Below, piece by piece: positions 1-64,000 of a DNA stretch of 64,000 bases; the first letter of the stretch is position 1; each line of letters begins with the position of its first letter. Below the pieces are notes generated by a model. The model was not told where the DNA came from, made no database searches, and worked only from the letters and a program-made list of their open reading frames with translations. The position numbers were made by a program, and so were the translations under genes. Origin of the DNA: Methanocorpusculum labreanum Z. GTDB taxonomy: Archaea > Halobacteriota > Methanomicrobia > Methanomicrobiales > Methanocorpusculaceae. The stretch is taken from contig NC_008942.1 of NCBI RefSeq assembly GCF_000015765.1, positions 1,503,921 to 1,567,920 of the forward strand, in the 5' to 3' direction.

Positions 1-244
1 TGTAAACATACAGGGCTTTCAGATCGCCAGTATTCTGTCCACCAGTAATGGTGAGTAAGGCATAACCATCAGAAGTTGCATTTTGGGTTACTTTCACACC
101 AACGACATAGCTTGAGCCAATGTCCCCGGTCATGCCCATTACGACAGCCGAGATGATTGCGACAAGCACAACGGTGATTGCCACAAGGAGAATCGTACCG
201 ATAACCGGGGAAACTCCGTCATTTTTCTTTGTACTTACTTTCAT
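1..244 (-). CDS. Archaeal type IV pilin N-terminal domain protein (C-terminus beyond window edge)
   Basis: The gene starts at the ATG at 244 on the minus strand and runs off the left edge, so only about 81 residues are visible. The N-terminus has a short charged leader ending in KKNDG, followed by VSPVIGTILLVAITVVL and a long hydrophobic helix. This is the PF07790-type pilin signature, in which a class III prepilin peptidase would cut after the glycine and the helix would pack into the pilus core. The part after the helix is beta-rich and polar, as in other pilins. It is the same family as the six-gene cluster near 58-62 kb, but it has its own upstream region. Subunit type and full length cannot be judged. 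Confidence 0.85.
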   Translation of the reverse strand, partial: MKVSTKKNDGVSPVIGTILLVAITVVLVAIISAVVMGMTGDIGSSYVVGVKVTQNATSDGYALLTITGGQNTGDLKALYVY

Positions 245-452
245 AATATGCAATTTAGTTTTGTATCGAATTGATGATAAAGGTATCCCTCGTGTAACAT
301 CCAGAATAACTGTAATATTATCATGATTTTTCGTGGAAATAACGGATTTGAACATCAATGATGAGAAGTTACCCATAATAGTTATGATGACCGGACCGCT
401 AACCCTGAAAAAAAGAAGTCATCCAAGATATGGATGATACCCATTCGCGAAA

Positions 453-804
453 TTACACGAGGTTAATCGTGCCGGTATAGATCGTCTGATCCCCATCGGA
501 GAAGGTTCTAACAACTCAGATAACATCCTATCAAAAACTATGAGAAAAAGTGATAGTCAATCAAATCACATCAGGTGTACCTATCCACCAATACGTTTGA
601 AGAGAGTTAATCTATGTAGTAATTATTCGGACCGGTTTTTAGACTGGGGTAACTACTAAACTGATTTTTTGTCCCTAGTATAGCATAGTACTGATCTCCC
701 ATACCATTCGGGGAAGGAGCGGGGGCTTCATTGCCGGAAAGAGAGGGTCACGCGTTTCCAAGAATAATATGTTTGTTAGATGCACCTCCTGCCGTTCCCA
801 GATT
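453..804 (-). pseudogene. Probable decayed pilin or surface protein gene
   Basis: Between the edge pilin and the first modular pilin lie about 690 bases without an intact gene. On the minus strand, one frame from about 804 to 607 reads like a secreted archaeal protein (small, polar, Asn/Gly/Pro rich, for example GNEAPAPSPNGMGDQYY) but contains a TGA and ends at a TAA at 607. A different frame then gives TFSDGDQTIYTGTINLV before a TAA at 453, which resembles pilin C-terminal ends in this window such as GKQIQKGTITIN. Several stops separate the pieces. This is a judgement from residue style rather than an alignment; the rest of 245-938 shows nothing recognisable. Confidence 0.3.
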
Positions 805-938
805 TCATAGGGTATCATTTTTTGTTCACAGCATTCAGCAAAAAGTCAAATATAGTCCACACTATTTCCCCTTAAAAAACAAACGCCCAAGTATCTTGGA
901 AAATATGTTACATTACCCCGTAATACAGATAGCAGAAA

Positions 939-2231
939 CTACCACCCATAAGCAGATTTTTCATCATCATAAACTGTAGCGATCTCCGCTGATGTAAGTG
1001 CAAACGGGATTTCATACGAGGCATCACAGTAAAAGCGGTTGGTTTCACTCCATGTAGTTACTCCATTGACATCCAATAATGTACCGGAAGCACCCTCGCC
1101 CATTTCTTTCTCTCCATTAAAATAAATTATGAGATTATCCGACGCATCATTCTCTTCGTATGTTCCGGCAACGTGATACCAGGTATTTTTCTTTGGAATG
1201 CGAACATATGAATAGACGGTCTCAGAACCCCACCAATCATCCGTATATATCTGCATACTATATCCTTGTATGCTCGAGGGAATCAATAACCTCCATTGAT
1301 ACGAGCCCAAGCTCGCATTGCTTCCAAACACACCGGTACGAGAGGTTCTATCGCTTTTAACCCACGTCATCGCGGTAACTCCCGGATTTCTTACGCTGAA
1401 CGTCTTCGTAGAACTATTCGTGCCGGAACTATTTGTCACGGTCAGCGTGACGGGATACAATCCTGTATCGTCAAACCGCATTTCTGTAACCCTGTCATAA
1501 GGATCTGAAACATCAACTCCGATTGATGACCAGAAATAGGTAACATCGGCGCCATTCTCGACTGCAGTAAACTCAACATCAGTATACCGATCCCACCACC
1601 AAGGCCACCATATCCATCCCTCATCAGTAATGACATACGCATCAGCAGTGAGCCAGGACGGAAGACTTGAATGCGGGACCTCAGAACCAAAGTCTACCTC
1701 CCACGTAAATGTTGCATCGGGCAAACCGGACGGTGTCGGAGTGGGTGTGGGGGTTGGGGTTGGGGTCAGAGTAGGAGTGGGGGTCGGCGTTAGTGTGGGA
1801 GTGGGAGTTTCAGTAGGAGATTCAGTGGGAGTAGGGACCACGAGACCTGAACCCCGATACAACAACTGTTCTCGACCAAGAGTATCTAAGGACAAGATGG
1901 TTAGATTTGTAACAACACAATCCCAAGGTAGTGTAATCGCCTGACCTGTTCGCCACTCAGTCCACGTATCATCAGAATCTATTTGGATCGCATTGGTGAT
2001 ATCATCACCGTTATCATAAAACGTTAATCGATCCTTATACAGAACATCCCCGCCGCCGTGATACAGCATCTGAGAATCAGCTGACAGTATAAACTGCACA
2101 TTCGGCGTACTGTCAACAGCGTTCTGGGTGGCTTTCGAGAGGGTCAGACCGATTACAGAAGCTGCGAGAACGACCAGAAGCAAGAGAATAACGACTCCAA
2201 TAACACTGGATACTCCTGAGTTATTGGGCAT
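939..2231 (-). CDS. Modular pilin-adhesin: pilin N-terminus, TP-rich linker, PKD-like and LamG-like domains
   Basis: The chosen start (ATG at 2231) has a GGTGGTG ribosome site just upstream and gives the leader PNNSG before VSSVIGVVILLLLVVLAAS, a type IV pilin N-terminus. An upstream in-frame ATG at 2294 would put the pilin signal in the middle of the protein and is rejected. Residues 1-130 form a module shared with the next gene, 131-169 a Thr-Pro repeat linker, about 170-285 a PKD-like beta domain (TGLYPVTLTVTNSSG), and about 285-430 a LamG-like fold (NTWYHVAGTYE, LIIYFNGE). LamG and PKD domains commonly bind glycans or other surfaces. It is probably a pilus-tip or surface adhesin; the partner is unknown. 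It is the last gene of the operon read leftward from 6310. Confidence 0.85.
   Translation of the reverse strand: MPNNSGVSSVIGVVILLLLVVLAASVIGLTLSKATQNAVDSTPNVQFILSADSQMLYHGGGDVLYKDRLTFYDNGDDITNAIQIDSDDTWTEWRTGQAITLPWDCVVTNLTILSLDTLGREQLLYRGSGLVVPTPTESPTETPTPTLTPTPTPTLTPTPTPTPTPTPSGLPDATFTWEVDFGSEVPHSSLPSWLTADAYVITDEGWIWWPWWWDRYTDVEFTAVENGADVTYFWSSIGVDVSDPYDRVTEMRFDDTGLYPVTLTVTNSSGTNSSTKTFSVRNPGVTAMTWVKSDRTSRTGVFGSNASLGSYQWRLLIPSSIQGYSMQIYTDDWWGSETVYSYVRIPKKNTWYHVAGTYEENDASDNLIIYFNGEKEMGEGASGTLLDVNGVTTWSETNRFYCDASYEIPFALTSAEIATVYDDEKSAYGW
1735..1839 (-). repeat. Thr-Pro linker tandem repeat (first modular pilin)
   Basis: On the plus strand the DNA is a run of GTN-GGN units (for example GTTGGGGTTGGGGT). 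On the coding strand it encodes alternating Thr and Pro residues joining the shared pilin module to the PKD-like domain. Such short-unit arrays can change length by slippage and can align with the sister array at 3616-3720. Confidence 0.8.
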
Positions 2232-2232
2232 A

Positions 2233-2480
2233 TCAGCACCACCTGTCATCAACACCACACATTGGCGTGATGATAGTACAATATATCTGCTCATCTGACA
2301 GCGGAGTTATTTCCATACTGGCTTCTGTTAGTAAGGACATATTACTTGTGATAGATTATGCCTTCAACTTGACATAGTATTTTTGTTTTGATGAAAAACA
2401 GATACTATATCCGTAAATTCCACTCATCATCGGGAGTATATGTAATAGGCAAGGCAGACCTCAGGCATTCGAGAAGTGCG
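2233..2480 (-). pseudogene. Frameshifted relic of the 3' end of a minor-pilin gene (copy of 4123-4938)
   Basis: This stretch aligns with the 3' part of the gene at 4123-4938. Plus-strand 2311-2400 matches 4191-4290 with one single-base length difference. The translated end (IYCTIITPMCGVDDRWC then TGA) parallels IYLTVIKPVYDVDVRRY of the intact gene, and in both cases the stop codon is followed within a few bases by the ATG of a modular pilin. Upstream, ATCACAAGTA and other blocks match but the reading frame shifts and meets stops, so no product is possible. Similarity fades near 2480. It is the remnant of a duplicated [minor pilin + modular pilin] unit. Confidence 0.75.
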
Positions 2481-2548
2481 GCTTCAAAATATCTCAGAGC
2501 TGGTTCATGGAAGAGATATTTTCATACTCGATAGAGGGAAGGGGATTA

Positions 2549-4120
2549 TTAATCCGCATAATAATAAGAATTCCCATGCTTCTTAAGAGTAATTATCCAA
2601 GTGGGAATGGAATTTGTTGAATCAATGGTTGCATACACCTGGTTTCCAATATTCCCCGCTGTATTCCCGGCAATAGAGTTCCCACCCATAGTATAGCTTC
2701 CTGAATTAAAGAGTCCTCCACCATTTATCGTAGCGGTATTCCCGGATATAGCTCCCCCAAAAAAGGGGATGGTTCCTTCATTATAGATACCACCGCCATA
2801 TTGAGCCTGATTATCAGAAACCGTAGATGTCCAGGAAAATGTATAGGTACCTGCATTGTACACCCCCCCGCCGGATATTGATGCGGAATTTCCTGAGATA
2901 GTACCGGTTGTCGTCATGGTCCCGTCATTATAAATACCACCGCCATATTTTGCAGAGTTATTTGTTATTGGACCTTTAATCGACACGCCGCTCAAGCCAG
3001 CATTATAAATACCGCCGCCTTTTTCCAAGGCAACATTATCTCTGATAATATTATCTGAAGATAGTGTGATCGCACCAATATTATATATACCGCCGCCATT
3101 ATTTGCAGTATTATTATAGATTATCAGTCCTGTGCTAACATAAACCGAACCTTCATTATGAAGGGCACCTCCATTCCCTGCCGGGTTGGTATTATTTATC
3201 AGTGTAATATGGCCATGCACATCCAGAGACCCGCTGGAGGTTACTGAAAGAAGAGGGGCAGCCCCATGACCCATTCCATCAAGCTTGAGATTGGCCCCGG
3301 CTGTTACCAGCTCAGCATCTGAGGATATCACAAGAAGCTCTCCCTCATACCCAGGAGCGCGGGTAAACGGTACCTCTGTAAGAGTACCCGTCCCACCATA
3401 AGTAATTAGGGTGACCGTCCCCATCCCCTCCGTTATAAGAATCGGTTCACGCCCAATCGGGACAGCACCAAAGAAACCGATCTGATTGCCGCCATAAGTC
3501 AAGGCCACATCCGCCCCGTACAATGCGTTCGACCAGTTGTTGAGCGACTCAACCAACTCCCCAACCGTCGCAAACCCATCAGCATGATCGCTGCCGACGG
3601 TATAATACGGGTTGGGAGTTGGTTCCGGAGTCGGCGTGGGCGTTACCGTTGGAGTAGGAGTTGTCGGAGTGGGTGTCGGAGTTACCGTTGGTGTGGAGGT
3701 TGTGGTGGGCGTCGGCAAAGGTGTCACGGCAACGCCCGAACCCCGATACAACAACTGGTCACGGCCCAACGTATCTAGAGCGATGATCGTAAGGTTTGCA
3801 ACATAATAGTCATCAGGCAGTTCGATCGCCTGACCAGTACGCCACTCGGTCCAGGTAGTCATGGAATCAATACTGACGGTGTCTGTTATATCAACGCCGT
3901 TAGCATATAATTTCAATCGATCCTTGTACAGAACATCACCACCGCCGTGATACAGCATCTGGGGATCAACCGAAGGGATAAACTGAACATTCGGCGTACT
4001 TTCAACAGCGTTTTGCGTAGCTGCCGAAAGGGTCAGACCGATAACGGAAGCTGCGAGAACAACCAGAAGCAAGAGAAGAACAACACCGACAACACTGGAA
4101 ACACCGAATTCATTTTTCAT
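2549..4120 (-). CDS. Modular pilin-adhesin: pilin N-terminus, TP-rich linker, beta-helix of GGG-I-N repeats
   Basis: Starts at 4120, two bases after the upstream stop, with a GGAG site. The N-terminal ~130 residues (leader KNEFG, helix VSSVVGVVLLLLLVVLAAS, then a polar domain ending LLYRGSG) are nearly the same as in the neighbouring modular pilin. A Thr-Pro linker covers about 131-170. The remainder (about 350 residues) contains repeated GGGIYN / GGGVYN / GGALHN motifs spaced about 25-30 residues apart, typical of polymorphic-membrane-protein-like right-handed beta-helices. These usually serve as adhesins or passenger domains. It is Asn/Ser/Thr rich with many N-glycosylation sequons. Probable surface-exposed pilus-linked adhesin; the ligand is unknown. 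Confidence 0.87.
   Translation of the reverse strand: MKNEFGVSSVVGVVLLLLLVVLAASVIGLTLSAATQNAVESTPNVQFIPSVDPQMLYHGGGDVLYKDRLKLYANGVDITDTVSIDSMTTWTEWRTGQAIELPDDYYVANLTIIALDTLGRDQLLYRGSGVAVTPLPTPTTTSTPTVTPTPTPTTPTPTVTPTPTPEPTPNPYYTVGSDHADGFATVGELVESLNNWSNALYGADVALTYGGNQIGFFGAVPIGREPILITEGMGTVTLITYGGTGTLTEVPFTRAPGYEGELLVISSDAELVTAGANLKLDGMGHGAAPLLSVTSSGSLDVHGHITLINNTNPAGNGGALHNEGSVYVSTGLIIYNNTANNGGGIYNIGAITLSSDNIIRDNVALEKGGGIYNAGLSGVSIKGPITNNSAKYGGGIYNDGTMTTTGTISGNSASISGGGVYNAGTYTFSWTSTVSDNQAQYGGGIYNEGTIPFFGGAISGNTATINGGGLFNSGSYTMGGNSIAGNTAGNIGNQVYATIDSTNSIPTWIITLKKHGNSYYYAD
3616..3720 (-). repeat. Thr-Pro linker tandem repeat (second modular pilin)
   Basis: Same kind of GTN-GGN run on the plus strand as at 1735-1839, coding alternating Thr-Pro on the minus strand. 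It sits exactly between the shared N-terminal module and the unique beta-helix, so it marks the boundary where the two paralogues stop resembling each other. Confidence 0.8.
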
Positions 4121-4122
4121 AT

Positions 4123-4938
4123 CTAATATCTCCTGACATCGACATCATAGACTGGCTTGATGACCGTAAGATAAATCACCCCTCCCGGCGGCGGAGTTAT
4201 TTGCAGAGTAGCTGTTATCGGTGACGGCATCGTACTTGTGATAGATACACCTTCGCTCTGATATAGTATCTGTGTTTCGTTGAAAAAGGTGCTCCAAAGG
4301 ACAGCATCCCACTGCTTTTCAGCGGTATAAGTTATAGTGAGCATCTGATCCTGCGGCGCATTCACATAGGTTGAGATAGAAGAGACAAGACCTGTCTCCA
4401 CCGGAATTCCTTCGGAACTTCCAACAGCAAAAACACCATGCATTTCCGGAACTATCATTGTGATATCAAGATCAGACCCGTCTTTATCTATATTGATTGA
4501 TGGCGGTGTCACCCACACAGCGGAGCCGTAATCGTTTCGAAATACGCCGCCCCCTTCGTAACCGACCCGGGTATTCGTCGTCCCAAATGTTGTATACAAC
4601 CTGCTGATATCATATGTATTTTCGGTGCTGCCAAGCAGAATACGGAGAGTCCCCACATCCTCCTCCATAAAGAGGGCCCCGTCGGCATAGGCAGATGCGG
4701 CAGGAATCAGCATACTGATGTTCAATCCGGTCATGTCATGAACACGCTGATTATCAACAGCAATTTTGTAGTCAAGGAAAGAATTCGTCACCTCAATAGC
4801 ATGATAATCCTCCGCATCCCTGATCTGCTCAGGCACGCCGATGACCGCCCACATCCCGATGATCATCGCGATGACCAATAAGACCATCACAAAACCAACC
4901 GCCATGGAAAGACCGGAATCATTTTTTGTGGCCATCAT
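4123..4938 (-). CDS. Minor-pilin-like membrane protein, third gene of pilin operon
   Basis: The ATG at 4938 overlaps the stop of the preceding gene (TGATG), which decides the start over the ATG at 4965. The leader ATKNDSG is followed by LSMAVGFVMVLLVIAMIIGMWAVIG, a class III prepilin-like helix, then an about 230-residue extracytoplasmic domain of beta-strand character. It resembles the two upstream genes in general plan (D-S/D-G-L/V-S/A leader, internal YEGGG or YDGG motif around a membrane-distal segment). Probably a minor pilin or pseudopilin of the same structure. Family name not recognised. A broken copy of its 3' end lies at 2233-2480. Confidence 0.8.
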   Translation of the reverse strand: MMATKNDSGLSMAVGFVMVLLVIAMIIGMWAVIGVPEQIRDAEDYHAIEVTNSFLDYKIAVDNQRVHDMTGLNISMLIPAASAYADGALFMEEDVGTLRILLGSTENTYDISRLYTTFGTTNTRVGYEGGGVFRNDYGSAVWVTPPSINIDKDGSDLDITMIVPEMHGVFAVGSSEGIPVETGLVSSISTYVNAPQDQMLTITYTAEKQWDAVLWSTFFNETQILYQSEGVSITSTMPSPITATLQITPPPGGVIYLTVIKPVYDVDVRRY

Positions 4939-5576
4939 CACTGCAACCCCATAGTAAATACGCATAAATGATCTACATCTGAAGAACCCGGGGTCGGATC
5001 GATGATTTCTTTCAGCCGGTAATTCAACGTGGCAACACCAGAGCCGCCGATGACTGTCTCGGGAACGTCGGCAGTATTAACTACAACGACATAGCTCCCC
5101 GATCCAAAATCAGAACCGGAAAGAATAACACGATCATTCTGAGAAAGAGTGCCGCCGTCATAGAGGATATTGATTTCTTCAGCATACATGTTAGAAGAAG
5201 TGTAGAGGATCTCCACTGTAGCATACGTTTCGCTTCCACGCGTATACATACTGCCGTATTGCAGAGTTACCGTGCCAAATGACGCGGCCAGCAAAAGATT
5301 TGGAAAGACCGTGACTTCGGTTCGATCAGCTGCAGGGGATAGCGTAAAAACCGCCTGCCGGGTGATACCAGTGGAGTTCGACAACCAGACGGTATCCACA
5401 TCAGCTTTCATCTGGGCAAACTCAAGAAAAACATCACCGTTATGCACCTGTTCGGCATTAGTTCCCATTATCGGAAAAGCAATCAGCACCCACATTATTA
5501 TAACAAGAATAAGGACGGTTAAAATCAGCGCCACACTGACAACTTCCGAAAGACCGGAATCGGCATTTTTGTTCAT
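4938..5576 (-). CDS. Minor-pilin-like membrane protein, second gene of pilin operon
   Basis: Starts by an ATGA overlap with the upstream stop, so translation is probably coupled. The leader MNKNADSG precedes LSEVVSVALILTVLILVIIMWVLIAF, a single prepilin-like hydrophobic helix at the N-terminus. The remaining ~165 residues are polar with an ILYDGGTLSQND segment also seen in the upstream protein as IVYDGGAVFRG. It lacks the VSPVVG sequence of PF07790 pilins but keeps the Gly-hydrophobic-Ser/Ala-Glu pattern needed for class III signal processing. Likely a minor pilin; the exact role is unknown. Confidence 0.8.
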   Translation of the reverse strand: MNKNADSGLSEVVSVALILTVLILVIIMWVLIAFPIMGTNAEQVHNGDVFLEFAQMKADVDTVWLSNSTGITRQAVFTLSPAADRTEVTVFPNLLLAASFGTVTLQYGSMYTRGSETYATVEILYTSSNMYAEEINILYDGGTLSQNDRVILSGSDFGSGSYVVVVNTADVPETVIGGSGVATLNYRLKEIIDPTPGSSDVDHLCVFTMGLQ

Positions 5577-6310
5577 TGAGGACCTCCTGCCGCAACCTCA
5601 TACTTGACCACGGTAACGGTATCGAATGTTCCGACAAAATCGTTCCAGGGATTATCCGGATCTGGCTGGTATAATGCTACAGTCGCATCAGGGTAGATCT
5701 CATAGTCAAGATATTTGTATGTCAGACTCAGGGGAATATTTCCAAGGATCTGCTGTTCACCGTAGTTCGAAGGGACGGTCACAAGGACAAGGTCCGAAGA
5801 TCCCGCAGACGGGGGAAGAAAAACATACGGCGCCGCATTTTTCTTTCCACGGAAAACCGCTCCGCCGTCATAGACGATACGGATATCCGGAGCATAATAG
5901 TTTGCAGAGTTATAGGTTATTTTGAGAGCGGAAACCGCAGTTTGCGTACTACCTGTCGGCAGAGTCTGATTGATCCAAAACGCCGTTCCGTTGCTAACAG
6001 TGATCGTCCCGGTACCAACAGGCGGGGATAAAAACAACAAACCTGACAACTCCGTCCCTTCCACAGGAGATGGAGAGAGGACACGACTTACATTTATGCC
6101 GGTCTGTTCCGTTGTCCAGAGCAGATCAATCCCATATTTGATGTCAGCAATTTCTTCAGTGACCACACGGGCATGTTCCGTCTCGACCGCATTTCCTTGT
6201 GACGGAATATACACGAGAATCCACACAGCCGCAACTGCCACGATCAAAGCGATAATCAGGATAAATCCAATTACTTCGGCGACGCCGTCATCAGCTGTAT
6301 GCGCATTCAT
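5573..6310 (-). CDS. Minor-pilin-like membrane protein, first gene of pilin operon
   Basis: The ATG at 6310 is preferred over an upstream in-frame ATG at 6406. It gives the leader MNAHTADDG followed by VAEVIGFILIIALIVAVAAVWILVYI, a prepilin-type signal. A TATA-like CACTATAGAAT near 6350 lies about the right distance upstream for an mRNA beginning just before the start. The ~205-residue outer part contains IRIVYDGGAVFRG, shared with the next gene. The three overlapping genes 6310-4123 then lead into the two modular pilins, so they probably form one transcript making one surface structure. No ATPase or platform gene is adjacent. Confidence 0.8.
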   Translation of the reverse strand: MNAHTADDGVAEVIGFILIIALIVAVAAVWILVYIPSQGNAVETEHARVVTEEIADIKYGIDLLWTTEQTGINVSRVLSPSPVEGTELSGLLFLSPPVGTGTITVSNGTAFWINQTLPTGSTQTAVSALKITYNSANYYAPDIRIVYDGGAVFRGKKNAAPYVFLPPSAGSSDLVLVTVPSNYGEQQILGNIPLSLTYKYLDYEIYPDATVALYQPDPDNPWNDFVGTFDTVTVVKYEVAAGGPQ

Positions 6311-6425
6311 AGTGCCTAAATTATGATTATTGTGTAGTTTTGCTGTGAACACTATAGAATACTTCTGGATAAGGAATATGAACCGTGGCGCAATGCATAT
6401 AAGCAAAAACCGAGTACATACTTAT

Positions 6426-6605
6426 ATGGATAAAACAGGACTTATCACTCTGATTGTAGGTATTATTCTTCTTGCTCTCGGCATTCTTGGGATCTGGTTC
6501 AACCTTGATCTGTTCATTCAGTTCGTACTCGGAGGATTCGGACTTGTTCTTGCCTTATGCGGTCTTGGTGCAATCCTTCTGGGCATTCTGATGCTCAAAG
6601 AATAA
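6426..6605 (+). CDS. Small two-helix membrane protein (59 aa)
   Basis: The ATG at 6426 lies 23 bases after a TATA box (CATATAAG, 6396-6403), so the mRNA is probably leaderless; the longer frame from 6330 would start upstream of the promoter. The protein is two hydrophobic helices (TGLITLIVGIILLALGILG and a second from about 30 to 55) with a short loop and a KE end. Function unknown. It ends eight bases before the DNA glycosylase gene and could be co-transcribed with it. Confidence 0.7.
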   Translation: MDKTGLITLIVGIILLALGILGIWFNLDLFIQFVLGGFGLVLALCGLGAILLGILMLKE

Positions 6606-6613
6606 CTTTTTTT

Positions 6614-7456
6614 ATGCAGACTTTTTCTCTCAAAGACACCCCATTTCAGCTTGATCTGACGGTTTCCTGCGGACAGGCATTTCGGTGGCGGCAGTATAAC
6701 GGATTCTGGTATGCCCCTGTCGGAGACAAAATCTGGAAGATCAGACAGGAAAGAGATCTTCTTTTGTATGATGGACCGACCGAGAAAGAACTCATCAGAT
6801 ACTTTGGTCTTGATATCCCCCTTGACGATATCCTAACGGATATAGACAGGGACCCCCTGATCCACGCAGCGATCCGCCGCTGCCTGGGTCTTCGGATTAT
6901 CAGGCAGGATCCGTGGGAGTGTCTGATTTCGTATATCTGCGCGACCTGTGCCAATATTCCGGGCATTATGATGCGAATAGAGAATCTCTCTGAGAGATAC
7001 GGTAACAAAATCGAAATGGACGAAATGACGTTCCACACGTTTCCAGACGCAAAGCGCCTCGCTGAAGAGGAGATGTGTTCGATACGGACATGTAAAGTGG
7101 GATATCGCGACGCATACATCTGCGGGGCGGCAGAAATGGCTGCATCCGATGCCAACTGGGCTGAGAAAATTGCAGGCATGCCCTATCCCGAGGCACATGA
7201 GAAGCTTATGAGGCTGAACGGAGTCGGGCCAAAGGTGGCAGACTGCGTACTGTTGTTTGGCTTTGAAAAATACGAGGCGTTCCCTGTCGATGTGTGGATC
7301 GAACGTATCCTTAGGACAAAGTATCTCGGCGGAACACGAAAACTCTCCTATAAGAGGGCAGGATCATTTGCCAGAGAACATTTCGGTCAGTATGCGGGGT
7401 ATGCCCAGGAGTATTTGTTTGGGGTACGGGAGGAGATCGGCAGAAAAGGTGAATAA
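6614..7456 (+). CDS. ogg: 8-oxoguanine DNA glycosylase/AP lyase, OGG1-like
   Basis: A bifunctional base-excision enzyme of the HhH-GPD superfamily that removes oxidised guanine and nicks the abasic site. The hairpin LNGVGPKVADCVLLFG carries the Schiff-base lysine (K207), and PVDVW carries the catalytic aspartate (D226). The 19-residue spacing equals that of K249/D268 in human OGG1. The N-terminal part has the OGG_N-like pattern CGQAFRWRQ. The 280-residue length fits archaeal OGG proteins. The start at 6614 is chosen because upstream residues fall inside the preceding gene in another frame. No iron-sulfur cysteine motif of the Nth type is seen. Confidence 0.9.
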   Translation: MQTFSLKDTPFQLDLTVSCGQAFRWRQYNGFWYAPVGDKIWKIRQERDLLLYDGPTEKELIRYFGLDIPLDDILTDIDRDPLIHAAIRRCLGLRIIRQDPWECLISYICATCANIPGIMMRIENLSERYGNKIEMDEMTFHTFPDAKRLAEEEMCSIRTCKVGYRDAYICGAAEMAASDANWAEKIAGMPYPEAHEKLMRLNGVGPKVADCVLLFGFEKYEAFPVDVWIERILRTKYLGGTRKLSYKRAGSFAREHFGQYAGYAQEYLFGVREEIGRKGE

Positions 7457-7575
7457 CATGATTATCTGCTTGATTTCACATCATTTTTTGGTAAAAACTC
7501 ATTTTTGGTAGAAATTATCACGGCTGACACCATACGTTCGACACATATAAGATACCATAGATACCAGATGTATGG

Positions 7576-8196
7576 ATGAAAAATCTGCTGCTCATCCTTG
7601 CCGTTATCATAGTAATGATCAGTTCGGCAGGGTGTGTGAGCACATCCCAGAATATCGTCGGCACCTGGACGAGCGAAAAGCTCACCGATTTTCCCGCCCC
7701 AAATGTGACCCAGATCGTAATCATGTTCAATCCCGGCGGAAAAGGGACCGAAACCTGGGTGTATGATGACGGAGCTGATTACGTCTCCAATATGACCTGG
7801 ATACAAAATGAAGACGGATCCTATGCATACGCATATGACTCATGGTTAACAACCGTCTCGGAAGACAGCATGTATGCCACCGATGAAGAGGGACGCACCT
7901 TTGTCAGGGAAGAGGGAGATCCCCTTGATGGATACGTCGGGACATGGAAAACCATTAACGAATATGAATACAACGGGATGCTCTATACGATAAAAAATGA
8001 GATATATGCCAACTACACGGGTCTTTCATTCTGGACGGATCAGTATGGAGTCTCTGACAAACCGTGGGAAATGGTCTGGTACCCCTACAAAGAAAACGCG
8101 TATATTAATTATTACGAAGAGGCATTGATCCACTTTACCATCCTCCCTGACGGAACCGGGACAGACAATTATAATATAAGCTATACGAAATCGTAA
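7576..8196 (+). CDS. Secreted lipoprotein of unknown function
   Basis: The N-terminus is a lipoprotein signal: KNLLLILAVIIVMIS followed by the lipobox SSAGC, so the mature protein would be anchored by a lipidated cysteine at about residue 20. The mature ~185 residues look like two copies of a lipocalin-like beta unit; NIVGTWTSEKL and GYVGTWKTINEY are parallel starts of repeats. A TATA box (ACACATATAA, 7541-7550) sits 25 bases upstream, which suggests leaderless translation. Ligand unknown. It converges on srp54 with a 12-base gap. Confidence 0.75.
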   Translation: MKNLLLILAVIIVMISSAGCVSTSQNIVGTWTSEKLTDFPAPNVTQIVIMFNPGGKGTETWVYDDGADYVSNMTWIQNEDGSYAYAYDSWLTTVSEDSMYATDEEGRTFVREEGDPLDGYVGTWKTINEYEYNGMLYTIKNEIYANYTGLSFWTDQYGVSDKPWEMVWYPYKENAYINYYEEALIHFTILPDGTGTDNYNISYTKS

Positions 8197-8208
8197 TAAA
8201 AAACGAGT

Positions 8209-9549
8209 TTACATTGGACCCATAGGTCCCATGCCGCCTTTCTGCATTTGTTTCATCATTTTGCCCATCGCCATTCTGTTTCCTCTGAATCCTTTCAGGG
8301 TTTTCTGCATCATCTTATAATATTTGATGAGATCCCTGACCTCTTCAACCGAAGAACCGGAACCTTTGGCGACCCGTATCATTCTGGATGTGTTGATCAA
8401 AGCAGGTTCGTCAAGTTCCTGAGGGGTCATGGAGTCCATGATGATCCTAAACTTTTTCATCTTGTCGGCGGTTCCTTCCAGAGCGTCGGACGGAACGTTC
8501 ATGTTGCCCATCGGCAGCATGGAGAGGACCTGCTTTAACGGACCCATCTTCTGAACCGCTTCGAGCTGTTTGTACATATCATTCAGCGTAAACTTTCCCC
8601 GAAGCATGGCGTTGACATCGACATCCTCGGCGTTCATCGACTCTTCGGCCTTTTCAACGAGGGCTTTGAGATCGCCCATACCGAGAAGTCTGGAGATGAA
8701 TCCGTTGGGATCGAAGCGTTCGAGATCGTCGATCGTCTCACCGTTACCGATGAAAACGATTCCGGACTGGGTCTCGGCGACAGCAGACATGGCGCCTCCT
8801 CCTTTCGCCGTACCGTCCATCTTGGTTACGATAACGCCGTCGATGCCGATCGCTTCATGGAACCGTTTGGCCTGATCGCGGGCCGCCTGACCGAGAGCGG
8901 CGTCGATGACGAGCCAGCGGTGATCGGGGTTGAGGTATGCGTTGACCTGCGTAATCTCATCGATCAGGTCATCCTCCAGCGCATGACGGCCGGCGGTATC
9001 GACGATGATGACATCCACATCTTTGAGAGCGGCAAGTCCGTCTTTAACGATTTTTACGGCGTCTTTCTCCTTTGGATCACCGTAACTTGGAACATTGATC
9101 TTTTTACAGAGCGTTTCCAGCTGGGCATACGCTCCCGGCCTGAAGTTGTCGGCGCCGATCGCCCCTACTTTCAGCCCTTTTCTCTGGAAGTAGCGGCAGA
9201 GTTTTCCGGTCGTAGTGGTCTTACCCGATCCCTGCAGACCGGCCATAAGGATCTTCTGCGGTTTTAAGGAGAACTCAGCCTCTTTGCCGACAAGATTCAC
9301 CAGCTCCTGATACACGATCCTGAGAACATGTTCACGGGCGTTGATGCCTTTGGGAAGATCTTCGTCCAGCGAGCGGGCTTTGATCTGCTTGGAAAGCTCC
9401 ATCACGAGTTTGACGTTTACGTCGGATGAGAGCAGAGCCCGCTGGAGATCGCGAACGAGTTCGTCGACGGCAGCACGGTCGATGACAGTTTTGCCGGCGA
9501 GTTTTTTCATCGCGTCTTTGAGTGAGTTGGAAAGTGTATCAAGTCCCAT
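8209..9549 (-). CDS. srp54: Signal recognition particle 54 kDa subunit
   Basis: GTPase of the signal recognition particle. It binds signal sequences on the ribosome with SRP RNA and SRP19 and docks with FtsY. The protein has the N domain, the G domain with GLQGSGKT (104-111), DTAGRH, TKMDG and the closing GGG region, and a methionine-rich M domain ending in GKMMKQMQKGG. The ATG at 9549 is chosen because GGAG sits nine bases upstream and the protein then begins MGLDTLS as in relatives (446 aa). It follows ftsY directly (stop TAA at 9551), so the receptor and the particle protein are co-transcribed. SRP19 is at 45133-45405. Confidence 0.96.
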   Translation of the reverse strand: MGLDTLSNSLKDAMKKLAGKTVIDRAAVDELVRDLQRALLSSDVNVKLVMELSKQIKARSLDEDLPKGINAREHVLRIVYQELVNLVGKEAEFSLKPQKILMAGLQGSGKTTTTGKLCRYFQRKGLKVGAIGADNFRPGAYAQLETLCKKINVPSYGDPKEKDAVKIVKDGLAALKDVDVIIVDTAGRHALEDDLIDEITQVNAYLNPDHRWLVIDAALGQAARDQAKRFHEAIGIDGVIVTKMDGTAKGGGAMSAVAETQSGIVFIGNGETIDDLERFDPNGFISRLLGMGDLKALVEKAEESMNAEDVDVNAMLRGKFTLNDMYKQLEAVQKMGPLKQVLSMLPMGNMNVPSDALEGTADKMKKFRIIMDSMTPQELDEPALINTSRMIRVAKGSGSSVEEVRDLIKYYKMMQKTLKGFRGNRMAMGKMMKQMQKGGMGPMGPM

Positions 9550-9550
9550 G

Positions 9551-10564
9551 TTAGTCATCTCCGAATATTTCATCAATAATCAGCGAAGGAGTGAATGGTT
9601 TCATATCGTCATACCCCTGCCCGACTCCGAGGAAAACAAGCGGTTTTCCGATCGTGTAGGCGATCGAAATTGCAGCACCGCCTTTTGGATCCATGTCGAC
9701 TTTGGTGAGAATGACCCCGTCTGTGGAGACGGTTTTTTCAAACTCTTCGGCACGAATAACGGCATCGTTTCCGGCAACGGCCTCATCGACATAGAAGACG
9801 AGATCGGGTTTCATGACCCGCTTGATTTTTTCAAGCTGGTTCATGAGATTGACCCGGTTGTGGAATCTTCCTGCCGAATCGGCGAGGACAACGTCGGTTT
9901 TGTGGGCTTTGGCATACTCGACGGTGTCGTAGAGAACGGCCGAGGGATCGGCTCCTTCCTGATGGGCGATGAGTTTGATCCCGAGCCGGTCACAGTGGAC
10001 ACGGATCTGTTCGATGGCCCCGGCACGGAACGTATCACCTGCTCCGACCACGACGGAGAGGCCCTGACTCTGAAGATAGTGGGCGATCTTGGCGACCGAG
10101 GTGGTTTTTCCGGTCCCGTTCACCCCAGTGAAGAGGATCTTGACCGGACGGTCATGCGTTCTGACATAGGATACGAGATCGAAACCCTCGCCGAGAACCT
10201 CTTCGATTGCATGCCGAAGAGCGTTCGTGACAACATCATCGGCCGATTCGCGAAGTTTTCTGTGAGTGCCGACGAGCTCTTTTTTCATATGTTCGGTGAT
10301 CGCCTCGGCTACCGGATAAGCGACATCGGACTCCAGGAGGACCATCTGGAGTTCGAAGAGGGATTCCTCGATATCTTTTTCGGAGAGGACAAACTCGTGT
10401 TCTACAACAAGGGTTTTGATTTTATTGAGGAAGCCCGGGGCTTTTTTCTCCTCAGGCTGGGGTGATGGTATTGTTTCGACGGCGGCAGGAACGGGCGCTT
10501 CCGTCTCCGGAATCGGGTTCTTTTTTTTCCCGAGACCGAGCTTATTTTTCAGTCCTTCAAACAT
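9551..10564 (-). CDS. ftsY: Signal recognition particle receptor FtsY
   Basis: Membrane-associated SRP receptor GTPase. A short Lys-rich and Pro/Glu-rich acidic A region (1-45) is followed by the NG domain with GVNGTGKT (147-154), DTFRAGA, LADSAGR and TKVDMDPKGGA. The G3 motif is DSAGR instead of the common DTAGR, a conservative change. The length of 337 residues is short of bacterial FtsY and usual for archaea. It is transcribed with srp54. In many euryarchaea pfdA lies immediately upstream; here a divergent protease gene sits between. Confidence 0.96.
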   Translation of the reverse strand: MFEGLKNKLGLGKKKNPIPETEAPVPAAVETIPSPQPEEKKAPGFLNKIKTLVVEHEFVLSEKDIEESLFELQMVLLESDVAYPVAEAITEHMKKELVGTHRKLRESADDVVTNALRHAIEEVLGEGFDLVSYVRTHDRPVKILFTGVNGTGKTTSVAKIAHYLQSQGLSVVVGAGDTFRAGAIEQIRVHCDRLGIKLIAHQEGADPSAVLYDTVEYAKAHKTDVVLADSAGRFHNRVNLMNQLEKIKRVMKPDLVFYVDEAVAGNDAVIRAEEFEKTVSTDGVILTKVDMDPKGGAAISIAYTIGKPLVFLGVGQGYDDMKPFTPSLIIDEIFGDD

Positions 10565-10653
10565 TATCTATTAATTCGGTCCTGTGAATATAAATTCCTC
10601 TCTGTTAGACCTGAGGGAATGCTATATTAACTTAGACTGATGACTGGAATATA

Positions 10654-12693
10654 ATGATATCAAACGGTGTGGTCCAAAAAACTCTGATTCTTGGAGGAAT
10701 TCTCCTGCTCCTCATCACTGCGATGATTGTTCCGGTTTCAGCGTCAAGTGAAAATTATCTGGTCTTTTACATGGTCGGATCCGACCTGGAATCGGGGGAG
10801 GATCATCTTGCTTCCATGAATCTCAACGATCTCGTAAACAATCTGGATCCGGAAATCACTGATATATTAGTGATATACGGAGGAGCTGACCAAACAGGAT
10901 GGGACAACGGCCTTTCCATAACAAATCTGGACCTTCTCAAAAAAGATCTTGAGGACGGCATCGTCGGATCGGACGAAGATCCCCAGACCCCGACAGAATA
11001 TGTTCTTATCCGGATTTCGGACGTGGACATTTCATCTCCAGGTGCATTATCTGAGGGTCTGCAGTATGCAGAATCCTATTCTGCAGATAATGATCTCGCC
11101 TCAGCCAACAGATATCTCCTCTTCTGGAATCATGGAGGAGGATATGAGGGATTTGGTGCGAACGAACTGTTCGACACATGGATGAGTGTGGATGATCTGC
11201 AGACCGGCCTTGCTGCCTCCAAACCTTATGACATCATTATCTTCGATGCCTGTCAGATGGCATCCCTTGAAGTGGCCGATGCCTTAGATACGCACGCGGA
11301 TTTCCTTCTCGCATCCGAAGAGAATGTTCCGGGGATCGGACTCAATTACGTCGGAATCGGCAAGGCGCTCTCCAGCGACCCGGCGATGACCCCGGAGGAA
11401 GTTGGAAAGAGCATCATTTCTGCGTATGTATCAGGCACGAACGAGAATCGGAAAACCCTCTCTCTTGTCCGTCTCCAGAAAGCAAAGAATGTAGTAGCAT
11501 CCCTTGACGTACTCGGGACTTCGCTAAAAGACAGTCTCAACAACGAAGACTCGCTTGCAGCTCTCGGAGATATCTACACAACTGTCCAAGGCTATGGTAG
11601 GTCGGATGATGGATCAAGGGTGGCGTCGGTAGATCTCTATCAGTTTGCGGACCTGATTTACGCGAACACCGAAGATACAACCGAACTGCATAGAGCCGCC
11701 GGATCTCTGATGACCTCACTGCAGGATTACGTTGTCGCAGCAGACCACTCCACCCATTTCAGTGCTGCAAACGGCGTATCCATTGCAGCACCAAAAGAGG
11801 ACTTTACAAAGGCGATCCCTCAAAGCATAGCGTTTGGAAGAAACGGATGGTATGAGTATTTCTCAAGCTATATGAGCAAAACCGGCACCCAAAGTCAGCC
11901 AAGCGCTTCGTACAAGAGCGGGAATACCGACAGCCGAACGATCGTTGTTCATGACGACACGGAGACAACGTGGGCGTTTGCCGATTATGTGTATTACACT
12001 GATTCGAACTACATCATCGTCGGTCAAACACCACTCGAGGAAATATACGCTCCCTCCGAGGACGGCCTCTGGATTTCCGTTCCGACCGGCGAGTATGAGG
12101 AACCTGACTGGGACGGATCCTGGTTTGTCCTGAGAAGTGACGGCAAAAACGCAGATGTCCTCGTATCAATGACGTATGCATACTCCGTCGTTGAAGACGA
12201 GTCCGTCAAAGATGTGTATCTGATATACGGAAACATAACGAGAGAGATCAACGGAAAGGACATAACGCATCCTTCGGTGATCACTGCCGTTGTCGATATG
12301 AACGCGATGAAGACGAACTATTTGTTTGTTGAATCCGTATCCGAAGACGGCTGGTATTCGCGTACGAACCTCTGGGGAGATACGAAACTTTTACCAGGCG
12401 ATGTGTTCACACCGCTTCTTGAGGTCTACAACGAAGAAGAGGAGTCGATCTCCACGGTATATTCCGCAGACAGTTTCACATTCGGCGATGATCCGGCAGA
12501 AGATTTAGTCTTTACTGCATTGGATGAAAATAATTGTTACTGGGTAGTCGAACTCGACGATTATCTTGATGACGATGCGTTCTATCTCGAAGAGCCGGAT
12601 TTTCCGGATACAGGAGCTGCGAAGTCACCGATCCTGCCGGCAGGAATGTTTTTTGGTCTGGCGGCCGCTTTCCTGCTGATCAAAAGAAGATAA
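10654..12693 (+). CDS. Secreted clostripain-like (C11 family) cysteine peptidase, membrane-anchored
   Basis: An N-terminal signal (LILGGILLLLITAMIVPVSA) is followed by a caspase-like peptidase C11 domain. The catalytic pair is visible as H160 in FWNHGGGYEGFG and C200 in IIIFDACQMASLEVA, in the order and spacing of clostripain. After about residue 400 comes a beta-rich region of unknown role, and the end has a hydrophobic stretch (ILPAGMFFGLAAAFLLI) followed by KRR, which would anchor it on the outer face of the membrane. C11 enzymes cut after basic residues; the substrate here is not known. The gene points against its neighbours inside an otherwise conserved pfdA-ftsY-srp54 order. Confidence 0.85.
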   Translation: MISNGVVQKTLILGGILLLLITAMIVPVSASSENYLVFYMVGSDLESGEDHLASMNLNDLVNNLDPEITDILVIYGGADQTGWDNGLSITNLDLLKKDLEDGIVGSDEDPQTPTEYVLIRISDVDISSPGALSEGLQYAESYSADNDLASANRYLLFWNHGGGYEGFGANELFDTWMSVDDLQTGLAASKPYDIIIFDACQMASLEVADALDTHADFLLASEENVPGIGLNYVGIGKALSSDPAMTPEEVGKSIISAYVSGTNENRKTLSLVRLQKAKNVVASLDVLGTSLKDSLNNEDSLAALGDIYTTVQGYGRSDDGSRVASVDLYQFADLIYANTEDTTELHRAAGSLMTSLQDYVVAADHSTHFSAANGVSIAAPKEDFTKAIPQSIAFGRNGWYEYFSSYMSKTGTQSQPSASYKSGNTDSRTIVVHDDTETTWAFADYVYYTDSNYIIVGQTPLEEIYAPSEDGLWISVPTGEYEEPDWDGSWFVLRSDGKNADVLVSMTYAYSVVEDESVKDVYLIYGNITREINGKDITHPSVITAVVDMNAMKTNYLFVESVSEDGWYSRTNLWGDTKLLPGDVFTPLLEVYNEEEESISTVYSADSFTFGDDPAEDLVFTALDENNCYWVVELDDYLDDDAFYLEEPDFPDTGAAKSPILPAGMFFGLAAAFLLIKRR

Positions 12694-12761
12694 CACCCGC
12701 CTTTTTTTGAAACACTTAGGCGTTTTGCGTGATGGCGAACGGAACGGGAAAAAAGAGAAGT

Positions 12762-13205
12762 TCAGCGGTGCTGAGTCTGAGAATAGATTTCCTGCATTCT
12801 CTGCTCAACGGCCCGCATCTGTTCCTGAAGCTTTCCAAGAGACTCAGAAAGCCGTTTTGCGGATGCATCCATCTCAGTGACCCGGTCGTGAAGGAACGTG
12901 ATCGCTTCTTCGACCGGTTTTTCAACCGTGATGCCTGCGCCGATCCCAACCAGGATCTTCTTCGTGTCGGTGACGATGGCATGAACTGATATGCCCCCGC
13001 CCAGATTCAGAAGAGTGGGTACATCTCCTTCCAGACCGCTGAAAGCTTCAAGCGACTCGGTGGACGCTAAAGCTTCCCCGCGTGCTGATTCGATGAAACG
13101 CAGCTGCTGGGTCAGAAGTTCAAACTGCTGGGAATATTCATTGGCATATGCCTGGAGGGAGCGGACCTCCTGCTCCAGGGATGCCTGATCAGTATTACTC
13201 GCCAT
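12762..13205 (-). CDS. pfdA: Prefoldin subunit alpha
   Basis: Subunit of the prefoldin hexamer that holds unfolded proteins and passes them to the thermosome. The protein (147 aa) has the expected plan: an N-terminal coiled coil (LEQEVRSLQAYANEYSQQ), a central beta hairpin (DVPTLLNLGGGISVHAIV and KKILVGIGAGITVEK), then a C-terminal coiled coil (KRLSESLGKLQEQMRAVEQR). The ATG at 13205 is chosen; it lies inside the end of the L18Ae gene (11-base overlap), typical of a coupled archaeal operon. Confidence 0.93.
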   Translation of the reverse strand: MASNTDQASLEQEVRSLQAYANEYSQQFELLTQQLRFIESARGEALASTESLEAFSGLEGDVPTLLNLGGGISVHAIVTDTKKILVGIGAGITVEKPVEEAITFLHDRVTEMDASAKRLSESLGKLQEQMRAVEQRMQEIYSQTQHR

Positions 13206-13380
13206 TAATAGCCTTTGCAGCGTCAATGGTAATATACTTGCGTTCGAGTCTGTGCTTGCTTCCGATCGTTGCAAGAGTGAATTCTCCAGCAAGTTTCTCG
13301 GAAGGTGCATCGACTATTTTTGTGAAGGGCTTCATCTGTCCATCATTTTTGAACGTGCCCTTTACCTCGAATTTCGGCAT
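13195..13380 (-). CDS. rpl18a: Large-subunit ribosomal protein L18Ae (LX)
   Basis: Small archaeal ribosomal protein of 61 residues starting MPKFEVKGTF and ending ITIDAAKAINGE, the form of the LX/L18Ae family in euryarchaea. It lies between aIF6 and prefoldin alpha, the usual context. Upstream GGTGAAATG gives a strong ribosome site (AGGTGA). Confidence 0.92.
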   Translation of the reverse strand: MPKFEVKGTFKNDGQMKPFTKIVDAPSEKLAGEFTLATIGSKHRLERKYITIDAAKAINGE

Positions 13381-13448
13381 TCATTTCACCTCACAGAAAT
13401 CGCATACTTTTTACAAAGCATGCTCAACTCGTGAAAAATAGAAATTTT

Positions 13449-14117
13449 TCACAAGAATCCAAATACATCTTCGATTCTACCAAGTTCATAGCCCGTGGTA
13501 GCGTTACCTGCCAGATATCCTTTACTGTTGATCAGAAGACCGGTACCTATAAGTCCCGAACCCATGTTGACGGATCCGGTTCCGATAGCCACGTTAGCAT
13601 CATCGATGCTGCGTTCCAGTTTTTCGATCTCCTCGGGAGTACTTCGTGCCGGTAGAAGAACACCTGTATTTGTACAGGCGCATGTCATACCGACCGTTCC
13701 GACTCCTGCAAAGGACATCGGGATTATCTTGACTTTCAGAAAATCCGCCACCATTTCGCGCATCGCAGACGACATGTCCGGATGCACGACGGCAAACGAA
13801 TCGTTGGTCAGGATTACGTTCCCTGCCGCATTCATCTCTTCTCCAAGGAGCAGACAGTCGCCGTACTCCTGAAGGATTTCGAGTTCTGAATCCTGAATGA
13901 GACCGGAAACGACAAATCCGCGGGAGTTGCCTGTCAGAAGAAGACCTATGACAGAGGATCCCTGGACAAAGGTTTCAATAACCTCGACATCCAAAGCTTC
14001 CGCTATTTTGTCCCGGAACTCTTTTGGAGCTTCGACCGGGACTACGGCAAGATCTTCAAAGACACGGGCATACACGCCGATGTTCGGGTCACCATTCAAT
14101 GACAGGGTCGGGTCCAT
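13449..14117 (-). CDS. eif6: Translation initiation factor aIF6
   Basis: Ribosome anti-association factor that binds the large subunit near L14/L24e and prevents premature joining. At 222 residues it has the family length, with the repeating pentein fold visible as recurring blocks (NPNIG-like DPNIGVYARVF, NSRGFVVS, NDSFAVVHPDMS, NTGVLLPA, NSKGYLAG). It starts immediately before the L31e stop, with no gap, as part of the L39e-L31e-aIF6-L18Ae operon. Confidence 0.95.
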   Translation of the reverse strand: MDPTLSLNGDPNIGVYARVFEDLAVVPVEAPKEFRDKIAEALDVEVIETFVQGSSVIGLLLTGNSRGFVVSGLIQDSELEILQEYGDCLLLGEEMNAAGNVILTNDSFAVVHPDMSSAMREMVADFLKVKIIPMSFAGVGTVGMTCACTNTGVLLPARSTPEEIEKLERSIDDANVAIGTGSVNMGSGLIGTGLLINSKGYLAGNATTGYELGRIEDVFGFL

Positions 14118-14381
14118 TTATTCCTCAGCAAGTTCTGCCTGGACCTGACCATCTTCGAACTTCATTGCCCGAACACGAATGCGTCTTGGCGGTTTCTGGG
14201 ATCCGCGTGCCCAGACGAGTTCGTTAATGCTCTTATCGAGCTTAACGTCATCACTTTTCATGTGATGCTCGAGGTAGCCACGGATGTCTTTGATAGCTGC
14301 GTTTGCACGCTTGTAGCACGGAACACGCTTTACATCGCGGAGCGGGATCACGTATACCTGTTCTTTTTGCACTTCTACCAT
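14118..14381 (-). CDS. rpl31e: Large-subunit ribosomal protein L31e
   Basis: An 87-residue basic protein with the L31e features [17 protein letters not shown] and [17 protein letters not shown]. It sits at the rim of the exit tunnel. Its ATG follows the L39e stop by four bases and its stop abuts the aIF6 start, so the three are co-translated. Confidence 0.95.
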
Positions 14382-14385
14382 TTTT

Positions 14386-14538
14386 TTACACCTTCAGCGT
14401 GCTGCGTCTCCAGTTGCGTCTCTTTGGATGCGACACAACGGTACGCTTGGTTTTGATCATGACCCAGGCAGGAACACGGCGGTTCTGCTGGGTTGCCTTT
14501 GCAAGACGAATCTTACGGCTTTTGGTAAGTTTGCTCAT
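14386..14538 (-). CDS. rpl39e: Large-subunit ribosomal protein L39e (50 aa)
   Basis: A very short basic protein read from the ATG at 14538 to a TAA at 14386. It begins [20 protein letters not shown] and continues through [13 protein letters not shown] to [11 protein letters not shown], which is the L39e pattern. It lies in the polypeptide exit tunnel. Its ATG overlaps the end of the PP-loop gene by four bases (14535-14538). It is too short for common gene-length cut-offs. Confidence 0.95.
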
Positions 14539-15134
14539 GGTTCATTCACCATTTTTTTCTTGATGATCAGAGACTGTTCATGATTTTTCGGGAAGAGAGA
14601 CACAAAGTCTATTCCTCTCCGAGTCATTTCGGACCTGATCTCGTTTTCGAAATCACCGTTTGGAATCGTTCCTGTTTCGCCGTAGGCGATCTCGAAGAAC
14701 TTTTCCGCCAACCGGATGATCTCTGTTTTTCCGATGCCAAGTAAGGGGCGGATATAACTTACCCCGTACTTCATCTCCAGACTCTGCACTTCAGACTGTG
14801 TCCGCATCGGAACCCGGTCATCTCGTCGGGTTCCGTCGGCGACCACCTCATATTCCTGTGCTGCAGCACAGAGGGACCGTCGGTGGATTTCGTTGATGGC
14901 ATTTGCAGGATGCCCGTCGCGAACGATGTTGTCCACGACCTCATCAAGGAAACCTGGCGCAAAGACCAGTTTCTTCCAGGGGAAACCGGTTTCCTTTGCC
15001 GCCGCCTCGATAGAAGGCACAGCATGGGTTTCGTCAAAGACGAAGGTCAAAAGCTCCACATCATAATCCCGTGACAACAGGACCGCGGCAAGACTGCTGT
15101 CTTTACCGCCGCTGTAGAGCACACCTACTTTCAT
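14535..15134 (-). CDS. PP-loop ATP-pyrophosphatase (DUF7411-like)
   Basis: N-type ATP-pyrophosphatase with the PP motif SGGKDSS at residues 9-15 and further conserved blocks ADGTRRDDR and [12 protein letters not shown]. These enzymes adenylate a carbonyl or tRNA base, usually in tRNA thiolation, amidation or nucleotide synthesis; the exact substrate of this archaeal branch is not known to me. Its position between PDCD5 and L39e, with overlaps on both sides, points to a role in translation, possibly tRNA modification. Confidence 0.82.
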
Positions 15135-15463
15135 CCAACCCTGCGGATATTGAATTCCTTCTTCTGCGGGACAATCTGAGTTAACAGCTGTCTGAGTTGT
15201 TCATCGGTAATTTTCTGACGCAGGCGTCCGGATTGGGCGAGAGATACAATCTGCTGCTCGACGGAAGCGGCAAACTCCGGTTTTGTAAGCCGGATGGTGT
15301 TTAACCGCTCACGAGCTTCAGGCTCCATTACCTGCATGAGTACAGACTGAATCTGTGCCTGCATCTGCTGCTGACGCTGGATCTGGTCTTGTTCCGCCAT
15401 CTGCTGCTGCTGCATCTGCATCATACGCTGACGGCGGATCTCTGCGAGTTCATCGTCTCCCAT
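15131..15463 (-). CDS. DNA-binding protein of the PDCD5/TFAR19 family
   Basis: A 110-residue protein with a Gln/Met-rich N-terminal helix (RRQRMMQMQQQQMAEQ) and a compact helical core (LNTIRLTKPEFAASVEQQ, KITDEQLRQLLTQI), the archaeal form of PDCD5. Archaeal members bind DNA in vitro, but their ribosome-operon context suggests a translation link. It overlaps the PP-loop gene by four bases and follows S19e. Confidence 0.9.
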   Translation of the reverse strand: MGDDELAEIRRQRMMQMQQQQMAEQDQIQRQQQMQAQIQSVLMQVMEPEARERLNTIRLTKPEFAASVEQQIVSLAQSGRLRQKITDEQLRQLLTQIVPQKKEFNIRRVG

Positions 15464-15497
15464 TCTTGAATCACCTTCAATTGGTCAGTAATTATTT

Positions 15498-15953
15498 TTA
15501 ATACTTTGCGAGTCCGGGCGCAGTCTCGACTGCCTGATCCTTAATGGAGTAGGCGATGTTGTCGAGGAATTTGCGGCCTTTTGCAGAAACACTGCGACCA
15601 CCGGTAACCTTTTCGAGGTAGCCGGCTTCTTCGAGCTGCTGCATGACTTTTCTGGCAATGCTTCCACTGCCTTTTCTAAAGTGGGACGGCTTGGAACCGC
15701 GGTCCTGCAGACCGCCGTAAACAGAGCGCATACGCTCAACTCCAATTGGGCCGTCAACGTAAATTCTACGCAGCACTGCTGCGGAACGAACATACCACCA
15801 GTCTGGATTTTCCGGCGGCATCTCCTTGTGTACTCCCGTCTTGACATACTCTGCCCACTCGGGTGCTTTAATAACGGACTCGTTCTTGAGTTCGTCTGCT
15901 ACCTTTGCGATGAGTAAGTCTGCCGGAATATCAAACACTGTAGTCATTGACAA
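15498..15953 (-). CDS. rps19e: Small-subunit ribosomal protein S19e
   Basis: A 151-residue S19e with family blocks [22 protein letters not shown] and [27 protein letters not shown] (only parts quoted). It is needed for small-subunit maturation. It begins a run of tightly spaced genes through PDCD5, PP-loop, L39e, L31e, aIF6, L18Ae and PfdA. The 120-base space before it likely carries the promoter. Confidence 0.95.
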
Positions 15954-16076
15954 TCCTCACTGTATGCCGCATGTTGGAGACATGCTTCACGGAACATTTC
16001 CGTGATTGATGACATTAACAGTCTGTATAAATTAGAGTCAGAAGATAATATATGTTCCCTAGAAAAAAGACAAGAG

Positions 16077-16418
16077 TTATTTCTTTCCTAGGAAAGAAGA
16101 CTTGATCTTATCCCGTGCAGAGAGATTTTTCGGCGGCGTTCGTCTCGAAGGTGTGGTTTTTGAGACCTGACCCCGGTTTTTCGCACCAAGGACGACCATT
16201 CTCCCACGCGCGGCAATAACTTCTGCAGAGGCGGCTTTGGCAAGATCCTGTACCTCTTCGGCATTCATATCGGAGTTCTGAAGCCATTTTATTTTGATAA
16301 CTTTGCGTGCGTCAAGCTGGCGGCGAACCTCGGCAACGAGATCTTCTGTGTAGCCGTTTTTGCCGACCCATATGGTTGGTTTCAGGGTCTGGATATAGGA
16401 TTCTGTAATATCTGAGAT
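16077..16418 (-). CDS. YhbY/CRM-domain RNA-binding protein with no standard start codon
   Basis: The CRM domain reads continuously from just after the Rpp21 stop: LKPTIWVGKNGYTEDLVAE, VRRQLDARKVIKIKWLQNSD and AARGRMVVLGAKNR, then a basic tail. The first ATG in frame is at 16268, in the middle of the domain, and there is no ATG, GTG or TTG between the Rpp21 TGA (16425) and that point. An AGGTGA at 16430-16425 stands six bases before an ATC at 16418, and an ATT lies at 16409. I give the ATC as the provisional start; the downstream ATG would remove half of the fold. CRM proteins bind pre-50S or other structured RNA. Confidence 0.7.
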   Translation of the reverse strand: MSDITESYIQTLKPTIWVGKNGYTEDLVAEVRRQLDARKVIKIKWLQNSDMNAEEVQDLAKAASAEVIAARGRMVVLGAKNRGQVSKTTPSRRTPPKNLSARDKIKSSFLGKK

Positions 16419-16424
16419 TGTTTT

Positions 16425-16745
16425 TCACCTTGATTCGGTTTTTTTATTGAGGGGGATGCGGGTAACTGCTCCGCAGATACCGCAGGTATAGATGATCTTC
16501 CCATGCTGAATCCTGACCCGGAGATTTGTTCCCGGGATAAAGTAAGCATGACATGACGGGCAGAATGAGCGCCGGTGATAGTGTGCCAGACGAACACGCT
16601 GTTTCATCGCCATCTCGCGGGCAAGGGAGACATAGCGAGCAGAGAGTTCCGGCTCATCTCGTGCCTCTTTTGCACGTTCAAACAAAATATCGACCCGTTC
16701 CTGAGCGATTTTTTTTGCTGAGACGCCTTTTTCTGCTTTTGCCAT
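16425..16745 (-). CDS. rnp4: Ribonuclease P protein component 4 (Rpp21)
   Basis: Zinc-ribbon subunit of archaeal RNase P, which matures tRNA 5' ends and works with Rpp29. Two helices (KKIAQERVDILFERAKEA and SARYVSLAREMAMKQR) are followed by a ribbon with C62-P-S-C65 and C88-G-I-C91. At 106 residues it is the normal length. The TGA stop is in the same frame as the following YhbY sequence. Confidence 0.93.
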   Translation of the reverse strand: MAKAEKGVSAKKIAQERVDILFERAKEARDEPELSARYVSLAREMAMKQRVRLAHYHRRSFCPSCHAYFIPGTNLRVRIQHGKIIYTCGICGAVTRIPLNKKTESR

Positions 16746-16778
16746 AGAGATTATGCCTTATACAATAAGGGTTCAGAC

Positions 16779-17399
16779 CTATTGATTGTTTGCCTCGGGA
16801 AGTATTTTCACATGACGGCCGACAACCGTCAGGCGATCGGCACAGAACAATGCTACGGCTTCGGGAAATGCCCGGTGTTCCTGTTCTAAGATCCTCTCCG
16901 ACAAAGAGTCTTCATCATCGTCATCCAGAACCTCGACAGATTTCTGTAAAATGATCGGGCCGGAATCGAGACCTTCGTCAACGAAATGAACTGTGCAGCC
17001 GGCGATTTTTACCCCGTATTCCAGAGCCTGACGCTGCCCGTGGAGACCGGAAAACGCAGGGAGAAGGGCCGGATGGATATTTATCATTTTTCCGGAAAAT
17101 TCCCGGGCAATCTTAGAACCGATGATACGCATATATCCGGCACAAACAAAAAGATCGGCACAAATATCCTGCATAGCAGTAAGAAGATCGCGTTCATACG
17201 CCTCTTTGGAGGGATAATCTTTGTAATTGAGAACAATAGCAGGAATCCCGGCAGCATCTGCACGTTCGATTGCATAGGCATCTCTGTTGTCCGTCAAAAG
17301 AGCCACAATCTCTCCGTTGATTTTGCCTGCTGCAAGAGCATCCAGAATCGCCTGGAAGTTGGACCCGCGTCCGGATGCAAGTACCGCGATACGCTTCAT
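16779..17399 (-). CDS. purN: Phosphoribosylglycinamide formyltransferase
   Basis: Third step of purine synthesis: transfers a formyl group from formyl-tetrahydro(methano)pterin to GAR. The conserved catalytic set is present: N107 and H109 in INIHPALLPAFSG and D145 in the DEGLDSGP loop, matching N106/H108/D144 of E. coli PurN. The N-terminal SGRGSNF phosphate loop is also seen. Methanogens vary between PurN and PurT; this is the folate-type enzyme, whose one-carbon donor in a methanogen deserves care. Confidence 0.95.
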   Translation of the reverse strand: MKRIAVLASGRGSNFQAILDALAAGKINGEIVALLTDNRDAYAIERADAAGIPAIVLNYKDYPSKEAYERDLLTAMQDICADLFVCAGYMRIIGSKIAREFSGKMINIHPALLPAFSGLHGQRQALEYGVKIAGCTVHFVDEGLDSGPIILQKSVEVLDDDDEDSLSERILEQEHRAFPEAVALFCADRLTVVGRHVKILPEANNQ

Positions 17400-17438
17400 G
17401 ATAGTTATGTGGGAAGTAGAGAGATAATTAACCTTCCC

Positions 17439-18764
17439 TTACAGGAGATACGGCATGATCAGCGGGATAATGATGAGCAGCACGAGAACGTAGGATATTG
17501 ACCGGCAGATGCTGAATGCGGTTCTTTCATCTTTCCCGCGTTTGATAAACCATGAACGCAGACTTTCACGCAGCATCTGCCCGCCGTCAAACGGCCCAAG
17601 CGGCAAAGCGTTGAATATGCCGAGAAGGATGTTGATCCAGGCACACCAGTAGAGGATGTGAATGATTTCCCAGAAACCGGCAAAGGGGGCAGCCAGTATT
17701 GCCGGATCCGGCGTATCCACGATCAGGAAACTCAATGCTTCCGATCCGGCGATCGAGGAGAAGGGCAGGGCCACAAATGTCAGAAGTGAGCCGGCAGCCC
17801 CTAAGGGTGACGATGGATACATCAATGTATGAAGGGCATTCACAAGAACCGATGGTTCAGAGAAGGACACGCCGATAAACCCTGCTCCCGATTCAGGCAC
17901 AAGAACACTACCGGAAAGATCAGGCGGGATAGAGGTCAGAGTCACATCATATGTCTGAGGAGTTCCCCGATATTCGCCGTGAAGAGTTATCGTCTGATTC
18001 GGTTTTGTCGCTGCAAGAAATGCAGAAATGTCGGCAAGGCTGGAAACTGATGTATTGTCAAGAGCGAAAATGACCGTTCCGGGCAGAACGCCTGCTTCGT
18101 CAGCAGGGTAGCCTTCGTATACCCCATATACATAAGGTGAAGATCCGGGAACAACAAACCCGAGAAGAAGTATAAGAGCCAGGATACAGATACCCCCCAC
18201 AACCAGATTGTTCGTGATGCCCGCCGCAAACATTCTGAGCTTTGCTCCAAGCGATGACTTCGCGATCTCTTCTTCATCCGGCTCGACGAACGCACCGATC
18301 GGGATGACAAGAGCGAGGATTCCGGCGGATTTCACTTTGATCTTCTCAACCCGCGAAAGAATACCGTGCCCAAACTCATGAATGACCATCGCAAAAATGA
18401 GAGCAAACCATACGGCAAACGTCGACGGCACGTAGTCGTTTATTCCCGGGATCAGTAAGAGATTCTGCGGGGCTATCGGTTCCGTTTCGACAACCAGACT
18501 CATAAATGCCGTGAAAACAAACAGAATCGTAACGACTACGCCGCAGATAACAGTCAGAATAACGCCAAGATTTCCATAAGCTATGAGAAGACGTTTCCAG
18601 CGGGAAAGCTTGTCAAAAATACCGGTACGGGTCGTTTTGATCATCAGACATGGACCCATGAATGAAAAAGTATTTGGAAGAATATTGTATTTTATGATGG
18701 CATAACATATACAGGCATAAATCATCACTGCAATGAGTACCGGAATAAGCCAGCTCAAGTCCAT
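17439..18764 (-). CDS. Site-2-type membrane metalloprotease (M50) with PDZ domain
   Basis: Intramembrane protease with a zinc site HEFGH (H129-E130, H133) in a membrane segment and the third ligand motif NALPLGPFDGGQ near residue 390. A PDZ-like segment lies between (VYEGYPADEAGVLPGTVI, about 220-270). About seven hydrophobic segments are visible. Such proteases cut anchored transcription factors or signal-peptide remnants. Length 441 aa. The neighbours are purN and rnhB, which say nothing about the substrate. Confidence 0.9.
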   Translation of the reverse strand: MDLSWLIPVLIAVMIYACICYAIIKYNILPNTFSFMGPCLMIKTTRTGIFDKLSRWKRLLIAYGNLGVILTVICGVVVTILFVFTAFMSLVVETEPIAPQNLLLIPGINDYVPSTFAVWFALIFAMVIHEFGHGILSRVEKIKVKSAGILALVIPIGAFVEPDEEEIAKSSLGAKLRMFAAGITNNLVVGGICILALILLLGFVVPGSSPYVYGVYEGYPADEAGVLPGTVIFALDNTSVSSLADISAFLAATKPNQTITLHGEYRGTPQTYDVTLTSIPPDLSGSVLVPESGAGFIGVSFSEPSVLVNALHTLMYPSSPLGAAGSLLTFVALPFSSIAGSEALSFLIVDTPDPAILAAPFAGFWEIIHILYWCAWINILLGIFNALPLGPFDGGQMLRESLRSWFIKRGKDERTAFSICRSISYVLVLLIIIPLIMPYLL

Positions 18765-18800
18765 TCTATACTTATTGGAGGTCGGATGTTAAGAGGTTGC

Positions 18801-19439
18801 TTAGAAGAAGTCAGAGAGACCTGTCTGTGATGCCCGATCAAGGATATCCTGTACGGTCTGCCACGATCTGCGGGCGCAGAGCGGAACTTCCCCGCGTGTA
18901 CGTATATACTCAGTGAGAAAAGAGATCGTTGCCGGATCCGAGGGATATCCGCTCCCGATCTCGCCGTATTCTTCCTTGAGGTCGGCTATACATCTGTCCC
19001 GGGTAACTTTTGCGACGATGCTTGCCGCCCCGACAACCGCATATTTGGCATCGGCTTTGTGCTCGGAACATACGTGAGCGGAACTCCCGCTCAGCCTGAG
19101 AACATTTTCGCCGAAACGTTTTGCATTCACATCGCAGGCATCAAGATACACAAAATCAGCGCAGAGAGCACGGACAACATCTGCATGGCAGGAAGCCGTA
19201 AATGCATTCATCGTCCCCTCTCGTGAATCGATATCAAAAGGAGTCCGCACGACCGTATATGTCTTCCATGAAAAAGTGATCTCTTCAAACAGGCTCTCGC
19301 GTTTTTTCGGGCTGAGTTTTTTGGAGTCTTTGATGCCAAGCATCTCCAGTTCGGACATATCCGATACAAGAACACCTGCGGTGATCATCGGACCGAGAAC
19401 CGGACCTTTCCCCGCCTCATCGACCCCACAGATTGTCAT
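18801..19439 (-). CDS. rnhB: Ribonuclease HII
   Basis: Removes RNA from RNA-DNA hybrids. The protein starts ICGVDEAGKGPVLGPM with the D7-E8 metal ligands, carries VYLDACDVN with further ligands near D100-D103, and has EHKADAKYAVVGAASIVAK. The ATG at 19439 is chosen because the catalytic strand begins there; the longer frame to 19805 overlaps the divergent trkA gene. Length 212 aa, usual for archaeal RNase HII. Confidence 0.95.
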   Translation of the reverse strand: MTICGVDEAGKGPVLGPMITAGVLVSDMSELEMLGIKDSKKLSPKKRESLFEEITFSWKTYTVVRTPFDIDSREGTMNAFTASCHADVVRALCADFVYLDACDVNAKRFGENVLRLSGSSAHVCSEHKADAKYAVVGAASIVAKVTRDRCIADLKEEYGEIGSGYPSDPATISFLTEYIRTRGEVPLCARRSWQTVQDILDRASQTGLSDFF

Positions 19440-19496
19440 CGGATACGTATATTTCAGGGAATAGATATAATACCACCTGAACGCATACGATTTCCT

Positions 19497-20153
19497 ATGT
19501 ATCTCATCATCGTTGGTCTGGGCGGAATTGGAAGAAGTCTTGCCGGGATCGCATCGGAGAACGGGCACAGTGTTGTGGTAATCGATAAGGATGAGGATCG
19601 GTGTGCAGATATCCTCTCCCAGCACGATCTCCTGGCAATCGCCGGAAATGCGACAGATAAAGCAACGTTGGAAGATGCGGGGATCGATCGGGCAGACGCG
19701 CTTGTCGCGACAACCAGCGATGATGCTCTGAATCTCATGGCCTGCTGGCTTGCAAAAAAATACGCGGTAAAGACCCTTGTCTCTATCGTGAATCAAAAAG
19801 AACACTCTGATTTGTTCAAAGAAGTTGGCGTCCGGATCAGTGAAAATCCGGACGAGATCGTGGCACGCAGTTTGTATCTCTGGTCGGAAAACCCGGACAC
19901 ACAGCTTCTTGCATCGATCGAGGGAGGGAGTATTTTTGAGGTGACGGCAAGCGAAGGAGCAAAAGGCGTCAACAAAACAGTCAAAGATGTATCAGATATG
20001 AAGGATATGCTCTACATTGCGATTCGAAGGGGAGGTAAACTGATCATCCCGAGCGGAAATGTTACCTTTATGCCGGGAGATGTGATCACTGTCTTCACCA
20101 AGAAAGAATCGGAAGGCAGATCGGTAGAGTATATGGACGAACTTTTCCACTAA
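19497..20153 (+). CDS. trkA: TrkA-type potassium uptake regulatory protein
   Basis: Cytoplasmic RCK protein that gates a Trk/Ktr potassium channel in response to NAD(H) or nucleotides. The Rossmann motif GLGGIG is at 7-12, with DKDEDRC following, and a TrkA-C domain covers about 140-218 (VNKTVKDVSDMKDMLYIAIRRGG is its linker, quoted in part). A TATA-like ATAGATATAATA lies about 25 bases upstream, consistent with a leaderless message. The channel gene is not adjacent. Confidence 0.9.
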   Translation: MYLIIVGLGGIGRSLAGIASENGHSVVVIDKDEDRCADILSQHDLLAIAGNATDKATLEDAGIDRADALVATTSDDALNLMACWLAKKYAVKTLVSIVNQKEHSDLFKEVGVRISENPDEIVARSLYLWSENPDTQLLASIEGGSIFEVTASEGAKGVNKTVKDVSDMKDMLYIAIRRGGKLIIPSGNVTFMPGDVITVFTKKESEGRSVEYMDELFH

Positions 20154-20222
20154 CTCTTATCATACTATTTTTTTCAAAAAAGGTGCCATTGAGGAGAAGG
20201 ACTCCTCACACATGATAATCAG

Positions 20223-21329
20223 TTATCCAAGTTCGTCCCAGCCGCCTCTCCGTCTTCTAATGAAGATAATTGCACCGAATACAACAACTACCGCAACAAC
20301 GATCACAATGATGATCGGTAATATATTGCCGATGGCAGCAAGAGGTGAGGCAGAGGCCTTTTCCAGATAAGCATTTCCATCAGCTACTGCCTGTTCCGAG
20401 GCTTTAAGGTTTTCATCGACATCAGGAGTGCCGCCTGCATTATATGAAATTGCAGCTACATCATAGGTATTTTTGATGCCCTGATTGGTTGTTGCAAGAA
20501 GTTTTGCCTCGGTATCCCAGCCCTTCCCGTAAAGCTCGGTAACTATAAGATCGACAGCATCCGTATTTGCTTTGATGGCATTCAAACCAGCGAGAGAGAG
20601 CGCTTTTTCAGCAGCATTTAATGAGGTCGTTGCTGCTTCCAGTTTTTTATTAGCAAGAGCGATATCGGCAGTGCCTGCTGCTTTTGCTGCCGCAAGAGAG
20701 GTTTTGGCGGATTCCAGATTCGTAACTACGGAGGACACATCGATTCCATACGCGGTATAGGTCGAGATGCGTGAATCAAGAGATGCAATATCCGTTTCAG
20801 TTGAAGTCACCATTCCGGAAAAATCATCCGGATTATAAACATTCTGAGATGGTGAAGAGTAGGTTGAATACCCGCTCGCGGTTGCCGAACCTGAGTTTTC
20901 ATCGATTTTAAGAATCGTAACAGACTGACCTTTCAAACTGTCCGGAACCAGACCACTCAGGGCAATATACAGAGTAACCGGCTGATCATAATCCAGAACA
21001 AAACCCGAAATTGTATAGGCGAAGCTGGTGGAGGAGAAAGTTGTGATAAGAGCATCTTCACTCGTCTGGTTATTTACAACCGTGCCTTTATACACATACA
21101 CGGTCCACAGAGTTGAGTCACGAAGGGCAGTAGTCAATTTCAGAGAGCCCGATGTGCTGATACTGTCCTTTGGAAGACCAATGGTCATCGAAGCTGTCAC
21201 AGCCTCGCCGGGACTTAAGGAACCCGATGGATCAACAACCGCTCCGCTCGTATACGTAAATGCTGATCCTGCGCCGATAAACGTTGCACAGACCAGAAGT
21301 GCCAGTAATACATACGTGATTTTCTTCAT
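20223..21329 (-). CDS. Secreted, C-terminally membrane-anchored coiled-coil surface protein
   Basis: From the ATG at 21329: a Sec signal (KKITYVLLALLVCATFIGAGSAF), a beta-sandwich-like domain of about 150 residues rich in Ser/Thr, an Ala-rich helical region predicted to coil (TNLESAKTSLAAAKAAGTAD, LEAATTSLNAAEKAL, about 190-300), and a C-terminal transmembrane helix followed by RRRRGG. The bulk would be outside the cell. The start lies seven bases after the cetZ stop with a GAGGATA ribosome site, so it is in one operon with the tubulin-like protein. Family not recognised. A link to cell shape is inferred only from the operon. Confidence 0.75.
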   Translation of the reverse strand: MKKITYVLLALLVCATFIGAGSAFTYTSGAVVDPSGSLSPGEAVTASMTIGLPKDSISTSGSLKLTTALRDSTLWTVYVYKGTVVNNQTSEDALITTFSSTSFAYTISGFVLDYDQPVTLYIALSGLVPDSLKGQSVTILKIDENSGSATASGYSTYSSPSQNVYNPDDFSGMVTSTETDIASLDSRISTYTAYGIDVSSVVTNLESAKTSLAAAKAAGTADIALANKKLEAATTSLNAAEKALSLAGLNAIKANTDAVDLIVTELYGKGWDTEAKLLATTNQGIKNTYDVAAISYNAGGTPDVDENLKASEQAVADGNAYLEKASASPLAAIGNILPIIIVIVVAVVVVFGAIIFIRRRRGGWDELG

Positions 21330-21336
21330 AATATCC

Positions 21337-22530
21337 TCACTCGAATAAGGGATCGATCCCATCCTCAAACATGGATGACGTCGCCCGTTCACGAGATCTC
21401 ACGACCTCTTCTTTTGCTTCCTTTGCAAGTTCCATGAGTTCACGGATACGGGGCGCATTGCCGATCGTTGCAAGCAGAACGACAGCCGCAACATATCCGC
21501 TGTCAACAGGGTAGTCACCACCACGAACCTCGACACCGGCGATATTTTCTTCGACCCAGCTCTTCGATTTTTCCACACCTTTACGGTCAAGCTCCGTCGG
21601 CGGACCGGCAACAAGAACAAGAGCACGCTCAGCAGTCGAGTAATCACAGGGAAGCGTCAGACGGCCAAGCATGGCACGACGGACGAGACCGATAATTTTC
21701 GCTGATTTATCCTCGCTGGACGTGATATCGATATGGGGTTCCTGTTTCTTCTCTTTCTTCCCGAGAAGTCCTCCCAAGAGACCGCCGCCTGACTTTGATG
21801 CAGGCCGACCGCCTTTTGGAAGAGCTTCACTGATCGCATACCCAACTGAAGAGATGCCGCCGCCGCGAAGCGTGTTGATAATCTCACTGGAGTCGACAAC
21901 CATCTCTCCTACACCATATTTATTCACCTCGCCGGCACGGAACAGGACACCGAACCTGCGGACAATCTCCTCATTCAGCCGGTCAAAAGCGCTTTTCACA
22001 CTCTCACCGTCATTCTTCCACGCGCTGTTGTCAAAGACTATGACATTGTCGGCCTCATTGACCAGTGTGGATAAACTTCGGGCAGCATTTAAAGAGTAAA
22101 GACGCCCCTCTTCTGGAGCTGGAATAATGCCAAGTGCATACACCGGTTCGCGGTAAATACGCTTTAAATGACGGCAGAGAACCGGAGCACCACCAGAACC
22201 AGTTCCACCGCCCAATCCGGCACAAACAACGAATGCATCAACATCGTGAGTTCCGCGTTTGTCGATCGCGTTGATAATCGTATCAATCTCATCTGCTGCC
22301 ACTTTGGCACCGGTCACGTTATCGGTTCCAACACCGTGACCTTTGACCATTGTCTGGCCAATCAGGAGACGATCCTCCATCGGGATGTGCTTCACACCCA
22401 TCAGGTCGGTTCGGGCAGTGTTAATTACAACACCGCGGAAACTCGTGGATCCTAACTTTTTGTCCTGTGCCAGGAACATATCCACGATCTTTCCTCCTGC
22501 CTGTCCAAATCCTATAAAAAACACTCGCAT
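21337..22530 (-). CDS. cetZ: CetZ-type tubulin/FtsZ superfamily GTPase
   Basis: Begins RVFFIGFGQAGGKIVDMFL and carries the tubulin signature AGLGGGTGSGGAPV near residues 105-118, plus NEADNVIVFDNSAWK and a central Gly/Lys-rich insertion (GGGLLGGLLGKKEKK). The start sequence FIGFGQAGGKI and the lack of a typical FtsZ C-terminal tail point to CetZ rather than FtsZ. CetZ proteins control cell shape and motility in haloarchaea. Methanogen members are less studied. It is followed by a surface protein gene in the same operon. Confidence 0.88.
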   Translation of the reverse strand: MRVFFIGFGQAGGKIVDMFLAQDKKLGSTSFRGVVINTARTDLMGVKHIPMEDRLLIGQTMVKGHGVGTDNVTGAKVAADEIDTIINAIDKRGTHDVDAFVVCAGLGGGTGSGGAPVLCRHLKRIYREPVYALGIIPAPEEGRLYSLNAARSLSTLVNEADNVIVFDNSAWKNDGESVKSAFDRLNEEIVRRFGVLFRAGEVNKYGVGEMVVDSSEIINTLRGGGISSVGYAISEALPKGGRPASKSGGGLLGGLLGKKEKKQEPHIDITSSEDKSAKIIGLVRRAMLGRLTLPCDYSTAERALVLVAGPPTELDRKGVEKSKSWVEENIAGVEVRGGDYPVDSGYVAAVVLLATIGNAPRIRELMELAKEAKEEVVRSRERATSSMFEDGIDPLFE

Positions 22531-22649
22531 TTACTGTAGACACCTTTAGTTGTGGTATATATGTAAGTCATGGAATATATATGACTTCCATACTATACGA
22601 CGACGTCTGCCAAAAACTTTCTTATCATACAGAGCTATCTTATAATGCA

Positions 22650-23891
22650 ATGAAGATAGGGATTCTCGGATCAGGACTCGCAGGCTTGTCAGCTGCATTA
22701 GAGCTTGCTGATAAATTTGAGGTTGTCATTTTTGAAAAAAACGACAATCCAGGCGGGTGCATGTCCTCCCTTACCTACAACAATACCTATACGCTTGAAA
22801 CCCTCTATCACCACTGTTTTTCCGGCGACAAAAATCTCTTTTCCCTACTGGATACGCTTGGTCTTAAATCCGATCTGATCTGGCTGAAAGGTTCGACCGG
22901 TTACTATATTGGCGGCAAACTTCACCCGCTCACAACCCCGCTGGAGATTCTCCGCTACCCCTGCCTCACACTTTTCCAAAAATTCAGACTGGGGATGTTC
23001 GTAATCAGTTCCAGAAAGATCGATCTTCGCCCGCTTGACAAAGTAACCGCCAAAGAATATCTGTTCGAGAAAGTGGGAGAGGATATCTACAATGCATTTT
23101 TCGCACCCCTGCTCACCAGCAAATTCGGGTCGATGAAGGATGATGTTTCAGCAGCCTGGCTTATGAGCAGGATCGCCATCCGCTCGGACAGAGGTTCGGA
23201 GGGGGAACGCCTAGGGTATCTGAAAGGCGGGTGGCACAAACTGATCGATGCGATGATTGAGAAACTGGGGCGTATGCATGTAGAGATCAGGCTCGGCACG
23301 CCAGTCACCACGTTGATTAGGGAAAAGGACAAGTGGCTGATCAACGGTGAAGATTTTGATGCCGTCATTTCAACACTGCCGCCAACGATTACGAATTCTC
23401 TCCTGCAAAATGCAGATATCCAACTACCAAATCTGATGTATCAGGGAGCAGCATGCATGACGCTAGGTCTCACCCGCGACCCGACGAACGGTATTTACTG
23501 GACCAATATGGGAGACCCGGCACCTTATGGAGCAGTGGTTACTCACACGAACTTTGCCCCGTTTGAATGGTACGGGGAACATGTCGTCTATCTGGCCTCC
23601 TATTTCAAGGGTGAACTGGACAGCGGACTGAAAGACCGGATGATTGATGACTTCTGCAGACGTTTCTCGATAGATGTCAGTGAAATAAGTCATGCAGACC
23701 TGTATATCGACAAATTCGCCGGGCCAGTGTACGTAACGGGATACAAAGATACTATTCCGCCTGCCGATCTCGGGAAAAATCTGTATATCGCCGGAATGTT
23801 TTCGCCGGAAAACTATCCCGAGAGAAGTATGGAGGGATCGATTCTGGCGGGTCTCAATGCTGCAAAATTACTTGAGGAGAAAAATCGTTGA
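22650..23891 (+). CDS. FAD-dependent oxidoreductase (amine oxidase / protoporphyrinogen-oxidase-like) of glycan cluster
   Basis: The Rossmann FAD motif KIGILGSGLAGLSAALELA sits at the very N-terminus, then EKNDNPGGC, and a C-terminal FAD-contact segment NLYIAGMFSPENYPERSMEG (in part). The ATG at 22650 gives the family start; an upstream in-frame ATG at 22581, close behind a TATA stretch, would add 23 residues and cannot be excluded. Members of this branch occur in lipid or polysaccharide gene clusters, some as UDP-galactopyranose-mutase-like or carotenoid/prenyl oxidoreductases. The next gene overlaps it, so it belongs to a glycan operon. Substrate unknown. Confidence 0.75.
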   Translation: MKIGILGSGLAGLSAALELADKFEVVIFEKNDNPGGCMSSLTYNNTYTLETLYHHCFSGDKNLFSLLDTLGLKSDLIWLKGSTGYYIGGKLHPLTTPLEILRYPCLTLFQKFRLGMFVISSRKIDLRPLDKVTAKEYLFEKVGEDIYNAFFAPLLTSKFGSMKDDVSAAWLMSRIAIRSDRGSEGERLGYLKGGWHKLIDAMIEKLGRMHVEIRLGTPVTTLIREKDKWLINGEDFDAVISTLPPTITNSLLQNADIQLPNLMYQGAACMTLGLTRDPTNGIYWTNMGDPAPYGAVVTHTNFAPFEWYGEHVVYLASYFKGELDSGLKDRMIDDFCRRFSIDVSEISHADLYIDKFAGPVYVTGYKDTIPPADLGKNLYIAGMFSPENYPERSMEGSILAGLNAAKLLEEKNR

Positions 23892-24604
23892 CACCCGTTT
23901 CCGTCACCGCAGTGCTTCCTGTCTTTAATGATGTGGAAGCTTTGAAGACAGCAATTCCTAAATCTATTGAAGCGCTCGAAGCATATGGGAAAAGTTTCGA
24001 GTTGATCATCGCAGAGGACGGCAGTACCGATGGAAGCCGAGAGTGTGTAGAGGAGTGGGAGAGAAAAGATCCCCGGGTCCGGCTGCTTCACTCCGATGAA
24101 CGTCAGGGAAGAGGGAGAGCGCTGAACCGTGCGCTTGCGGAATCCCGTGGAGAGATATTCTGTTACTATGATGTTGATCTGGCAACCGACATCAGCCATC
24201 TTTCAGAACTTCTCGATCATATCGAAGATGGAGCAGATGCTGCAACCGGCTCGCGCCTGATGAAAAACAGCAATATCGTTCGAAGCGGGGACCGCGAGAT
24301 CGCCAGCAGAGGATATAATTTTCTGGTCAGATTGTTCCTCGGCAGCAAACTCAACGATCATCAGTGCGGATTCAAGGCATATAAATCATCGACTCTCCGC
24401 GAACTCGTGCCGAAAATTCAGGCTCCACATTGGTTCTGGGACACGGAATCGCTTGTCCTTGCGCAAAAAGAGGGGCTGCGTGTGGATGAATTTCCGGTCG
24501 TATGGCGGCAGGGTCCGGGAACAACGGTCAGATTCAAAGATGTGAGTAATATGGGCAAAGATATCCTGAAAATGTGGTGGAGACTGCATGTGGAAAAAAG
24601 TTAG
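23888..24604 (+). CDS. Family 2 glycosyltransferase (dolichyl-phosphate sugar synthase type)
   Basis: Uses a TTG start overlapping the upstream stop (TTGA). GT2 features are present: VTAVLPVFND, AEDGSTDGS (nucleotide binding), YYDVDLATD (the DxD-like metal site) and a downstream HQCGFKAYK segment like that of dolichyl-phosphate mannose/glucose synthases. It lacks C-terminal membrane helices, so it is a cytosolic or peripheral enzyme. It overlaps the flippase-like gene by 17 bases, which suggests that it makes a lipid-linked sugar handled by that protein. Confidence 0.88.
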   Translation: MTPVSVTAVLPVFNDVEALKTAIPKSIEALEAYGKSFELIIAEDGSTDGSRECVEEWERKDPRVRLLHSDERQGRGRALNRALAESRGEIFCYYDVDLATDISHLSELLDHIEDGADAATGSRLMKNSNIVRSGDREIASRGYNFLVRLFLGSKLNDHQCGFKAYKSSTLRELVPKIQAPHWFWDTESLVLAQKEGLRVDEFPVVWRQGPGTTVRFKDVSNMGKDILKMWWRLHVEKS

Positions 24605-25589
24605 TGCCGTTGTTATACCAACGGTGATCGCCGCTGCGTTACTGGGTTACATGCTGATGCGTGTGTGGAACGAACTCCAGGGAAATCTCGACAGCATTCT
24701 TGAATCTCTGGTCCCAACCTGGCTGATCGCAGCAATAGGCATCTGTGTTCTTGGATGGTTTCTCCGCGGGTTTCGATACAAATACATCGTCAAAAAGCTT
24801 GGAACGGAGATCGGGATCATCTTTTCCACGGCCTGTATCTACGTATCCCAGACGGCTAACCTGATCATTCCCGCACGTCTCGGCGATTTTGTCCGGATGT
24901 TCATTCTCAAACATGAGAAAGGAATGCCCTACACGAACAGTTTCACTTCACTGATCGTTGAACGCGTGTATGATATTCTCGTACTGGCGGTTCTCGGACT
25001 CTGTTCTCTGCCTTTTTTGATCAGTCTGGTCCCTGAAGACTATGGATGGTTTGTCTGGCTGATCATCTTTGTACTGATCGCCGGGATTGTTGGGATCATT
25101 ATTCTCCTGCTTGCCAAATGGATGCATGCAGAGAACAAGATCCTCAATAAAATCCTGGAAGTCTTTGCACAGTTCAGGCAGGTATCTTCTACGATTTCTG
25201 CTCTTGGCCTCCTCTCGGGAACCTCGGTTATTATCTGGATGATGGATGTTATCACCTGTTATCTGATCTGCATGATGCTGGCCGTAGACATTCCATTCAT
25301 GCTCGTTCTTCTAGCGATCATTATCGGAAATCTGATAAAAGCGGTACCTATTACGCCGGGGGGAATAGGCACTTACGAAGCGGCCCTTGCCATAGTGTTC
25401 GAGATCGGCGGCGTTGCCTCATTTACGGCATTCCTCATCGCGGTTATAGATCATCTTGTCAAAAATCTCGTAACACTTGTAGGAGGAATGCTCTCGCTTT
25501 ACTACTTCGGTGACTGGTCGGTGTCCCTTTTGAAGAGGCTTTTCAAAGAAGATACGAAGAAAATCAGAGAGGAAAACAATAATCTCTGA
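24588..25589 (+). CDS. UPF0104/AglD-like integral membrane protein (LPG synthase transmembrane family)
   Basis: About eight hydrophobic helices over 333 residues, with the family motifs LRGFRYKYIVKKLG, IPARLGDFVRM and VPITPGGIGTYEAAL. This family includes the membrane half of lysyl-phosphatidylglycerol synthases and the AglD C-terminal domain; stand-alone archaeal forms next to a GT2 gene are thought to help move or use lipid-linked sugars. The function is inferred from this pairing. The end is basic (KEDTKKIREENN). Confidence 0.85.
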   Translation: MWKKVSAVVIPTVIAAALLGYMLMRVWNELQGNLDSILESLVPTWLIAAIGICVLGWFLRGFRYKYIVKKLGTEIGIIFSTACIYVSQTANLIIPARLGDFVRMFILKHEKGMPYTNSFTSLIVERVYDILVLAVLGLCSLPFLISLVPEDYGWFVWLIIFVLIAGIVGIIILLLAKWMHAENKILNKILEVFAQFRQVSSTISALGLLSGTSVIIWMMDVITCYLICMMLAVDIPFMLVLLAIIIGNLIKAVPITPGGIGTYEAALAIVFEIGGVASFTAFLIAVIDHLVKNLVTLVGGMLSLYYFGDWSVSLLKRLFKEDTKKIREENNNL

Positions 25590-25663
25590 TATTATTCTCC
25601 GAGAAGCAAGGGTGATATTTATGTTTGCTCCAAATTATACAATACAGGAAAGGTGTGTGATAC

Positions 25664-26620
25664 ATGTTTTCTAAAGATATGACGATAGACGAGTTTTACA
25701 GCTGTATACATCCGGCCGTGAAAAAAACAAAAAACTCTTCGCTTCTTGAAGAACAGATACGTGATATCCAGTTTCCTAAAAACCCCTACGCTCAAAAAAT
25801 GATGACCTTCCTCTGCGCCCCGCTTGTGACGAAGTACCGCATGGACCGAAGATTTGTTGACACCCCCCTGAAGACATTCTGGCAGGAATCACGCGATGGG
25901 CTCTTTACTCACGAGAAGGAGTACCGGGAACTCTACGATCAGCTCGCAGATGACAAATCACAACGGACACTGATCTCTATGCTCCAATACCGGTTAACAG
26001 AAGATATAATCACCTATCATCGGGAGGGAGACTTCGCCTTCAAACAATATTTCGATAAAAAAATCGTAGCGCTGAACGATCACGAGGTATTTGTCAATTG
26101 CGGGGGATATCGCGGAGATGTTACGGAGATGTTCATCAACAGCGTCAATGATTTTTCCAGGACATATTTCTATGAGCCTGACCCGAAAAATTATGCTATC
26201 GCAGTCGATTATTTTTCCAAATGGCAAAAAGATGTTCTCGACAAGATCGTTTTCAGAAACTGCTGCATCGGTAAAGAGAATGGAACTGCCTGTTTCAATG
26301 CGGCAGAGAGCGAGGATTCATACATAAGCGACACTGGATCTACCGCCATTCCGATGGTTTCTTTGGATGAGGATATCTTAGAACCCGTTTCATTCATAAA
26401 AATGGATATCGAAGGTTATGAGCGGGATGCACTTGAAGGGGCAAAAAATCATATCACTTCGGAGCATCCAAAACTCGCTATATGCGTGTATCATAAACCG
26501 GACGATCTCTGGGAAATCCCCAAACTCATTAAGAAATATGATGAAGAGTATACGCTCTACCTGCGGCAGTACTCGCCGTATCCGTGGTGGCCCTGCGAAA
26601 CAGTGATTTATGCTGTTTGA
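25664..26620 (+). CDS. FkbM-family SAM-dependent methyltransferase
   Basis: Rossmann methyltransferase with VFVNCGGYRGDVTEMF (SAM site), FYEPDPKNY and the FkbM signature SFIKMDIEGYERDALEGAK. It starts at 25664 behind GGTGTGAT. FkbM enzymes O-methylate sugars or other hydroxyls. It lies in the same direction as the GT2 and flippase-like genes, so methylation of a surface glycan is a reasonable inference. The N-terminal ~130 residues are helical and unassigned. Confidence 0.85.
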   Translation: MFSKDMTIDEFYSCIHPAVKKTKNSSLLEEQIRDIQFPKNPYAQKMMTFLCAPLVTKYRMDRRFVDTPLKTFWQESRDGLFTHEKEYRELYDQLADDKSQRTLISMLQYRLTEDIITYHREGDFAFKQYFDKKIVALNDHEVFVNCGGYRGDVTEMFINSVNDFSRTYFYEPDPKNYAIAVDYFSKWQKDVLDKIVFRNCCIGKENGTACFNAAESEDSYISDTGSTAIPMVSLDEDILEPVSFIKMDIEGYERDALEGAKNHITSEHPKLAICVYHKPDDLWEIPKLIKKYDEEYTLYLRQYSPYPWWPCETVIYAV

Positions 26621-26758
26621 TTGTGCATCCAAACATCAGATTCAGGATTAAATACCTCTGATTAATATAGGAAACAAAAGGATTCTTTCGATGCTAGCAT
26701 TATTTATCGGAGACGGCAGAACTAATTATAGAATATTCCGCATGGAATCCGACACTCA

Positions 26759-28777
26759 ATGATCTCAATCGAATCCCAGATACTTACAGTCATTCTCTGG
26801 CTCATCATCATTAAATTCTGCCAGATTACCATCTATCCATATCTCAAACCAGCACTCGGCCAAATCTCTTACGGACTTGCATACCCGGTCGGCATCCTTC
26901 TTCTCACGATCGTATCATGGTATCTTGGTCTCGCAGGACTACCGGTCCAGCTTGTTTTGATTCTTTTCGCTTTGCTTGGAGGGGTTGCTTTCTACAAAAA
27001 ACAGTATGAACTGACTGATCTGAAAAGTATGGTCCGCTGGGACATGATTTTCCTTGCTGCGTTCGCATTACTTCTGATCGTTCGTTGGTTTTCTCCGGGA
27101 ATCATCCCTTCCGGCGAAAAATTCATGGACGCAGCATTTCTCGGAAGCATAATGCTTAACCCGACGGTCACGCCGTTTGATCCCTGGTTTGCAGGGGAAA
27201 CCCTCAATATCTATTATTATCTCGGACACTGGATGATGGGTGTTTTAGGGATCCTCGCTATGGGAACAAGTTCCGTCGTGTTCAATCTGATGCTCCCTAC
27301 CGTGTTTGCTTTGGCCGCGGTTTCCGCCTATGCGATCGGCGTTCTGCTTCTCAAACGCCATCAATGGATCCCGATGCTTGTTTTGGTCATACCAAACGCA
27401 GCTCTGGTTTGGCATGCATTCACGGGCAAAGGGCCCATTGATGCATGGTGGGCATCAACCCGGGTGATCGGCGATGGGACAACCATCAATGAATACCCGC
27501 TCTTCTCCTTTTTATGGGGCGATCCCCATGCACATCTTCTTGCCTGTTTTAATCAGCTCCTGTTTATCTGTCTTCTGGCGGTGATGATAACAAGATGGCA
27601 GTATCTGAAAGGCTGGGGCAAGTATCTTCTGATCGGTCTTCTCGCCCTGTCTCTAGGCACAATGCCCACCATGAACTCGTGGGATGTGATAATCTATGCA
27701 GGCGTATATGTCATCGTCGCGTTTATGGTCTGGTGGAGATTCGACCGTCATCAGATTCGCAAACTTCTGCCGTTTCTCCTTGTACCAGTGCTTTCGCTTC
27801 TATCCTATGCACCATTTTTATATCTGATGGTCACAACAGGCGGATCAAGCATAGAGGGATTTTTCCTTGTAACAACACCGTCTCCAATCATCGAATTCCT
27901 TGGAGTGTATCTGTTTTTCCTCGTGGTTTTCGTTATCTCCGGATTCACGGTCCTGAAAAAATATCCCTGGCTGATCGCACTGCCGATAATATTCGGACTT
28001 TTGGGCTACGCATCGCTGGGAGTTGCCCTGTTCTGTATAATCCTGCTCCTTGCAAAGAAAGAATGGCTGCCGGAGACCATCTTCGGTGTGATAGGACTTG
28101 CCATTCTGGTGTTTCTTGAAATCTTTTACCTCAAAGACTACATGGGGGACACATATTACCGAATGAATACCGTTTTCAAGTTCGGATTTTGTGCGTGGTT
28201 CTTCCTTGGGATCTCATCAATGCTGATTATCGGCAAATGGCTGAGAAACCGTGGTTCAACGGTAAATTCCACGAAGGCATGGGCCGCGGCATGCGTAGTA
28301 TTTGTCTGTCTTGCCGGAATATTTGTTGTCGGAGGTATCAATCTGGGTTATCCGGGAGGGAATCTGGATGGAGAAGCCTGGCTTGACGTATCGCATCCGG
28401 CGGACTATCAGGGAATAGAATATCTGCAGACTCTCAACGACCCCTCGATCATCGTTGTCGAAGCAGAGGGAACATCATATACGTACGGGTCCCGGGTTTC
28501 GGCAATGACTGGTTTATCCACGATCATCGGATGGACCGGTCATGAAGTCGGATGGAGAACGGGGATGGACGAAACAGAAGATGTATCCACACGGATGGCG
28601 GATGTACGTGCCATCTATGAGGATCCAACCAAAACGATTTCCCTGATGAAAAAATACGGAGCAACGTATCTGTTCGTCGGCGAAGTAGAGCAGGAGATGT
28701 ATACGATCAATCTCCCGCTGGAAGATCTCGTAAACGTATTCTCATCTGACGGCGTAGACGTATATCAAATCAGATAA
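26759..28777 (+). CDS. DUF2298 (YYY) polytopic membrane protein
   Basis: A large membrane protein with about 14 hydrophobic segments. The family mark is the loop PFDPWFAGETLNIYYYLGHW, preceded by EKFMDAAFLGS, and a second conserved block WGDPHAHLL. DUF2298 has the general plan of GT-C glycosyltransferases and may transfer sugars outside the membrane; this is not proven. The C-terminal ~130 residues form a soluble outer domain. A TATA-like ATTATAGA 26 bases upstream suggests leaderless expression. It ends the glycan-related cluster. Confidence 0.88.
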   Translation: MISIESQILTVILWLIIIKFCQITIYPYLKPALGQISYGLAYPVGILLLTIVSWYLGLAGLPVQLVLILFALLGGVAFYKKQYELTDLKSMVRWDMIFLAAFALLLIVRWFSPGIIPSGEKFMDAAFLGSIMLNPTVTPFDPWFAGETLNIYYYLGHWMMGVLGILAMGTSSVVFNLMLPTVFALAAVSAYAIGVLLLKRHQWIPMLVLVIPNAALVWHAFTGKGPIDAWWASTRVIGDGTTINEYPLFSFLWGDPHAHLLACFNQLLFICLLAVMITRWQYLKGWGKYLLIGLLALSLGTMPTMNSWDVIIYAGVYVIVAFMVWWRFDRHQIRKLLPFLLVPVLSLLSYAPFLYLMVTTGGSSIEGFFLVTTPSPIIEFLGVYLFFLVVFVISGFTVLKKYPWLIALPIIFGLLGYASLGVALFCIILLLAKKEWLPETIFGVIGLAILVFLEIFYLKDYMGDTYYRMNTVFKFGFCAWFFLGISSMLIIGKWLRNRGSTVNSTKAWAAACVVFVCLAGIFVVGGINLGYPGGNLDGEAWLDVSHPADYQGIEYLQTLNDPSIIVVEAEGTSYTYGSRVSAMTGLSTIIGWTGHEVGWRTGMDETEDVSTRMADVRAIYEDPTKTISLMKKYGATYLFVGEVEQEMYTINLPLEDLVNVFSSDGVDVYQIR

Positions 28778-28996
28778 AACACCTCTCTTCGGGTTTACGA
28801 ATCCTCAGCGCGGGACGCGGGATGAAAGATCATAGATTTCCGTTCGCTGAAAAAGAAACATCCCACCATGAAAATCATTTTCCGGCAGAATAAAGGTTAA
28901 AATGGCTAACTAAGATCAAAATGAAATTTTTTGGTTCCGGAACCTTGCCGCAGCCTTACGTCCGTCAAAAGGTGAGGAGAGAATTTCGCTATCAGC
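28778..28996. other. Intergenic region before the L7Ae leader, no gene seen
   Basis: About 220 bases between the DUF2298 gene and the L7Ae upstream elements. It holds a short perfect palindrome (GGTTCCGGAACC, 28933-28944) and no credible reading frame. The first part after 28777 (CTCTTCGGG) may take part in termination. Confidence 0.5.
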
Positions 28997-29023
28997 GATG
29001 AACGTTATCCAATGACGTTCATC
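28997..29023. other. Hairpin with 9-bp stem upstream of the L7Ae promoter
   Basis: GATGAACGT, nine-base loop, ACGTTCATC: a perfect stem about 30 bases before the TATA box of the L7Ae operon. Because it precedes the presumed transcript start it could be an operator or the end of a small RNA from either strand. Confidence 0.5.
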
Positions 29024-29050
29024 CATATCTTTATCTCAAATTCAGACCCA

Positions 29051-29190
29051 TAAATATAGTTACGCCAGCAACGGTTACCCCGTACGGGGGGAACTACTCA
29101 GGATTTATTCTGAGACTGTTTTGTACCTACCAGTATGACCGCTGATGAGCGATGACAGAGGGTAAAACCTCTCGAGTGAAGTGAGTAATT
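29051..29190 (+). promoter_or_regulatory. TATA box and ~110-base leader of the L7Ae operon, possible L7Ae-binding structure
   Basis: TAAATATA at 29051-29058 would start the mRNA near 29080, leaving an unusually long leader for this genome. The leader holds CCCCGTACGGGG (palindromic, 29078-29089), a CTCAG/CTGAG stem-loop (from 29098), a TGATGA-containing segment near 29140, and a five-base-pair stem (AGAGG/CCTCT, about 29157-29172) flanked by GA on both strands just before the start. GA-flanked stems are what L7Ae recognises in kink-turns, and archaeal L7Ae is known to repress its own mRNA in some species. The fit here is imperfect, with a C-C mismatch beside the GA pair. Confidence 0.45.
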
Positions 29191-29559
29191 ATGGCAAAGA
29201 TTTACCAGAAGTTTGAAGTCCCCGAAGAACTTCAGAACAAAGCACTTGAAGCGCTTGAGCTTGCACGTGACACCGGAAAGATTAAGAAAGGCGCAAACGA
29301 GGCAACCAAGGCCGTCGAGCGTGGAATTGCAGCTCTCGTCTTAATCGGCGCAGACGTTGCACCTGAAGAAATCGTCATGCACATCCCCGGACTTGCAGAC
29401 GAGAAGGAAATTCCGTTCGTTTTCATCAACAAGCAGGCAGACATCGGAGCCGCATGCGGTCTTGACGTCGGATGTACTGCAGTAGCAATCGTTAAAGTCG
29501 GCAAAGGCAAAGAGCTCGTAGGAGATCTTGCCGGTCAGATCAAGGCACTGAGAGGATAA
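29191..29559 (+). CDS. rpl7ae: Ribosomal protein L7Ae, kink-turn RNA-binding protein
   Basis: A 122-residue protein of the L7Ae/L30e family that binds kink-turns in 23S rRNA, C/D and H/ACA guide RNAs and RNase P RNA. The motifs [15 protein letters not shown] and [16 protein letters not shown] plus [13 protein letters not shown] are diagnostic. It heads an operon with S28e, L24e and Ndk, each spaced by 4-9 bases. Confidence 0.97.
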
Positions 29560-29563
29560 TTCC

Positions 29564-29773
29564 ATGCCTGATGATGCAACGCCAGCAGAAGTTATTGAGG
29601 TCATCGGCCTTACCGGAATGCACGGAGAGGCATCCCAGATCAAATGCCGTGTCCTTGATGGCTCAAACAAGGGGCGTATCATTACCCGTAACACTTTCGG
29701 ACCTATCCGTGAGGGTGACATTCTGATGCTCCTTGAAACGGAACGCGAAGCAAAGAAACTTTCCCGGAGGTAA
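29564..29773 (+). CDS. rps28e: Small-subunit ribosomal protein S28e
   Basis: A 69-residue OB-fold protein: [20 protein letters not shown] and IIRGDI-like [17 protein letters not shown], ending in a basic AKKLSRR. It sits four bases after L7Ae with GAGGATAATTCC as upstream context. Confidence 0.95.
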
Positions 29774-29778
29774 AAAGC

Positions 29779-29970
29779 ATGGTAGATACATATACCTGCA
29801 GCTACTGCGGAAAGCAGCTTGAGCCCGGAACCGGTAAGCTCTTTGTGAGAAAAGATGGCGCAGTCTTCTATTTCTGCTCATCAAAATGCCAGAGCAATTA
29901 TAATCTCGGCAGAATTCCCAGACGTGTAGCCTGGACCGCAGCAGGTCGCAAGGCACGCGGTAAGGAGTGA
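29779..29970 (+). CDS. rpl24e: Large-subunit ribosomal protein L24e
   Basis: A 63-residue zinc-binding protein with the pattern CSYCG (C9/C12) and FYFCSSKCQ giving the other two cysteines. GGAGG stands seven bases before its ATG. It binds near aIF6 on the large subunit. Confidence 0.95.
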
Positions 29971-29978
29971 TTTAATTT

Positions 29979-30428
29979 ATGGAACGCACCTTTGTGATGA
30001 TCAAACCCGACGGTGTTCAGCGCGGTCTCGTCGGTGAGATTCTCTCCCGCTTTGAAAACAAGGGATTCAAGATCGTTGCCGGTAAATTCGGTGTTCTTGC
30101 AGAATCCATTGTCGACAAGCACTACGAGGAACACCTCGCAAAACCCTTCTACCCGGGTATGAAAGCATACATTACGAGTGGACCGGTATTCCGCTTTGTC
30201 CTCGAAGGTGACAATGTTGTTGCAACAGTTCGGAAAATGAACGGTGCAACCAACCCGACAGAAGCTAACCCCGGTACCATCCGCGGCGATTATGCTCTGT
30301 CCATCGGCAAAAATGTCATTCATGCAGCAGACTCTCCCGAGAGTGCAGCCCGTGAGATCGGCATTCACTTTACTCCTGCCGAACTCGTATCTTATACTAA
30401 GATCGACGAGTCCGAGCTTTACGAGTAA
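29979..30428 (+). CDS. ndk: Nucleoside diphosphate kinase
   Basis: Balances NTP pools by phosphotransfer through a histidine. It has [18 protein letters not shown], the nucleotide-binding [18 protein letters not shown] and the active-site histidine in [12 protein letters not shown]. At 149 residues it is full length. In many euryarchaea infB follows ndk; here infB is separate at 48145-49914. Confidence 0.97.
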
Positions 30429-30546
30429 CGCCGCATATCTGAGAAATATTCTCAGCCAATCTTTTTTATCTGAATGTTTTCAATGATCCGATTCTGAGAG
30501 AGTTATCTCAGATCCAGAGACGGACTATATTTTGAAAAAAAGAGAG

Positions 30547-31743
30547 TTACCTTTTCAGGTAATCATATGCTGAAAGAAGAGCCTTTACTCCTTCACCAAC
30601 GGATGATGCGATCTGCTTGGCTTTGATGGAGGTCGCATCTCCGGCCGCATAGAATCCGGGAACATTCGTATTGCAGTCGATATCGACGATGATCTCTTTA
30701 TTTGGATTCATTGTTACTCCAAGACCCTCAAAGATGGAGGTGTTTGGATCAAGACCGATCCCAAGGAAGACGCCGTCGACAGGGATCTTTTCTTCACCTT
30801 TTCCAAGGAGGCTGGTGATCCCGCCCTGTTTTTTCAAAATCACATATTCCAGAAACTGACCGCCGCCAAATTCTTCGATAGTATATCCTTTGTGCAGAAC
30901 AATGTTCTTCTTCGTTTTGAGCCGGTCGATCAGAACCTTGTCGGCTTTCAGCTTACTGCGGACGATCAGATGGATTTTTGATGCAATATCGCTCAGTTCG
31001 ATCGCCATATCAACTGCCGTGTTACCCCCCCCAAGGATCCCGACCACTTTATTTTTGTACAACGGCCCGTCACAGGTCGTACAGATCGCAACGCCTTTTC
31101 CGAGATAGTCTGTTTCGCCTTTCGCTCCGGAGAGACGTGGAGACCTTCCAGTGGCCGCTATGACGGCTTTTGCAGTATAATGGGCTCCGTTAAGCGTGTC
31201 AATGGAAAAAACATCCCCGGCTTTGGAAATGCCGGTCACAACATCCTCAACGAAAATCCCACCTGAATTTACCGTATGATCATAGATTTTTTTCATCAGA
31301 TCAGCACCGGATATATCAGGGATGCCGGGATAGTTTTCAACAACATAACTCTGATTCACCATTCCTCCAATAGCACCGGTGATCACGACCATATCGATGC
31401 CTTTTCGGGCGCCGTACATGGCTGCAGACAGACCGCCGGCTCCGGCACCGATCACTACGAGATCATGATCTGCAGAAACATCCGGAGTCTTTTTTACCGC
31501 AACCGGAGCGTCAAGATACTCCATGACTTTTTTCAAATCATCGCCAATAACGATTTTTTCGCCGTCGATGACCGTGACCGGAACCCCCCTCTGGCCGGAG
31601 ATCTTTATCATTTCAGCAGCGGCTTTTTCATCTTCGCCTACATCGATATTGGTGTACGTTATATTCTGGTTATCAAGGAATGTTTTCAATGCTTTACAGT
31701 GAGGACAACCTGAAAGCGAGTACACAACCACTTCATGTAACAT
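30547..31743 (-). CDS. Glutaredoxin-thioredoxin reductase fusion
   Basis: Residues 1-80 form a glutaredoxin/NrdH-like thioredoxin fold with the redox pair C13-P-H-C16 and a GVPVTVIDG cis-proline loop. Residues 90-398 are a thioredoxin reductase with the FAD motif VIGAGAGGLSAAMYG, the pyridine-nucleotide site GGGNTAVDMA, and the redox-active C221-T-T-C224. The fusion would let electrons flow from FAD through CTTC to CPHC in one chain. The electron donor (NAD(P)H or F420H2) cannot be told from the sequence. It is likely part of oxidative defence or thiol redox control. Confidence 0.9.
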   Translation of the reverse strand: MLHEVVVYSLSGCPHCKALKTFLDNQNITYTNIDVGEDEKAAAEMIKISGQRGVPVTVIDGEKIVIGDDLKKVMEYLDAPVAVKKTPDVSADHDLVVIGAGAGGLSAAMYGARKGIDMVVITGAIGGMVNQSYVVENYPGIPDISGADLMKKIYDHTVNSGGIFVEDVVTGISKAGDVFSIDTLNGAHYTAKAVIAATGRSPRLSGAKGETDYLGKGVAICTTCDGPLYKNKVVGILGGGNTAVDMAIELSDIASKIHLIVRSKLKADKVLIDRLKTKKNIVLHKGYTIEEFGGGQFLEYVILKKQGGITSLLGKGEEKIPVDGVFLGIGLDPNTSIFEGLGVTMNPNKEIIVDIDCNTNVPGFYAAGDATSIKAKQIASSVGEGVKALLSAYDYLKR

Positions 31744-31810
31744 AACAATGAGTCTGCACTCAAAGGATTAATACTATTGGTTCCTGATAAAAAATGTGTG
31801 AAAAAGGGCG

Positions 31811-32374
31811 TTAATTATATTTTTTGATTTTCACGGTGTCTGAAGAGACAAGTGCCTCGTCCATTTCAAGCGGGGTCAGAGTATCAACTTTTTTCACGCC
31901 GATTGCATGGACGACATAATCTCCTGCAAAGGCAAATCTCCTTACGACCATACCCACAACCTGAATATTGTCTCCCACGCGAATACTGATATCAAGAGGA
32001 GTCGAACGTTGTGCAACAATGGTTCCGGATCCGTCAAAGATTTTATAGCCCGGACGGTTGATGAATTTCCCTTTTACCGCCTGAACGACACCTTCGACAC
32101 GTACAGCCTTACCCTCCATCACAGGGCCAAGCTGTTTAATTCTGCAGGGTTTCGATTCAGCTTCATATTCCGGGAGGAGCTTCACATACTGTCTGCCAAC
32201 GCTGTAGCTATTTATCAGAGGAATCGCAAGCAAACAGAGCGAGAGCGGAATTCCCCAGTAGAGAAACATACCGTCCCCGGTTGCAAAGAATGACCAGACA
32301 AAAAGTGCGATGAAAAATATCACCACAATATAATGCATGGGGGCTAAGCTGAGTTTTACGCCTTTTATTTTCAT
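31811..32374 (-). CDS. Membrane-anchored OB-fold protein of unknown function
   Basis: The ATG at 32374 is preferred; a GTG nine bases upstream is the other possibility. Two N-terminal hydrophobic helices (HYIVVIFFIALFVWSFFA and YWGIPLSLCLLAIPLI) are followed by an approximately 120-residue soluble domain with an OB-fold pattern (VEGVVQAVKGKF, FDGSGTIVAQ, IRVGDNIQVVGMVV). OB folds of this kind occur in NfeD-like and single-strand-binding proteins. No catalytic residue is seen. Confidence 0.65.
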   Translation of the reverse strand: MKIKGVKLSLAPMHYIVVIFFIALFVWSFFATGDGMFLYWGIPLSLCLLAIPLINSYSVGRQYVKLLPEYEAESKPCRIKQLGPVMEGKAVRVEGVVQAVKGKFINRPGYKIFDGSGTIVAQRSTPLDISIRVGDNIQVVGMVVRRFAFAGDYVVHAIGVKKVDTLTPLEMDEALVSSDTVKIKKYN

Positions 32375-32496
32375 GAGAGACACCGGTCTTTAGTGATAGT
32401 GATATTTCTTAGGTTAAATAGATGCATGTCTTGCAATGCAGAAAAAAGAAAGAGATGGTTTTAGATAAGAGGCGTATTTCCTACGCCGGGCTTATC

Positions 32497-33351
32497 TTAT
32501 TTTGTTTCACAGAGTGCACAGATTTCTGACTTGTAGCAGTAGTAGTAGACGATGGCCATGAAGATGACGGCACCAACGATGTTACCAAGGGTAGCCCAGA
32601 TAATGTTGTTCGTCCACATACCAACCCAGTTCAGGTTGTCCACAGTGTTTCCGGTGAAGCCGTTTGTAATGATGGCGGCTGGGATGAAGTACATGTTAGC
32701 AACACAGTGTTCATATCCGGAGGCAACGAAAGCCATGATCGGGAACCAGATTGCAACAATCTTGCCGATTACATCATCTGCTGCGAGGCCGAGGAAGAGT
32801 GCCAGACAGACGAGCCAGTTACAAAGGATAGCTTTCAGGAAGCAGGAGAGAATGCCCATTGCTCCAGTATAGGAGACTTTTGCGGTTCCGATTGCGATTG
32901 CACAAAGACCAAAGGCGGTTACGGTTGCAACACCTGCTGCGCTCCAGGACGTGTATGGGCCGTAGCTGGCCATGAATGCCATGAAGATAGATCCAATAAG
33001 GTTACCGATATAAACAACAACCCAGAGATAGACGAGTCTGCCAATGCCGACATGACCCTGAAGGACTGCCATTGGGGCAAACATTGCGTCGCCGGTAAAG
33101 AGTTCTGCACCGGTTAAAACGATGATAATTAAACCGATCGGGAAAAGTGCACCAGTAACAAACTGGCTGATACCTGCACCGAATACTGCGGAGACTCCGG
33201 TTGATCCAACTGTTGCAAGGGCAGCACCCATTGCAATATATGCACCAGCAAGGAATGCACGAACCAGCATGTTAAATGCCGGAAGGTTGCATTTTGTTTT
33301 GCCGGCCGCTCCAATTTTGACGCATACCTGCGCCGGACTGAATGTGACCAT
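32497..33351 (-). CDS. fdhC: Formate/nitrite transporter FdhC
   Basis: Pentameric channel of the FNT family, about six membrane helices over 284 residues. It has the FNT features FLAGAYIAMGAALA, LTGAELFTGDAMFAP, and the second half with CNWLVCLALFLG and SGYEHCVANMYFIP. Formate is a major substrate of Methanomicrobiales, so uptake of formate for methanogenesis is the expected role. The ATG at 33351 follows GAGGTG. No formate dehydrogenase genes are adjacent. A TATA-like ATTTAAATA lies at about 33422-33430. Confidence 0.93.
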   Translation of the reverse strand: MVTFSPAQVCVKIGAAGKTKCNLPAFNMLVRAFLAGAYIAMGAALATVGSTGVSAVFGAGISQFVTGALFPIGLIIIVLTGAELFTGDAMFAPMAVLQGHVGIGRLVYLWVVVYIGNLIGSIFMAFMASYGPYTSWSAAGVATVTAFGLCAIAIGTAKVSYTGAMGILSCFLKAILCNWLVCLALFLGLAADDVIGKIVAIWFPIMAFVASGYEHCVANMYFIPAAIITNGFTGNTVDNLNWVGMWTNNIIWATLGNIVGAVIFMAIVYYYCYKSEICALCETK

Positions 33352-33945
33352 AAATAAACACCTCACAATCCGATCAGGAAATACCTAACCGGGTTGCGTT
33401 ATTTTCTGATTGGAGTAGTTTCTATTTAAATCATACCAATTGACATGAAGATTCATGATAAACCAGAACGAAGATTTTCCGAGATGGTTAATTCACAAAT
33501 ATAAAGTTATCCAAAATGTTAACAAAATAGATTTAACCTGAGAAAATTTCTCGAATGCGCGGAAAAGAGCAGTGAACAATGAAGGTGATATGACCATTAC
33601 CATTGGCATCCCACAGTAGATTATACAATAATATATCAAATTAACAGCAATTAGATCAATATCACCCCATAAAATCCCGTTTTGACCCTACAAGAAACTC
33701 ACCGATCAACGAAACCTCCATCAACATCACGGGCGCGGATTTTCGATGAGCAAAATCAGGGTTTTTCATTATTATATGCCAACATTCAGCGTTTAAAAAT
33801 ATCAGCACCAGAGAACAAAAAATATCCTCGAGAATAAGGACGGATGCAGGTTACAAAAATAATTTCAAAAACGAGATTCCCAAGTCAAAGATAAACTGAA
33901 ACCAAAAAAAATTGGAGGCAGGAGATGGGTTCTACACCCCATATC
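33352..33945. other. Intergenic region between the two formate transporter genes
   Basis: About 590 AT-rich bases with no credible reading frame. The part next to 33351 carries the fdhC promoter (TATA near 33425). The rest shows poly-A/T tracts and short imperfect palindromes (for example around GAGAAAATTTCTC at 33541-33553). The long spacer suggests a regulated promoter, but no known operator is recognised. Confidence 0.5.
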
Positions 33946-34800
33946 TTACGCAGTTTCGCACAACGCACATATCTCCATTTTGTAACAATAATAATAGGCG
34001 ATCGCCATGAAAATTACTGCACCTACGATATTACCAAGAGTAACCTAGATGATGTTGTTTGTCCACATACCCACCCAGTTCAAATTCACAACAATATTTC
34101 CGGTAAAGCCATTGGTAATGATGGCGGCCGGGATGAAGAACATGTTTGCGATACAGTGCTCGAATCCCGAAGCAGCAAACGCCATAATCGGAAACCAAAG
34201 AGCGGCTATCTTCGATATCACATCATCAGCGGCAAGCCCCAGAAACAGAGCAAGACAGACAAGCCAGTTACAAAGGATACCTTTCAGGAAACAGGAAAAC
34301 AAACCCATCGTCCCGGTGTAGGCAACTTTGGCGGAACCTATCTGGATCGCACGAAGGCCAAACGCCGTTACCGTCACAACACCGGCAGAATCCCATGAAG
34401 TGTAGGGACCGTAACTGACAAGAAATGCCATGAATACAGACCCAATAAGATTGCCAATGTAGACGATGCTCCACAGATAGATGAGCTTTCGAATGCCGAT
34501 ATATCCCTGAAGAATCGACATCGGAGCAAACATCGCATCGCCGGTAAAAAGCTCAGCCCCGGTAAAGACGACGAGCATCAACCCGACCGGGAATACAGCA
34601 CCAACAACAAATTGAGCAATACCCGGCCCGAAATAGGCCGTTACGTCAGTGGAACTGACTGTTGCAAGCGTAGCACCCATTGCAACATAGGCGCCCGCAA
34701 GAAATGCACGTACAAGCATATTTAATGCAGGAAGACTGGCCTTGGATTTGCCAGCGGTTCCAATTTTCACGCATACCTGCGCTGGACTGAATGTAACCAT
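33946..34800 (-). pseudogene. Second formate transporter gene interrupted by an amber codon
   Basis: Paralogue of the downstream fdhC; the two proteins match through most of their length (VTFSPAQVCVKIG, TGAELFTGDAMFAP, CNWLVCLALFLGLAADDVI). The frame meets TAG at 34047-34045 where the intact copy has TGG for tryptophan (WTNNII then W). Translation in the same frame continues after the TAG as VTLGNIVGAVIFMAIAYYYC and on to ALCETA with a TAA at 33946, so nothing else is lost. Without readthrough the product would be 251 residues and would miss the last membrane helix. It is either a recent nonsense mutation or a truncated, possibly inactive channel. Confidence 0.85.
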
Positions 34801-35060
34801 AATTCTACCCCTTCACAATTCAGTCGAAAAACCCAATGTGATGTGATCATACTCATTAGGCAGGAACCAGTATATCAATCATTCTTTTTAACATGATTAA
34901 TCATGATAGATAATTCTCGTCAAGTTTTTCGATGATCTCCGAGACAAAACACCTCTGGCAGCAGGCGCCTTACGCTAACATTAAGCGTTTGGAAAAACCA
35001 CTCCATATGAATGAAGAGTGAATACAACGCAATAATCAAACCGAATTTCGGGGGGAGCGC
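34801..35060. promoter_or_regulatory. Divergent promoter region between fdhC2 and moeA
   Basis: AT-rich spacer serving both directions. Near moeA it has a small stem-loop (CGCT-AACATTA-AGCG, about 34973-34987), a second stem (CACTC/GAGTG) and a strong GGGGGGAG ribosome site eight bases before the ATG at 35061. The leader is long enough for regulation, but it does not match the bacterial Moco riboswitch by eye. Confidence 0.4.
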
Positions 35061-36263
35061 ATGAGATTTTTGAAACTTGTATCCGTTGAAGAGGCGGAAA
35101 AAACACTCCTGTCCTTAGCAAAACCTCTCCAAACAGAAGACGTCGCACTGGAAAATGCCTGCGGGCGAATTCTCGCAGAATCAATAACATCTCCAGAAGA
35201 CATTCCAGGATTTGACCGCTCCATCAAAGACGGATATGCAGTCCGCTCTGCAGATACGCTTGGAGCAGGTGAAAACAAACCAAAACTTCTGAAAATGACG
35301 GGCAAAATTGCCATGGGCGAAAATACCTCCGGGTCAATAGGGGAGAAAGAAGCAAAATATATTCCAACAGGAGGGCTGATGCCTGCCGGGGCCGATTCGG
35401 TGATCATGCAGGAAAATACGGAGCTGCTTGGAGATACGCTGCTGATCAAAGCATCGGTGAACCCGGGGCTTGATGTGCTCAAATACAACGAGGATTTTTC
35501 AAAAGGGGAGATGGTATTTGCGGCCGGTCAAAAAATTACGGCACAAACAGCAGGGGTTCTCGCATCCTTCGGATACGATCCGGTCAGGGTCAGAAAACGT
35601 CCGCGTGTTGGGATCATATCAACAGGGAATGAACTGGTTTTGCCCTCACAAACCCCTGCAGTCGGGCAGATACGGGACACAAACACCACACTCATCAGAG
35701 CGTTCATGATCGAACGGGGTGCCGACCCCGTATTTTACGGAATCATCAGGGATGAGGCAGAGGCGTTAACGCCGGTACTATCCAAAGCGGCTGCCGAATG
35801 TGATCTCGTGATTCTCTCCGGAGGCAGTTCGAAAGATGAACGGGACGTTACCACAAAAGTTATCGAAAAACTTGGGAAAGTTCTTGTTCACGGCGTATCG
35901 GTTGCTCCGGGAAAACCAACGATCATCGGAAGCATCAACGAAGTCCCAATCCTCGGTCTTCCGGGCCACCCCGCCTCGACCTACATGATCACCACCCTTT
36001 TTGCCGGCCCTCTTCTCGCAAAAATGACCGAAGCTTCAGAGAAGACACGAATGATCAAAGCCCCGCTTGCAATAAGTTTCCCCTCGGAAAAAGGAAGAGA
36101 GGATCTGGTCAGAGTCAAACTCAACCAAAACGGGGAAGTGGAACCTGTCCTTGGAAAATCCGGTCTGCTGAATACGCTTGTTCGAAGCGACGGATACATC
36201 AGAGTTCCGGCGGGAAGGGACGGATATGAGAAAGGAGACATTGTGGAGGTATTTGTATGGTAA
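35061..36263 (+). CDS. moeA: Molybdopterin molybdenumtransferase MoeA (first copy)
   Basis: Inserts molybdenum or tungsten into adenylylated molybdopterin. A full-length 400-residue MoeA: PGFDRSIKDGYAVRSADT, IPTGGLMPAGADSVIMQE, GIISTGNELV, VILSGGSSKDERDVTT and GLPGHPASTYM. Formate dehydrogenase and formylmethanofuran dehydrogenase need this cofactor in methanogens. The second moeA overlaps its last seven bases, so the two are translated together. Confidence 0.95.
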   Translation: MRFLKLVSVEEAEKTLLSLAKPLQTEDVALENACGRILAESITSPEDIPGFDRSIKDGYAVRSADTLGAGENKPKLLKMTGKIAMGENTSGSIGEKEAKYIPTGGLMPAGADSVIMQENTELLGDTLLIKASVNPGLDVLKYNEDFSKGEMVFAAGQKITAQTAGVLASFGYDPVRVRKRPRVGIISTGNELVLPSQTPAVGQIRDTNTTLIRAFMIERGADPVFYGIIRDEAEALTPVLSKAAAECDLVILSGGSSKDERDVTTKVIEKLGKVLVHGVSVAPGKPTIIGSINEVPILGLPGHPASTYMITTLFAGPLLAKMTEASEKTRMIKAPLAISFPSEKGREDLVRVKLNQNGEVEPVLGKSGLLNTLVRSDGYIRVPAGRDGYEKGDIVEVFVW

Positions 36264-37729
36264 AACGTTATCTGGATCAGATCAGCCTAAAAGAAGCAGT
36301 GGAGATTGTTCGAAAGACGCCGAAAGTCGTCGGGTCGAGAGAGGTCACTCTCCTTGAAGCCTGCGGGCATATTCTCGCCGAATCTCTGTATGCGAAGTAC
36401 GCCGTTCCCGAAGTGCCGACGGCAGCAATGGATGGATTTACCATCATCTCGAAAGAAACATCAGCAGCCTGTGACCAGACGCCTATCACTCTTACCCACT
36501 TTGAACGCGTCAACACCGGCAATGTAGTGAAAGCAGGATTTGACGCGGTCGTTAAGGTTGAAGATGCCTGGTTCGAAGGTGAAAACCCGAAAGAAATCGT
36601 CATACGCAAAAGCGTTAATCCCGGATCTTATATCCGGCCGCCGGGAGAAGACATTCAGAAAAATCAGCTCATTCTCCCGGCAGGAATAAAGATCAGGCCG
36701 TTCAATATCGGCGCAATCGCTGCATACGGAATAACGTCCGTCAAAGTGAAACGGATCTGTATTGGAATCATCCCAACCGGATCTGAGCTGATTGCACCGG
36801 GAATACACCCCGCACCCGGACAAGTCGTTGAAAGCAATACGATAATGGCTGAAGCATATCTCCGCCAGTTCGGCGTCGACGTAATCAGATATCCTCCAGT
36901 CATGGACAATCGCGTTCTGATCCACGGAGCATTGGAAAAAGCCGTTGATGACTGTGATATCGTCATCGTCTCGGCAGGATCATCCACCGGAACAAAAGAT
37001 TTCACTGCATCCGTGATTGCCGACATGGGCAAACTGCTTTTCCACGGTCTTTCCATGAAACCGGCGAGACCAGCGATGTTCGGGATTGTAAATAAAAAAC
37101 CGGTCTTCGGACTCCCTGGATATCCGCTGGCGGCCCAGACCGTTCTGAGAGTACTTGTTGCCGAACTTCTTGAAAGCTGGGGATGGGCCGGACCCGAAAA
37201 GAGAACAATACCAGTTGTTCTCGGTTCGGCAGTCTCTTCAGACGGCGGCCTCGATGAGTTCAGCCTCTATGCTGCCGCAAAAATCGGAGACCGGTATCCG
37301 GCCATTCCATTATCCAGAGGATCGAGCGTCCAAATGACGGGCATCAGAAGCAACGTCATAGTCCAGATCCCGCTCGGCATTGAAGGATATGAGGCAGGAG
37401 AGACCGTTGAGGCGGTTTTACAGGTCCCAATTGAGGAGCTTGACCAGACCATCCTTATTGCCGGCATGTACAACCCGTCACTCGACCGCCTCGCTGAAAA
37501 GTGCATGCGGGAAGGCATCATTATCAGGACAGGAGTTTCAGGCGGCCTCCCTGCTCTGCTGCTTCTGATGAGGGAGGCATGCCATTTTGCATCGATTTCG
37601 GAGGAGGACTGTTCAGTCTGCAGCGAAGAGTACAACATCAATACATTCGGTCATCTGAGACTTGCAGCAAAAAAAGAGATCACCGATAAAAAAGTGAGAA
37701 GAGTTCTGGAACTTGCAGCAGGGATTTAA
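36257..37729 (+). CDS. moeA: MoeA with shortened C-terminal PBP-like domain (second copy)
   Basis: Residues 1-400 are a complete MoeA (VPTAAMDGFTII, IRPPGEDIQ, GIIPTGSELI, VSAGSSTGTKDF, GLPGYPLAAQ). Archaeal and some bacterial paralogues carry a periplasmic-binding-protein-like domain of over 200 residues after this. Here only its beginning (LIAGMYNPSLDRLAEKCM, GVSGGLPALLLLMREACHFA, EYNIN) and its tail (KKVRRVLEL) remain, about 90 residues, so the middle seems deleted. That domain probably senses or delivers the metal or a ligand, so this copy may have lost that ability. Tandem MoeA pairs in archaea are thought to divide Mo and W insertion. Confidence 0.9.
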   Translation: MVKRYLDQISLKEAVEIVRKTPKVVGSREVTLLEACGHILAESLYAKYAVPEVPTAAMDGFTIISKETSAACDQTPITLTHFERVNTGNVVKAGFDAVVKVEDAWFEGENPKEIVIRKSVNPGSYIRPPGEDIQKNQLILPAGIKIRPFNIGAIAAYGITSVKVKRICIGIIPTGSELIAPGIHPAPGQVVESNTIMAEAYLRQFGVDVIRYPPVMDNRVLIHGALEKAVDDCDIVIVSAGSSTGTKDFTASVIADMGKLLFHGLSMKPARPAMFGIVNKKPVFGLPGYPLAAQTVLRVLVAELLESWGWAGPEKRTIPVVLGSAVSSDGGLDEFSLYAAAKIGDRYPAIPLSRGSSVQMTGIRSNVIVQIPLGIEGYEAGETVEAVLQVPIEELDQTILIAGMYNPSLDRLAEKCMREGIIIRTGVSGGLPALLLLMREACHFASISEEDCSVCSEEYNINTFGHLRLAAKKEITDKKVRRVLELAAGI

Positions 37730-37944
37730 ATCTCTTCCAGATATTTTTTGAGCTTTTGCCAGTCGCGAATTTTGATTAAAGCTTCTGCATCACGTTTCTC
37801 CGGAACATTAAATGAACCGGCTGCAGAAACGGCATCGGAAAGTTTCGCGATCCTGACTTCTCTGACATCGTTATCACCTTCTTTTACGACCTGAGCAAGC
37901 TGCTCAAGGAGTTTTACCGCATCGTCCGCTTTCGTTTTTGACAT
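37726..37944 (-). CDS. Small conserved-looking helical protein of unknown function (72 aa)
   Basis: The ATG at 37944 is used. The protein is a charged helical polypeptide (DDAVKLLEQLAQVVKEGDND, RDAEALIKIRDWQKLKKYL) without cysteines or membrane segments. It converges on moeA with a four-base overlap of stops. No family recognised; the coding character is supported by composition and by neat packing between neighbours. Confidence 0.55.
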   Translation of the reverse strand: MSKTKADDAVKLLEQLAQVVKEGDNDVREVRIAKLSDAVSAAGSFNVPEKRDAEALIKIRDWQKLKKYLEEI

Positions 37945-38022
37945 AAATGATACTAACACGGATGAGGAGATAATAGATTCTATCGGGGTAAAAAAGAAAG
38001 AAATCAGGCCTAATGCCTGATA

Positions 38023-39699
38023 TTACATACTTTCCAGAGCCTCGATGCCGAGGACGCCGAGGGCCTGATAAAGGGTATTTCTGCAGGCATCGACAAGGGT
38101 GAGCCGTGCATCCCGAACGTTTCCTTCCGCTTTGAGAACCGGGGCAAACCGGTAGAAGGAGTTGAAAAGATCCGCAAGATCGCGAACGTAGGTTGCGAGA
38201 AGATGCGGGCGAAGTTCGCATACAACTTTTTCGAGAACATACGGGAACCGGGCGATGTGTTTTGCCAGAGCGAGTTCATAGGGATCCGAATATTCATAAC
38301 ACTCGGCAAACCCGCCTTCGGCCTTCGCTTTCTCCATGATCGAGCATGCCCTTGCATGGGCATACTGGATATACGGAGCACTCTGACGTTCGAAATCGAG
38401 AGCTTCCTTCCAGTCGAAGACGGTCGACTTTTCCGCAGAAACCTTCACGATATCGTAGCGGACCGCTCCAACGGCGACGGCTTTGGCGATTTTTTCACGC
38501 TCGTCTTCGCCAAGTTCCGGCCGGCGGACGGTGACTTCCTCCATCGCACGCTTCTTCGTCTCAGCAATTAGCTCGTCGGCCGTGATGAAAACACCACCAC
38601 GGGTCGTCATGGAACCTTCCGGAAGAGAGACAAACTCAAAGTGAACGATTTCCGGGGGACGCTCGCCGATAAGTTTCAGCGTTGTCTGCAACTGAGCCCC
38701 GATCAGTTTGTGGTCGGCGCCGAGAACGTCGATGCTTCTATCGCACTGAGCATTTTTCCAGAGATGGAATGCAAGATCACGCGCTGCATACACCGAGGTC
38801 CCGTTGCTTCGCCGAAGAACGTATCTGTTTCCAAATCCTTCGTCGGAAAGATCGAGATACATCATCTGTCCTTCGTGATGTACGATCGGCAGTTTTTCAA
38901 TTCTGTTGAGGACATCCTGCATCGAGCCGTTCCAAAGGAATGTTGTCTCACGCACGAATTTATCATGGACGACGTTCATCGAAGACAAGGTCTCCTTGAT
39001 CCCGTCAGCGCAGATGTCGACCGAGTCGTGGAAAAGTTTCACGGTCTCGGGGTCGCCGGCTTCGATTTTTTCCATCAGCAGATCGAACTCGGGTTCGATC
39101 TCGGGCTTTGCCTTGGCGATTTTGTTTGCCTCGACATAATGGCGAACAATATATTCATCGCCTTTTTCTCCGGGGATCCGGTCGTAATGGAGATTTTGGA
39201 CACCCCATGCAACGATCGCGATCTGACGACCCATGTCGTTCAAATAATATTGTGCTTCGACCGGGTAGCCTGCTTTCCGGAATGCACGAACGAGTGTATC
39301 GCCGATAACGGTATTTCTGATGTGGCCAACATGCAGGGGTCCGTTCGGATTTGCACTGGTGTGTTCGATGATGACTTTGTCGGTTCTCGCTGGAAGAGTT
39401 CCGTAGTCTTCTCTACGTGCCGCATGAACGGATTCGGCGACGTAGTCTCCGCCGAAGATGAAGTTGATATACGGTCCTTTCGCAGAAATCTCGATACCTT
39501 TTGCCTCGGGTTTTGCCGAAAGCACGGCAACGAGTTCTCCGGCAATCACGGCAGGATTCTTTCTCTGCGTTTTTGCAAGCGCAAATGAAACGGTCGAGGC
39601 AAGATCCGCATGATCTCCTCCGTCGGTGATCATGACATCTTCAAGACCTGTTGCTTCGCGAAGCAGATCGATTGTTTTCTGAATATATTCTCGATACAT
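38023..39699 (-). CDS. argS: Arginyl-tRNA synthetase
   Basis: Class I synthetase charging tRNA-Arg. The HIGH-type motif is in HTSANPNGPLHVGHIRN, followed by a DALR-type anticodon-binding C-terminus (SFYRFAPVLKAEGNVRDARL). The KMSK site is altered (SMTTRGG region), as is normal for ArgRS. The ATG at 39699 lies one base after the aRF1 stop (TAACATG), fixing the start and giving 558 residues. It is co-transcribed with prf1. Confidence 0.96.
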   Translation of the reverse strand: MYREYIQKTIDLLREATGLEDVMITDGGDHADLASTVSFALAKTQRKNPAVIAGELVAVLSAKPEAKGIEISAKGPYINFIFGGDYVAESVHAARREDYGTLPARTDKVIIEHTSANPNGPLHVGHIRNTVIGDTLVRAFRKAGYPVEAQYYLNDMGRQIAIVAWGVQNLHYDRIPGEKGDEYIVRHYVEANKIAKAKPEIEPEFDLLMEKIEAGDPETVKLFHDSVDICADGIKETLSSMNVVHDKFVRETTFLWNGSMQDVLNRIEKLPIVHHEGQMMYLDLSDEGFGNRYVLRRSNGTSVYAARDLAFHLWKNAQCDRSIDVLGADHKLIGAQLQTTLKLIGERPPEIVHFEFVSLPEGSMTTRGGVFITADELIAETKKRAMEEVTVRRPELGEDEREKIAKAVAVGAVRYDIVKVSAEKSTVFDWKEALDFERQSAPYIQYAHARACSIMEKAKAEGGFAECYEYSDPYELALAKHIARFPYVLEKVVCELRPHLLATYVRDLADLFNSFYRFAPVLKAEGNVRDARLTLVDACRNTLYQALGVLGIEALESM

Positions 39700-39700
39700 G

Positions 39701-40987
39701 TTACATCCCCGTTGGATATCGAAGGACGGCTGCAATCCCGCCGAATGCGGAGTAAAGCATGGCTCCTTCCTCGAAATCTTCTGAAATGATCTCTACTCTG
39801 GTGTTTGACGCATCGGCAAGCTCGGTCAGTTCATCGATGATATCGGCTTCCTTTTCAAGGAAGAGTGAGGACTGACACTTCGGACAGCGGCCGAACGGCA
39901 GATCTTTGAACTTTTTCCCAGCTTCGATCTGCATGGTTTTGATTTCTTCGTAGTCACAGTTCCCGCATTTGATGGTGAGCCGTGCCTTTCTCAGTTTTTC
40001 TGAGAGGAGGAGCGTGTCGACCGCACCTGCCTCCAGATTGAGCCGAACACTGTCTTCTCCGTAAGCAGCCGCCCCGTTCTCTTTGATGAGTTCTTTGAAG
40101 AATCTGGACATTTCTGCTTTTTCGTCCATTATTCCGACACCGCGAAGAGCATCCTGGGCATTGTCCACCAGTTCGCGCAGACCGAATTCATTGGTGTAGG
40201 ATGCATCAAAGAGACCGATGATCCGTTTCTTGACTTCGTGGTGAAGGAAATCGCCGGAGGCGAACTCCTCTTTGGTCGGCATCGGACCGCCGATCAAAAC
40301 TCCCTTGAACTTTTCAAAGAAGTTGGGCTCGGCAAGGAACGCCGCCGAAGCACGTTCGCCGACTTTGCTGTAGAAATCATGGATCGCAATCAGTCTGAGG
40401 CGTTCGAAACGGACACTGGACTGACCACCTTTCCTTTGTTTTCCGGGAACGGTGGAGTTGGTTCCGTTGATCGGCTCAATGTGCGTTCCTCGAAGGAAAC
40501 CCCAGTAGGCTTCGCGACGGTCGATGACTAAAAGCCCATATACATATTTGTCATCGAGCATCGCCTTAAGAGGTTCAAGTTCGAAGGTAGAACTGCACCG
40601 GTAACTGTAAGTCTGGATGACCTCCGGAGGTTCGACGATGATGGACTCCAGATCGGTTTTGTCGCCGCCCACGTTGATTGCTCCGCAGAAAATCGCCATG
40701 CCGTTTTCCGGGGGTGTTTTGAAGTATTTCAGGCGTGCAAGAATTGAAGAGAGAGCGCTCTGAACATTTGACCGTGTCTGTTTGCTTTTGATGTTCGCGC
40801 ACTGACCATATTCATCGCGAAGCTGGGCAGTTACATCATATATCTGCTTATCCGGGGGGATATAGAGAGAGATCAGTTCTGTTCCCGACCCCTCTTTCTC
40901 CTCCAGTCGTTCCAGTGATTTTTTGAACTCATATCGCTTTCTTGCTTCATCCTTTTCGATTTCGTGCTGGGAATGTTCCTCTGCCAT
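39701..40987 (-). CDS. prf1: Peptide chain release factor aRF1
   Basis: Reads all three stop codons and triggers peptide release. The NIKS codon-recognition motif is at 65-68 and the catalytic GGQ at 187-189. The C-terminal domain holds a zinc-ribbon-like insert CGNCDYEE and CPKCQSS. Length 428 aa. The message appears to begin just upstream of the ATG at 40987. Confidence 0.96.
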   Translation of the reverse strand: MAEEHSQHEIEKDEARKRYEFKKSLERLEEKEGSGTELISLYIPPDKQIYDVTAQLRDEYGQCANIKSKQTRSNVQSALSSILARLKYFKTPPENGMAIFCGAINVGGDKTDLESIIVEPPEVIQTYSYRCSSTFELEPLKAMLDDKYVYGLLVIDRREAYWGFLRGTHIEPINGTNSTVPGKQRKGGQSSVRFERLRLIAIHDFYSKVGERASAAFLAEPNFFEKFKGVLIGGPMPTKEEFASGDFLHHEVKKRIIGLFDASYTNEFGLRELVDNAQDALRGVGIMDEKAEMSRFFKELIKENGAAAYGEDSVRLNLEAGAVDTLLLSEKLRKARLTIKCGNCDYEEIKTMQIEAGKKFKDLPFGRCPKCQSSLFLEKEADIIDELTELADASNTRVEIISEDFEEGAMLYSAFGGIAAVLRYPTGM

Positions 40988-41145
40988 TGTATATACAACC
41001 CTTTAATATCCGGTATTAATCCGGCGGTAGAATGTGGTGTATTATTAGATGTGCAAGGTGATTAAACATCGCGTCAGGAAATCGCGAAAAAACGTGCATG
41101 AAAAATAGTAACGCTCATTACATCCCCTGCTCAATAAAATACGTT

Positions 41146-42666
41146 ATGAAAAAAGGTTATGGGTTAATACTGGGTTTGGCAGCATTTCTTATTCTGTTGT
41201 TTGCCCCAATTGATCCTGCCGTTCTACCGGTTGAAGCGCGCCTCGCAGCCGCCGTAACCGTTATGATGGCCATTTTTTGGATTACCCAGCCGATTCCAAT
41301 TGAGGCAACGGCCCTCATACCATTGGTTGCATTTCCTCTTCTGGGAATTCTCACCCCGACCGAAGCGGCGGTCCCATATGCGGATAAGGTTATTTTCCTC
41401 TTCCTCGGCGGTTTTATTATTGCCATGTCGATGCAGAGATGGGGACTCCATAAAAGGATTGCATTAAAAATAATCAATATCACGGGAACAAGTCCAAGGC
41501 GCCTCATCCTCGGATTTATGATCGCGACGGCATTTCTTTCGATGTGGATGTCGAATACCGCCACCGCGATGATGATGATTCCAATCGCGATCGCGATTGT
41601 CGCAACGGTCCTCCCGACAAAAGTATTTTCCGAGATGGAGCCACCCCATAAAGCATTTGCCGGCTGCCTTGTTCTCGCCGTCGCCTATGCAGCCGGAGTT
41701 GGAGGCATTGGAACTCTGATCGGAACCCCGGCAAACGGCATTCTAAGCGCACAGATGGCGCTCATTTTCCCGGAGAGCACGCCGATCGACTTCTTTACCT
41801 GGATGGAGTTTGGTGTTCCGTTCGTTATCGTAATGATCCTGATCATCTGGCTCTGGCTCACCAGAGTCGCCTATAAGAAGATGCCAAATGTGCTCACCAA
41901 TGCAAAAGAGGCTTTGGATAAAGAGGTCAAAGAGTTGGGGCCGATGTCCCGCGGTGAGAAAAATACCCTCTTCGTATTTATCCTGACGGCATTCTGCTGG
42001 ATCTTTGCAAAAAGCAAAGATTTCGGGGCCTTCACTCTCCCAGGTCTCGATGTCCTTATTCCGAGTATCAATGACTCAACGATTGCCATTTTCGGCGCCC
42101 TTCTGCTGTTCTTCCTCCCGATAAGTTGGAAAAAACAGGAGTACACGATGAACTGGCAGTGGGCAGTTCGTATTCCCTGGGGCATTCTTCTTCTCTTCGG
42201 CGGAGGTATGTGTCTTTCAGCTGCATTCATCAAAAGCGGTCTGGCCCAGACGATTGTTGGATATCTGGAAGTATTAAACGGAGTTCCGGTTCTTCTCATT
42301 GTCCTTGCAATAGCAATTTTAGTGACGTTCCTAACAGAACTCACCTCAAACACGGCCATTGCTTCGGTTATGATGCCTATTCTTGCAGTTACGGCGATTT
42401 CTCTCTCTATGAACCCGCTGGTTCTTATGATGACCGCGGCGGTCTGTTCATCTCTTGCATTCATGCTTCCGGTAGCAACCCCGCCGAATGCGATCGCCTT
42501 TGGTACGGAATATGTGGAGATGAAAGACATGGTCACAGCCGGATGGTTCCTCAATCTGATAGGTATTGCGGTATTCACCATCTTCGTCTTCACGATTGTT
42601 TTGTGGGCATTCGGCATCACGCTCGATCTCCCGTCATGGGCACTTGCGTCAACCGTAAATATCTAA
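41146..42666 (+). CDS. DASS-family sodium:dicarboxylate/anion symporter
   Basis: About 11-12 membrane helices over 506 residues. The SLC13/DASS marks are present: TAAVTVMMAIFWITQPIPIEATAL, MSNTATAMMMIPIA, GIGTLIGTPANGI and, in the second half, ELTSNTAIASVMMPILAV and PVATPPNAIAFG (quoted in parts). The two SNT motifs bind substrate carboxylate and sodium. The ATG at 41146 begins the normal first helix. Likely substrates are C4-dicarboxylates or sulfate; not decidable. Confidence 0.9.
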   Translation: MKKGYGLILGLAAFLILLFAPIDPAVLPVEARLAAAVTVMMAIFWITQPIPIEATALIPLVAFPLLGILTPTEAAVPYADKVIFLFLGGFIIAMSMQRWGLHKRIALKIINITGTSPRRLILGFMIATAFLSMWMSNTATAMMMIPIAIAIVATVLPTKVFSEMEPPHKAFAGCLVLAVAYAAGVGGIGTLIGTPANGILSAQMALIFPESTPIDFFTWMEFGVPFVIVMILIIWLWLTRVAYKKMPNVLTNAKEALDKEVKELGPMSRGEKNTLFVFILTAFCWIFAKSKDFGAFTLPGLDVLIPSINDSTIAIFGALLLFFLPISWKKQEYTMNWQWAVRIPWGILLLFGGGMCLSAAFIKSGLAQTIVGYLEVLNGVPVLLIVLAIAILVTFLTELTSNTAIASVMMPILAVTAISLSMNPLVLMMTAAVCSSLAFMLPVATPPNAIAFGTEYVEMKDMVTAGWFLNLIGIAVFTIFVFTIVLWAFGITLDLPSWALASTVNI

Positions 42667-42839
42667 CCCTTTTTTATCCAGCGTAACCGCTCGTTTTATT
42701 CCAGTTTTATTGTACGCACAAATCAAAAACCGAAAATAAGTATTTTCTGAAATCTACAACACAAATATTTTTTGAGGGAAGATATGGGATGAAAATAGAC
42801 CGAGACGAATATTATGAAAAATTACGTGGAAAAACCGAG

Positions 42840-42911
42840 TGGACCCGGCGGGATTTGAACCCGCGGCATCTACGTTGCGAACGTAGCTATCTACCCCTGA
42901 TATACGAGCCC
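42840..42911 (-). tRNA. tRNA-Ala (anticodon CGC)
   Basis: On the minus strand the sequence folds as a 72-base cloverleaf: acceptor GGGCTCG/CGGGTCC, D stem TATC/GATA, anticodon stem CTACG/CGTAG with loop TTCGCAA (anticodon CGC), T stem GCGGG/CCCGC with loop TTCAAAT, discriminator A. The third acceptor pair is G-T, the G3-U70 identity element of alanine tRNA. No CCA is encoded and no intron is seen. Confidence 0.95.
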
Positions 42912-43000
42912 GGAAATATCTCTAATCTATAGGATAAAATCCATATTAACTCTATGGTATCGTCACCTGTAAAGTTCGGTGAGAAAAAATATTCAGGAGA

Positions 43001-44023
43001 TTATAAGATAATCTCGATATCCAGTTGTTCAGCCAGTTCCTTGTATCTGTTACGGATCGTAACTTCCGTTACGCCGGCCACATCGGCAACTTCGCGCTGG
43101 GTCCTGCGTTCTCCTGAAAGAATCGAGGAGATGTAGATCGCAGCGGCTGCAACGCCGGTCGGACCCCGTCCGCTCGTAAGTTCACGCTCGCCAGCCTGTT
43201 TTAAAATCTCCATTGCACGAGACTGGACCTCACCTTTCAGACCGAGACCTGAGCAGAACCTTGGAACATAGTCGCCAGGGGAAGTCGGGAGAAGTTTCAA
43301 TCCAAGTTCACGGGAGATGAACCGGTAAGTCCTGCCGATCTCTTTTCTGGAAACACGGGACACTTCAGCGATCTCGTCGAGCGTTCTTGGAACATTACAC
43401 TGACGGCAGGCAGCATACAACGCAGCGGCTGCAACGCCCTCAATACTTCTTCCGCGAATCAGATTCTTATCGACGGCGTCACGGTAAACGACTGCTGCGG
43501 TCTCGCGAACATTTCGCGGAAGACCAAGAGCGGAGGCCATTCGATCAAGTTCAGAAAGTGCGAATGCCAGGTTACGCTCTGTCGCATTGGAAACTCTGAT
43601 ACGACGCTGCCATTTTCTCAGACGATATAACTGAGCCCGATTCTTCGACGAGATCGCACGCCCGTAACTATCACGGTTTCTCCAGTCGATCATGGTGGAA
43701 AGACCTTTATCATGGATCGTAAAGGTCATTGGTGCGCCGACACGCGATCTCTTCATCCGCTGATCATGATCAAATGCACGCCATTCCGGCCCGCGGTCAA
43801 TGAAATCGTCATCTAAAACAAGACCGCAGTGCTGACAGACAAGCTCTGCACGCTCATAATCATGAACGAGCTGCTTGCTCCCGCACTCCGGACAGACCGT
43901 CGCCGTCGCATCGTTTCCACCCTGCTTCTCCTTTTCCCTCGTAACAAGCGTCGTTTCCTGACGCTGTTTCATTTTTTCTCTATCTGCTCGTAGCTGTTTC
44001 AGTTTTTCAATTTCAGTTTCCAT
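43001..44023 (-). CDS. tfb: Transcription initiation factor TFB
   Basis: Recruits RNA polymerase to TBP-bound promoters. It has an N-terminal coiled segment, a zinc ribbon with C44-P-E-C47 and C63-Q-H-C66, a B-finger region, and two cyclin-like repeats (about 150-240 and 245-340) ending in a helix-turn-helix ([19 protein letters not shown]) that contacts the BRE. Length 340 aa. It follows gar1 on the same strand with a 27-base gap. Confidence 0.96.
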
Positions 44024-44050
44024 GATTATAAGATCCTTTTAATCTACGGA

Positions 44051-44356
44051 TTAACGCCGATTTGCGCGCATATCGCGGCCATATTTGTGAGGTGAAGTTT
44101 TTCTGGGTTTTTCAGGCCTGGTTTCGGGGATGACATACAGTTTGTCTCCTGCATGTACACCGGCAGACGAATCGGTGCTGCATAACACAGTCAGATACGG
44201 TCTTGAAACGCTCCCGTAGAGGTCAACAATTTTACCAACTGATCTGCTTTGTTCATCTGCAACCTCCGTATAAAGCGGAGGAAGCTGACCAGCATCACTT
44301 TCAACAATCAGCAACCGTCGCCCAAGACGGGATACAACATTCCCTGCAAATTTCAC
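44051..44356 (-). CDS. gar1: H/ACA RNP protein Gar1
   Basis: A 101-residue beta-barrel protein (GKIVDLYGSVSRPYLTVL, then AGDKLYVIPE) with a basic tail RDMRANRR. It joins Cbf5, Nop10 and L7Ae in RNA-guided pseudouridylation. The gar1-tfb pair is a common archaeal arrangement. Confidence 0.9.
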   Translation of the reverse strand: MKFAGNVVSRLGRRLLIVESDAGQLPPLYTEVADEQSRSVGKIVDLYGSVSRPYLTVLCSTDSSAGVHAGDKLYVIPETRPEKPRKTSPHKYGRDMRANRR

Positions 44357-44485
44357 AAATCAAACCTCGATGACTACAAATAGAGAGTCAAGCAAACCCG
44401 TGGAATGCAAACCACAGAGTATTTATGCATAATATAATGCGTAAGAAGTACTATAAATACATTCCCCACAATACTAAAATATAAA

Positions 44486-45130
44486 TTAGAGAGAAAGAAT
44501 CTCTGCGGAAGTGAGGGAAAGAACCATTTCTGCCTCGTCTTCGCTCATACCTGCCCCTCGAGCGACCAGACCGCGCATTTTTTCGTTAATTATATCATCC
44601 GGGCCGTGAATGTCCGACTGAACCACAACACCGGCTCCCGCGCGGCGCGCAGACGCAAGAACGTGGCCATTTGCCTTATTGTGCCCGTTCCTTGACGTGA
44701 TCTCCAGAAACACACCGTTCTTTGCTGCAAGCAAAGCCTCTTCCTCGGAGATCATTCCAGGGTGAGCCAGAATATCCACATCGGGACAGGTCACTGCCGC
44801 CAGATTTGTCCCGGGAGCAACCGGCTCCGTGATCGTTTCACCGTGGACGATCACAACTTCCGCACCGAGAGATCTGGCATACTTCGCAAGGTCGGCGATC
44901 TCGGCCGGAGGTACGTGCGTGATCTCGACACCGGTAAAAAGCCTTACTCCATACAATGCTGCAGACCGCTTTACTTTTTCCTGAGACTGTATAAGCAATT
45001 CCACATTGGAGAAATCCGCATGATCGGCAATCGCCATCTCCGTATATCCGGCAACTGCCATCCGGCGGATCAGTTCGGTCGGGATCAGTTCGCCGTCGCT
45101 CATCGTTGTATGACAGTGGAAATCGTACAT
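44486..45130 (-). CDS. PHP-domain phosphoesterase (histidinol-phosphatase-like)
   Basis: A PHP protein with intact metal ligands: DFHCHTTMSDG at the N-terminus, IADHADFS, TGVEITHV, ILAHPG and SDIHGPDD. The retained histidines argue for an active metallophosphoesterase and against RNase P Rpp30, which has the same fold without the metal site. Substrate unknown; relatives are annotated as histidinol phosphatase or nucleotide phosphoesterase. It starts two bases after the SRP19 stop. Confidence 0.82.
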   Translation of the reverse strand: MYDFHCHTTMSDGELIPTELIRRMAVAGYTEMAIADHADFSNVELLIQSQEKVKRSAALYGVRLFTGVEITHVPPAEIADLAKYARSLGAEVVIVHGETITEPVAPGTNLAAVTCPDVDILAHPGMISEEEALLAAKNGVFLEITSRNGHNKANGHVLASARRAGAGVVVQSDIHGPDDIINEKMRGLVARGAGMSEDEAEMVLSLTSAEILSL

Positions 45131-45132
45131 GC

Positions 45133-45405
45133 TTACTTCCCGCCGAGTTTTCCGGCGACGCTTCTCAGAAGATCTTCTTTGGATCCGGCATACTCCACGC
45201 GAATACGTCCGCCGGCCTTATACCACTGCGCCGGATGATGGGCATCGCGTTCCTCATCGAGAACAGAGACTCCGCATACTTTTGCAGCGCGGGAGATCAT
45301 AGCCATATTCGGAGCGGAAACAGCCAGACTCATTGCTACACGCCTTCCCTCGCTTCTGGTTAGAGAGGCATCAAAATAGCACGGGTAAAGAAAACGAATT
45401 GCCAT
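45133..45405 (-). CDS. srp19: Signal recognition particle 19 kDa protein
   Basis: A 90-residue SRP19 (RFLYPCYFDASLTRSEGRRV near the start, HHPAQWYKAGGRIRVEY near the end). It binds SRP RNA helices 6 and 8 and prepares it for SRP54. The start ATG at 45405 has no clear ribosome site; a structured element lies 16-92 bases upstream. Confidence 0.93.
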   Translation of the reverse strand: MAIRFLYPCYFDASLTRSEGRRVAMSLAVSAPNMAMISRAAKVCGVSVLDEERDAHHPAQWYKAGGRIRVEYAGSKEDLLRSVAGKLGGK

Positions 45406-45420
45406 TAGTACTAGTATATG

Positions 45421-45497
45421 ATGTGAAAGCCAAAATGGCTTTCGTGCCTGAGAGATTGTCCGAACCCATATACCAACCGGAGGGCTTCCAAATCACA
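45421..45497. ncRNA. Candidate structured RNA or leader with two alternative foldings between srp19 and hypB
   Basis: GAAAGCC (45425-45431), a five-base loop and GGCTTTC (45437-45443) form a perfect stem. The left arm can instead pair with the distal segment GGCTTCCAAATCACAT (45482-45497), extending by ATGTGA/TCACAT. The two foldings exclude each other, as in switching leaders. Between them is an about 38-base segment with further short stems. On the minus strand it would be the 3' part of the srp19 leader; on the plus strand an independent small RNA. It does not fit a riboswitch class I can name. Confidence 0.4.
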
Positions 45498-45546
45498 TAC
45501 TAAATTCCAATATCGTGTGACTCACTCACACTCAAGAAAATATGCG

Positions 45547-45556
45547 TATCTATAAA
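45547..45556. promoter_or_regulatory. TATA element usable in both directions (hypB / srp19)
   Basis: TATCTATAAA. On the plus strand TATAAA (45551-45556) ends 25 bases before the hypB ATG, consistent with a leaderless hypB mRNA. On the minus strand the same bases read TTTATAGATA and would start a transcript near 45525, giving srp19 a leader of about 120 bases that contains the structured element. Confidence 0.55.
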
Positions 45557-45580
45557 CATGAAAAACCACAATAGTATTGT

Positions 45581-46228
45581 ATGCATCACGTGGATGTTCA
45601 CATGGAAGCCGAAATATACGGCGCAAACAACCGTCTGGCAGAGCACAATGCGGAGCACTTCAAAGCCCACAACGTTCGGGCATTCGATCTTCTCGGGGCG
45701 ATCGGATCAGGAAAGACCTCATTAATCGAAAAGATCGTGCCTGAACTCAAATCAAGAGGCAAAGTCTCGGCAGCAATTGCCGGAGATGTTTACGGCGATG
45801 ATGATTTCCAGCGGATCATCAAAACCGGAATAATCGCATTCAACGCAAACACCGGCAAGGAATGCCATCTGGATGCCCACCTTGTCCATCACGCCCTCGA
45901 CCACATGGATCTTGACAATGTCGATATCGTCTTCATCGAAAATGTTGGAAACATGGTCTGCCCGACCGACTTCAAACTCGGCGCGGAGAAACGAATCGTC
46001 GTCATCTCGACCACCGAAGGAGACGATGTGGTTAACAAACACCCGATGATGTTCCGGGACTGTCAGATCGCCATCATAAACAAAGTCGATTTAGCAGAGG
46101 CGGTCGGCTGCAATGTCGAGAGAATGATTCAGGATATCAAACGCTACAATCCGGAGATGCTCATCATCAAGACCAACCTGAAGAAAGGAGAAGGGGTCAA
46201 AGAGATTGCCGACGCCCTCCTTGCCTAA
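45581..46228 (+). CDS. hypB: Hydrogenase nickel incorporation GTPase HypB
   Basis: SIMIBI-class GTPase that drives nickel insertion into NiFe hydrogenases with HypA. The P-loop GAIGSGKT is at 39-46, followed by AIAGDVYGDDD, the zinc/nickel segment GKECHLDAHLVHHAL (C and two H ligands), FIENVGNMVCP and NKVDLAE. The N-terminus has only a few histidines (MHHVDVH), not a long His-rich nickel store. hypA is not adjacent. Confidence 0.95.
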   Translation: MHHVDVHMEAEIYGANNRLAEHNAEHFKAHNVRAFDLLGAIGSGKTSLIEKIVPELKSRGKVSAAIAGDVYGDDDFQRIIKTGIIAFNANTGKECHLDAHLVHHALDHMDLDNVDIVFIENVGNMVCPTDFKLGAEKRIVVISTTEGDDVVNKHPMMFRDCQIAIINKVDLAEAVGCNVERMIQDIKRYNPEMLIIKTNLKKGEGVKEIADALLA

Positions 46229-46337
46229 ACGATTTTAAATATCGGTAGAACCAACACATATAGGACTCTGGAAAAGACTGATGCCCGGGATACCCGGACG
46301 TTAATCAGAGATACAAATTTAGGAGATATTAAACAAA

Positions 46338-46715
46338 ATGCTTTGGCAAGGTAAATCAGTAAGAAAGGCGACCGGCGGTCGCTATCACGCATCCCGCGGA
46401 AAGAAACGGTTCGAGATCGGAAGATCCCCGGCAGATACCATCATTGGGACCACCCGTGTAAAGACCATCCGCGTAACCGGTGGAAACACCAAAGTCCGCG
46501 CACTCCGCTGCGAGTTTGCAAACGTCAGCGACAAAAAGACCGGAAAAGTTCAGAAAGTCAAGATCAACTCTGTTGCAGAAAATGCAGCAAACCCGAACTA
46601 TGTCCGTCGTAACCTCATGACCAAGGGAGCAATCATCACGACCGAACTTGGTAAAGCACAGATCGTCAGCCGCCCGGGTCAGGATGGCGTTATCAACGCA
46701 GTCCTGATCGAATAA
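46338..46715 (+). CDS. rps8e: Small-subunit ribosomal protein S8e
   Basis: A 125-residue basic protein starting MLWQGKSVRKATGGRYH, with KKRFEIGR and RRNLMTKGAIITTELGKA, the archaeal S8e form. AGGAGATATT precedes the ATG by about nine bases. A CCGGG/CCCGG stem lies in its leader near 46288-46300. Confidence 0.95.
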   Translation: MLWQGKSVRKATGGRYHASRGKKRFEIGRSPADTIIGTTRVKTIRVTGGNTKVRALRCEFANVSDKKTGKVQKVKINSVAENAANPNYVRRNLMTKGAIITTELGKAQIVSRPGQDGVINAVLIE

Positions 46716-46750
46716 AAATATATTTTTTTTCTTTTCTTTAAGACAGCTTC

Positions 46751-47197
46751 ATGTATTCGGATAACGAATACTCTGGTATGCGACGCGTATCATATCTCTT
46801 TCCCCACACATGCGATCTGATGTTTGACGTTTATCAGCCCTTTTCCATATACCTCCAGGGAATGACGAAACTTGCCGACCGGCAGGACAATTTCCGAACC
46901 GCGGCCGGGCCGGTGAAACGGGAGATCTCGGTATCTATTGCCCACGACCGGCTCGGGTTTGAACGGATCCGTAAAACCTCACACCTCGAAGACGTCACGG
47001 ACGAGGCCGATTTCCAGATAATCCTCACCGACACGATCCTCAAATCCAGCGGTAATGTCCCAAAGAACGAACAGAAATTCCTCGTCAAAGGCATCGACAA
47101 AGGACCATTCACGGAAGTCTACGTGACAAAATCCCCGGCGATACCCGGCGTATCTGCCCTTGATATAAAGCAGATCATTCAGGAGCTTTTTGCATGA
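46751..47197 (+). CDS. Protein of unknown function paired with DUF2240 gene
   Basis: A 148-residue protein without cysteine motifs or membrane segments; beta-rich middle (REISVSIAHDRLGFERI) and a helical end (ALDIKQIIQELFA). The start is uncertain: the ATG at 46751 has no clear ribosome site and a second in-frame ATG is at 46778. Its stop overlaps the DUF2240 start (ATGA), so the two work together. Family not recognised. Confidence 0.6.
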   Translation: MYSDNEYSGMRRVSYLFPHTCDLMFDVYQPFSIYLQGMTKLADRQDNFRTAAGPVKREISVSIAHDRLGFERIRKTSHLEDVTDEADFQIILTDTILKSSGNVPKNEQKFLVKGIDKGPFTEVYVTKSPAIPGVSALDIKQIIQELFA

Positions 47198-47670
47198 CTG
47201 AACGCGAGACCGCAGTCGCCGCCCCTTTTCGACACAGAAATGCCGATCATCTCCGTCAGGTTGATCTGATCTTCTACTACACGCAGGATAAAAAATGGAT
47301 GAGTCTGGACAAGGCAAAAAAACTGATTTCCATCGCGGAAAAAACCGGACTCATCAAAAAAGAAAACACTGGAGACTACGCGCTTCGTGACGACCTCCGC
47401 GAAGTGAAAATTCCGCTCGGGTTTCGCCCGACAGACGAGATATTCGTCATCGATGAAAGTCAGACGATCGATACCTTGGAAAAACTCCTAGACAACATCG
47501 CCGAAACGGCCAGGATCGAAAAGAAAGACATCGCCGGCGAGATGGAACGCATCCGAAAACATTTCGACAATCTGATTGGGCCAGAGGCGGCAGTCATACT
47601 CCTTGCAAAAAAATATCGCGTCCCCTACGGACCATACAAAGCCGACCTCATCAAAAGAATCGAAGAATAA
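47194..47670 (+). CDS. DUF2240 family protein
   Basis: A 158-residue archaeal protein. The N-terminal part reads like a winged helix (SLDKAKKLISIAEKTGLIKK), followed by LREVKIPLGFRPTDEIF, and the C-terminus is helical with PYGPYKADLIKRIEE. DUF2240 is widespread in euryarchaea and uncharacterised; its link to S8e and S6e may point to nucleic-acid binding in translation or RNA handling. It overlaps the preceding gene by four bases. Confidence 0.8.
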   Translation: MTERETAVAAPFRHRNADHLRQVDLIFYYTQDKKWMSLDKAKKLISIAEKTGLIKKENTGDYALRDDLREVKIPLGFRPTDEIFVIDESQTIDTLEKLLDNIAETARIEKKDIAGEMERIRKHFDNLIGPEAAVILLAKKYRVPYGPYKADLIKRIEE

Positions 47671-47685
47671 AAAAGATATTGAGAT

Positions 47686-48075
47686 TTATTCTGCTGCTGC
47701 AGCAAAAATCTCGGTAACCGGTTTTTCACCGTAAACGGTAATTTTTGCATTAACCTGAACGAAGTCGGCAGCGATCTCGTTTCCGCGCTGGCTCTTTCTT
47801 CTTCTCTCACCGTTGTGGGTTGCATTGAAGCCGAATCCATCAGAGATCAGAAGACCTCTTCTGCCGTTACCTGGAAGATCCGGGCGTGCAGGAGTTCCGG
47901 TCTTGTCGGATCCGCCGGTGATTGTGATCTTATAGCCGCTCATGCCGAACGGAGCGCCGTCAACTTCTGTGCCGATCTTCTTTCCAAGAAGAGCACCTGC
48001 TGCTGCACCCGCTGCATCTATTTTGTACGAAAGACCGGTTTTCGGGTCTGACAGTACGACCTTAAAGTCTACCAT
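47686..48075 (-). CDS. rps6e: Small-subunit ribosomal protein S6e
   Basis: A 129-residue protein: DPKTGLSYKIDAAG, LLGKKIGTEVDG, GYKITITGGSDKTGTPARPD and GERRRKSQRGNEI, all S6e marks. It lacks the long phosphorylated tail of eukaryotic S6, as usual in archaea. It follows infB on the minus strand. Confidence 0.95.
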   Translation of the reverse strand: MVDFKVVLSDPKTGLSYKIDAAGAAAGALLGKKIGTEVDGAPFGMSGYKITITGGSDKTGTPARPDLPGNGRRGLLISDGFGFNATHNGERRRKSQRGNEIAADFVQVNAKITVYGEKPVTEIFAAAAE

Positions 48076-48144
48076 TGTATATACACATCTCCTCGATATC
48101 TATGATGCCGAAGTACCCATATATTTAGTATCTCCACATTTATA

Positions 48145-49914
48145 CTACTTGCCCCAGAAAGGCTGTGTTTTCCGGAAGATGCCGGTGTACTCTTCGAGTG
48201 CTTCGACGGTGCCAGCATTTAAATGAGAGAGCATTTCCGTCTCCAAAACCTTCACATGCCGCTCAGGAATCGCCACATAAAGTGTTTCGCCGACATCGAT
48301 CTGTCTGCCGATCGTGACCCCATCTATCGAAACGGCGACCTCTGCGCCCTCTTTTGCCTCGCCAATGGTCTCTTTGTTGAGCTTGATCTGTTTGATCTCG
48401 CCGACGATTTTTCCGTCGCGGGTCGCGATGCTGACCTTCGGACGAAGCGTACCCCCTAAAACGCGCACGCCGACGACCGCCGGACCGCTCATCCTGAAAA
48501 CACAACCGGGGAGGATGGAAAACTTCGCCGGAAGAACGACCGTCTCGAACTGTTTCGCTTCTTTGGCCCGAATCATTTCATCGCGCCATTCCAGATAATC
48601 ATCAAGGAGTTTGTAGATGACCCGATTGGAAAAGATCTTCACATCCACCTCCTCGTCCCGGACCATCGCTTCGGCATCGGGAAGGAGAGGAACGTTGAAA
48701 CAGAGAGCAACTTTGAACAGATCCTCCTTTATCACGCTGATATCGATCAGATCACGGCGGGACAAGGGACCTACGCTCGCACGCATAATCGGGATGTTTT
48801 TCGCATCCAGTTCATTGGAAAGGGCCTCCAGTGCACCGATCGTGTCGGCACGGACGCTTACCCCTACATCGGAGAGTTTTATGTTGATCTCCTGCATCTC
48901 CTCGTTGATCTTTGCCAGAACCTCGTCGTGATCACCGCGTATCACGCGGATCGGCGAGCCGGCAACGATCGATTCCAGATTCGGCGCGGAAATTTTCACA
49001 CCGGCCGCCGCCACGACGGATTTGACCCGCATAAACTGATCTTCGATTAAGATCTCTTTCATGGGCCGGGGCTGGAGAAGAGCGCGGACTTTGGTCGACA
49101 GTGCCCCATCACTGCCGGCAATACCGATCTCGTCGCCCACACTGATGATCCCATCATAAAGGATAACGTCGAGTGTCGTTCCAAGACCTTTCTCTTCCTT
49201 GACCTCAAGGACAGTTCCAACACCCGGGCCCGATGTGGTCGTCTTGAGTCCTTCGGTGAGATACCGCTGGGCAAGTCCGATCATGATCATCAAAAGATCG
49301 CCGATACCTTCACCGGTCATGCTGCTCACCGGAACGATCACCAGATTGCGCTGGAAATCACTCACCCGGTCAAACCGCTCGGAGTTGAAACCCATATCCG
49401 AAAGCTTGCCGACAAGTTCATATACCCTGTTTTCGCACTCCGTCTGGACACGTTCACTCTGATTTTTGTAAGCTTTCTGAAACGAAGCGTTCGGTGTCGG
49501 ACGCCAGCCGGGAATCTTGTCGAGTTTGGTTGCTGCGATAACAAACGGCGTTTTACAGGTCCGGAGGATCTGAAGCGCTTCGATCGTCTGCTGTTTGAAC
49601 CCTTCATTCACATCCACAACCAAAATCGCGATATCGGCAAGAGCACCTCCCCTGGCCCGAAGCGTGGTAAATGCATGATGACCGGGCGTGTCGATAAACA
49701 GCAGTCCCGGAACAGAGGTTTTGAGCCTGCCCAGATCGCCGCTCATTTTTGCAATAGAATCAAACGGAATGAGAGTAGCGCCGATATGCTGGGTAATCGC
49801 CCCTGCTTCGCCTGCAACAACTTTCGACCCGCGAATACGGTCGAGGAGCGATGTTTTTCCATGATCTACGTGCCCCAAAACGCAGACGATGGGAGTTCTG
49901 ATGTGTTCTTCCAT
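48145..49914 (-). CDS. infB: Translation initiation factor aIF5B (IF2-like)
   Basis: GTPase for subunit joining. G domain: GHVDHGKTS at 14-22, DTPGH, AATKLDK; then beta-barrel domains II and IV and the domain III linker. At 589 residues it is the short archaeal form without the charged N-terminal extension of eukaryotic eIF5B. It is followed by S6e. The ATG at 49914 starts two residues before EHIRTPIVCVLGHVDHG. Confidence 0.96.
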   Translation of the reverse strand: MEEHIRTPIVCVLGHVDHGKTSLLDRIRGSKVVAGEAGAITQHIGATLIPFDSIAKMSGDLGRLKTSVPGLLFIDTPGHHAFTTLRARGGALADIAILVVDVNEGFKQQTIEALQILRTCKTPFVIAATKLDKIPGWRPTPNASFQKAYKNQSERVQTECENRVYELVGKLSDMGFNSERFDRVSDFQRNLVIVPVSSMTGEGIGDLLMIMIGLAQRYLTEGLKTTTSGPGVGTVLEVKEEKGLGTTLDVILYDGIISVGDEIGIAGSDGALSTKVRALLQPRPMKEILIEDQFMRVKSVVAAAGVKISAPNLESIVAGSPIRVIRGDHDEVLAKINEEMQEINIKLSDVGVSVRADTIGALEALSNELDAKNIPIMRASVGPLSRRDLIDISVIKEDLFKVALCFNVPLLPDAEAMVRDEEVDVKIFSNRVIYKLLDDYLEWRDEMIRAKEAKQFETVVLPAKFSILPGCVFRMSGPAVVGVRVLGGTLRPKVSIATRDGKIVGEIKQIKLNKETIGEAKEGAEVAVSIDGVTIGRQIDVGETLYVAIPERHVKVLETEMLSHLNAGTVEALEEYTGIFRKTQPFWGK

Positions 49915-50102
49915 GATATTGAATCCCCATTCTCCGATGACTGACCATACAGAGATAAATAGTGATTATCTATTGGCAGTGCAGGATTATTAATATAAAG
50001 GGGACTAAGAAAAATTCCGTGACAGAGAAAAGATATGTTAATATCTCAAAACACCATATCTAATAGAGTGTTTGGGCCATATCGGCAAAAACATGATTTC
50101 AG

Positions 50103-50175
50103 GCTAAGGTAGGGTAGCTGGACATCCTTTAGGATTGTGGATCCTTAGACCCGGGTTCGACCCCCGGCCTTGGCC
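50103..50175 (+). tRNA. tRNA-His (anticodon GTG)
   Basis: A 73-base tRNA: acceptor GCTAAGG/CCTTGGC, discriminator C, anticodon loop TTGTGGA (GTG), T arm CCGGG-TTCGACC-CCCGG. A G at 50102 stands in the -1 position opposite the discriminator C, the pairing needed by histidyl-tRNA synthetase. No CCA encoded. Confidence 0.93.
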
Positions 50176-50211
50176 CTTCGTTTTTGAAAAAATTAGAGAG
50201 TTTTTTGCCGT

Positions 50212-50703
50212 CTAGTTGATCATCCAGATGGTGGCGGTCAGCACTGTTGCAAAAGTCACCCAAAGGATATACGGGATCAGCAGATAGGCGGCAGCTGGCT
50301 TGACTTTGTAGAAAAGATACATCGTTACGCAGATCATTATCCAAAGCACAATGATCTCGATCGTCGATCCTAAAAGCAGGTGCCAGCCGAAGAACATATA
50401 CGACCACAGGACATTGAGGGCGAGCTGGATCAAAAATACGACGGTAGCGATCTTAACCTCTTTTTTCTCCCAGCCCTGTGCGAAAACCAGACCGGCGGCG
50501 CTACCCATCAGGATATAGAGCGTGGTCCACACCGGAGCAAACAGAAAGTTCGGCGGCTGCCAGGCCGGTTTGATCAGTTCAAGAGCGAACCAGGAATCAG
50601 GACCGGTGATCGTAACGATTGTGCCCAAAAATCCGGCAAGAAGAGAGAGTACGGCAAAGCCAATCATCAGATATACCGTACGGGAAGAGATTTTTGCATT
50701 CAT
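50212..50703 (-). CDS. tspO: TspO/MBR family membrane protein
   Basis: Five membrane helices in 163 residues with the family motifs KPAWQPPNFLFAPVWTTLYILMG (in part: WQPPNFLFAPVWTTLY), LNVLWSYMFFG and YILWVTFATVL. TspO proteins bind porphyrins and other hydrophobic ligands and are tied to redox or tetrapyrrole stress. It lies directly downstream of the HxlR-type regulator on the same strand. Confidence 0.9.
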   Translation of the reverse strand: MNAKISSRTVYLMIGFAVLSLLAGFLGTIVTITGPDSWFALELIKPAWQPPNFLFAPVWTTLYILMGSAAGLVFAQGWEKKEVKIATVVFLIQLALNVLWSYMFFGWHLLLGSTIEIIVLWIMICVTMYLFYKVKPAAAYLLIPYILWVTFATVLTATIWMIN

Positions 50704-50781
50704 AGTGCTTACTTCGAATTACAAAGTATATAATCCTGATTTTAGATGCAATTTTTCGAAGGAAAAGAGAAAGGGATCCTC

Positions 50782-51162
50782 TTAGAGTTTACAGAGTTTG
50801 CACTCCTGACTGCCGCACGGAATGTTGTCGATCTTCCATTTCAGTGCCCAGTATTTAATATCCCGAATGACCCCGATCAGTTCAACGCCGCTTTCGGTAA
50901 GCGTGTATTCTGACTTTACCGGAACGATTGATGCATCGATTTTTTTTGAAACGATGTTCTCCGCTTCCAGTTCCTGCAGACGTTCCGAGAGTATCTTCGG
51001 CGTTATGTCCGGGAGGCTCGCTTTCAGTTCCGAGAATCTCCGCGTATAATTATCCCCTTTATACAACTCCAGAATAATCAGCAGAGTCCATTTTTTCGTC
51101 AGATACCGGACGGTCAGGTTTACGGTGCAGCATTCATCCATAGTATTGTTTTGGAAACTCAT
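50782..51162 (-). CDS. HxlR-family winged-helix regulator with cysteine-rich tail
   Basis: A 126-residue HxlR regulator: VRYLTKKWTLLIILELYKG, RFSELKASLPDITPKILSERL and EYTLTESGVELI form the winged helix. Cysteines at the N-terminus (MDECCTVN) and C-terminus (CGSQECKLC) could sense thiol or nitrosative stress or hold a metal. It is divergent from the hybrid cluster protein gene with only 61 bases between starts, so it very likely controls it. Confidence 0.85.
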   Translation of the reverse strand: MSFQNNTMDECCTVNLTVRYLTKKWTLLIILELYKGDNYTRRFSELKASLPDITPKILSERLQELEAENIVSKKIDASIVPVKSEYTLTESGVELIGVIRDIKYWALKWKIDNIPCGSQECKLCKL

Positions 51163-51166
51163 GCGT

Positions 51167-51198
51167 ATATTACTTTGTATACATAATATATGTAATAT
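51167..51198. promoter_or_regulatory. Palindromic operator candidate between hxlR-type gene and hcp
   Basis: ATATTAC (51167-51173), 18 bases, GTAATAT (51192-51198), enclosing a perfect TGTATACA (51176-51183). HxlR dimers bind inverted repeats of this sort. It lies within the only 61-base divergent promoter region, so it could control both genes. Confidence 0.55.
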
Positions 51199-51223
51199 TA
51201 AAAAGATACTAAGGTGAAAAAAG

Positions 51224-52804
51224 ATGTACTGTCAACAATGTCAGGAAGCAAAATCTCCCGCCTGCACATCAGGCGGAGTCTGTGGAAAAAACGCCGTGAT
51301 CGCAGCATATCAGGACGCTGTACTCTTTACCCTGTCCGGACTTGCTTATCGGCTGGAATCGGCGGACAAAAATCTGGAACCCTGCGTTCTTGAAGCCCTG
51401 TTTTCAACGCTGACCAATGTCGGGTTTGATAAAAACCGGTTTCTCGGATACCTTACGTGTATCACATCTCACAAAGATGCGCTCCCAACAGTCCCGGGAG
51501 AGCCGGAAGAGTGTGCATGGACGCCAAAATCCGAAGAGGAGATCGTAACCTCCGGGCTTACGGGTCTTGACAAAATCGAGGACATCAATACCCGATCCCT
51601 TTACTCCCTCCTGCTTTTCGGCATCAAAGGGCTCGCTGCATACTATTCCCATGTGGTCGTTCTTGGAAAAACCGACGAGAAGGTTCTGCCGTTCATCAGA
51701 AAAGCACTCGCTTCCCGATTCAAGGACCTGGATATCCAGGAAAGGATCGGCCTTGTTCTGGAATGTGGAGAGATCGGTGTGAAAACCCTCGCTCTGCTGG
51801 ATTCCGCAAACCAGACCTACGGCATCCCGGAGATCACCAGCGTGTCGAGCAAGGTCGGGACGAATCCGGGGATCCTCGTGACCGGTCATGACTTAAAAGA
51901 TCTGGAGCTCCTCCTCAAAGCCACGGAAAATACCGGGATCGACATCTACACGCACGGAGAAATGCTGCCTGCGCATGCATATCCGGGACTGAAGAAGTAT
52001 CCCCACCTGAAAGGCAATTATGGATCATCCTGGGCAAATCAGCGGACGGAACTCCCCAAATTCAACGGACCCGTCCTCTTTACGACAAACTGTCTCGTCC
52101 CGCCGGCAGCTTCCTATGAAAAGTTTGTGTTCACCACCGGAGCGGTCGGATTTCCGGGATGCCCCCACATTGAGGAGAATCCCGACGGAACCAAAGACTT
52201 TAGCGCCCTCATCAGCCTCGCAAAAACCTGCCGGGCTCCCGAAGATCTGCACACTCCCGCGCTTTTAACGGGATGCGCCCATGATGCAGTCGTTTCCCTT
52301 GCACCGAAAGTCCTTGAACTCGTGAATGCCGGAAAAATCAAAAGATTCATCGTGATGGCGGGCTGCGACGGACGTGACAAGAAACGCGAATATTATACCG
52401 AGTTCGCCAAAGCTCTGCCAAAAGATACGATCATCCTCACCGCAGGATGCGCCAAATACCGATACAATTTCCTGGACCTTGGCGACATCGAAGGAATCCC
52501 CCGCATTCTGGATGCCGGACAGTGTAATGATTCCTACAGTCTTGTCGTGATCGCGCTCACCTTGGCAGAAGCATGTAAATGCGGAGTCAATGATCTGCCG
52601 ATCTCCTACAACATCGCCTGGTACGAACAAAAAGCAGTTTTGGTTTTACTGGCACTGCTGCACTTAGACATTAAAGACATCATGCTCGGGCCGACACTTC
52701 CCAACTTTGTTTCGCCGGATGTATTGGATGTCCTGGTGAAAACATTCGGGATCCAGGCAAGCTCCTCGGTCGAAGAGGATCTGATCAAACTGAAGTGTGT
52801 TTGA
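51224..52804 (+). CDS. hcp: Hybrid cluster protein (hydroxylamine/NO reductase)
   Basis: Iron-sulfur protein with the N-terminal cluster cysteines C3, C6, C14 and C20, the spacing of methanogen and anaerobe Hcp. Further conserved parts include HGEMLPAHAYP (cluster ligand), NCLVPP, GAVGFPGC, AGCDGRD, LTAGCAKYR and the closing VDSLPI-like NDLPISYNIAWYEQKAV. It reduces hydroxylamine in vitro and probably NO in vivo. A GGTGA ribosome site precedes the ATG. Regulation by the divergent HxlR protein is likely. Confidence 0.95.
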   Translation: MYCQQCQEAKSPACTSGGVCGKNAVIAAYQDAVLFTLSGLAYRLESADKNLEPCVLEALFSTLTNVGFDKNRFLGYLTCITSHKDALPTVPGEPEECAWTPKSEEEIVTSGLTGLDKIEDINTRSLYSLLLFGIKGLAAYYSHVVVLGKTDEKVLPFIRKALASRFKDLDIQERIGLVLECGEIGVKTLALLDSANQTYGIPEITSVSSKVGTNPGILVTGHDLKDLELLLKATENTGIDIYTHGEMLPAHAYPGLKKYPHLKGNYGSSWANQRTELPKFNGPVLFTTNCLVPPAASYEKFVFTTGAVGFPGCPHIEENPDGTKDFSALISLAKTCRAPEDLHTPALLTGCAHDAVVSLAPKVLELVNAGKIKRFIVMAGCDGRDKKREYYTEFAKALPKDTIILTAGCAKYRYNFLDLGDIEGIPRILDAGQCNDSYSLVVIALTLAEACKCGVNDLPISYNIAWYEQKAVLVLLALLHLDIKDIMLGPTLPNFVSPDVLDVLVKTFGIQASSSVEEDLIKLKCV

Positions 52805-53038
52805 TCACGCACCTTTTTTAATGGACTAACGCGGTGTGATCTCAAATAAAAAAAAACTGACGTAATGATGATCTTTACTTTGATTTCATGTATAGAATAA
52901 GTGTGGATACATGAGTAATCCCACCGCGAATAATCGCGAATCGCATTTTTCTTGTTCCGCCCTCTTGACCTTCGGTCGCGTCCCTACGCTACACCTGATC
53001 GGTTTCGCGTAGCCGGGACGGCGGAACGAAAAATGCTG

Positions 53039-53061
53039 GAAAACCCGCGTCGCGGGTTTTC
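53039..53061. terminator. Central hairpin of palindromic element
   Basis: GAAAACCCGCG, one base, CGCGGGTTTTC: eleven perfect base pairs ending in T4, followed by CTGTTGTTTC. It could end transcription of hcp from the left, about 235 bases after its stop. Confidence 0.4.
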
Positions 53062-53111
53062 TGTTGTTTCACTATTTTTTCTATTACACAAAAAGAGAAG
53101 TTAACGGGGAG

Positions 53112-53133
53112 AAAAACCGGCACGCCGGTTTTT
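53112..53133. terminator. Second hairpin of palindromic element
   Basis: AAAAACCGGC, AC, GCCGGTTTTT: ten perfect base pairs with terminal A and T runs, so it could work in either direction. It lies about 195 bases downstream of the cyclophilin stop. Confidence 0.4.
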
Positions 53134-53327
53134 ACTTAGCATTTTTCCAGCCGGCGTGCGATTCCTGCGTAGGCGATCAGCCGGGGCAGAGCACGACGGC
53201 GCAAGAAAAATGCGATTCGCGTTAATTCGCGGAGATTCGCGGTTAAATAATTTATTGTCTCCACACCCAGTGATACCCCTCCTGAATTGAATCGAGACTA
53301 ACACCGCGTAAGTCCAATAAAAAAAGA

Positions 53328-53786
53328 TTAGAGAAGAGTTGCTTTTACGATCACAACATCTTCTAAGGGTTTGTCAGAGTAGTTCGTCTTGACCTTGCCG
53401 AGTTTTTCAACGACCTCCATACCCTCAATGACTTTCCCGAACGCCGGGTGGGCTTTGTCGAGGTAGTTGTTGTTTGCAAGGTTGATGAAAAACTGACTGC
53501 CGCCGGTATTTGGTCCGGCATTTGCCATAGAGATCGTGCCTTTGTTGTTTTTGTTGTCGGCCATGAACTCATCGGGGATCTTGTAGCCCGGTCCTCCGCG
53601 GCCGGTACCGGTCGGGTCGCCGCCCTGAATCATGAATCCGTCAATGATTCGGTGAAAGATGACGCCGTCATAGAATCCGTCCGCAACAAGCTTTGCAAAA
53701 TTGCCGGCGGTCACCGGCATATCCTCACGGAGTTCGAGGACGATATCCCCGTGATTGGTGGAAAGAAGTACTTTCTGTGCTGTCAT
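53328..53786 (-). CDS. ppiB: Cyclophilin-type peptidyl-prolyl isomerase
   Basis: A 152-residue cyclophilin: FYDGVIFHRIIDGFMIQGGD, GTGRGGPGYKIPDEF, SMANAGPNTGGSQFFINL and HPAFGKVIEGMEVV. The catalytic arginine is in FHRI. No signal peptide, so cytosolic. The ATG at 53786 starts the fold directly; the longer frame reaches into the divergent radical SAM gene. Confidence 0.95.
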   Translation of the reverse strand: MTAQKVLLSTNHGDIVLELREDMPVTAGNFAKLVADGFYDGVIFHRIIDGFMIQGGDPTGTGRGGPGYKIPDEFMADNKNNKGTISMANAGPNTGGSQFFINLANNNYLDKAHPAFGKVIEGMEVVEKLGKVKTNYSDKPLEDVVIVKATLL

Positions 53787-53826
53787 GTATCTAGTTGTGC
53801 GCAGACAAAAATAATAAACATGTATC

Positions 53827-54993
53827 ATGACAAACGTAGTGACACCAATGAAGAATCCGTTCCATGTCATGATCATTCCGACACTCGGCTGCCCCGGGCG
53901 CTGCAAATACTGCTGGAGTTCGGACGAAACTTCACCGAGGATGACGCTTGACACGATAGATGATATTGTCACGTGGCTCAAACCGCTCGAAGACCAGCGG
54001 GTCACATTTACCTTTCACGGCGGAGAACCCCTGCTTGCCGGAGCCGAGTTTTACCGGCAGGCGTTCAAGAAGATCACAGAAGGACTCCCGCATCTCTCGC
54101 CCGAGTTTGCCATTCAGACCAATCTCTGGCTGATGGATGACGAGCTCGCCGAAATCTTTGCAGAATACCAGGTCCCAATCGGATCTTCCATCGACGGACC
54201 GCAGGAGCTGACGAATTATCAGCGGGGCGATGAATACTTTGAACGCTGCCTCGCCGGCTACAAGATCGCCGTGGACCACGGACTTCTGGTCAGGTTCATC
54301 TGTACGTTCACCAACTCTTCCGTTAAGCAGAAAGAAGCGATCGTGAACTTTTTCAAAGAACAGGGCTGGGTGATGAAACTTCATCCGGCTCTGCCGTCCC
54401 TGAAAGGAGAGAATCCGAATGCATGGACCCTTGCCCCGGAGGAGTACGGCGAGTTGCTGGTCTTTCTTCTGGACGAGGCGATCGAACATGCAGACGATCT
54501 TGAGATCATGAACATCAATGATCTCTGCAGGTGCGTGTTTACCCGGGCAGGGAGCGTTTGCACCTATGCGGATTGTATGGGAACCACGTATGCCGTTGGA
54601 CCGGACGGGGAAATTTATCCCTGTTACCGGTTTATCGGGATGCCGGAATGGGTAATGGGCCATGTCAGGAATGCTCCGTCAATCGAGAGCCTGATGGAGA
54701 GCCACGCAGGAAAACGGATGCTGGCGTTCAAGGAATTTGTGGACACGGCATGTAAAGATTGCGCCCATATCACGTACTGCAGAGGGGGATGTCCATATAA
54801 TGCAATAGCACCGACCGGAGGGTCTCTCGAGGGGGTCGATCCCCACTGTACTGCATACAAGAGGATCTTCGATGAGATCACAACACGGCTGAACGAGGAG
54901 ATGAATGCAGCGCCGGTGAGCAGAGTTTCACGAGTGAAGAGGCAGAAAAAGCCAAGCGTTACGAGACTTATTCAGAAAATCGTTGAGGAATAG
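53827..54993 (+). CDS. Radical SAM/SPASM protein, peptide-modifying type
   Basis: Radical SAM cluster C22-x3-C26-x2-C29 (GCPGRCKYCWSS), TFHGGEPLL for SAM binding, then a C-terminal SPASM region with cysteines in GSVCTYADCMG, EIYPCYRF, CKDCAHITYCRGGCPYN and VDPHC, enough for two auxiliary 4Fe-4S clusters. This is the architecture of anaerobic sulfatase-maturating enzymes and of RiPP-modifying enzymes; it looks close to a group found in Methanomicrobiales that is predicted to modify a peptide. No sulfatase and no precursor peptide is seen nearby. It is divergent from ppiB with 40 bases between. An alternative start is the ATG at 53848. Confidence 0.85.
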   Translation: MTNVVTPMKNPFHVMIIPTLGCPGRCKYCWSSDETSPRMTLDTIDDIVTWLKPLEDQRVTFTFHGGEPLLAGAEFYRQAFKKITEGLPHLSPEFAIQTNLWLMDDELAEIFAEYQVPIGSSIDGPQELTNYQRGDEYFERCLAGYKIAVDHGLLVRFICTFTNSSVKQKEAIVNFFKEQGWVMKLHPALPSLKGENPNAWTLAPEEYGELLVFLLDEAIEHADDLEIMNINDLCRCVFTRAGSVCTYADCMGTTYAVGPDGEIYPCYRFIGMPEWVMGHVRNAPSIESLMESHAGKRMLAFKEFVDTACKDCAHITYCRGGCPYNAIAPTGGSLEGVDPHCTAYKRIFDEITTRLNEEMNAAPVSRVSRVKRQKKPSVTRLIQKIVEE

Positions 54994-55030
54994 GAAGGAT
55001 TTGTTTGGTACAGTAAATCCTTGACCTGGA

Positions 55031-55537
55031 TCACTGCATCTCACCCTCGCTCGCATAAAATCCTCTTACAAACGAATTTTGGGTAAACCGTGCTGTTTCC
55101 AAAGTCGAACAGAATTTATCCGCAAGACACAGGAGCCAGCCCTCCCGGAACCTTGGAGGAGTCGGCGTCAAAGGAAACATATGGCGAAGAATCATATCCT
55201 GTTCGACCGTGGTCAAGGCAAAATCATCCATCGCATTCTGCAAAGCACGCTTGGGATGGGTGAATCCATGCAGGCGGTGCCCGGGATCCGGAACATGCCA
55301 GTCATAAAAGAAATAATCGTGAAGCAGGGCACCCCGGATAAGGGATTCCCGATCAACCGATAAGCCCATCTTATCCGCAAGCAGACAACTGACCCGCGCC
55401 ACAGCGATGCAGTGCTCATAAACGTTCGTGTCACCGTGCTGCATAAACTGCTTTGTTTCAAGCAGACGGGAAGCCTCGCATGAGGAGAGGATCTGCTGCA
55501 GGACAGTTTCGTTATCCTGAATGGGGGTATTCATCAT
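55031..55537 (-). CDS. HD-domain phosphohydrolase
   Basis: Metal-dependent HD protein of about 168 residues: YEHCIAVARVSCLLADKM (first His), RGALLHDYFFYDWH (HD pair), LHGFTHPKRAL and a closing aspartate in CLADKFCSTLE. Relatives hydrolyse nucleotides or phosphate esters. ATGATG at 55537/55534 leaves two possible starts. It is divergent from the following membrane protein gene. Confidence 0.78.
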   Translation of the reverse strand: MMNTPIQDNETVLQQILSSCEASRLLETKQFMQHGDTNVYEHCIAVARVSCLLADKMGLSVDRESLIRGALLHDYFFYDWHVPDPGHRLHGFTHPKRALQNAMDDFALTTVEQDMILRHMFPLTPTPPRFREGWLLCLADKFCSTLETARFTQNSFVRGFYASEGEMQ

Positions 55538-55718
55538 GATTATATTGTCACAAATTGGGTTGGCGTTATATGGCTGCACAATGATTCTTGTTCCTCTAGT
55601 ATTAGAGGCCCGAGGAGAAAAACTTGGTCTGCGTCTCTACAACGAGTCGATGATCGGCCCAAGCAGAATCAGCTCGACTTCCGTATCTTTTTTTACCTTA
55701 TTTGACCTAAAATACATC

Positions 55719-56507
55719 ATGATACCTGCCGCCTACTTTCTCGGGTTCGTATTTTACAGTTTTCTTGGATGGATATGGGAAACGACATACTGCTCGGTGA
55801 AAGCAAAACATTTCATCAACCGCGGATTTTTAAACGGCCCGATCATCCCGATCTATGGTTTTGGCGCCGTCCTGATCATGATTGCCGTAAGTGTACTGGG
55901 GCCTCTTGCCCCTCCCGTCCCGGCATTCAACTTCACCATCATCAATATCCTCCTCGTCTTCCTTGGGGGAATGCTCCTTGCAACGATTCTTGAATTTACG
56001 GTTGCAACCATACTGGAAACATGGTTCCATCTGAAATTGTGGGACTATTCCAAAAACAGATTCAACTTCAAGGGAAGGATATGTTTGAAATGTTCTCTGT
56101 TCTTTGGTCTTCTTTCCGTTCTCTTTATCATGATCATCGAACCGCTGACCACGCATGCAGCAACCCAAATTCCGGACAAAGTAATAAACATCGCGGCCGG
56201 AATAGTTTTACTGATATTATTACTGGATATCTGCGTTTCCGTATTCTCTCTCCTGAAACTGAATGAACGTCTTCGTGCAGCAGAGGAGATCATCAACGCC
56301 AAGGTAGGCACGGGCCTTGTTGAAGCCGCGAAGATCCGTGATACCCTCCACGAAAAAATCGTGGAAGGGCTGGATGAGAATCAGCTTCTTTCCAGATTCC
56401 ATTACCAGAGCCGGCGTATGGCCAAAGCTTACCCAGGCTCGGTTTCGCTGAGACATACGGAGATCTGGGAGAAACTGAAAACGCATGTGAAGAAACCGGC
56501 AAAATAA
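55719..56507 (+). CDS. Putative ABC-transporter type IV membrane protein (PF06541-like)
   Basis: From the ATG at 55719 the protein begins IPAAYFLGFVFYSFLGWIWE, which is how this family starts, and continues TTYCSVKAKHFINRGFLNGP, then several membrane helices (about five) and a cytosolic helical tail of about 70 residues. The longer frame from 55521 would run across the divergent promoter of the HD gene and is rejected. The family is common in Firmicutes and methanogens and its function is not established. Confidence 0.75.
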   Translation: MIPAAYFLGFVFYSFLGWIWETTYCSVKAKHFINRGFLNGPIIPIYGFGAVLIMIAVSVLGPLAPPVPAFNFTIINILLVFLGGMLLATILEFTVATILETWFHLKLWDYSKNRFNFKGRICLKCSLFFGLLSVLFIMIIEPLTTHAATQIPDKVINIAAGIVLLILLLDICVSVFSLLKLNERLRAAEEIINAKVGTGLVEAAKIRDTLHEKIVEGLDENQLLSRFHYQSRRMAKAYPGSVSLRHTEIWEKLKTHVKKPAK

Positions 56508-56579
56508 TTTTTCCGGGTTTTTGGAGGGATATTACGCTAATATGCCATCTGACGAAAGATATCCTGTCACGATTGCATG

Positions 56580-57182
56580 TTATTTCCTTCCCTCAGGACA
56601 TATCCATGTCTCCGCCTGAATCATGATTCCGGGAATCCCATCAAAAAAAATGATAGGCAGTATCCAGAGCCGGCAACGGGCAGCTGAAGTTTCGAGATAT
56701 GTCCATGCACCAACCGTAGGCATTTTTCCGTTCAGCGCATTCACATACTCAGGCAGAGCAGTTATTATGTTAAATAGCTCACTGTTAAGTTCCTTATAAT
56801 TTTTTCCGACAAGGTTTTCTGTATCAATCCCAAGGGTATTTCCCAGACTTTCCCGCATGTATGAATTTAATGCAAGAATAATGCCTTCGTTATTGACAAC
56901 GATAGTGGGTTCGGGTTGTACTGCCAGAAACTGTGGCGAGATTGGAAGACGTTCGGACAACTGATACACATGTGAAGGACCAACGGTGCGTATCTCGACC
57001 TGACCCAGTGTTGCAAGTATCGTTAAATATCGTGATATCGTATTTCTGTTCAATCCTGTTTTTTTTGCAATGTCGGATATTGAAAGCCCGAACTTGCTGT
57101 TTCTTAAATGAAACATTATCATATTAAGTCCGGATTCTTTTGAATTTCTCGGGGAGGGAACATTCACCGTATTTGTATCCAT
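56580..57182 (-). CDS. Winged-helix regulator with PAS-like sensor domain
   Basis: The ATG at 57182 stands about 25 bases after a TATA-like AAATATAATT, suggesting a leaderless message. Residues 15-80 form a winged helix (GLSISDIAKKTGLNRNTISRYL), then a PAS-like domain (TIVVNNEGIILALNSYMRESLG, in part) to the end. Methanomicrobiales have many such one-component regulators. It lies next to, and on the same strand as, the pilin cluster, though 500 bases beyond the cluster's end. Its ligand and targets are unknown. Confidence 0.75.
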   Translation of the reverse strand: MDTNTVNVPSPRNSKESGLNMIMFHLRNSKFGLSISDIAKKTGLNRNTISRYLTILATLGQVEIRTVGPSHVYQLSERLPISPQFLAVQPEPTIVVNNEGIILALNSYMRESLGNTLGIDTENLVGKNYKELNSELFNIITALPEYVNALNGKMPTVGAWTYLETSAARCRLWILPIIFFDGIPGIMIQAETWICPEGRK

Positions 57183-57203
57183 AATCGCGCAGTGCTCATC
57201 CAA

Positions 57204-57624
57204 TTATATTTAGTTAAATAAAAAATATCTGTTTAATTGTATATATATATTGCTCATGGCTCTTCACCAGACACATGAATACACCAAACATAAAAACTGA
57301 AGTATCGGCAATATTTATGAAAACAGATACGATTTTCAGATTACCATATGAGAAATATTAAATAGATTATATTTACCAGGGGGCAATGCATTATCATAAT
57401 GTGCGCGCAGTTTATGTTCCGATCAAAGTAATGTAGAGGTCAGGTATCACAGATACTTTGCCGAGGTCTCCCATCTGTACAGTTCAGGGTTCCAACCATT
57501 ACTGATAAGAAAAAAATACCGGCCGGAAACACGTACAGAAAGTAAAATACATCCATGCATCCCTGAATGGAAGATCCGCACATAAGTGAAGGGGATGTGG
57601 AGTTTTTTGTGGATGAAAAATATT
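57204..57624. other. Intergenic region between regulator and pilin cluster terminator
   Basis: About 420 AT-rich bases. The end near 57204-57250 holds the regulator's promoter (TATA-like AT run around 57215). No credible gene is seen on either strand; the short frames have no ribosome site and no recognisable protein sequence. Confidence 0.5.
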
Positions 57625-57648
57625 GGTGAAGAATGGACATTCTTCACC
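57625..57648 (-). terminator. Terminator hairpin of the pilin operon
   Basis: GGTGAAGAAT, GGAC, ATTCTTCACC: ten perfect base pairs. On the minus strand it lies about 30 bases after the last pilin stop and is followed by AATATTTTTC, so it should end the operon transcript. Confidence 0.65.
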
Positions 57649-57678
57649 CTGTTAATCTGTTTTGGGAGCAAATCAGAA

Positions 57679-58395
57679 TTAAACCGTTGCGATCATATCC
57701 GATTCGATCAGCGTATGTCTCACATACACGTACCCGGTCTCGGCATTGCTCAGTGTCAGAATTGCATCGCCGTTTGCGCCAATTCCTGCGCTAACGACGG
57801 TGTTACCGTCTGCATCATCTTTTCTCAGACCGATTGCAAGGCTTGGACTTGAGGGGTTGACATACTCGCATGAAACAACGAACATATCTCCCGGATCTGC
57901 GATCGTGTTATGAATATTCGGGTCATCTTCACTCAGGCCAAACAATACGATACGGTAGCCTCGCATGTATTCCGGAGGGAGAATTATCTGACGTCTTGAA
58001 TTCCACGTACTGCCTCCGGGAAGATAGGCGGTTGAAACAGGATCATCATAGCCAAGGTCAACAGACCCCCCGCCGCCGGAACTCTTGCCGCTTGCAAGAT
58101 AGAGGTGCATTTTCATCAAATCAACCGGCTTATCGCCGACTACCTTAAACAAAAGACCCGCTGCTTCTGTCTGATATGTCTGCTTGTCAATGTTACTAAC
58201 CGTTGCTGCGGTGTATCCTGCAGTATAAAGACCGACAAACTCGATTTGGGGCTCGTCTGTCTGTGTACCGGTTGAATCCATAAAACCGGCAGCAGTCAGA
58301 CTGACAATGCCTGCAATAATGATCGTCACAACAAGCATAAGCATAACTCCGACAACCGGCGATACACCTGCATCTTTTTTACCAGAAGATCTCAT
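57679..58395 (-). CDS. Archaeal type IV pilin (pilin cluster gene 6, last)
   Basis: The leader MRSSGKKDAG precedes VSPVVGVMLMLVVTIIIAG, the PF07790 prepilin signature with cleavage expected after the glycine. The outer domain is about 200 residues, with a flexible SSGGGGSVDLGYDD loop. It is the largest and most divergent in the cluster after the helix. An ATG at 58407 is an alternative start overlapping the upstream gene. It ends just before the terminator hairpin. Confidence 0.88.
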   Translation of the reverse strand: MRSSGKKDAGVSPVVGVMLMLVVTIIIAGIVSLTAAGFMDSTGTQTDEPQIEFVGLYTAGYTAATVSNIDKQTYQTEAAGLLFKVVGDKPVDLMKMHLYLASGKSSGGGGSVDLGYDDPVSTAYLPGGSTWNSRRQIILPPEYMRGYRIVLFGLSEDDPNIHNTIADPGDMFVVSCEYVNPSSPSLAIGLRKDDADGNTVVSAGIGANGDAILTLSNAETGYVYVRHTLIESDMIATV

Positions 58396-58400
58396 TGAAA

Positions 58401-59108
58401 TTACCATAATGCTCTCACATCCTGGTCACTGAGTACGGTCCCCGTGGGAACATGAATCACCGTTATGTGAACTAATGACCCTTCGGTAAATCCGTAGGTT
58501 GTCCTTTCGGTAGTTGGGAAACCAAGGAATCGGTCGATCTCCTTAAACCACCAAATTGTACCGCTTGCGATGGGTGCATTACCGCCAAAGTAGAGTAAAT
58601 CATTCATGCCATAGCCCCATGTTAAACCATTTCCGGTGGTTGCGACAATTGGCTCATTATAAACCTGTGTTTTTGGAACAAAGGGATCATCAGATGCAGA
58701 ATAAAGTGGTGATAAAGCCCAATCGATCCTGGCAGTTCCACCGTTTAAATCAACGCCGTAATCCTCGACCTGTCCAGTGATAGTATGGGTGATAGTCTTT
58801 CCTGCATTCGTGAGGGGAACCCCGTTGTAGGTGTCTGGAACAACATAAGTCGTAATAATTTCCAACTGATTTGAGGTGAATTCTCCAGTAGCAACCGGGA
58901 TTTCACATACAACTCCCGGATAGGAACTCGTTTGGCCGCCGGCATGAATGGTGAAGTCAAAGCCTGCGGAAGGGGCAGGGGTAGCTGCAGAGCCAAGACC
59001 CCCGGCAAATGCTGCGACCAATGCTGCAACAATGATTGTTACAACCAGCATCAGCATAACACCGACAACAGGGGAAACCCCATCGTTTTTTTCATTATCT
59101 GTTCGCAT
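58401..59108 (-). CDS. Archaeal type IV pilin (pilin cluster gene 5)
   Basis: GGAGGTGA five bases before the ATG at 59108 decides the start over an ATG at 59123. Leader MRTDNEKNDG, then VSPVVGVMLMLVVTIIVAALVAAFAGG. Outer domain about 200 residues, ending HIPTG-like VIHVPTGTVLSDQDVRAL, an end shared with genes 1 and 3 of the cluster (HIPTSTVIYDKDVRIQ, HTPSNSVLYSKDVIVA). Shared ends suggest the same fold and subunit contacts. Confidence 0.9.
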   Translation of the reverse strand: MRTDNEKNDGVSPVVGVMLMLVVTIIVAALVAAFAGGLGSAATPAPSAGFDFTIHAGGQTSSYPGVVCEIPVATGEFTSNQLEIITTYVVPDTYNGVPLTNAGKTITHTITGQVEDYGVDLNGGTARIDWALSPLYSASDDPFVPKTQVYNEPIVATTGNGLTWGYGMNDLLYFGGNAPIASGTIWWFKEIDRFLGFPTTERTTYGFTEGSLVHITVIHVPTGTVLSDQDVRALW

Positions 59109-59123
59109 TCTCTTCACCTCCAT

Positions 59124-59777
59124 TCAGTTAATGGTGATTGTTCCTTTCTGGATCTGCTTGCCGGTAATTGTGTCGAATATCGTATAGGTTACCGGAACAT
59201 GTTCCTGAACGACAAATCTGCCGCCCGTTGACGGGGTCCAGAGAAGGAATTTGCCTATTTTAACTGCAGATGCATCTTTTGTGTTGTCGTAATATCCGTC
59301 AGCAAGAAGAATAAATGACTCACCAACCGAAATTGTGGTGTCCAGATTATTGGCAACCGCAAAGTAGGTCTGCTTCGTATTATTTGTACCAGGCATTACT
59401 TCAATAGCTGCCTCATTTACGACAGGACTCGTTTCATCACGATAGATACTCGGATCAAATGTGATCGAAGACCCGTCACTTGTCAACATGATTTTTATCT
59501 TATCAAGCTGAACAGAGTCACCCCCAAGAAGTTTGAAGACAAAACCGTTGTTTTTTGATGCCGATGAAGAATAATCAGGCACGCTGTTCGTTGTATCGGT
59601 ATCAGAAATACCTGCTACATAGGACACATCAAAATTGACGCTTGGCGCGATCTGTTCATCGCTCGTAATGCCGCCGACAAATGCGGCAACTACGGCTGCA
59701 ACGATGATCGTTACAACCAGCATCAGCATAACACCGACAACAGGGGAAACTGCAGAATCATGTTTCATGAATTTCAT
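59124..59777 (-). CDS. Archaeal type IV pilin (pilin cluster gene 4)
   Basis: Starts by an ATGA overlap with the upstream stop. Leader MKFMKHDSA, then VSPVVGVMLMLVVTIIVAAVVAAFVGG. Here the residue before VSP is alanine, not glycine, as also in genes 1 and 3; the peptidase must accept this or cut elsewhere. The ~180-residue outer domain ends TITGKQIQKGTITIN, the end type also of gene 2. Ser/Thr/Asn rich with N-glycosylation sequons. Confidence 0.9.
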   Translation of the reverse strand: MKFMKHDSAVSPVVGVMLMLVVTIIVAAVVAAFVGGITSDEQIAPSVNFDVSYVAGISDTDTTNSVPDYSSSASKNNGFVFKLLGGDSVQLDKIKIMLTSDGSSITFDPSIYRDETSPVVNEAAIEVMPGTNNTKQTYFAVANNLDTTISVGESFILLADGYYDNTKDASAVKIGKFLLWTPSTGGRFVVQEHVPVTYTIFDTITGKQIQKGTITIN

Positions 59778-60463
59778 GCTACGATCACATCCTTGCTGTA
59801 CAAAACACTGTTCGAAGGAGTGTGGATGATTTCAACATGCACGTTTGATCCGATGCTGAAGTCAGTATAGCCGTCATTGATGGTATCACCATCATATTTG
59901 TTAAGGTATTTCAGCTGATTCGCTGAACTTGTCTGACCCATAAGAATATAGGCAGTTCCTTCGTTGCTGTAGGTACTCATTATCGTCCCGGGTGCAAAGT
60001 TGTAGTTGCCGAAGTTTATGGCAGTGTTATCAGTTGCAGCGTCACCATATGCCGCATTTAAGAGAATCGGTACAACGATTTTCTGACCAGTTACCCCAGT
60101 TGAATTGGTAACGGTAATTGATCTGGTATTCATTGCTGTACGATCACCCTTGATAGTTCCAGCCGCTGAACCGGTCTTGGATGTATAATAGGTCAAGATC
60201 CGCAGATCTGATGTGGGGATGGAATCTCCACCTAAATTTTCGATATACATGACACAATCATTTCCGGTATATCCGGAGTTGTAGAGAATTTTTACGTCGA
60301 TCGATGCAACCGGCGCTGCTTCAGATGTTGAAAACAGACCCCCGGCAAATGTTGCCACAAATGCAGCAATAACGATGGTTACAACCAGCATCAGCATAAC
60401 ACCGATAACGGGGGATACTGCGCTGTTTTTTTGTGAATTATGTGTTTTTTTCATAATGTTCAT
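59774..60463 (-). CDS. Archaeal type IV pilin (pilin cluster gene 3)
   Basis: CAGGAG about eight bases before the ATG at 60463 supports the start. Leader MNIMKKTHNSQKNSA, then VSPVIGVMLMLVVTIVIAAFVATFAGG. Outer domain about 190 residues with GYTGNDCVMYIENLGGDSIP, the core motif (F/I-ENxGGD) shared by several cluster members, and the end VLYSKDVIVA. It has a single outer cysteine. Confidence 0.9.
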   Translation of the reverse strand: MNIMKKTHNSQKNSAVSPVIGVMLMLVVTIVIAAFVATFAGGLFSTSEAAPVASIDVKILYNSGYTGNDCVMYIENLGGDSIPTSDLRILTYYTSKTGSAAGTIKGDRTAMNTRSITVTNSTGVTGQKIVVPILLNAAYGDAATDNTAINFGNYNFAPGTIMSTYSNEGTAYILMGQTSSANQLKYLNKYDGDTINDGYTDFSIGSNVHVEIIHTPSNSVLYSKDVIVA

Positions 60464-60480
60464 TGTTCAACACTCCTGTT

Positions 60481-61158
60481 TCAGATATAATCATACACCT
60501 TTCCGGACAGATCACCCGATGCAATTACATTGCCCGTTGATGTATCTTTAAGTGTGTAAACCGTTCCCGGACCAATCTCGAAAAATCCTTCCGAGTATGT
60601 GCCGTCTCTCGTTGCGGCCATGTAGAGCTGACTATACTTTGATGTGTCACTCTGGATAATCCGGTCGGTATAAATGATGAAACGTTCTCCCGGCTCAATG
60701 GTCTGATAAGCAAGATACGTCCCGTATTTCATGGTGACGCCTACCTTTTTCATCCGGTAGTCAACCTTTTTGGCTGATGGTGTAATAGACAGACGGGCTT
60801 CTCCGGGTGTCAGGATGCCGGAAATCGCGGTTGAGGGGGCGTCATTAAACGTAATTGTCGTTTCATTCACAACACCACGGGTATTTTCCTGCAGAGTGAG
60901 CTCCAGATTTGTCAGAACAATGTTTTCACCACCGATATTTTCAAAAAGAAGACCGACTTCGCCTAAAAAGCCGTTTTCAAAATCATTTCCCTGAACAGAA
61001 CCAAGGTAGTTGATCCTTGTCATCGGCGATGCCTCCGTACTTCCTACATAGTTGGCTGCAACCATTCCCACAACTGCTGCAATAATAATCGTTACAACCA
61101 GCATCAGCATAACGCCGACAACCGGGGAGACCCCAGATTCCTTGTTTTTAGACTTCAT
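60481..61158 (-). CDS. Archaeal type IV pilin (pilin cluster gene 2)
   Basis: ATGA overlap with gene 1. Leader MKSKNKESG, then VSPVVGVMLMLVVTIIIAAVVGMVAANYVG. The outer domain contains EVGLLFENIGGENIVLTNLE, again the FENxGG motif, and the end DTSTGNVIASGDLSGKVYDYI. The terminal glycine before VSP is the normal processing site. Confidence 0.9.
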   Translation of the reverse strand: MKSKNKESGVSPVVGVMLMLVVTIIIAAVVGMVAANYVGSTEASPMTRINYLGSVQGNDFENGFLGEVGLLFENIGGENIVLTNLELTLQENTRGVVNETTITFNDAPSTAISGILTPGEARLSITPSAKKVDYRMKKVGVTMKYGTYLAYQTIEPGERFIIYTDRIIQSDTSKYSQLYMAATRDGTYSEGFFEIGPGTVYTLKDTSTGNVIASGDLSGKVYDYI

Positions 61159-61790
61159 TGGATTCTCACATCCTTGTCATAAATGACGGTGCTGGTTGGA
61201 ATGTGAACGATCGTTACATGGAATGTCGTTCCAGTATCAATTCCATAGGTTAATGCTTTCTTAGTATCGAAACCAGTGAAATAATTCAAATCAAAAGCAA
61301 TGGAACTTCCTGAAACCAAATCAGCCTGACCAAAGAGCTGATTGTTTACCGTTCGTTTACTGACGGTCGCATTGTTGTTCGTAATCTGATACACAAACGG
61401 ATAGCCTGCCAGAGTTGTATCAAGATCGTTTTCAGCTACTGGTTCGAGTCCGCCGTCAATCGTGTGGATGATGGTTTCCCCGCCGTGATCCAAATTCTTA
61501 TTGGCAAACTTTACCGGAACGTCATACGATACAGTGATCAGCAAATCTTTCGTCGGCAGAGTATCCCCGGCAATGTTTTCAATCATGGCAGACCCTGGTC
61601 CTATGAAGAGAGAAACATCAAGTGAGGCTGTAGGTGCAGCTTCCGTTGTTGTTCCAATACCCCCGGCAAATGCTGCGACGAGGGCTGCAACAATAATTGT
61701 TACAACCAGCATCAGCATAACTCCGACTACCGGAGATACTGCAGAATCCCGATCGGATCTGTGTTTTTTCAACATCTTTGTTTTTTTCAT
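61155..61790 (-). CDS. Archaeal type IV pilin (pilin cluster gene 1, first)
   Basis: The ATG at 61790 follows GGTGGGGA; an ATG at 61808 is an alternative. Leader rich in Lys/Arg (KKTKMLKKHRSDRDSA), then VSPVVGVMLMLVVTIIVAALVAAFAGG. The outer domain has SAMIENIAGDTLPTKDLLI and ends HIPTSTVIYDKDVRIQ. It heads six genes read leftward. The upstream AT-rich region holds its promoter and that of the divergent surface protein. Confidence 0.9.
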   Translation of the reverse strand: MKKTKMLKKHRSDRDSAVSPVVGVMLMLVVTIIVAALVAAFAGGIGTTTEAAPTASLDVSLFIGPGSAMIENIAGDTLPTKDLLITVSYDVPVKFANKNLDHGGETIIHTIDGGLEPVAENDLDTTLAGYPFVYQITNNNATVSKRTVNNQLFGQADLVSGSSIAFDLNYFTGFDTKKALTYGIDTGTTFHVTIVHIPTSTVIYDKDVRIQ

Positions 61791-61808
61791 ACGATTTTCC
61801 CCACCCAA

Positions 61809-62077
61809 TTAAATCATATTAATTGAGTATAAATAAAATAATTTTTTGCAGACACATATTAGATGAAAAACAATATAAATAAATTGCAAATCAGGATTTA
61901 AACCAGATATGATGATTTAATATGTATATCATATGCGATTTCAGATATGCAAAGCACACCTAACGTGCAAATACTTAATAAAATAAAATTCACAATAAAT
62001 GGTGCAAACTTAAATTAATTTGCTTTGTGTGTTTTGATGCAGGTCATATGCATCTTTACATCGGAGGCAGGAGGTAA
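61809..62077. promoter_or_regulatory. Divergent AT-rich promoter region of pilin cluster and surface protein gene
   Basis: About 270 bases, very AT-rich, with several TATA-like stretches in both directions (for example AATAAATTGC and ATAAAATAAAATT). No reading frame. A strong GGAGG precedes the ATG at 62078. The two surface gene units therefore share their control region. Confidence 0.5.
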
Positions 62078-64000
62078 ATGTCAGTGAATACGAAAAATAT
62101 TATTTCAATTATACTCCTTGCAGTAATCATATTTTGCCTGTTTACCGGAACGGTATCGGCAAGATATGCAACTGCATCGGGCGAAAATGCAGGCATAAAT
62201 CTAAGTGATACGGTGTATCGAGGAGAGAATAATCTGGATTTTTCAGCATTTTCAAGCGGAGGTTATACTGTTGACTACCTTCAGCATGTAACTGACGGAG
62301 ATCAGATTGCCCTCATAAATCAGATCGCTTCAGTTGGACAAACACAGGCTCCGGGAACATATGGGGCATGGAATAATTCCGCTGGCAGACTCGGATATAC
62401 AGTATGCACTATCGCGGAACTTAATCTTGGGAAAATTGCGGTAACGCCTTATGCAACTACCGTTACCGACTCGAATCCGAACTCGATCTCAAAAGCTGCT
62501 CAAGTTGTCTTTTATATTTCCGGAAGTAATCTCCACCCGGACCAACTAAATGGAAACTGGAATGGATTCACTATCACAAATACCCAGACGGGGGTTCAGA
62601 CGCAGGAGATTACAAATATCGGGGGCAGCACTCAGTCACTCAGGAATGTACCCGATCCGACCGATAAAACCAATGCGAATTATGCATTTAAACTGGTTGA
62701 CCAATCCCTGATCCCTGCCGGCGACTCAACACCGGTCACGATCTCATTTAACATAGAGTTGAACGGTCTTTCAACACAAAAAACACACATTCAATACTCC
62801 TTTACTGCAGTACAAAGTACGTTCAGTCTTACCGGAGCAAATATTGCTGCAGGCAACACCGGCACGGCTGTATTGACCGGCATCCCCTTTACTGCATATT
62901 CTGTTGTTCTTTCTGAAACCAGAAGCGACGCACCTTATTTCAATCCTGCAGAGGGTGTAGTCATCATTGATGCTCATACAATTACCGCGACACCGGGATG
63001 GAACGGGACTATGTCCCTTCCAATAACGGTACCTGCCAATGCATCGGCCGGCAATTATCCGATAACTGCCTCGGGATCGGGTACAGTAAAAAGTGCATCA
63101 ATTACTGTTGCTGCAACCACCATTTCGCTGATATTTGATGCTCCGCCAAGTGATGCCGTATCTGGTCTCTTTGCAGAAGGCGATTACATCAAACTTTCCG
63201 GCACGGTAAAAGGTGCACTATCCAATGTTGATATTTATTTCTATATAACCGGACCAAACCTTCCTGAAAATGGTGCGAGCCTGACTGGAACACCCGTCGT
63301 TGACGGAGACCCGTCAACATTCACCATATTCACCTACAATATAGTGCTTAATTTATGGGAGGGAGGGTGGATCACCAGCGGATTCGAACCAGGAACCTAC
63401 ACGATACATGCCAATCTCCAACCCTACGGATACATAGAAAGCAGCACACCGAAGGGGAAGGGATACAGCAGTGATATTTCCCACGATTATGTGATAAGTG
63501 ACCAGAGCATTCACGCAAAATCCGACGAGACCAACAGCGGCTACTTTGCCCAGGGCGATCATGTCCGCTATAATATTTCTGCGAGAGGGAGTCCGGGAAC
63601 AAAGGGAGGTATGTATGGTGACGTCCGCTGGTACATCATTGGATCAAACTTCAGATATGCGGATATGAAATCAAAGTATCTGCTTATCGAAGACACCTCA
63701 ATGTTCGGACTTTTTGCCCCTCAGGGAACAACGAGTTTTGAATACAACCGGTCGTTTTCCTATGATCTCGGTCCGGGAACATACTATCTTATCCTCCAGC
63801 ATCCCGGTCCAAACGCTGTATTTGACGTAACGCCGGATATAACCGGAGGATCTTTCAGTGTAATTAACACAGCCTGGGGCAGCAGTGCCAATCTTGGAAC
63901 ACAGCAGTCTGATAATGCTGCATATACCTTAACAAATGCGATCTCTGATGCCAAATCTGATGATCTGTATGTTATCACGGAATTTACTATTGAAAAACCA
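62078..64000 (+). CDS. Large secreted surface protein, DUF3821-like N-terminus (runs off right edge)
   Basis: The ATG at 62078 follows AGGAGGT; a GTG six bases later is equally well placed. The frame is open for 641 codons to the window edge. A Sec signal (IISIILLAVIIFCLFTGTVSA) is followed by NAGINLSDTVYRGENNLDFS, which resembles the start of DUF3821 surface proteins of Methanomicrobiales. The visible part is a chain of beta-sandwich-like domains with repeated patterns (GDYIKLSGTVKG and GDHVRYNISARG; FEPGTYTIHANLQPYG and LGPGTYYLILQHPG), rich in Ser/Thr and N-glycosylation sequons. Probably an S-layer or cell-surface protein with a C-terminal anchor beyond the edge. Confidence 0.8.
   Translation, partial: MSVNTKNIISIILLAVIIFCLFTGTVSARYATASGENAGINLSDTVYRGENNLDFSAFSSGGYTVDYLQHVTDGDQIALINQIASVGQTQAPGTYGAWNNSAGRLGYTVCTIAELNLGKIAVTPYATTVTDSNPNSISKAAQVVFYISGSNLHPDQLNGNWNGFTITNTQTGVQTQEITNIGGSTQSLRNVPDPTDKTNANYAFKLVDQSLIPAGDSTPVTISFNIELNGLSTQKTHIQYSFTAVQSTFSLTGANIAAGNTGTAVLTGIPFTAYSVVLSETRSDAPYFNPAEGVVIIDAHTITATPGWNGTMSLPITVPANASAGNYPITASGSGTVKSASITVAATTISLIFDAPPSDAVSGLFAEGDYIKLSGTVKGALSNVDIYFYITGPNLPENGASLTGTPVVDGDPSTFTIFTYNIVLNLWEGGWITSGFEPGTYTIHANLQPYGYIESSTPKGKGYSSDISHDYVISDQSIHAKSDETNSGYFAQGDHVRYNISARGSPGTKGGMYGDVRWYIIGSNFRYADMKSKYLLIEDTSMFGLFAPQGTTSFEYNRSFSYDLGPGTYYLILQHPGPNAVFDVTPDITGGSFSVINTAWGSSANLGTQQSDNAAYTLTNAISDAKSDDLYVITEFTIEKP

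Follow-up and report, generated by a model that had tools for sequence, protein, structure and literature searches.

The intergenic DNA behind hcp in Methanocorpusculum labreanum Z is occupied by a MITE-like transposon with an unusual interior, which is conserved in structure and sometimes bears genes. The most probable reading (about 0.9) is that this element of ~497 bp is a non-autonomous DNA transposon with IS701-type ends, presumably moved in trans and most simply seen as a gene-less cargo unit. We read it as a non-autonomous transposon because precise empty sites were found, the terminal repeats match those of an IS701-type insertion sequence (IS), and direct repeats flank many of the related elements.

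The host genome is a single contig of 1,804,962 bp, which is also the published genome length (PMC3035222). The window, i.e., the whole stretch analysed, comprises 64,000 nucleotides (bases 1,503,921-1,567,920). The element lies between two convergent genes, hcp (51224-52804, + strand) and a gene for a cyclophilin-type peptidyl-prolyl isomerase (from 53328, - strand), both named from their translations. Table 1 lists its parts. Reading inward from the ends, tandem CGCGAAT repeats precede a stem-loop arm, behind which come a GC hairpin with perfect pairing and a spacer, and then the mirror image. Elsewhere in the window (58999-61742), several repeats of ~60-90 bp recur at a small number of other genomic sites.

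An earlier note, made from the sequence of the window, had placed a nested palindromic element at 52901-53266. This extent is too short and misses the outermost inverted repeat, the terminal repeats of Table 1. The components that it listed were recovered: inverted ends (GTGTGGATACA/TGTCTCCACAC), a long inverted repeat (52924-52959 / 53197-53232, 36 nt, 89%) with a perfect 20-nt core (CGCGAATCGCATTTTTCTTG), two smaller palindromes with common borders (GCATTTTTC/GAAAAATGC), which are the two arms, two perfect hairpins, and two plus three CGCGAAT units (CGCGAAT at 52925 and 52935; ATTCGCG at 53215, 53225, and 53235). The perfect inverted repeat of 20 nt is the longest in the element, against a mean of 9.8 and a maximum of 16 in 100 dinucleotide shuffles, and the fold of the whole element is far better than chance (z = -11.3). 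The ORF list holds no ORF of note inside the element, in agreement with the lack of coding capacity reported before; other copies of the family do hold genes. The difference in composition from the surroundings proved to be small (50.5% GC in the element vs. 47.9% in the window).

Table 1. Parts of the element, in window coordinates.
Feature	Position	Strand	Basis or remark
Whole non-autonomous element, ~497 bp	52820..53317	.	~40 genomic loci; precise G016 empty site; terminal-repeat boundaries
Left terminal inverted repeat AATGGACTAACGCGGTGT (consensus AATAGGACTTACGCGGTGT)	52820..52837	+	Common to IS701-type IS L091 (both ends) and same-site IS in G012
Right terminal inverted repeat ACACCGCGTAAGTCCAA	53301..53317	-	Inverse of left repeat
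Terminal GGACTTACGCG	Ends of element 52820..53317		
Left subterminal tandem repeats, two CGCGAAT units, 10-bp period	52923..52941	+	Three units in other copies
Left stem-loop arm, type A, 96 nt, outward-reading	52942..53037	-	Fold; covariation in 21 distinct sequences
Left perfect hairpin GAAAACCCGCGTCGCGGGTTTTC	53039..53061	.	Found in nearly all copies
Central spacer, ~50 bp	53062..53110	.	Similar among gene-less B-type copies; genes instead in cargo copies
Right hairpin GAAAAACCGGCACGCCGGTTTTTA, perfect stem 53112-53133	53111..53134	.	
Right stem-loop arm, type B1, 77 nt, outward-reading	53138..53214	+	Fold; covariation in 36 distinct sequences; covariance model R1
Right subterminal tandem repeats, three ATTCGCG units, 10-bp period	53215..53243	-	

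The search for further copies, which the earlier note had proposed, gave ~40 loci of the family in the M. labreanum genome by BLASTN (an approximate count, made by reading the stretches around the copies). Several relatives also hold the element and no other genus tested does. The same architecture, ends included, was found in three relatives (G003, G012, and G020), while G017 and G019 have it with arms that have diverged. The element is multicopy with palindromes conserved in relatives, rather than a single copy with unconserved palindromes. The window copy has a precise empty site in the relative G016, where the orthologous place reads CACCTTTTTTTTAAAAAAAAAGATTAG. Flank queries, which covered 11 to 12 loci, gave clean empty sites in G016 or G012 for five other copies (L071, L079, L076, L081, and L082). 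Perfect flanking direct repeats of 5-8 bp (modal length 6) were present in 24 of 51 elements with paired ends, taken from the genus and from related ISs, and ~2.6 were expected from shuffled pairing. The remaining evidence on insertion is less tidy and counts against the preferred reading: 25 of the 51 elements have no perfect duplication, and several copies in the M. labreanum genome lack one or both terminal repeats. The window copy sits in T/A runs that make its own target duplication unreadable, with 3 and 1 mismatches in its two terminal repeats. With terminal inverted repeats common to an autonomous element and a small, multicopy, non-coding sequence, the element has the features of a MITE; target duplication together with an empty site is seen at the level of the family, and the window copy contributes a clear empty site. 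The possibility of a non-autonomous mobile element, one of those raised in the earlier note, is thus strongly supported. A comparison of Methanomicrobiales genomes gives zero transposable elements for M. labreanum (PMC2686161), to be set against ~40 copies of a non-autonomous family, some of which are missing in close relatives.

The gene-less two-arm copies lie between convergent genes in 16 of 21 cases, compared with 15% of gene pairs in the window; these counts derive from simple ORF calling and a hand-made list of 21 copies, and the baseline is this one 64-kb window. A similar bias of the pneumococcal BOX, RUP, SPRITE, and IS elements has been ascribed to tolerance of insertions at gene ends (PMC3049150).

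The assignment of the ends to the IS701 type is well supported, and the description "unknown class" no longer applies to them; it is still fair for the interior. The terminal inverted repeats of 17-19 bp have exactly the same consensus as those of an IS701-type IS of 1.1 kb. In G017, a 1.1-kb element (L091) has these ends on both sides plus a DDE transposase (PF13546, PF01609), for which the nearest NCBIfam model is IS701 family NF049921 (1e-62, below the model cut-off). At the same site behind hcp, G012 has the consensus end and, next to it, the C-terminal part of a transposase. In another genus of the order, the terminal sequence of IS701-type copies is TAGGACTTACGC. An exact scan of 84,980 species for an 18-base core of the end returned 28 stretches, and for 24 of these the label is Methanocorpusculum or its family. 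The window element encodes no transposase and does not qualify as an IS701-type IS. Also to be weighed against the preferred reading are the lack of a match in the M. labreanum genome for either IS701-type transposase query and the broken reading frame of the complete IS in G017.

Ends of this type were also seen in other arrangements. Terminal-repeat matches in L122 (record titled Bacilli bacterium STD2_52), L115, L126, and L139 come from MAGs assigned to other groups, by misbinning or transfer; L122 holds a complete two-arm element, and the rest of it matched none of the DNA compared. In L123 (M. parvum XII, 107-146) two IS701-type ends point away from each other within 40 bp. L195 (G019:C6:42600-43600) has IS701-type ends and a single arm, and its outer flanks form a long inverted repeat (ATCACGGGGATAAATATTTTAGAA / its inverse). 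The same ends surround other repeat modules in L113, L116 (6348-6872), L131, and L134.

The interior consists of stem-loop arms of two sequence types, A and B, with two subtypes each. Gene-less copies usually combine two different arm subtypes, and the window copy, with its A arm on the left and B1 arm on the right, appears to be a hybrid of these two lineages. The arm helices are paired at 97.7% in type B (36 distinct sequences) and 98.8% in type A (21 distinct sequences). Base pairs have changed on both sides at 4 (B) and 9 (A) positions, and the covariation score was reached by 0 of 500 shuffles. Run on 120 genomes of the order, a covariance model detected the arms in nine, all from Methanocorpusculum; the arms of G002, G007, G008, G010, and G018, which differ in sequence, lie beyond its reach. 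BLASTN found nothing in G017 and G019 and gave only weak matches in G009. In G017 and G019 the outer stem borders are replaced by GCTGTTATC/GATAACAGC, GCCATTATC/GATAATGGC or GTCATTATC/GATAATGAC, and the tandem repeats at some G017 loci read CGCAGAT. L185 and L195, from these two genomes, have the same IS701-type ends. An exact search of IMG/VR for the tandem-repeat pattern gave no matches. Stem covariation across the genus persists where sequence similarity is mostly lost, and judged from these alignments it means that the arm fold is maintained while the sequence turns over. Covariation shows that a fold is maintained and not by which process, since related sequences easily exceed shuffles and hairpin-templated repair also makes matching changes. 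As a further point against the preferred reading, a passive MITE needs no conserved interior, and the element must therefore do, or have done, something more.

The strong covariation, hairpins with T-runs and the convergent location would all fit a regulatory or terminator RNA element that is selected at gene ends and for which mobility is past history. A slight excess of G-T pairs over A-C mismatches on the outward strand (~10 to 3 events, counted by eye) is a weak hint that this strand is the folded one. We regard this explanation as rather improbable. The presence of the element varies among close relatives at many loci, so that it is dispensable where it is located; the matched changes could come from hairpin-templated repair; and the Rfam matches were weak, all below gathering scores. 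Of the structured RNA proposed in the earlier note, what stands is that the arms form a stem-loop family with a conserved structure and with compensatory changes; its being RNA does not follow, as a DNA cruciform would look identical. The same note offered a replication or segregation site, which in its full form would be an origin or partition site bound by Orc1/Cdc6 or Par proteins. Nested palindromes and motifs phased at 10 bp do resemble protein-binding arrays in a general way, but ~40 scattered copies, the orthologous place without the element in the close relative G016 and the lack of a marked GC-skew turn at the element make such a role extremely improbable. CRISPR, integron attC, and IS200/IS605 were set aside for anatomical reasons, since the arms mirror each other and the ends consist of DDE-type terminal repeats accompanied by duplications.

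In several copies the arms enclose genes. L020, L029, and L034 hold genes for GxxExxY proteins (PF13366/TIGR04256), L009 one for a YdjM-like membrane protein and L021 one for a DUF4062 protein. In UBA424, a single element (L116) combines arms with an IS701 end and a GxxExxY gene, and an element with IS701-type ends in UBA425 (L090/L132) carries an acetyltransferase. The window copy has the arms and no GxxExxY gene. As the same arms enclose genes elsewhere, above all those for GxxExxY PD-(D/E)XK proteins, it would most simply be a gene-less cargo unit. Looked at from the side of these genes, 24 of 31 examinable GxxExxY loci in the order, and 5 of 5 in the M. labreanum genome, have inverted repeats scoring 60 bits or more directly on both sides (swapped flanks, used as a control, had a median of 22 bits and a 90th percentile of 46). 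Three of these five (L020, L029, and L034) have the arm type of the window family, and inverted arms bracket most other GxxExxY genes in Methanocorpusculum. Loci with unrelated arm sequences often resemble the others in layout when judged by eye (a hairpin, an arm with GC borders, and repeats of the GATTCGCG type). In the literature searched we found no published account of the bracketing arms and no functional account of the GxxExxY family. At L020, positions 1-1100 (839508-840588 of the genome) contain a repeat array with ORFs repeating ISIHVPTGGTT, probably a CRISPR array. A further arm class, GGATTTGCCCGAACG...GCAAATCC, surrounds GxxExxY genes at L210, L216, and L242, the last in the M. 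labreanum genome.

From the sequences compared, this bracketing suggests that the arm pairs may be cassette ends recognised by the GxxExxY protein. Carried further, mobility would reside in the arm pair and not in the IS701-type ends: the GxxExxY PD-(D/E)XK protein would recognise the arm fold and move the pair as a cassette, and the window copy would be an emptied cassette that came to lie secondarily within IS701-type ends. Such an origin would accord with the bracketing, with the lack of recognisable IS701 ends at most bracketed loci, with the preservation of the arm fold while arm sequence varies, and with the 9-18 GxxExxY copies per genome in four relatives, several of them as convergent pairs around restriction-type genes. 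The members of these pairs (L227-L238 in G018, G010, G002, and G007) sit at either end of 2-3 kb units with a C5-methyltransferase, an HsdR-like protein or a DpnI-family nuclease. However, the clean boundaries seen are all at IS701-type repeats and none is at an arm. L020, the sole GxxExxY copy with clear unoccupied sites (in four relatives), may have degenerate IS701-type ends. Several GxxExxY loci have tandem repeats alone with no foldback arm, and at loci of other genera the inverted repeats are weak or absent. We consider this origin unlikely. It is likewise doubtful that arm pairs are the ends of an undescribed cassette class with GxxExxY as the hallmark, recognising fold over sequence, with restriction-type and other cargo in Methanocorpusculum and with the dispersed palindromic elements as emptied forms, some of them inside IS701-type ends.

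Under the preferred reading of a non-autonomous transposon, the element is an insertion into the intergenic T-run behind hcp and is missing from a close relative. It would have been moved in trans by an IS701-type transposase of the kind found in relatives and unmatched in M. labreanum now. Its interior is an inverted, mutually divergent pair of stem-loop arms with tandem 10-bp repeats. As for the use of the arms, the likeliest one, a conjecture to which we give less than even odds, is to shield the inserted DNA from transcription that reads through at gene 3' ends. Of more interest than the copy number is the interior arm fold, which compensatory changes preserve throughout the genus, and the arms bracketing most GxxExxY genes of the genus offer a concrete, testable substrate for the putative GxxExxY nucleases.

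Prokaryotic MITEs (PMC10969869, PMC3852290) resemble the element in being <500 bp, gene-less, multicopy, intergenic, and strongly folded, with target duplications and terminal repeats shared with an IS. They differ in that its interior is neither AT-rich nor IS-derived and has two covarying stem-loop arms, which are conserved throughout the genus and in other copies enclose genes. With IS701-type insertion sequences (NF049921, PF13546) it has an identical terminal repeat consensus and similar targets, including the hcp site in G012, but it lacks a transposase and the ends alone are in common. The pneumococcal BOX, RUP, and SPRITE repeats (PMC3049150) are likewise small and folded (BOX is also modular), concentrate between convergent genes, and are thought to be non-autonomous. 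They are bacterial, however, and unrelated in sequence, and the arms of the present element form a mirror pair able to enclose genes. Closest in the interior are the GxxExxY / PDDEXK_3 genes (TIGR04256, PF13366) with bracketing repeats, which have the same arm type at three loci of the M. labreanum genome, where the window copy is gene-less, and, at further loci of the genus, a comparable layout built from other sequences.
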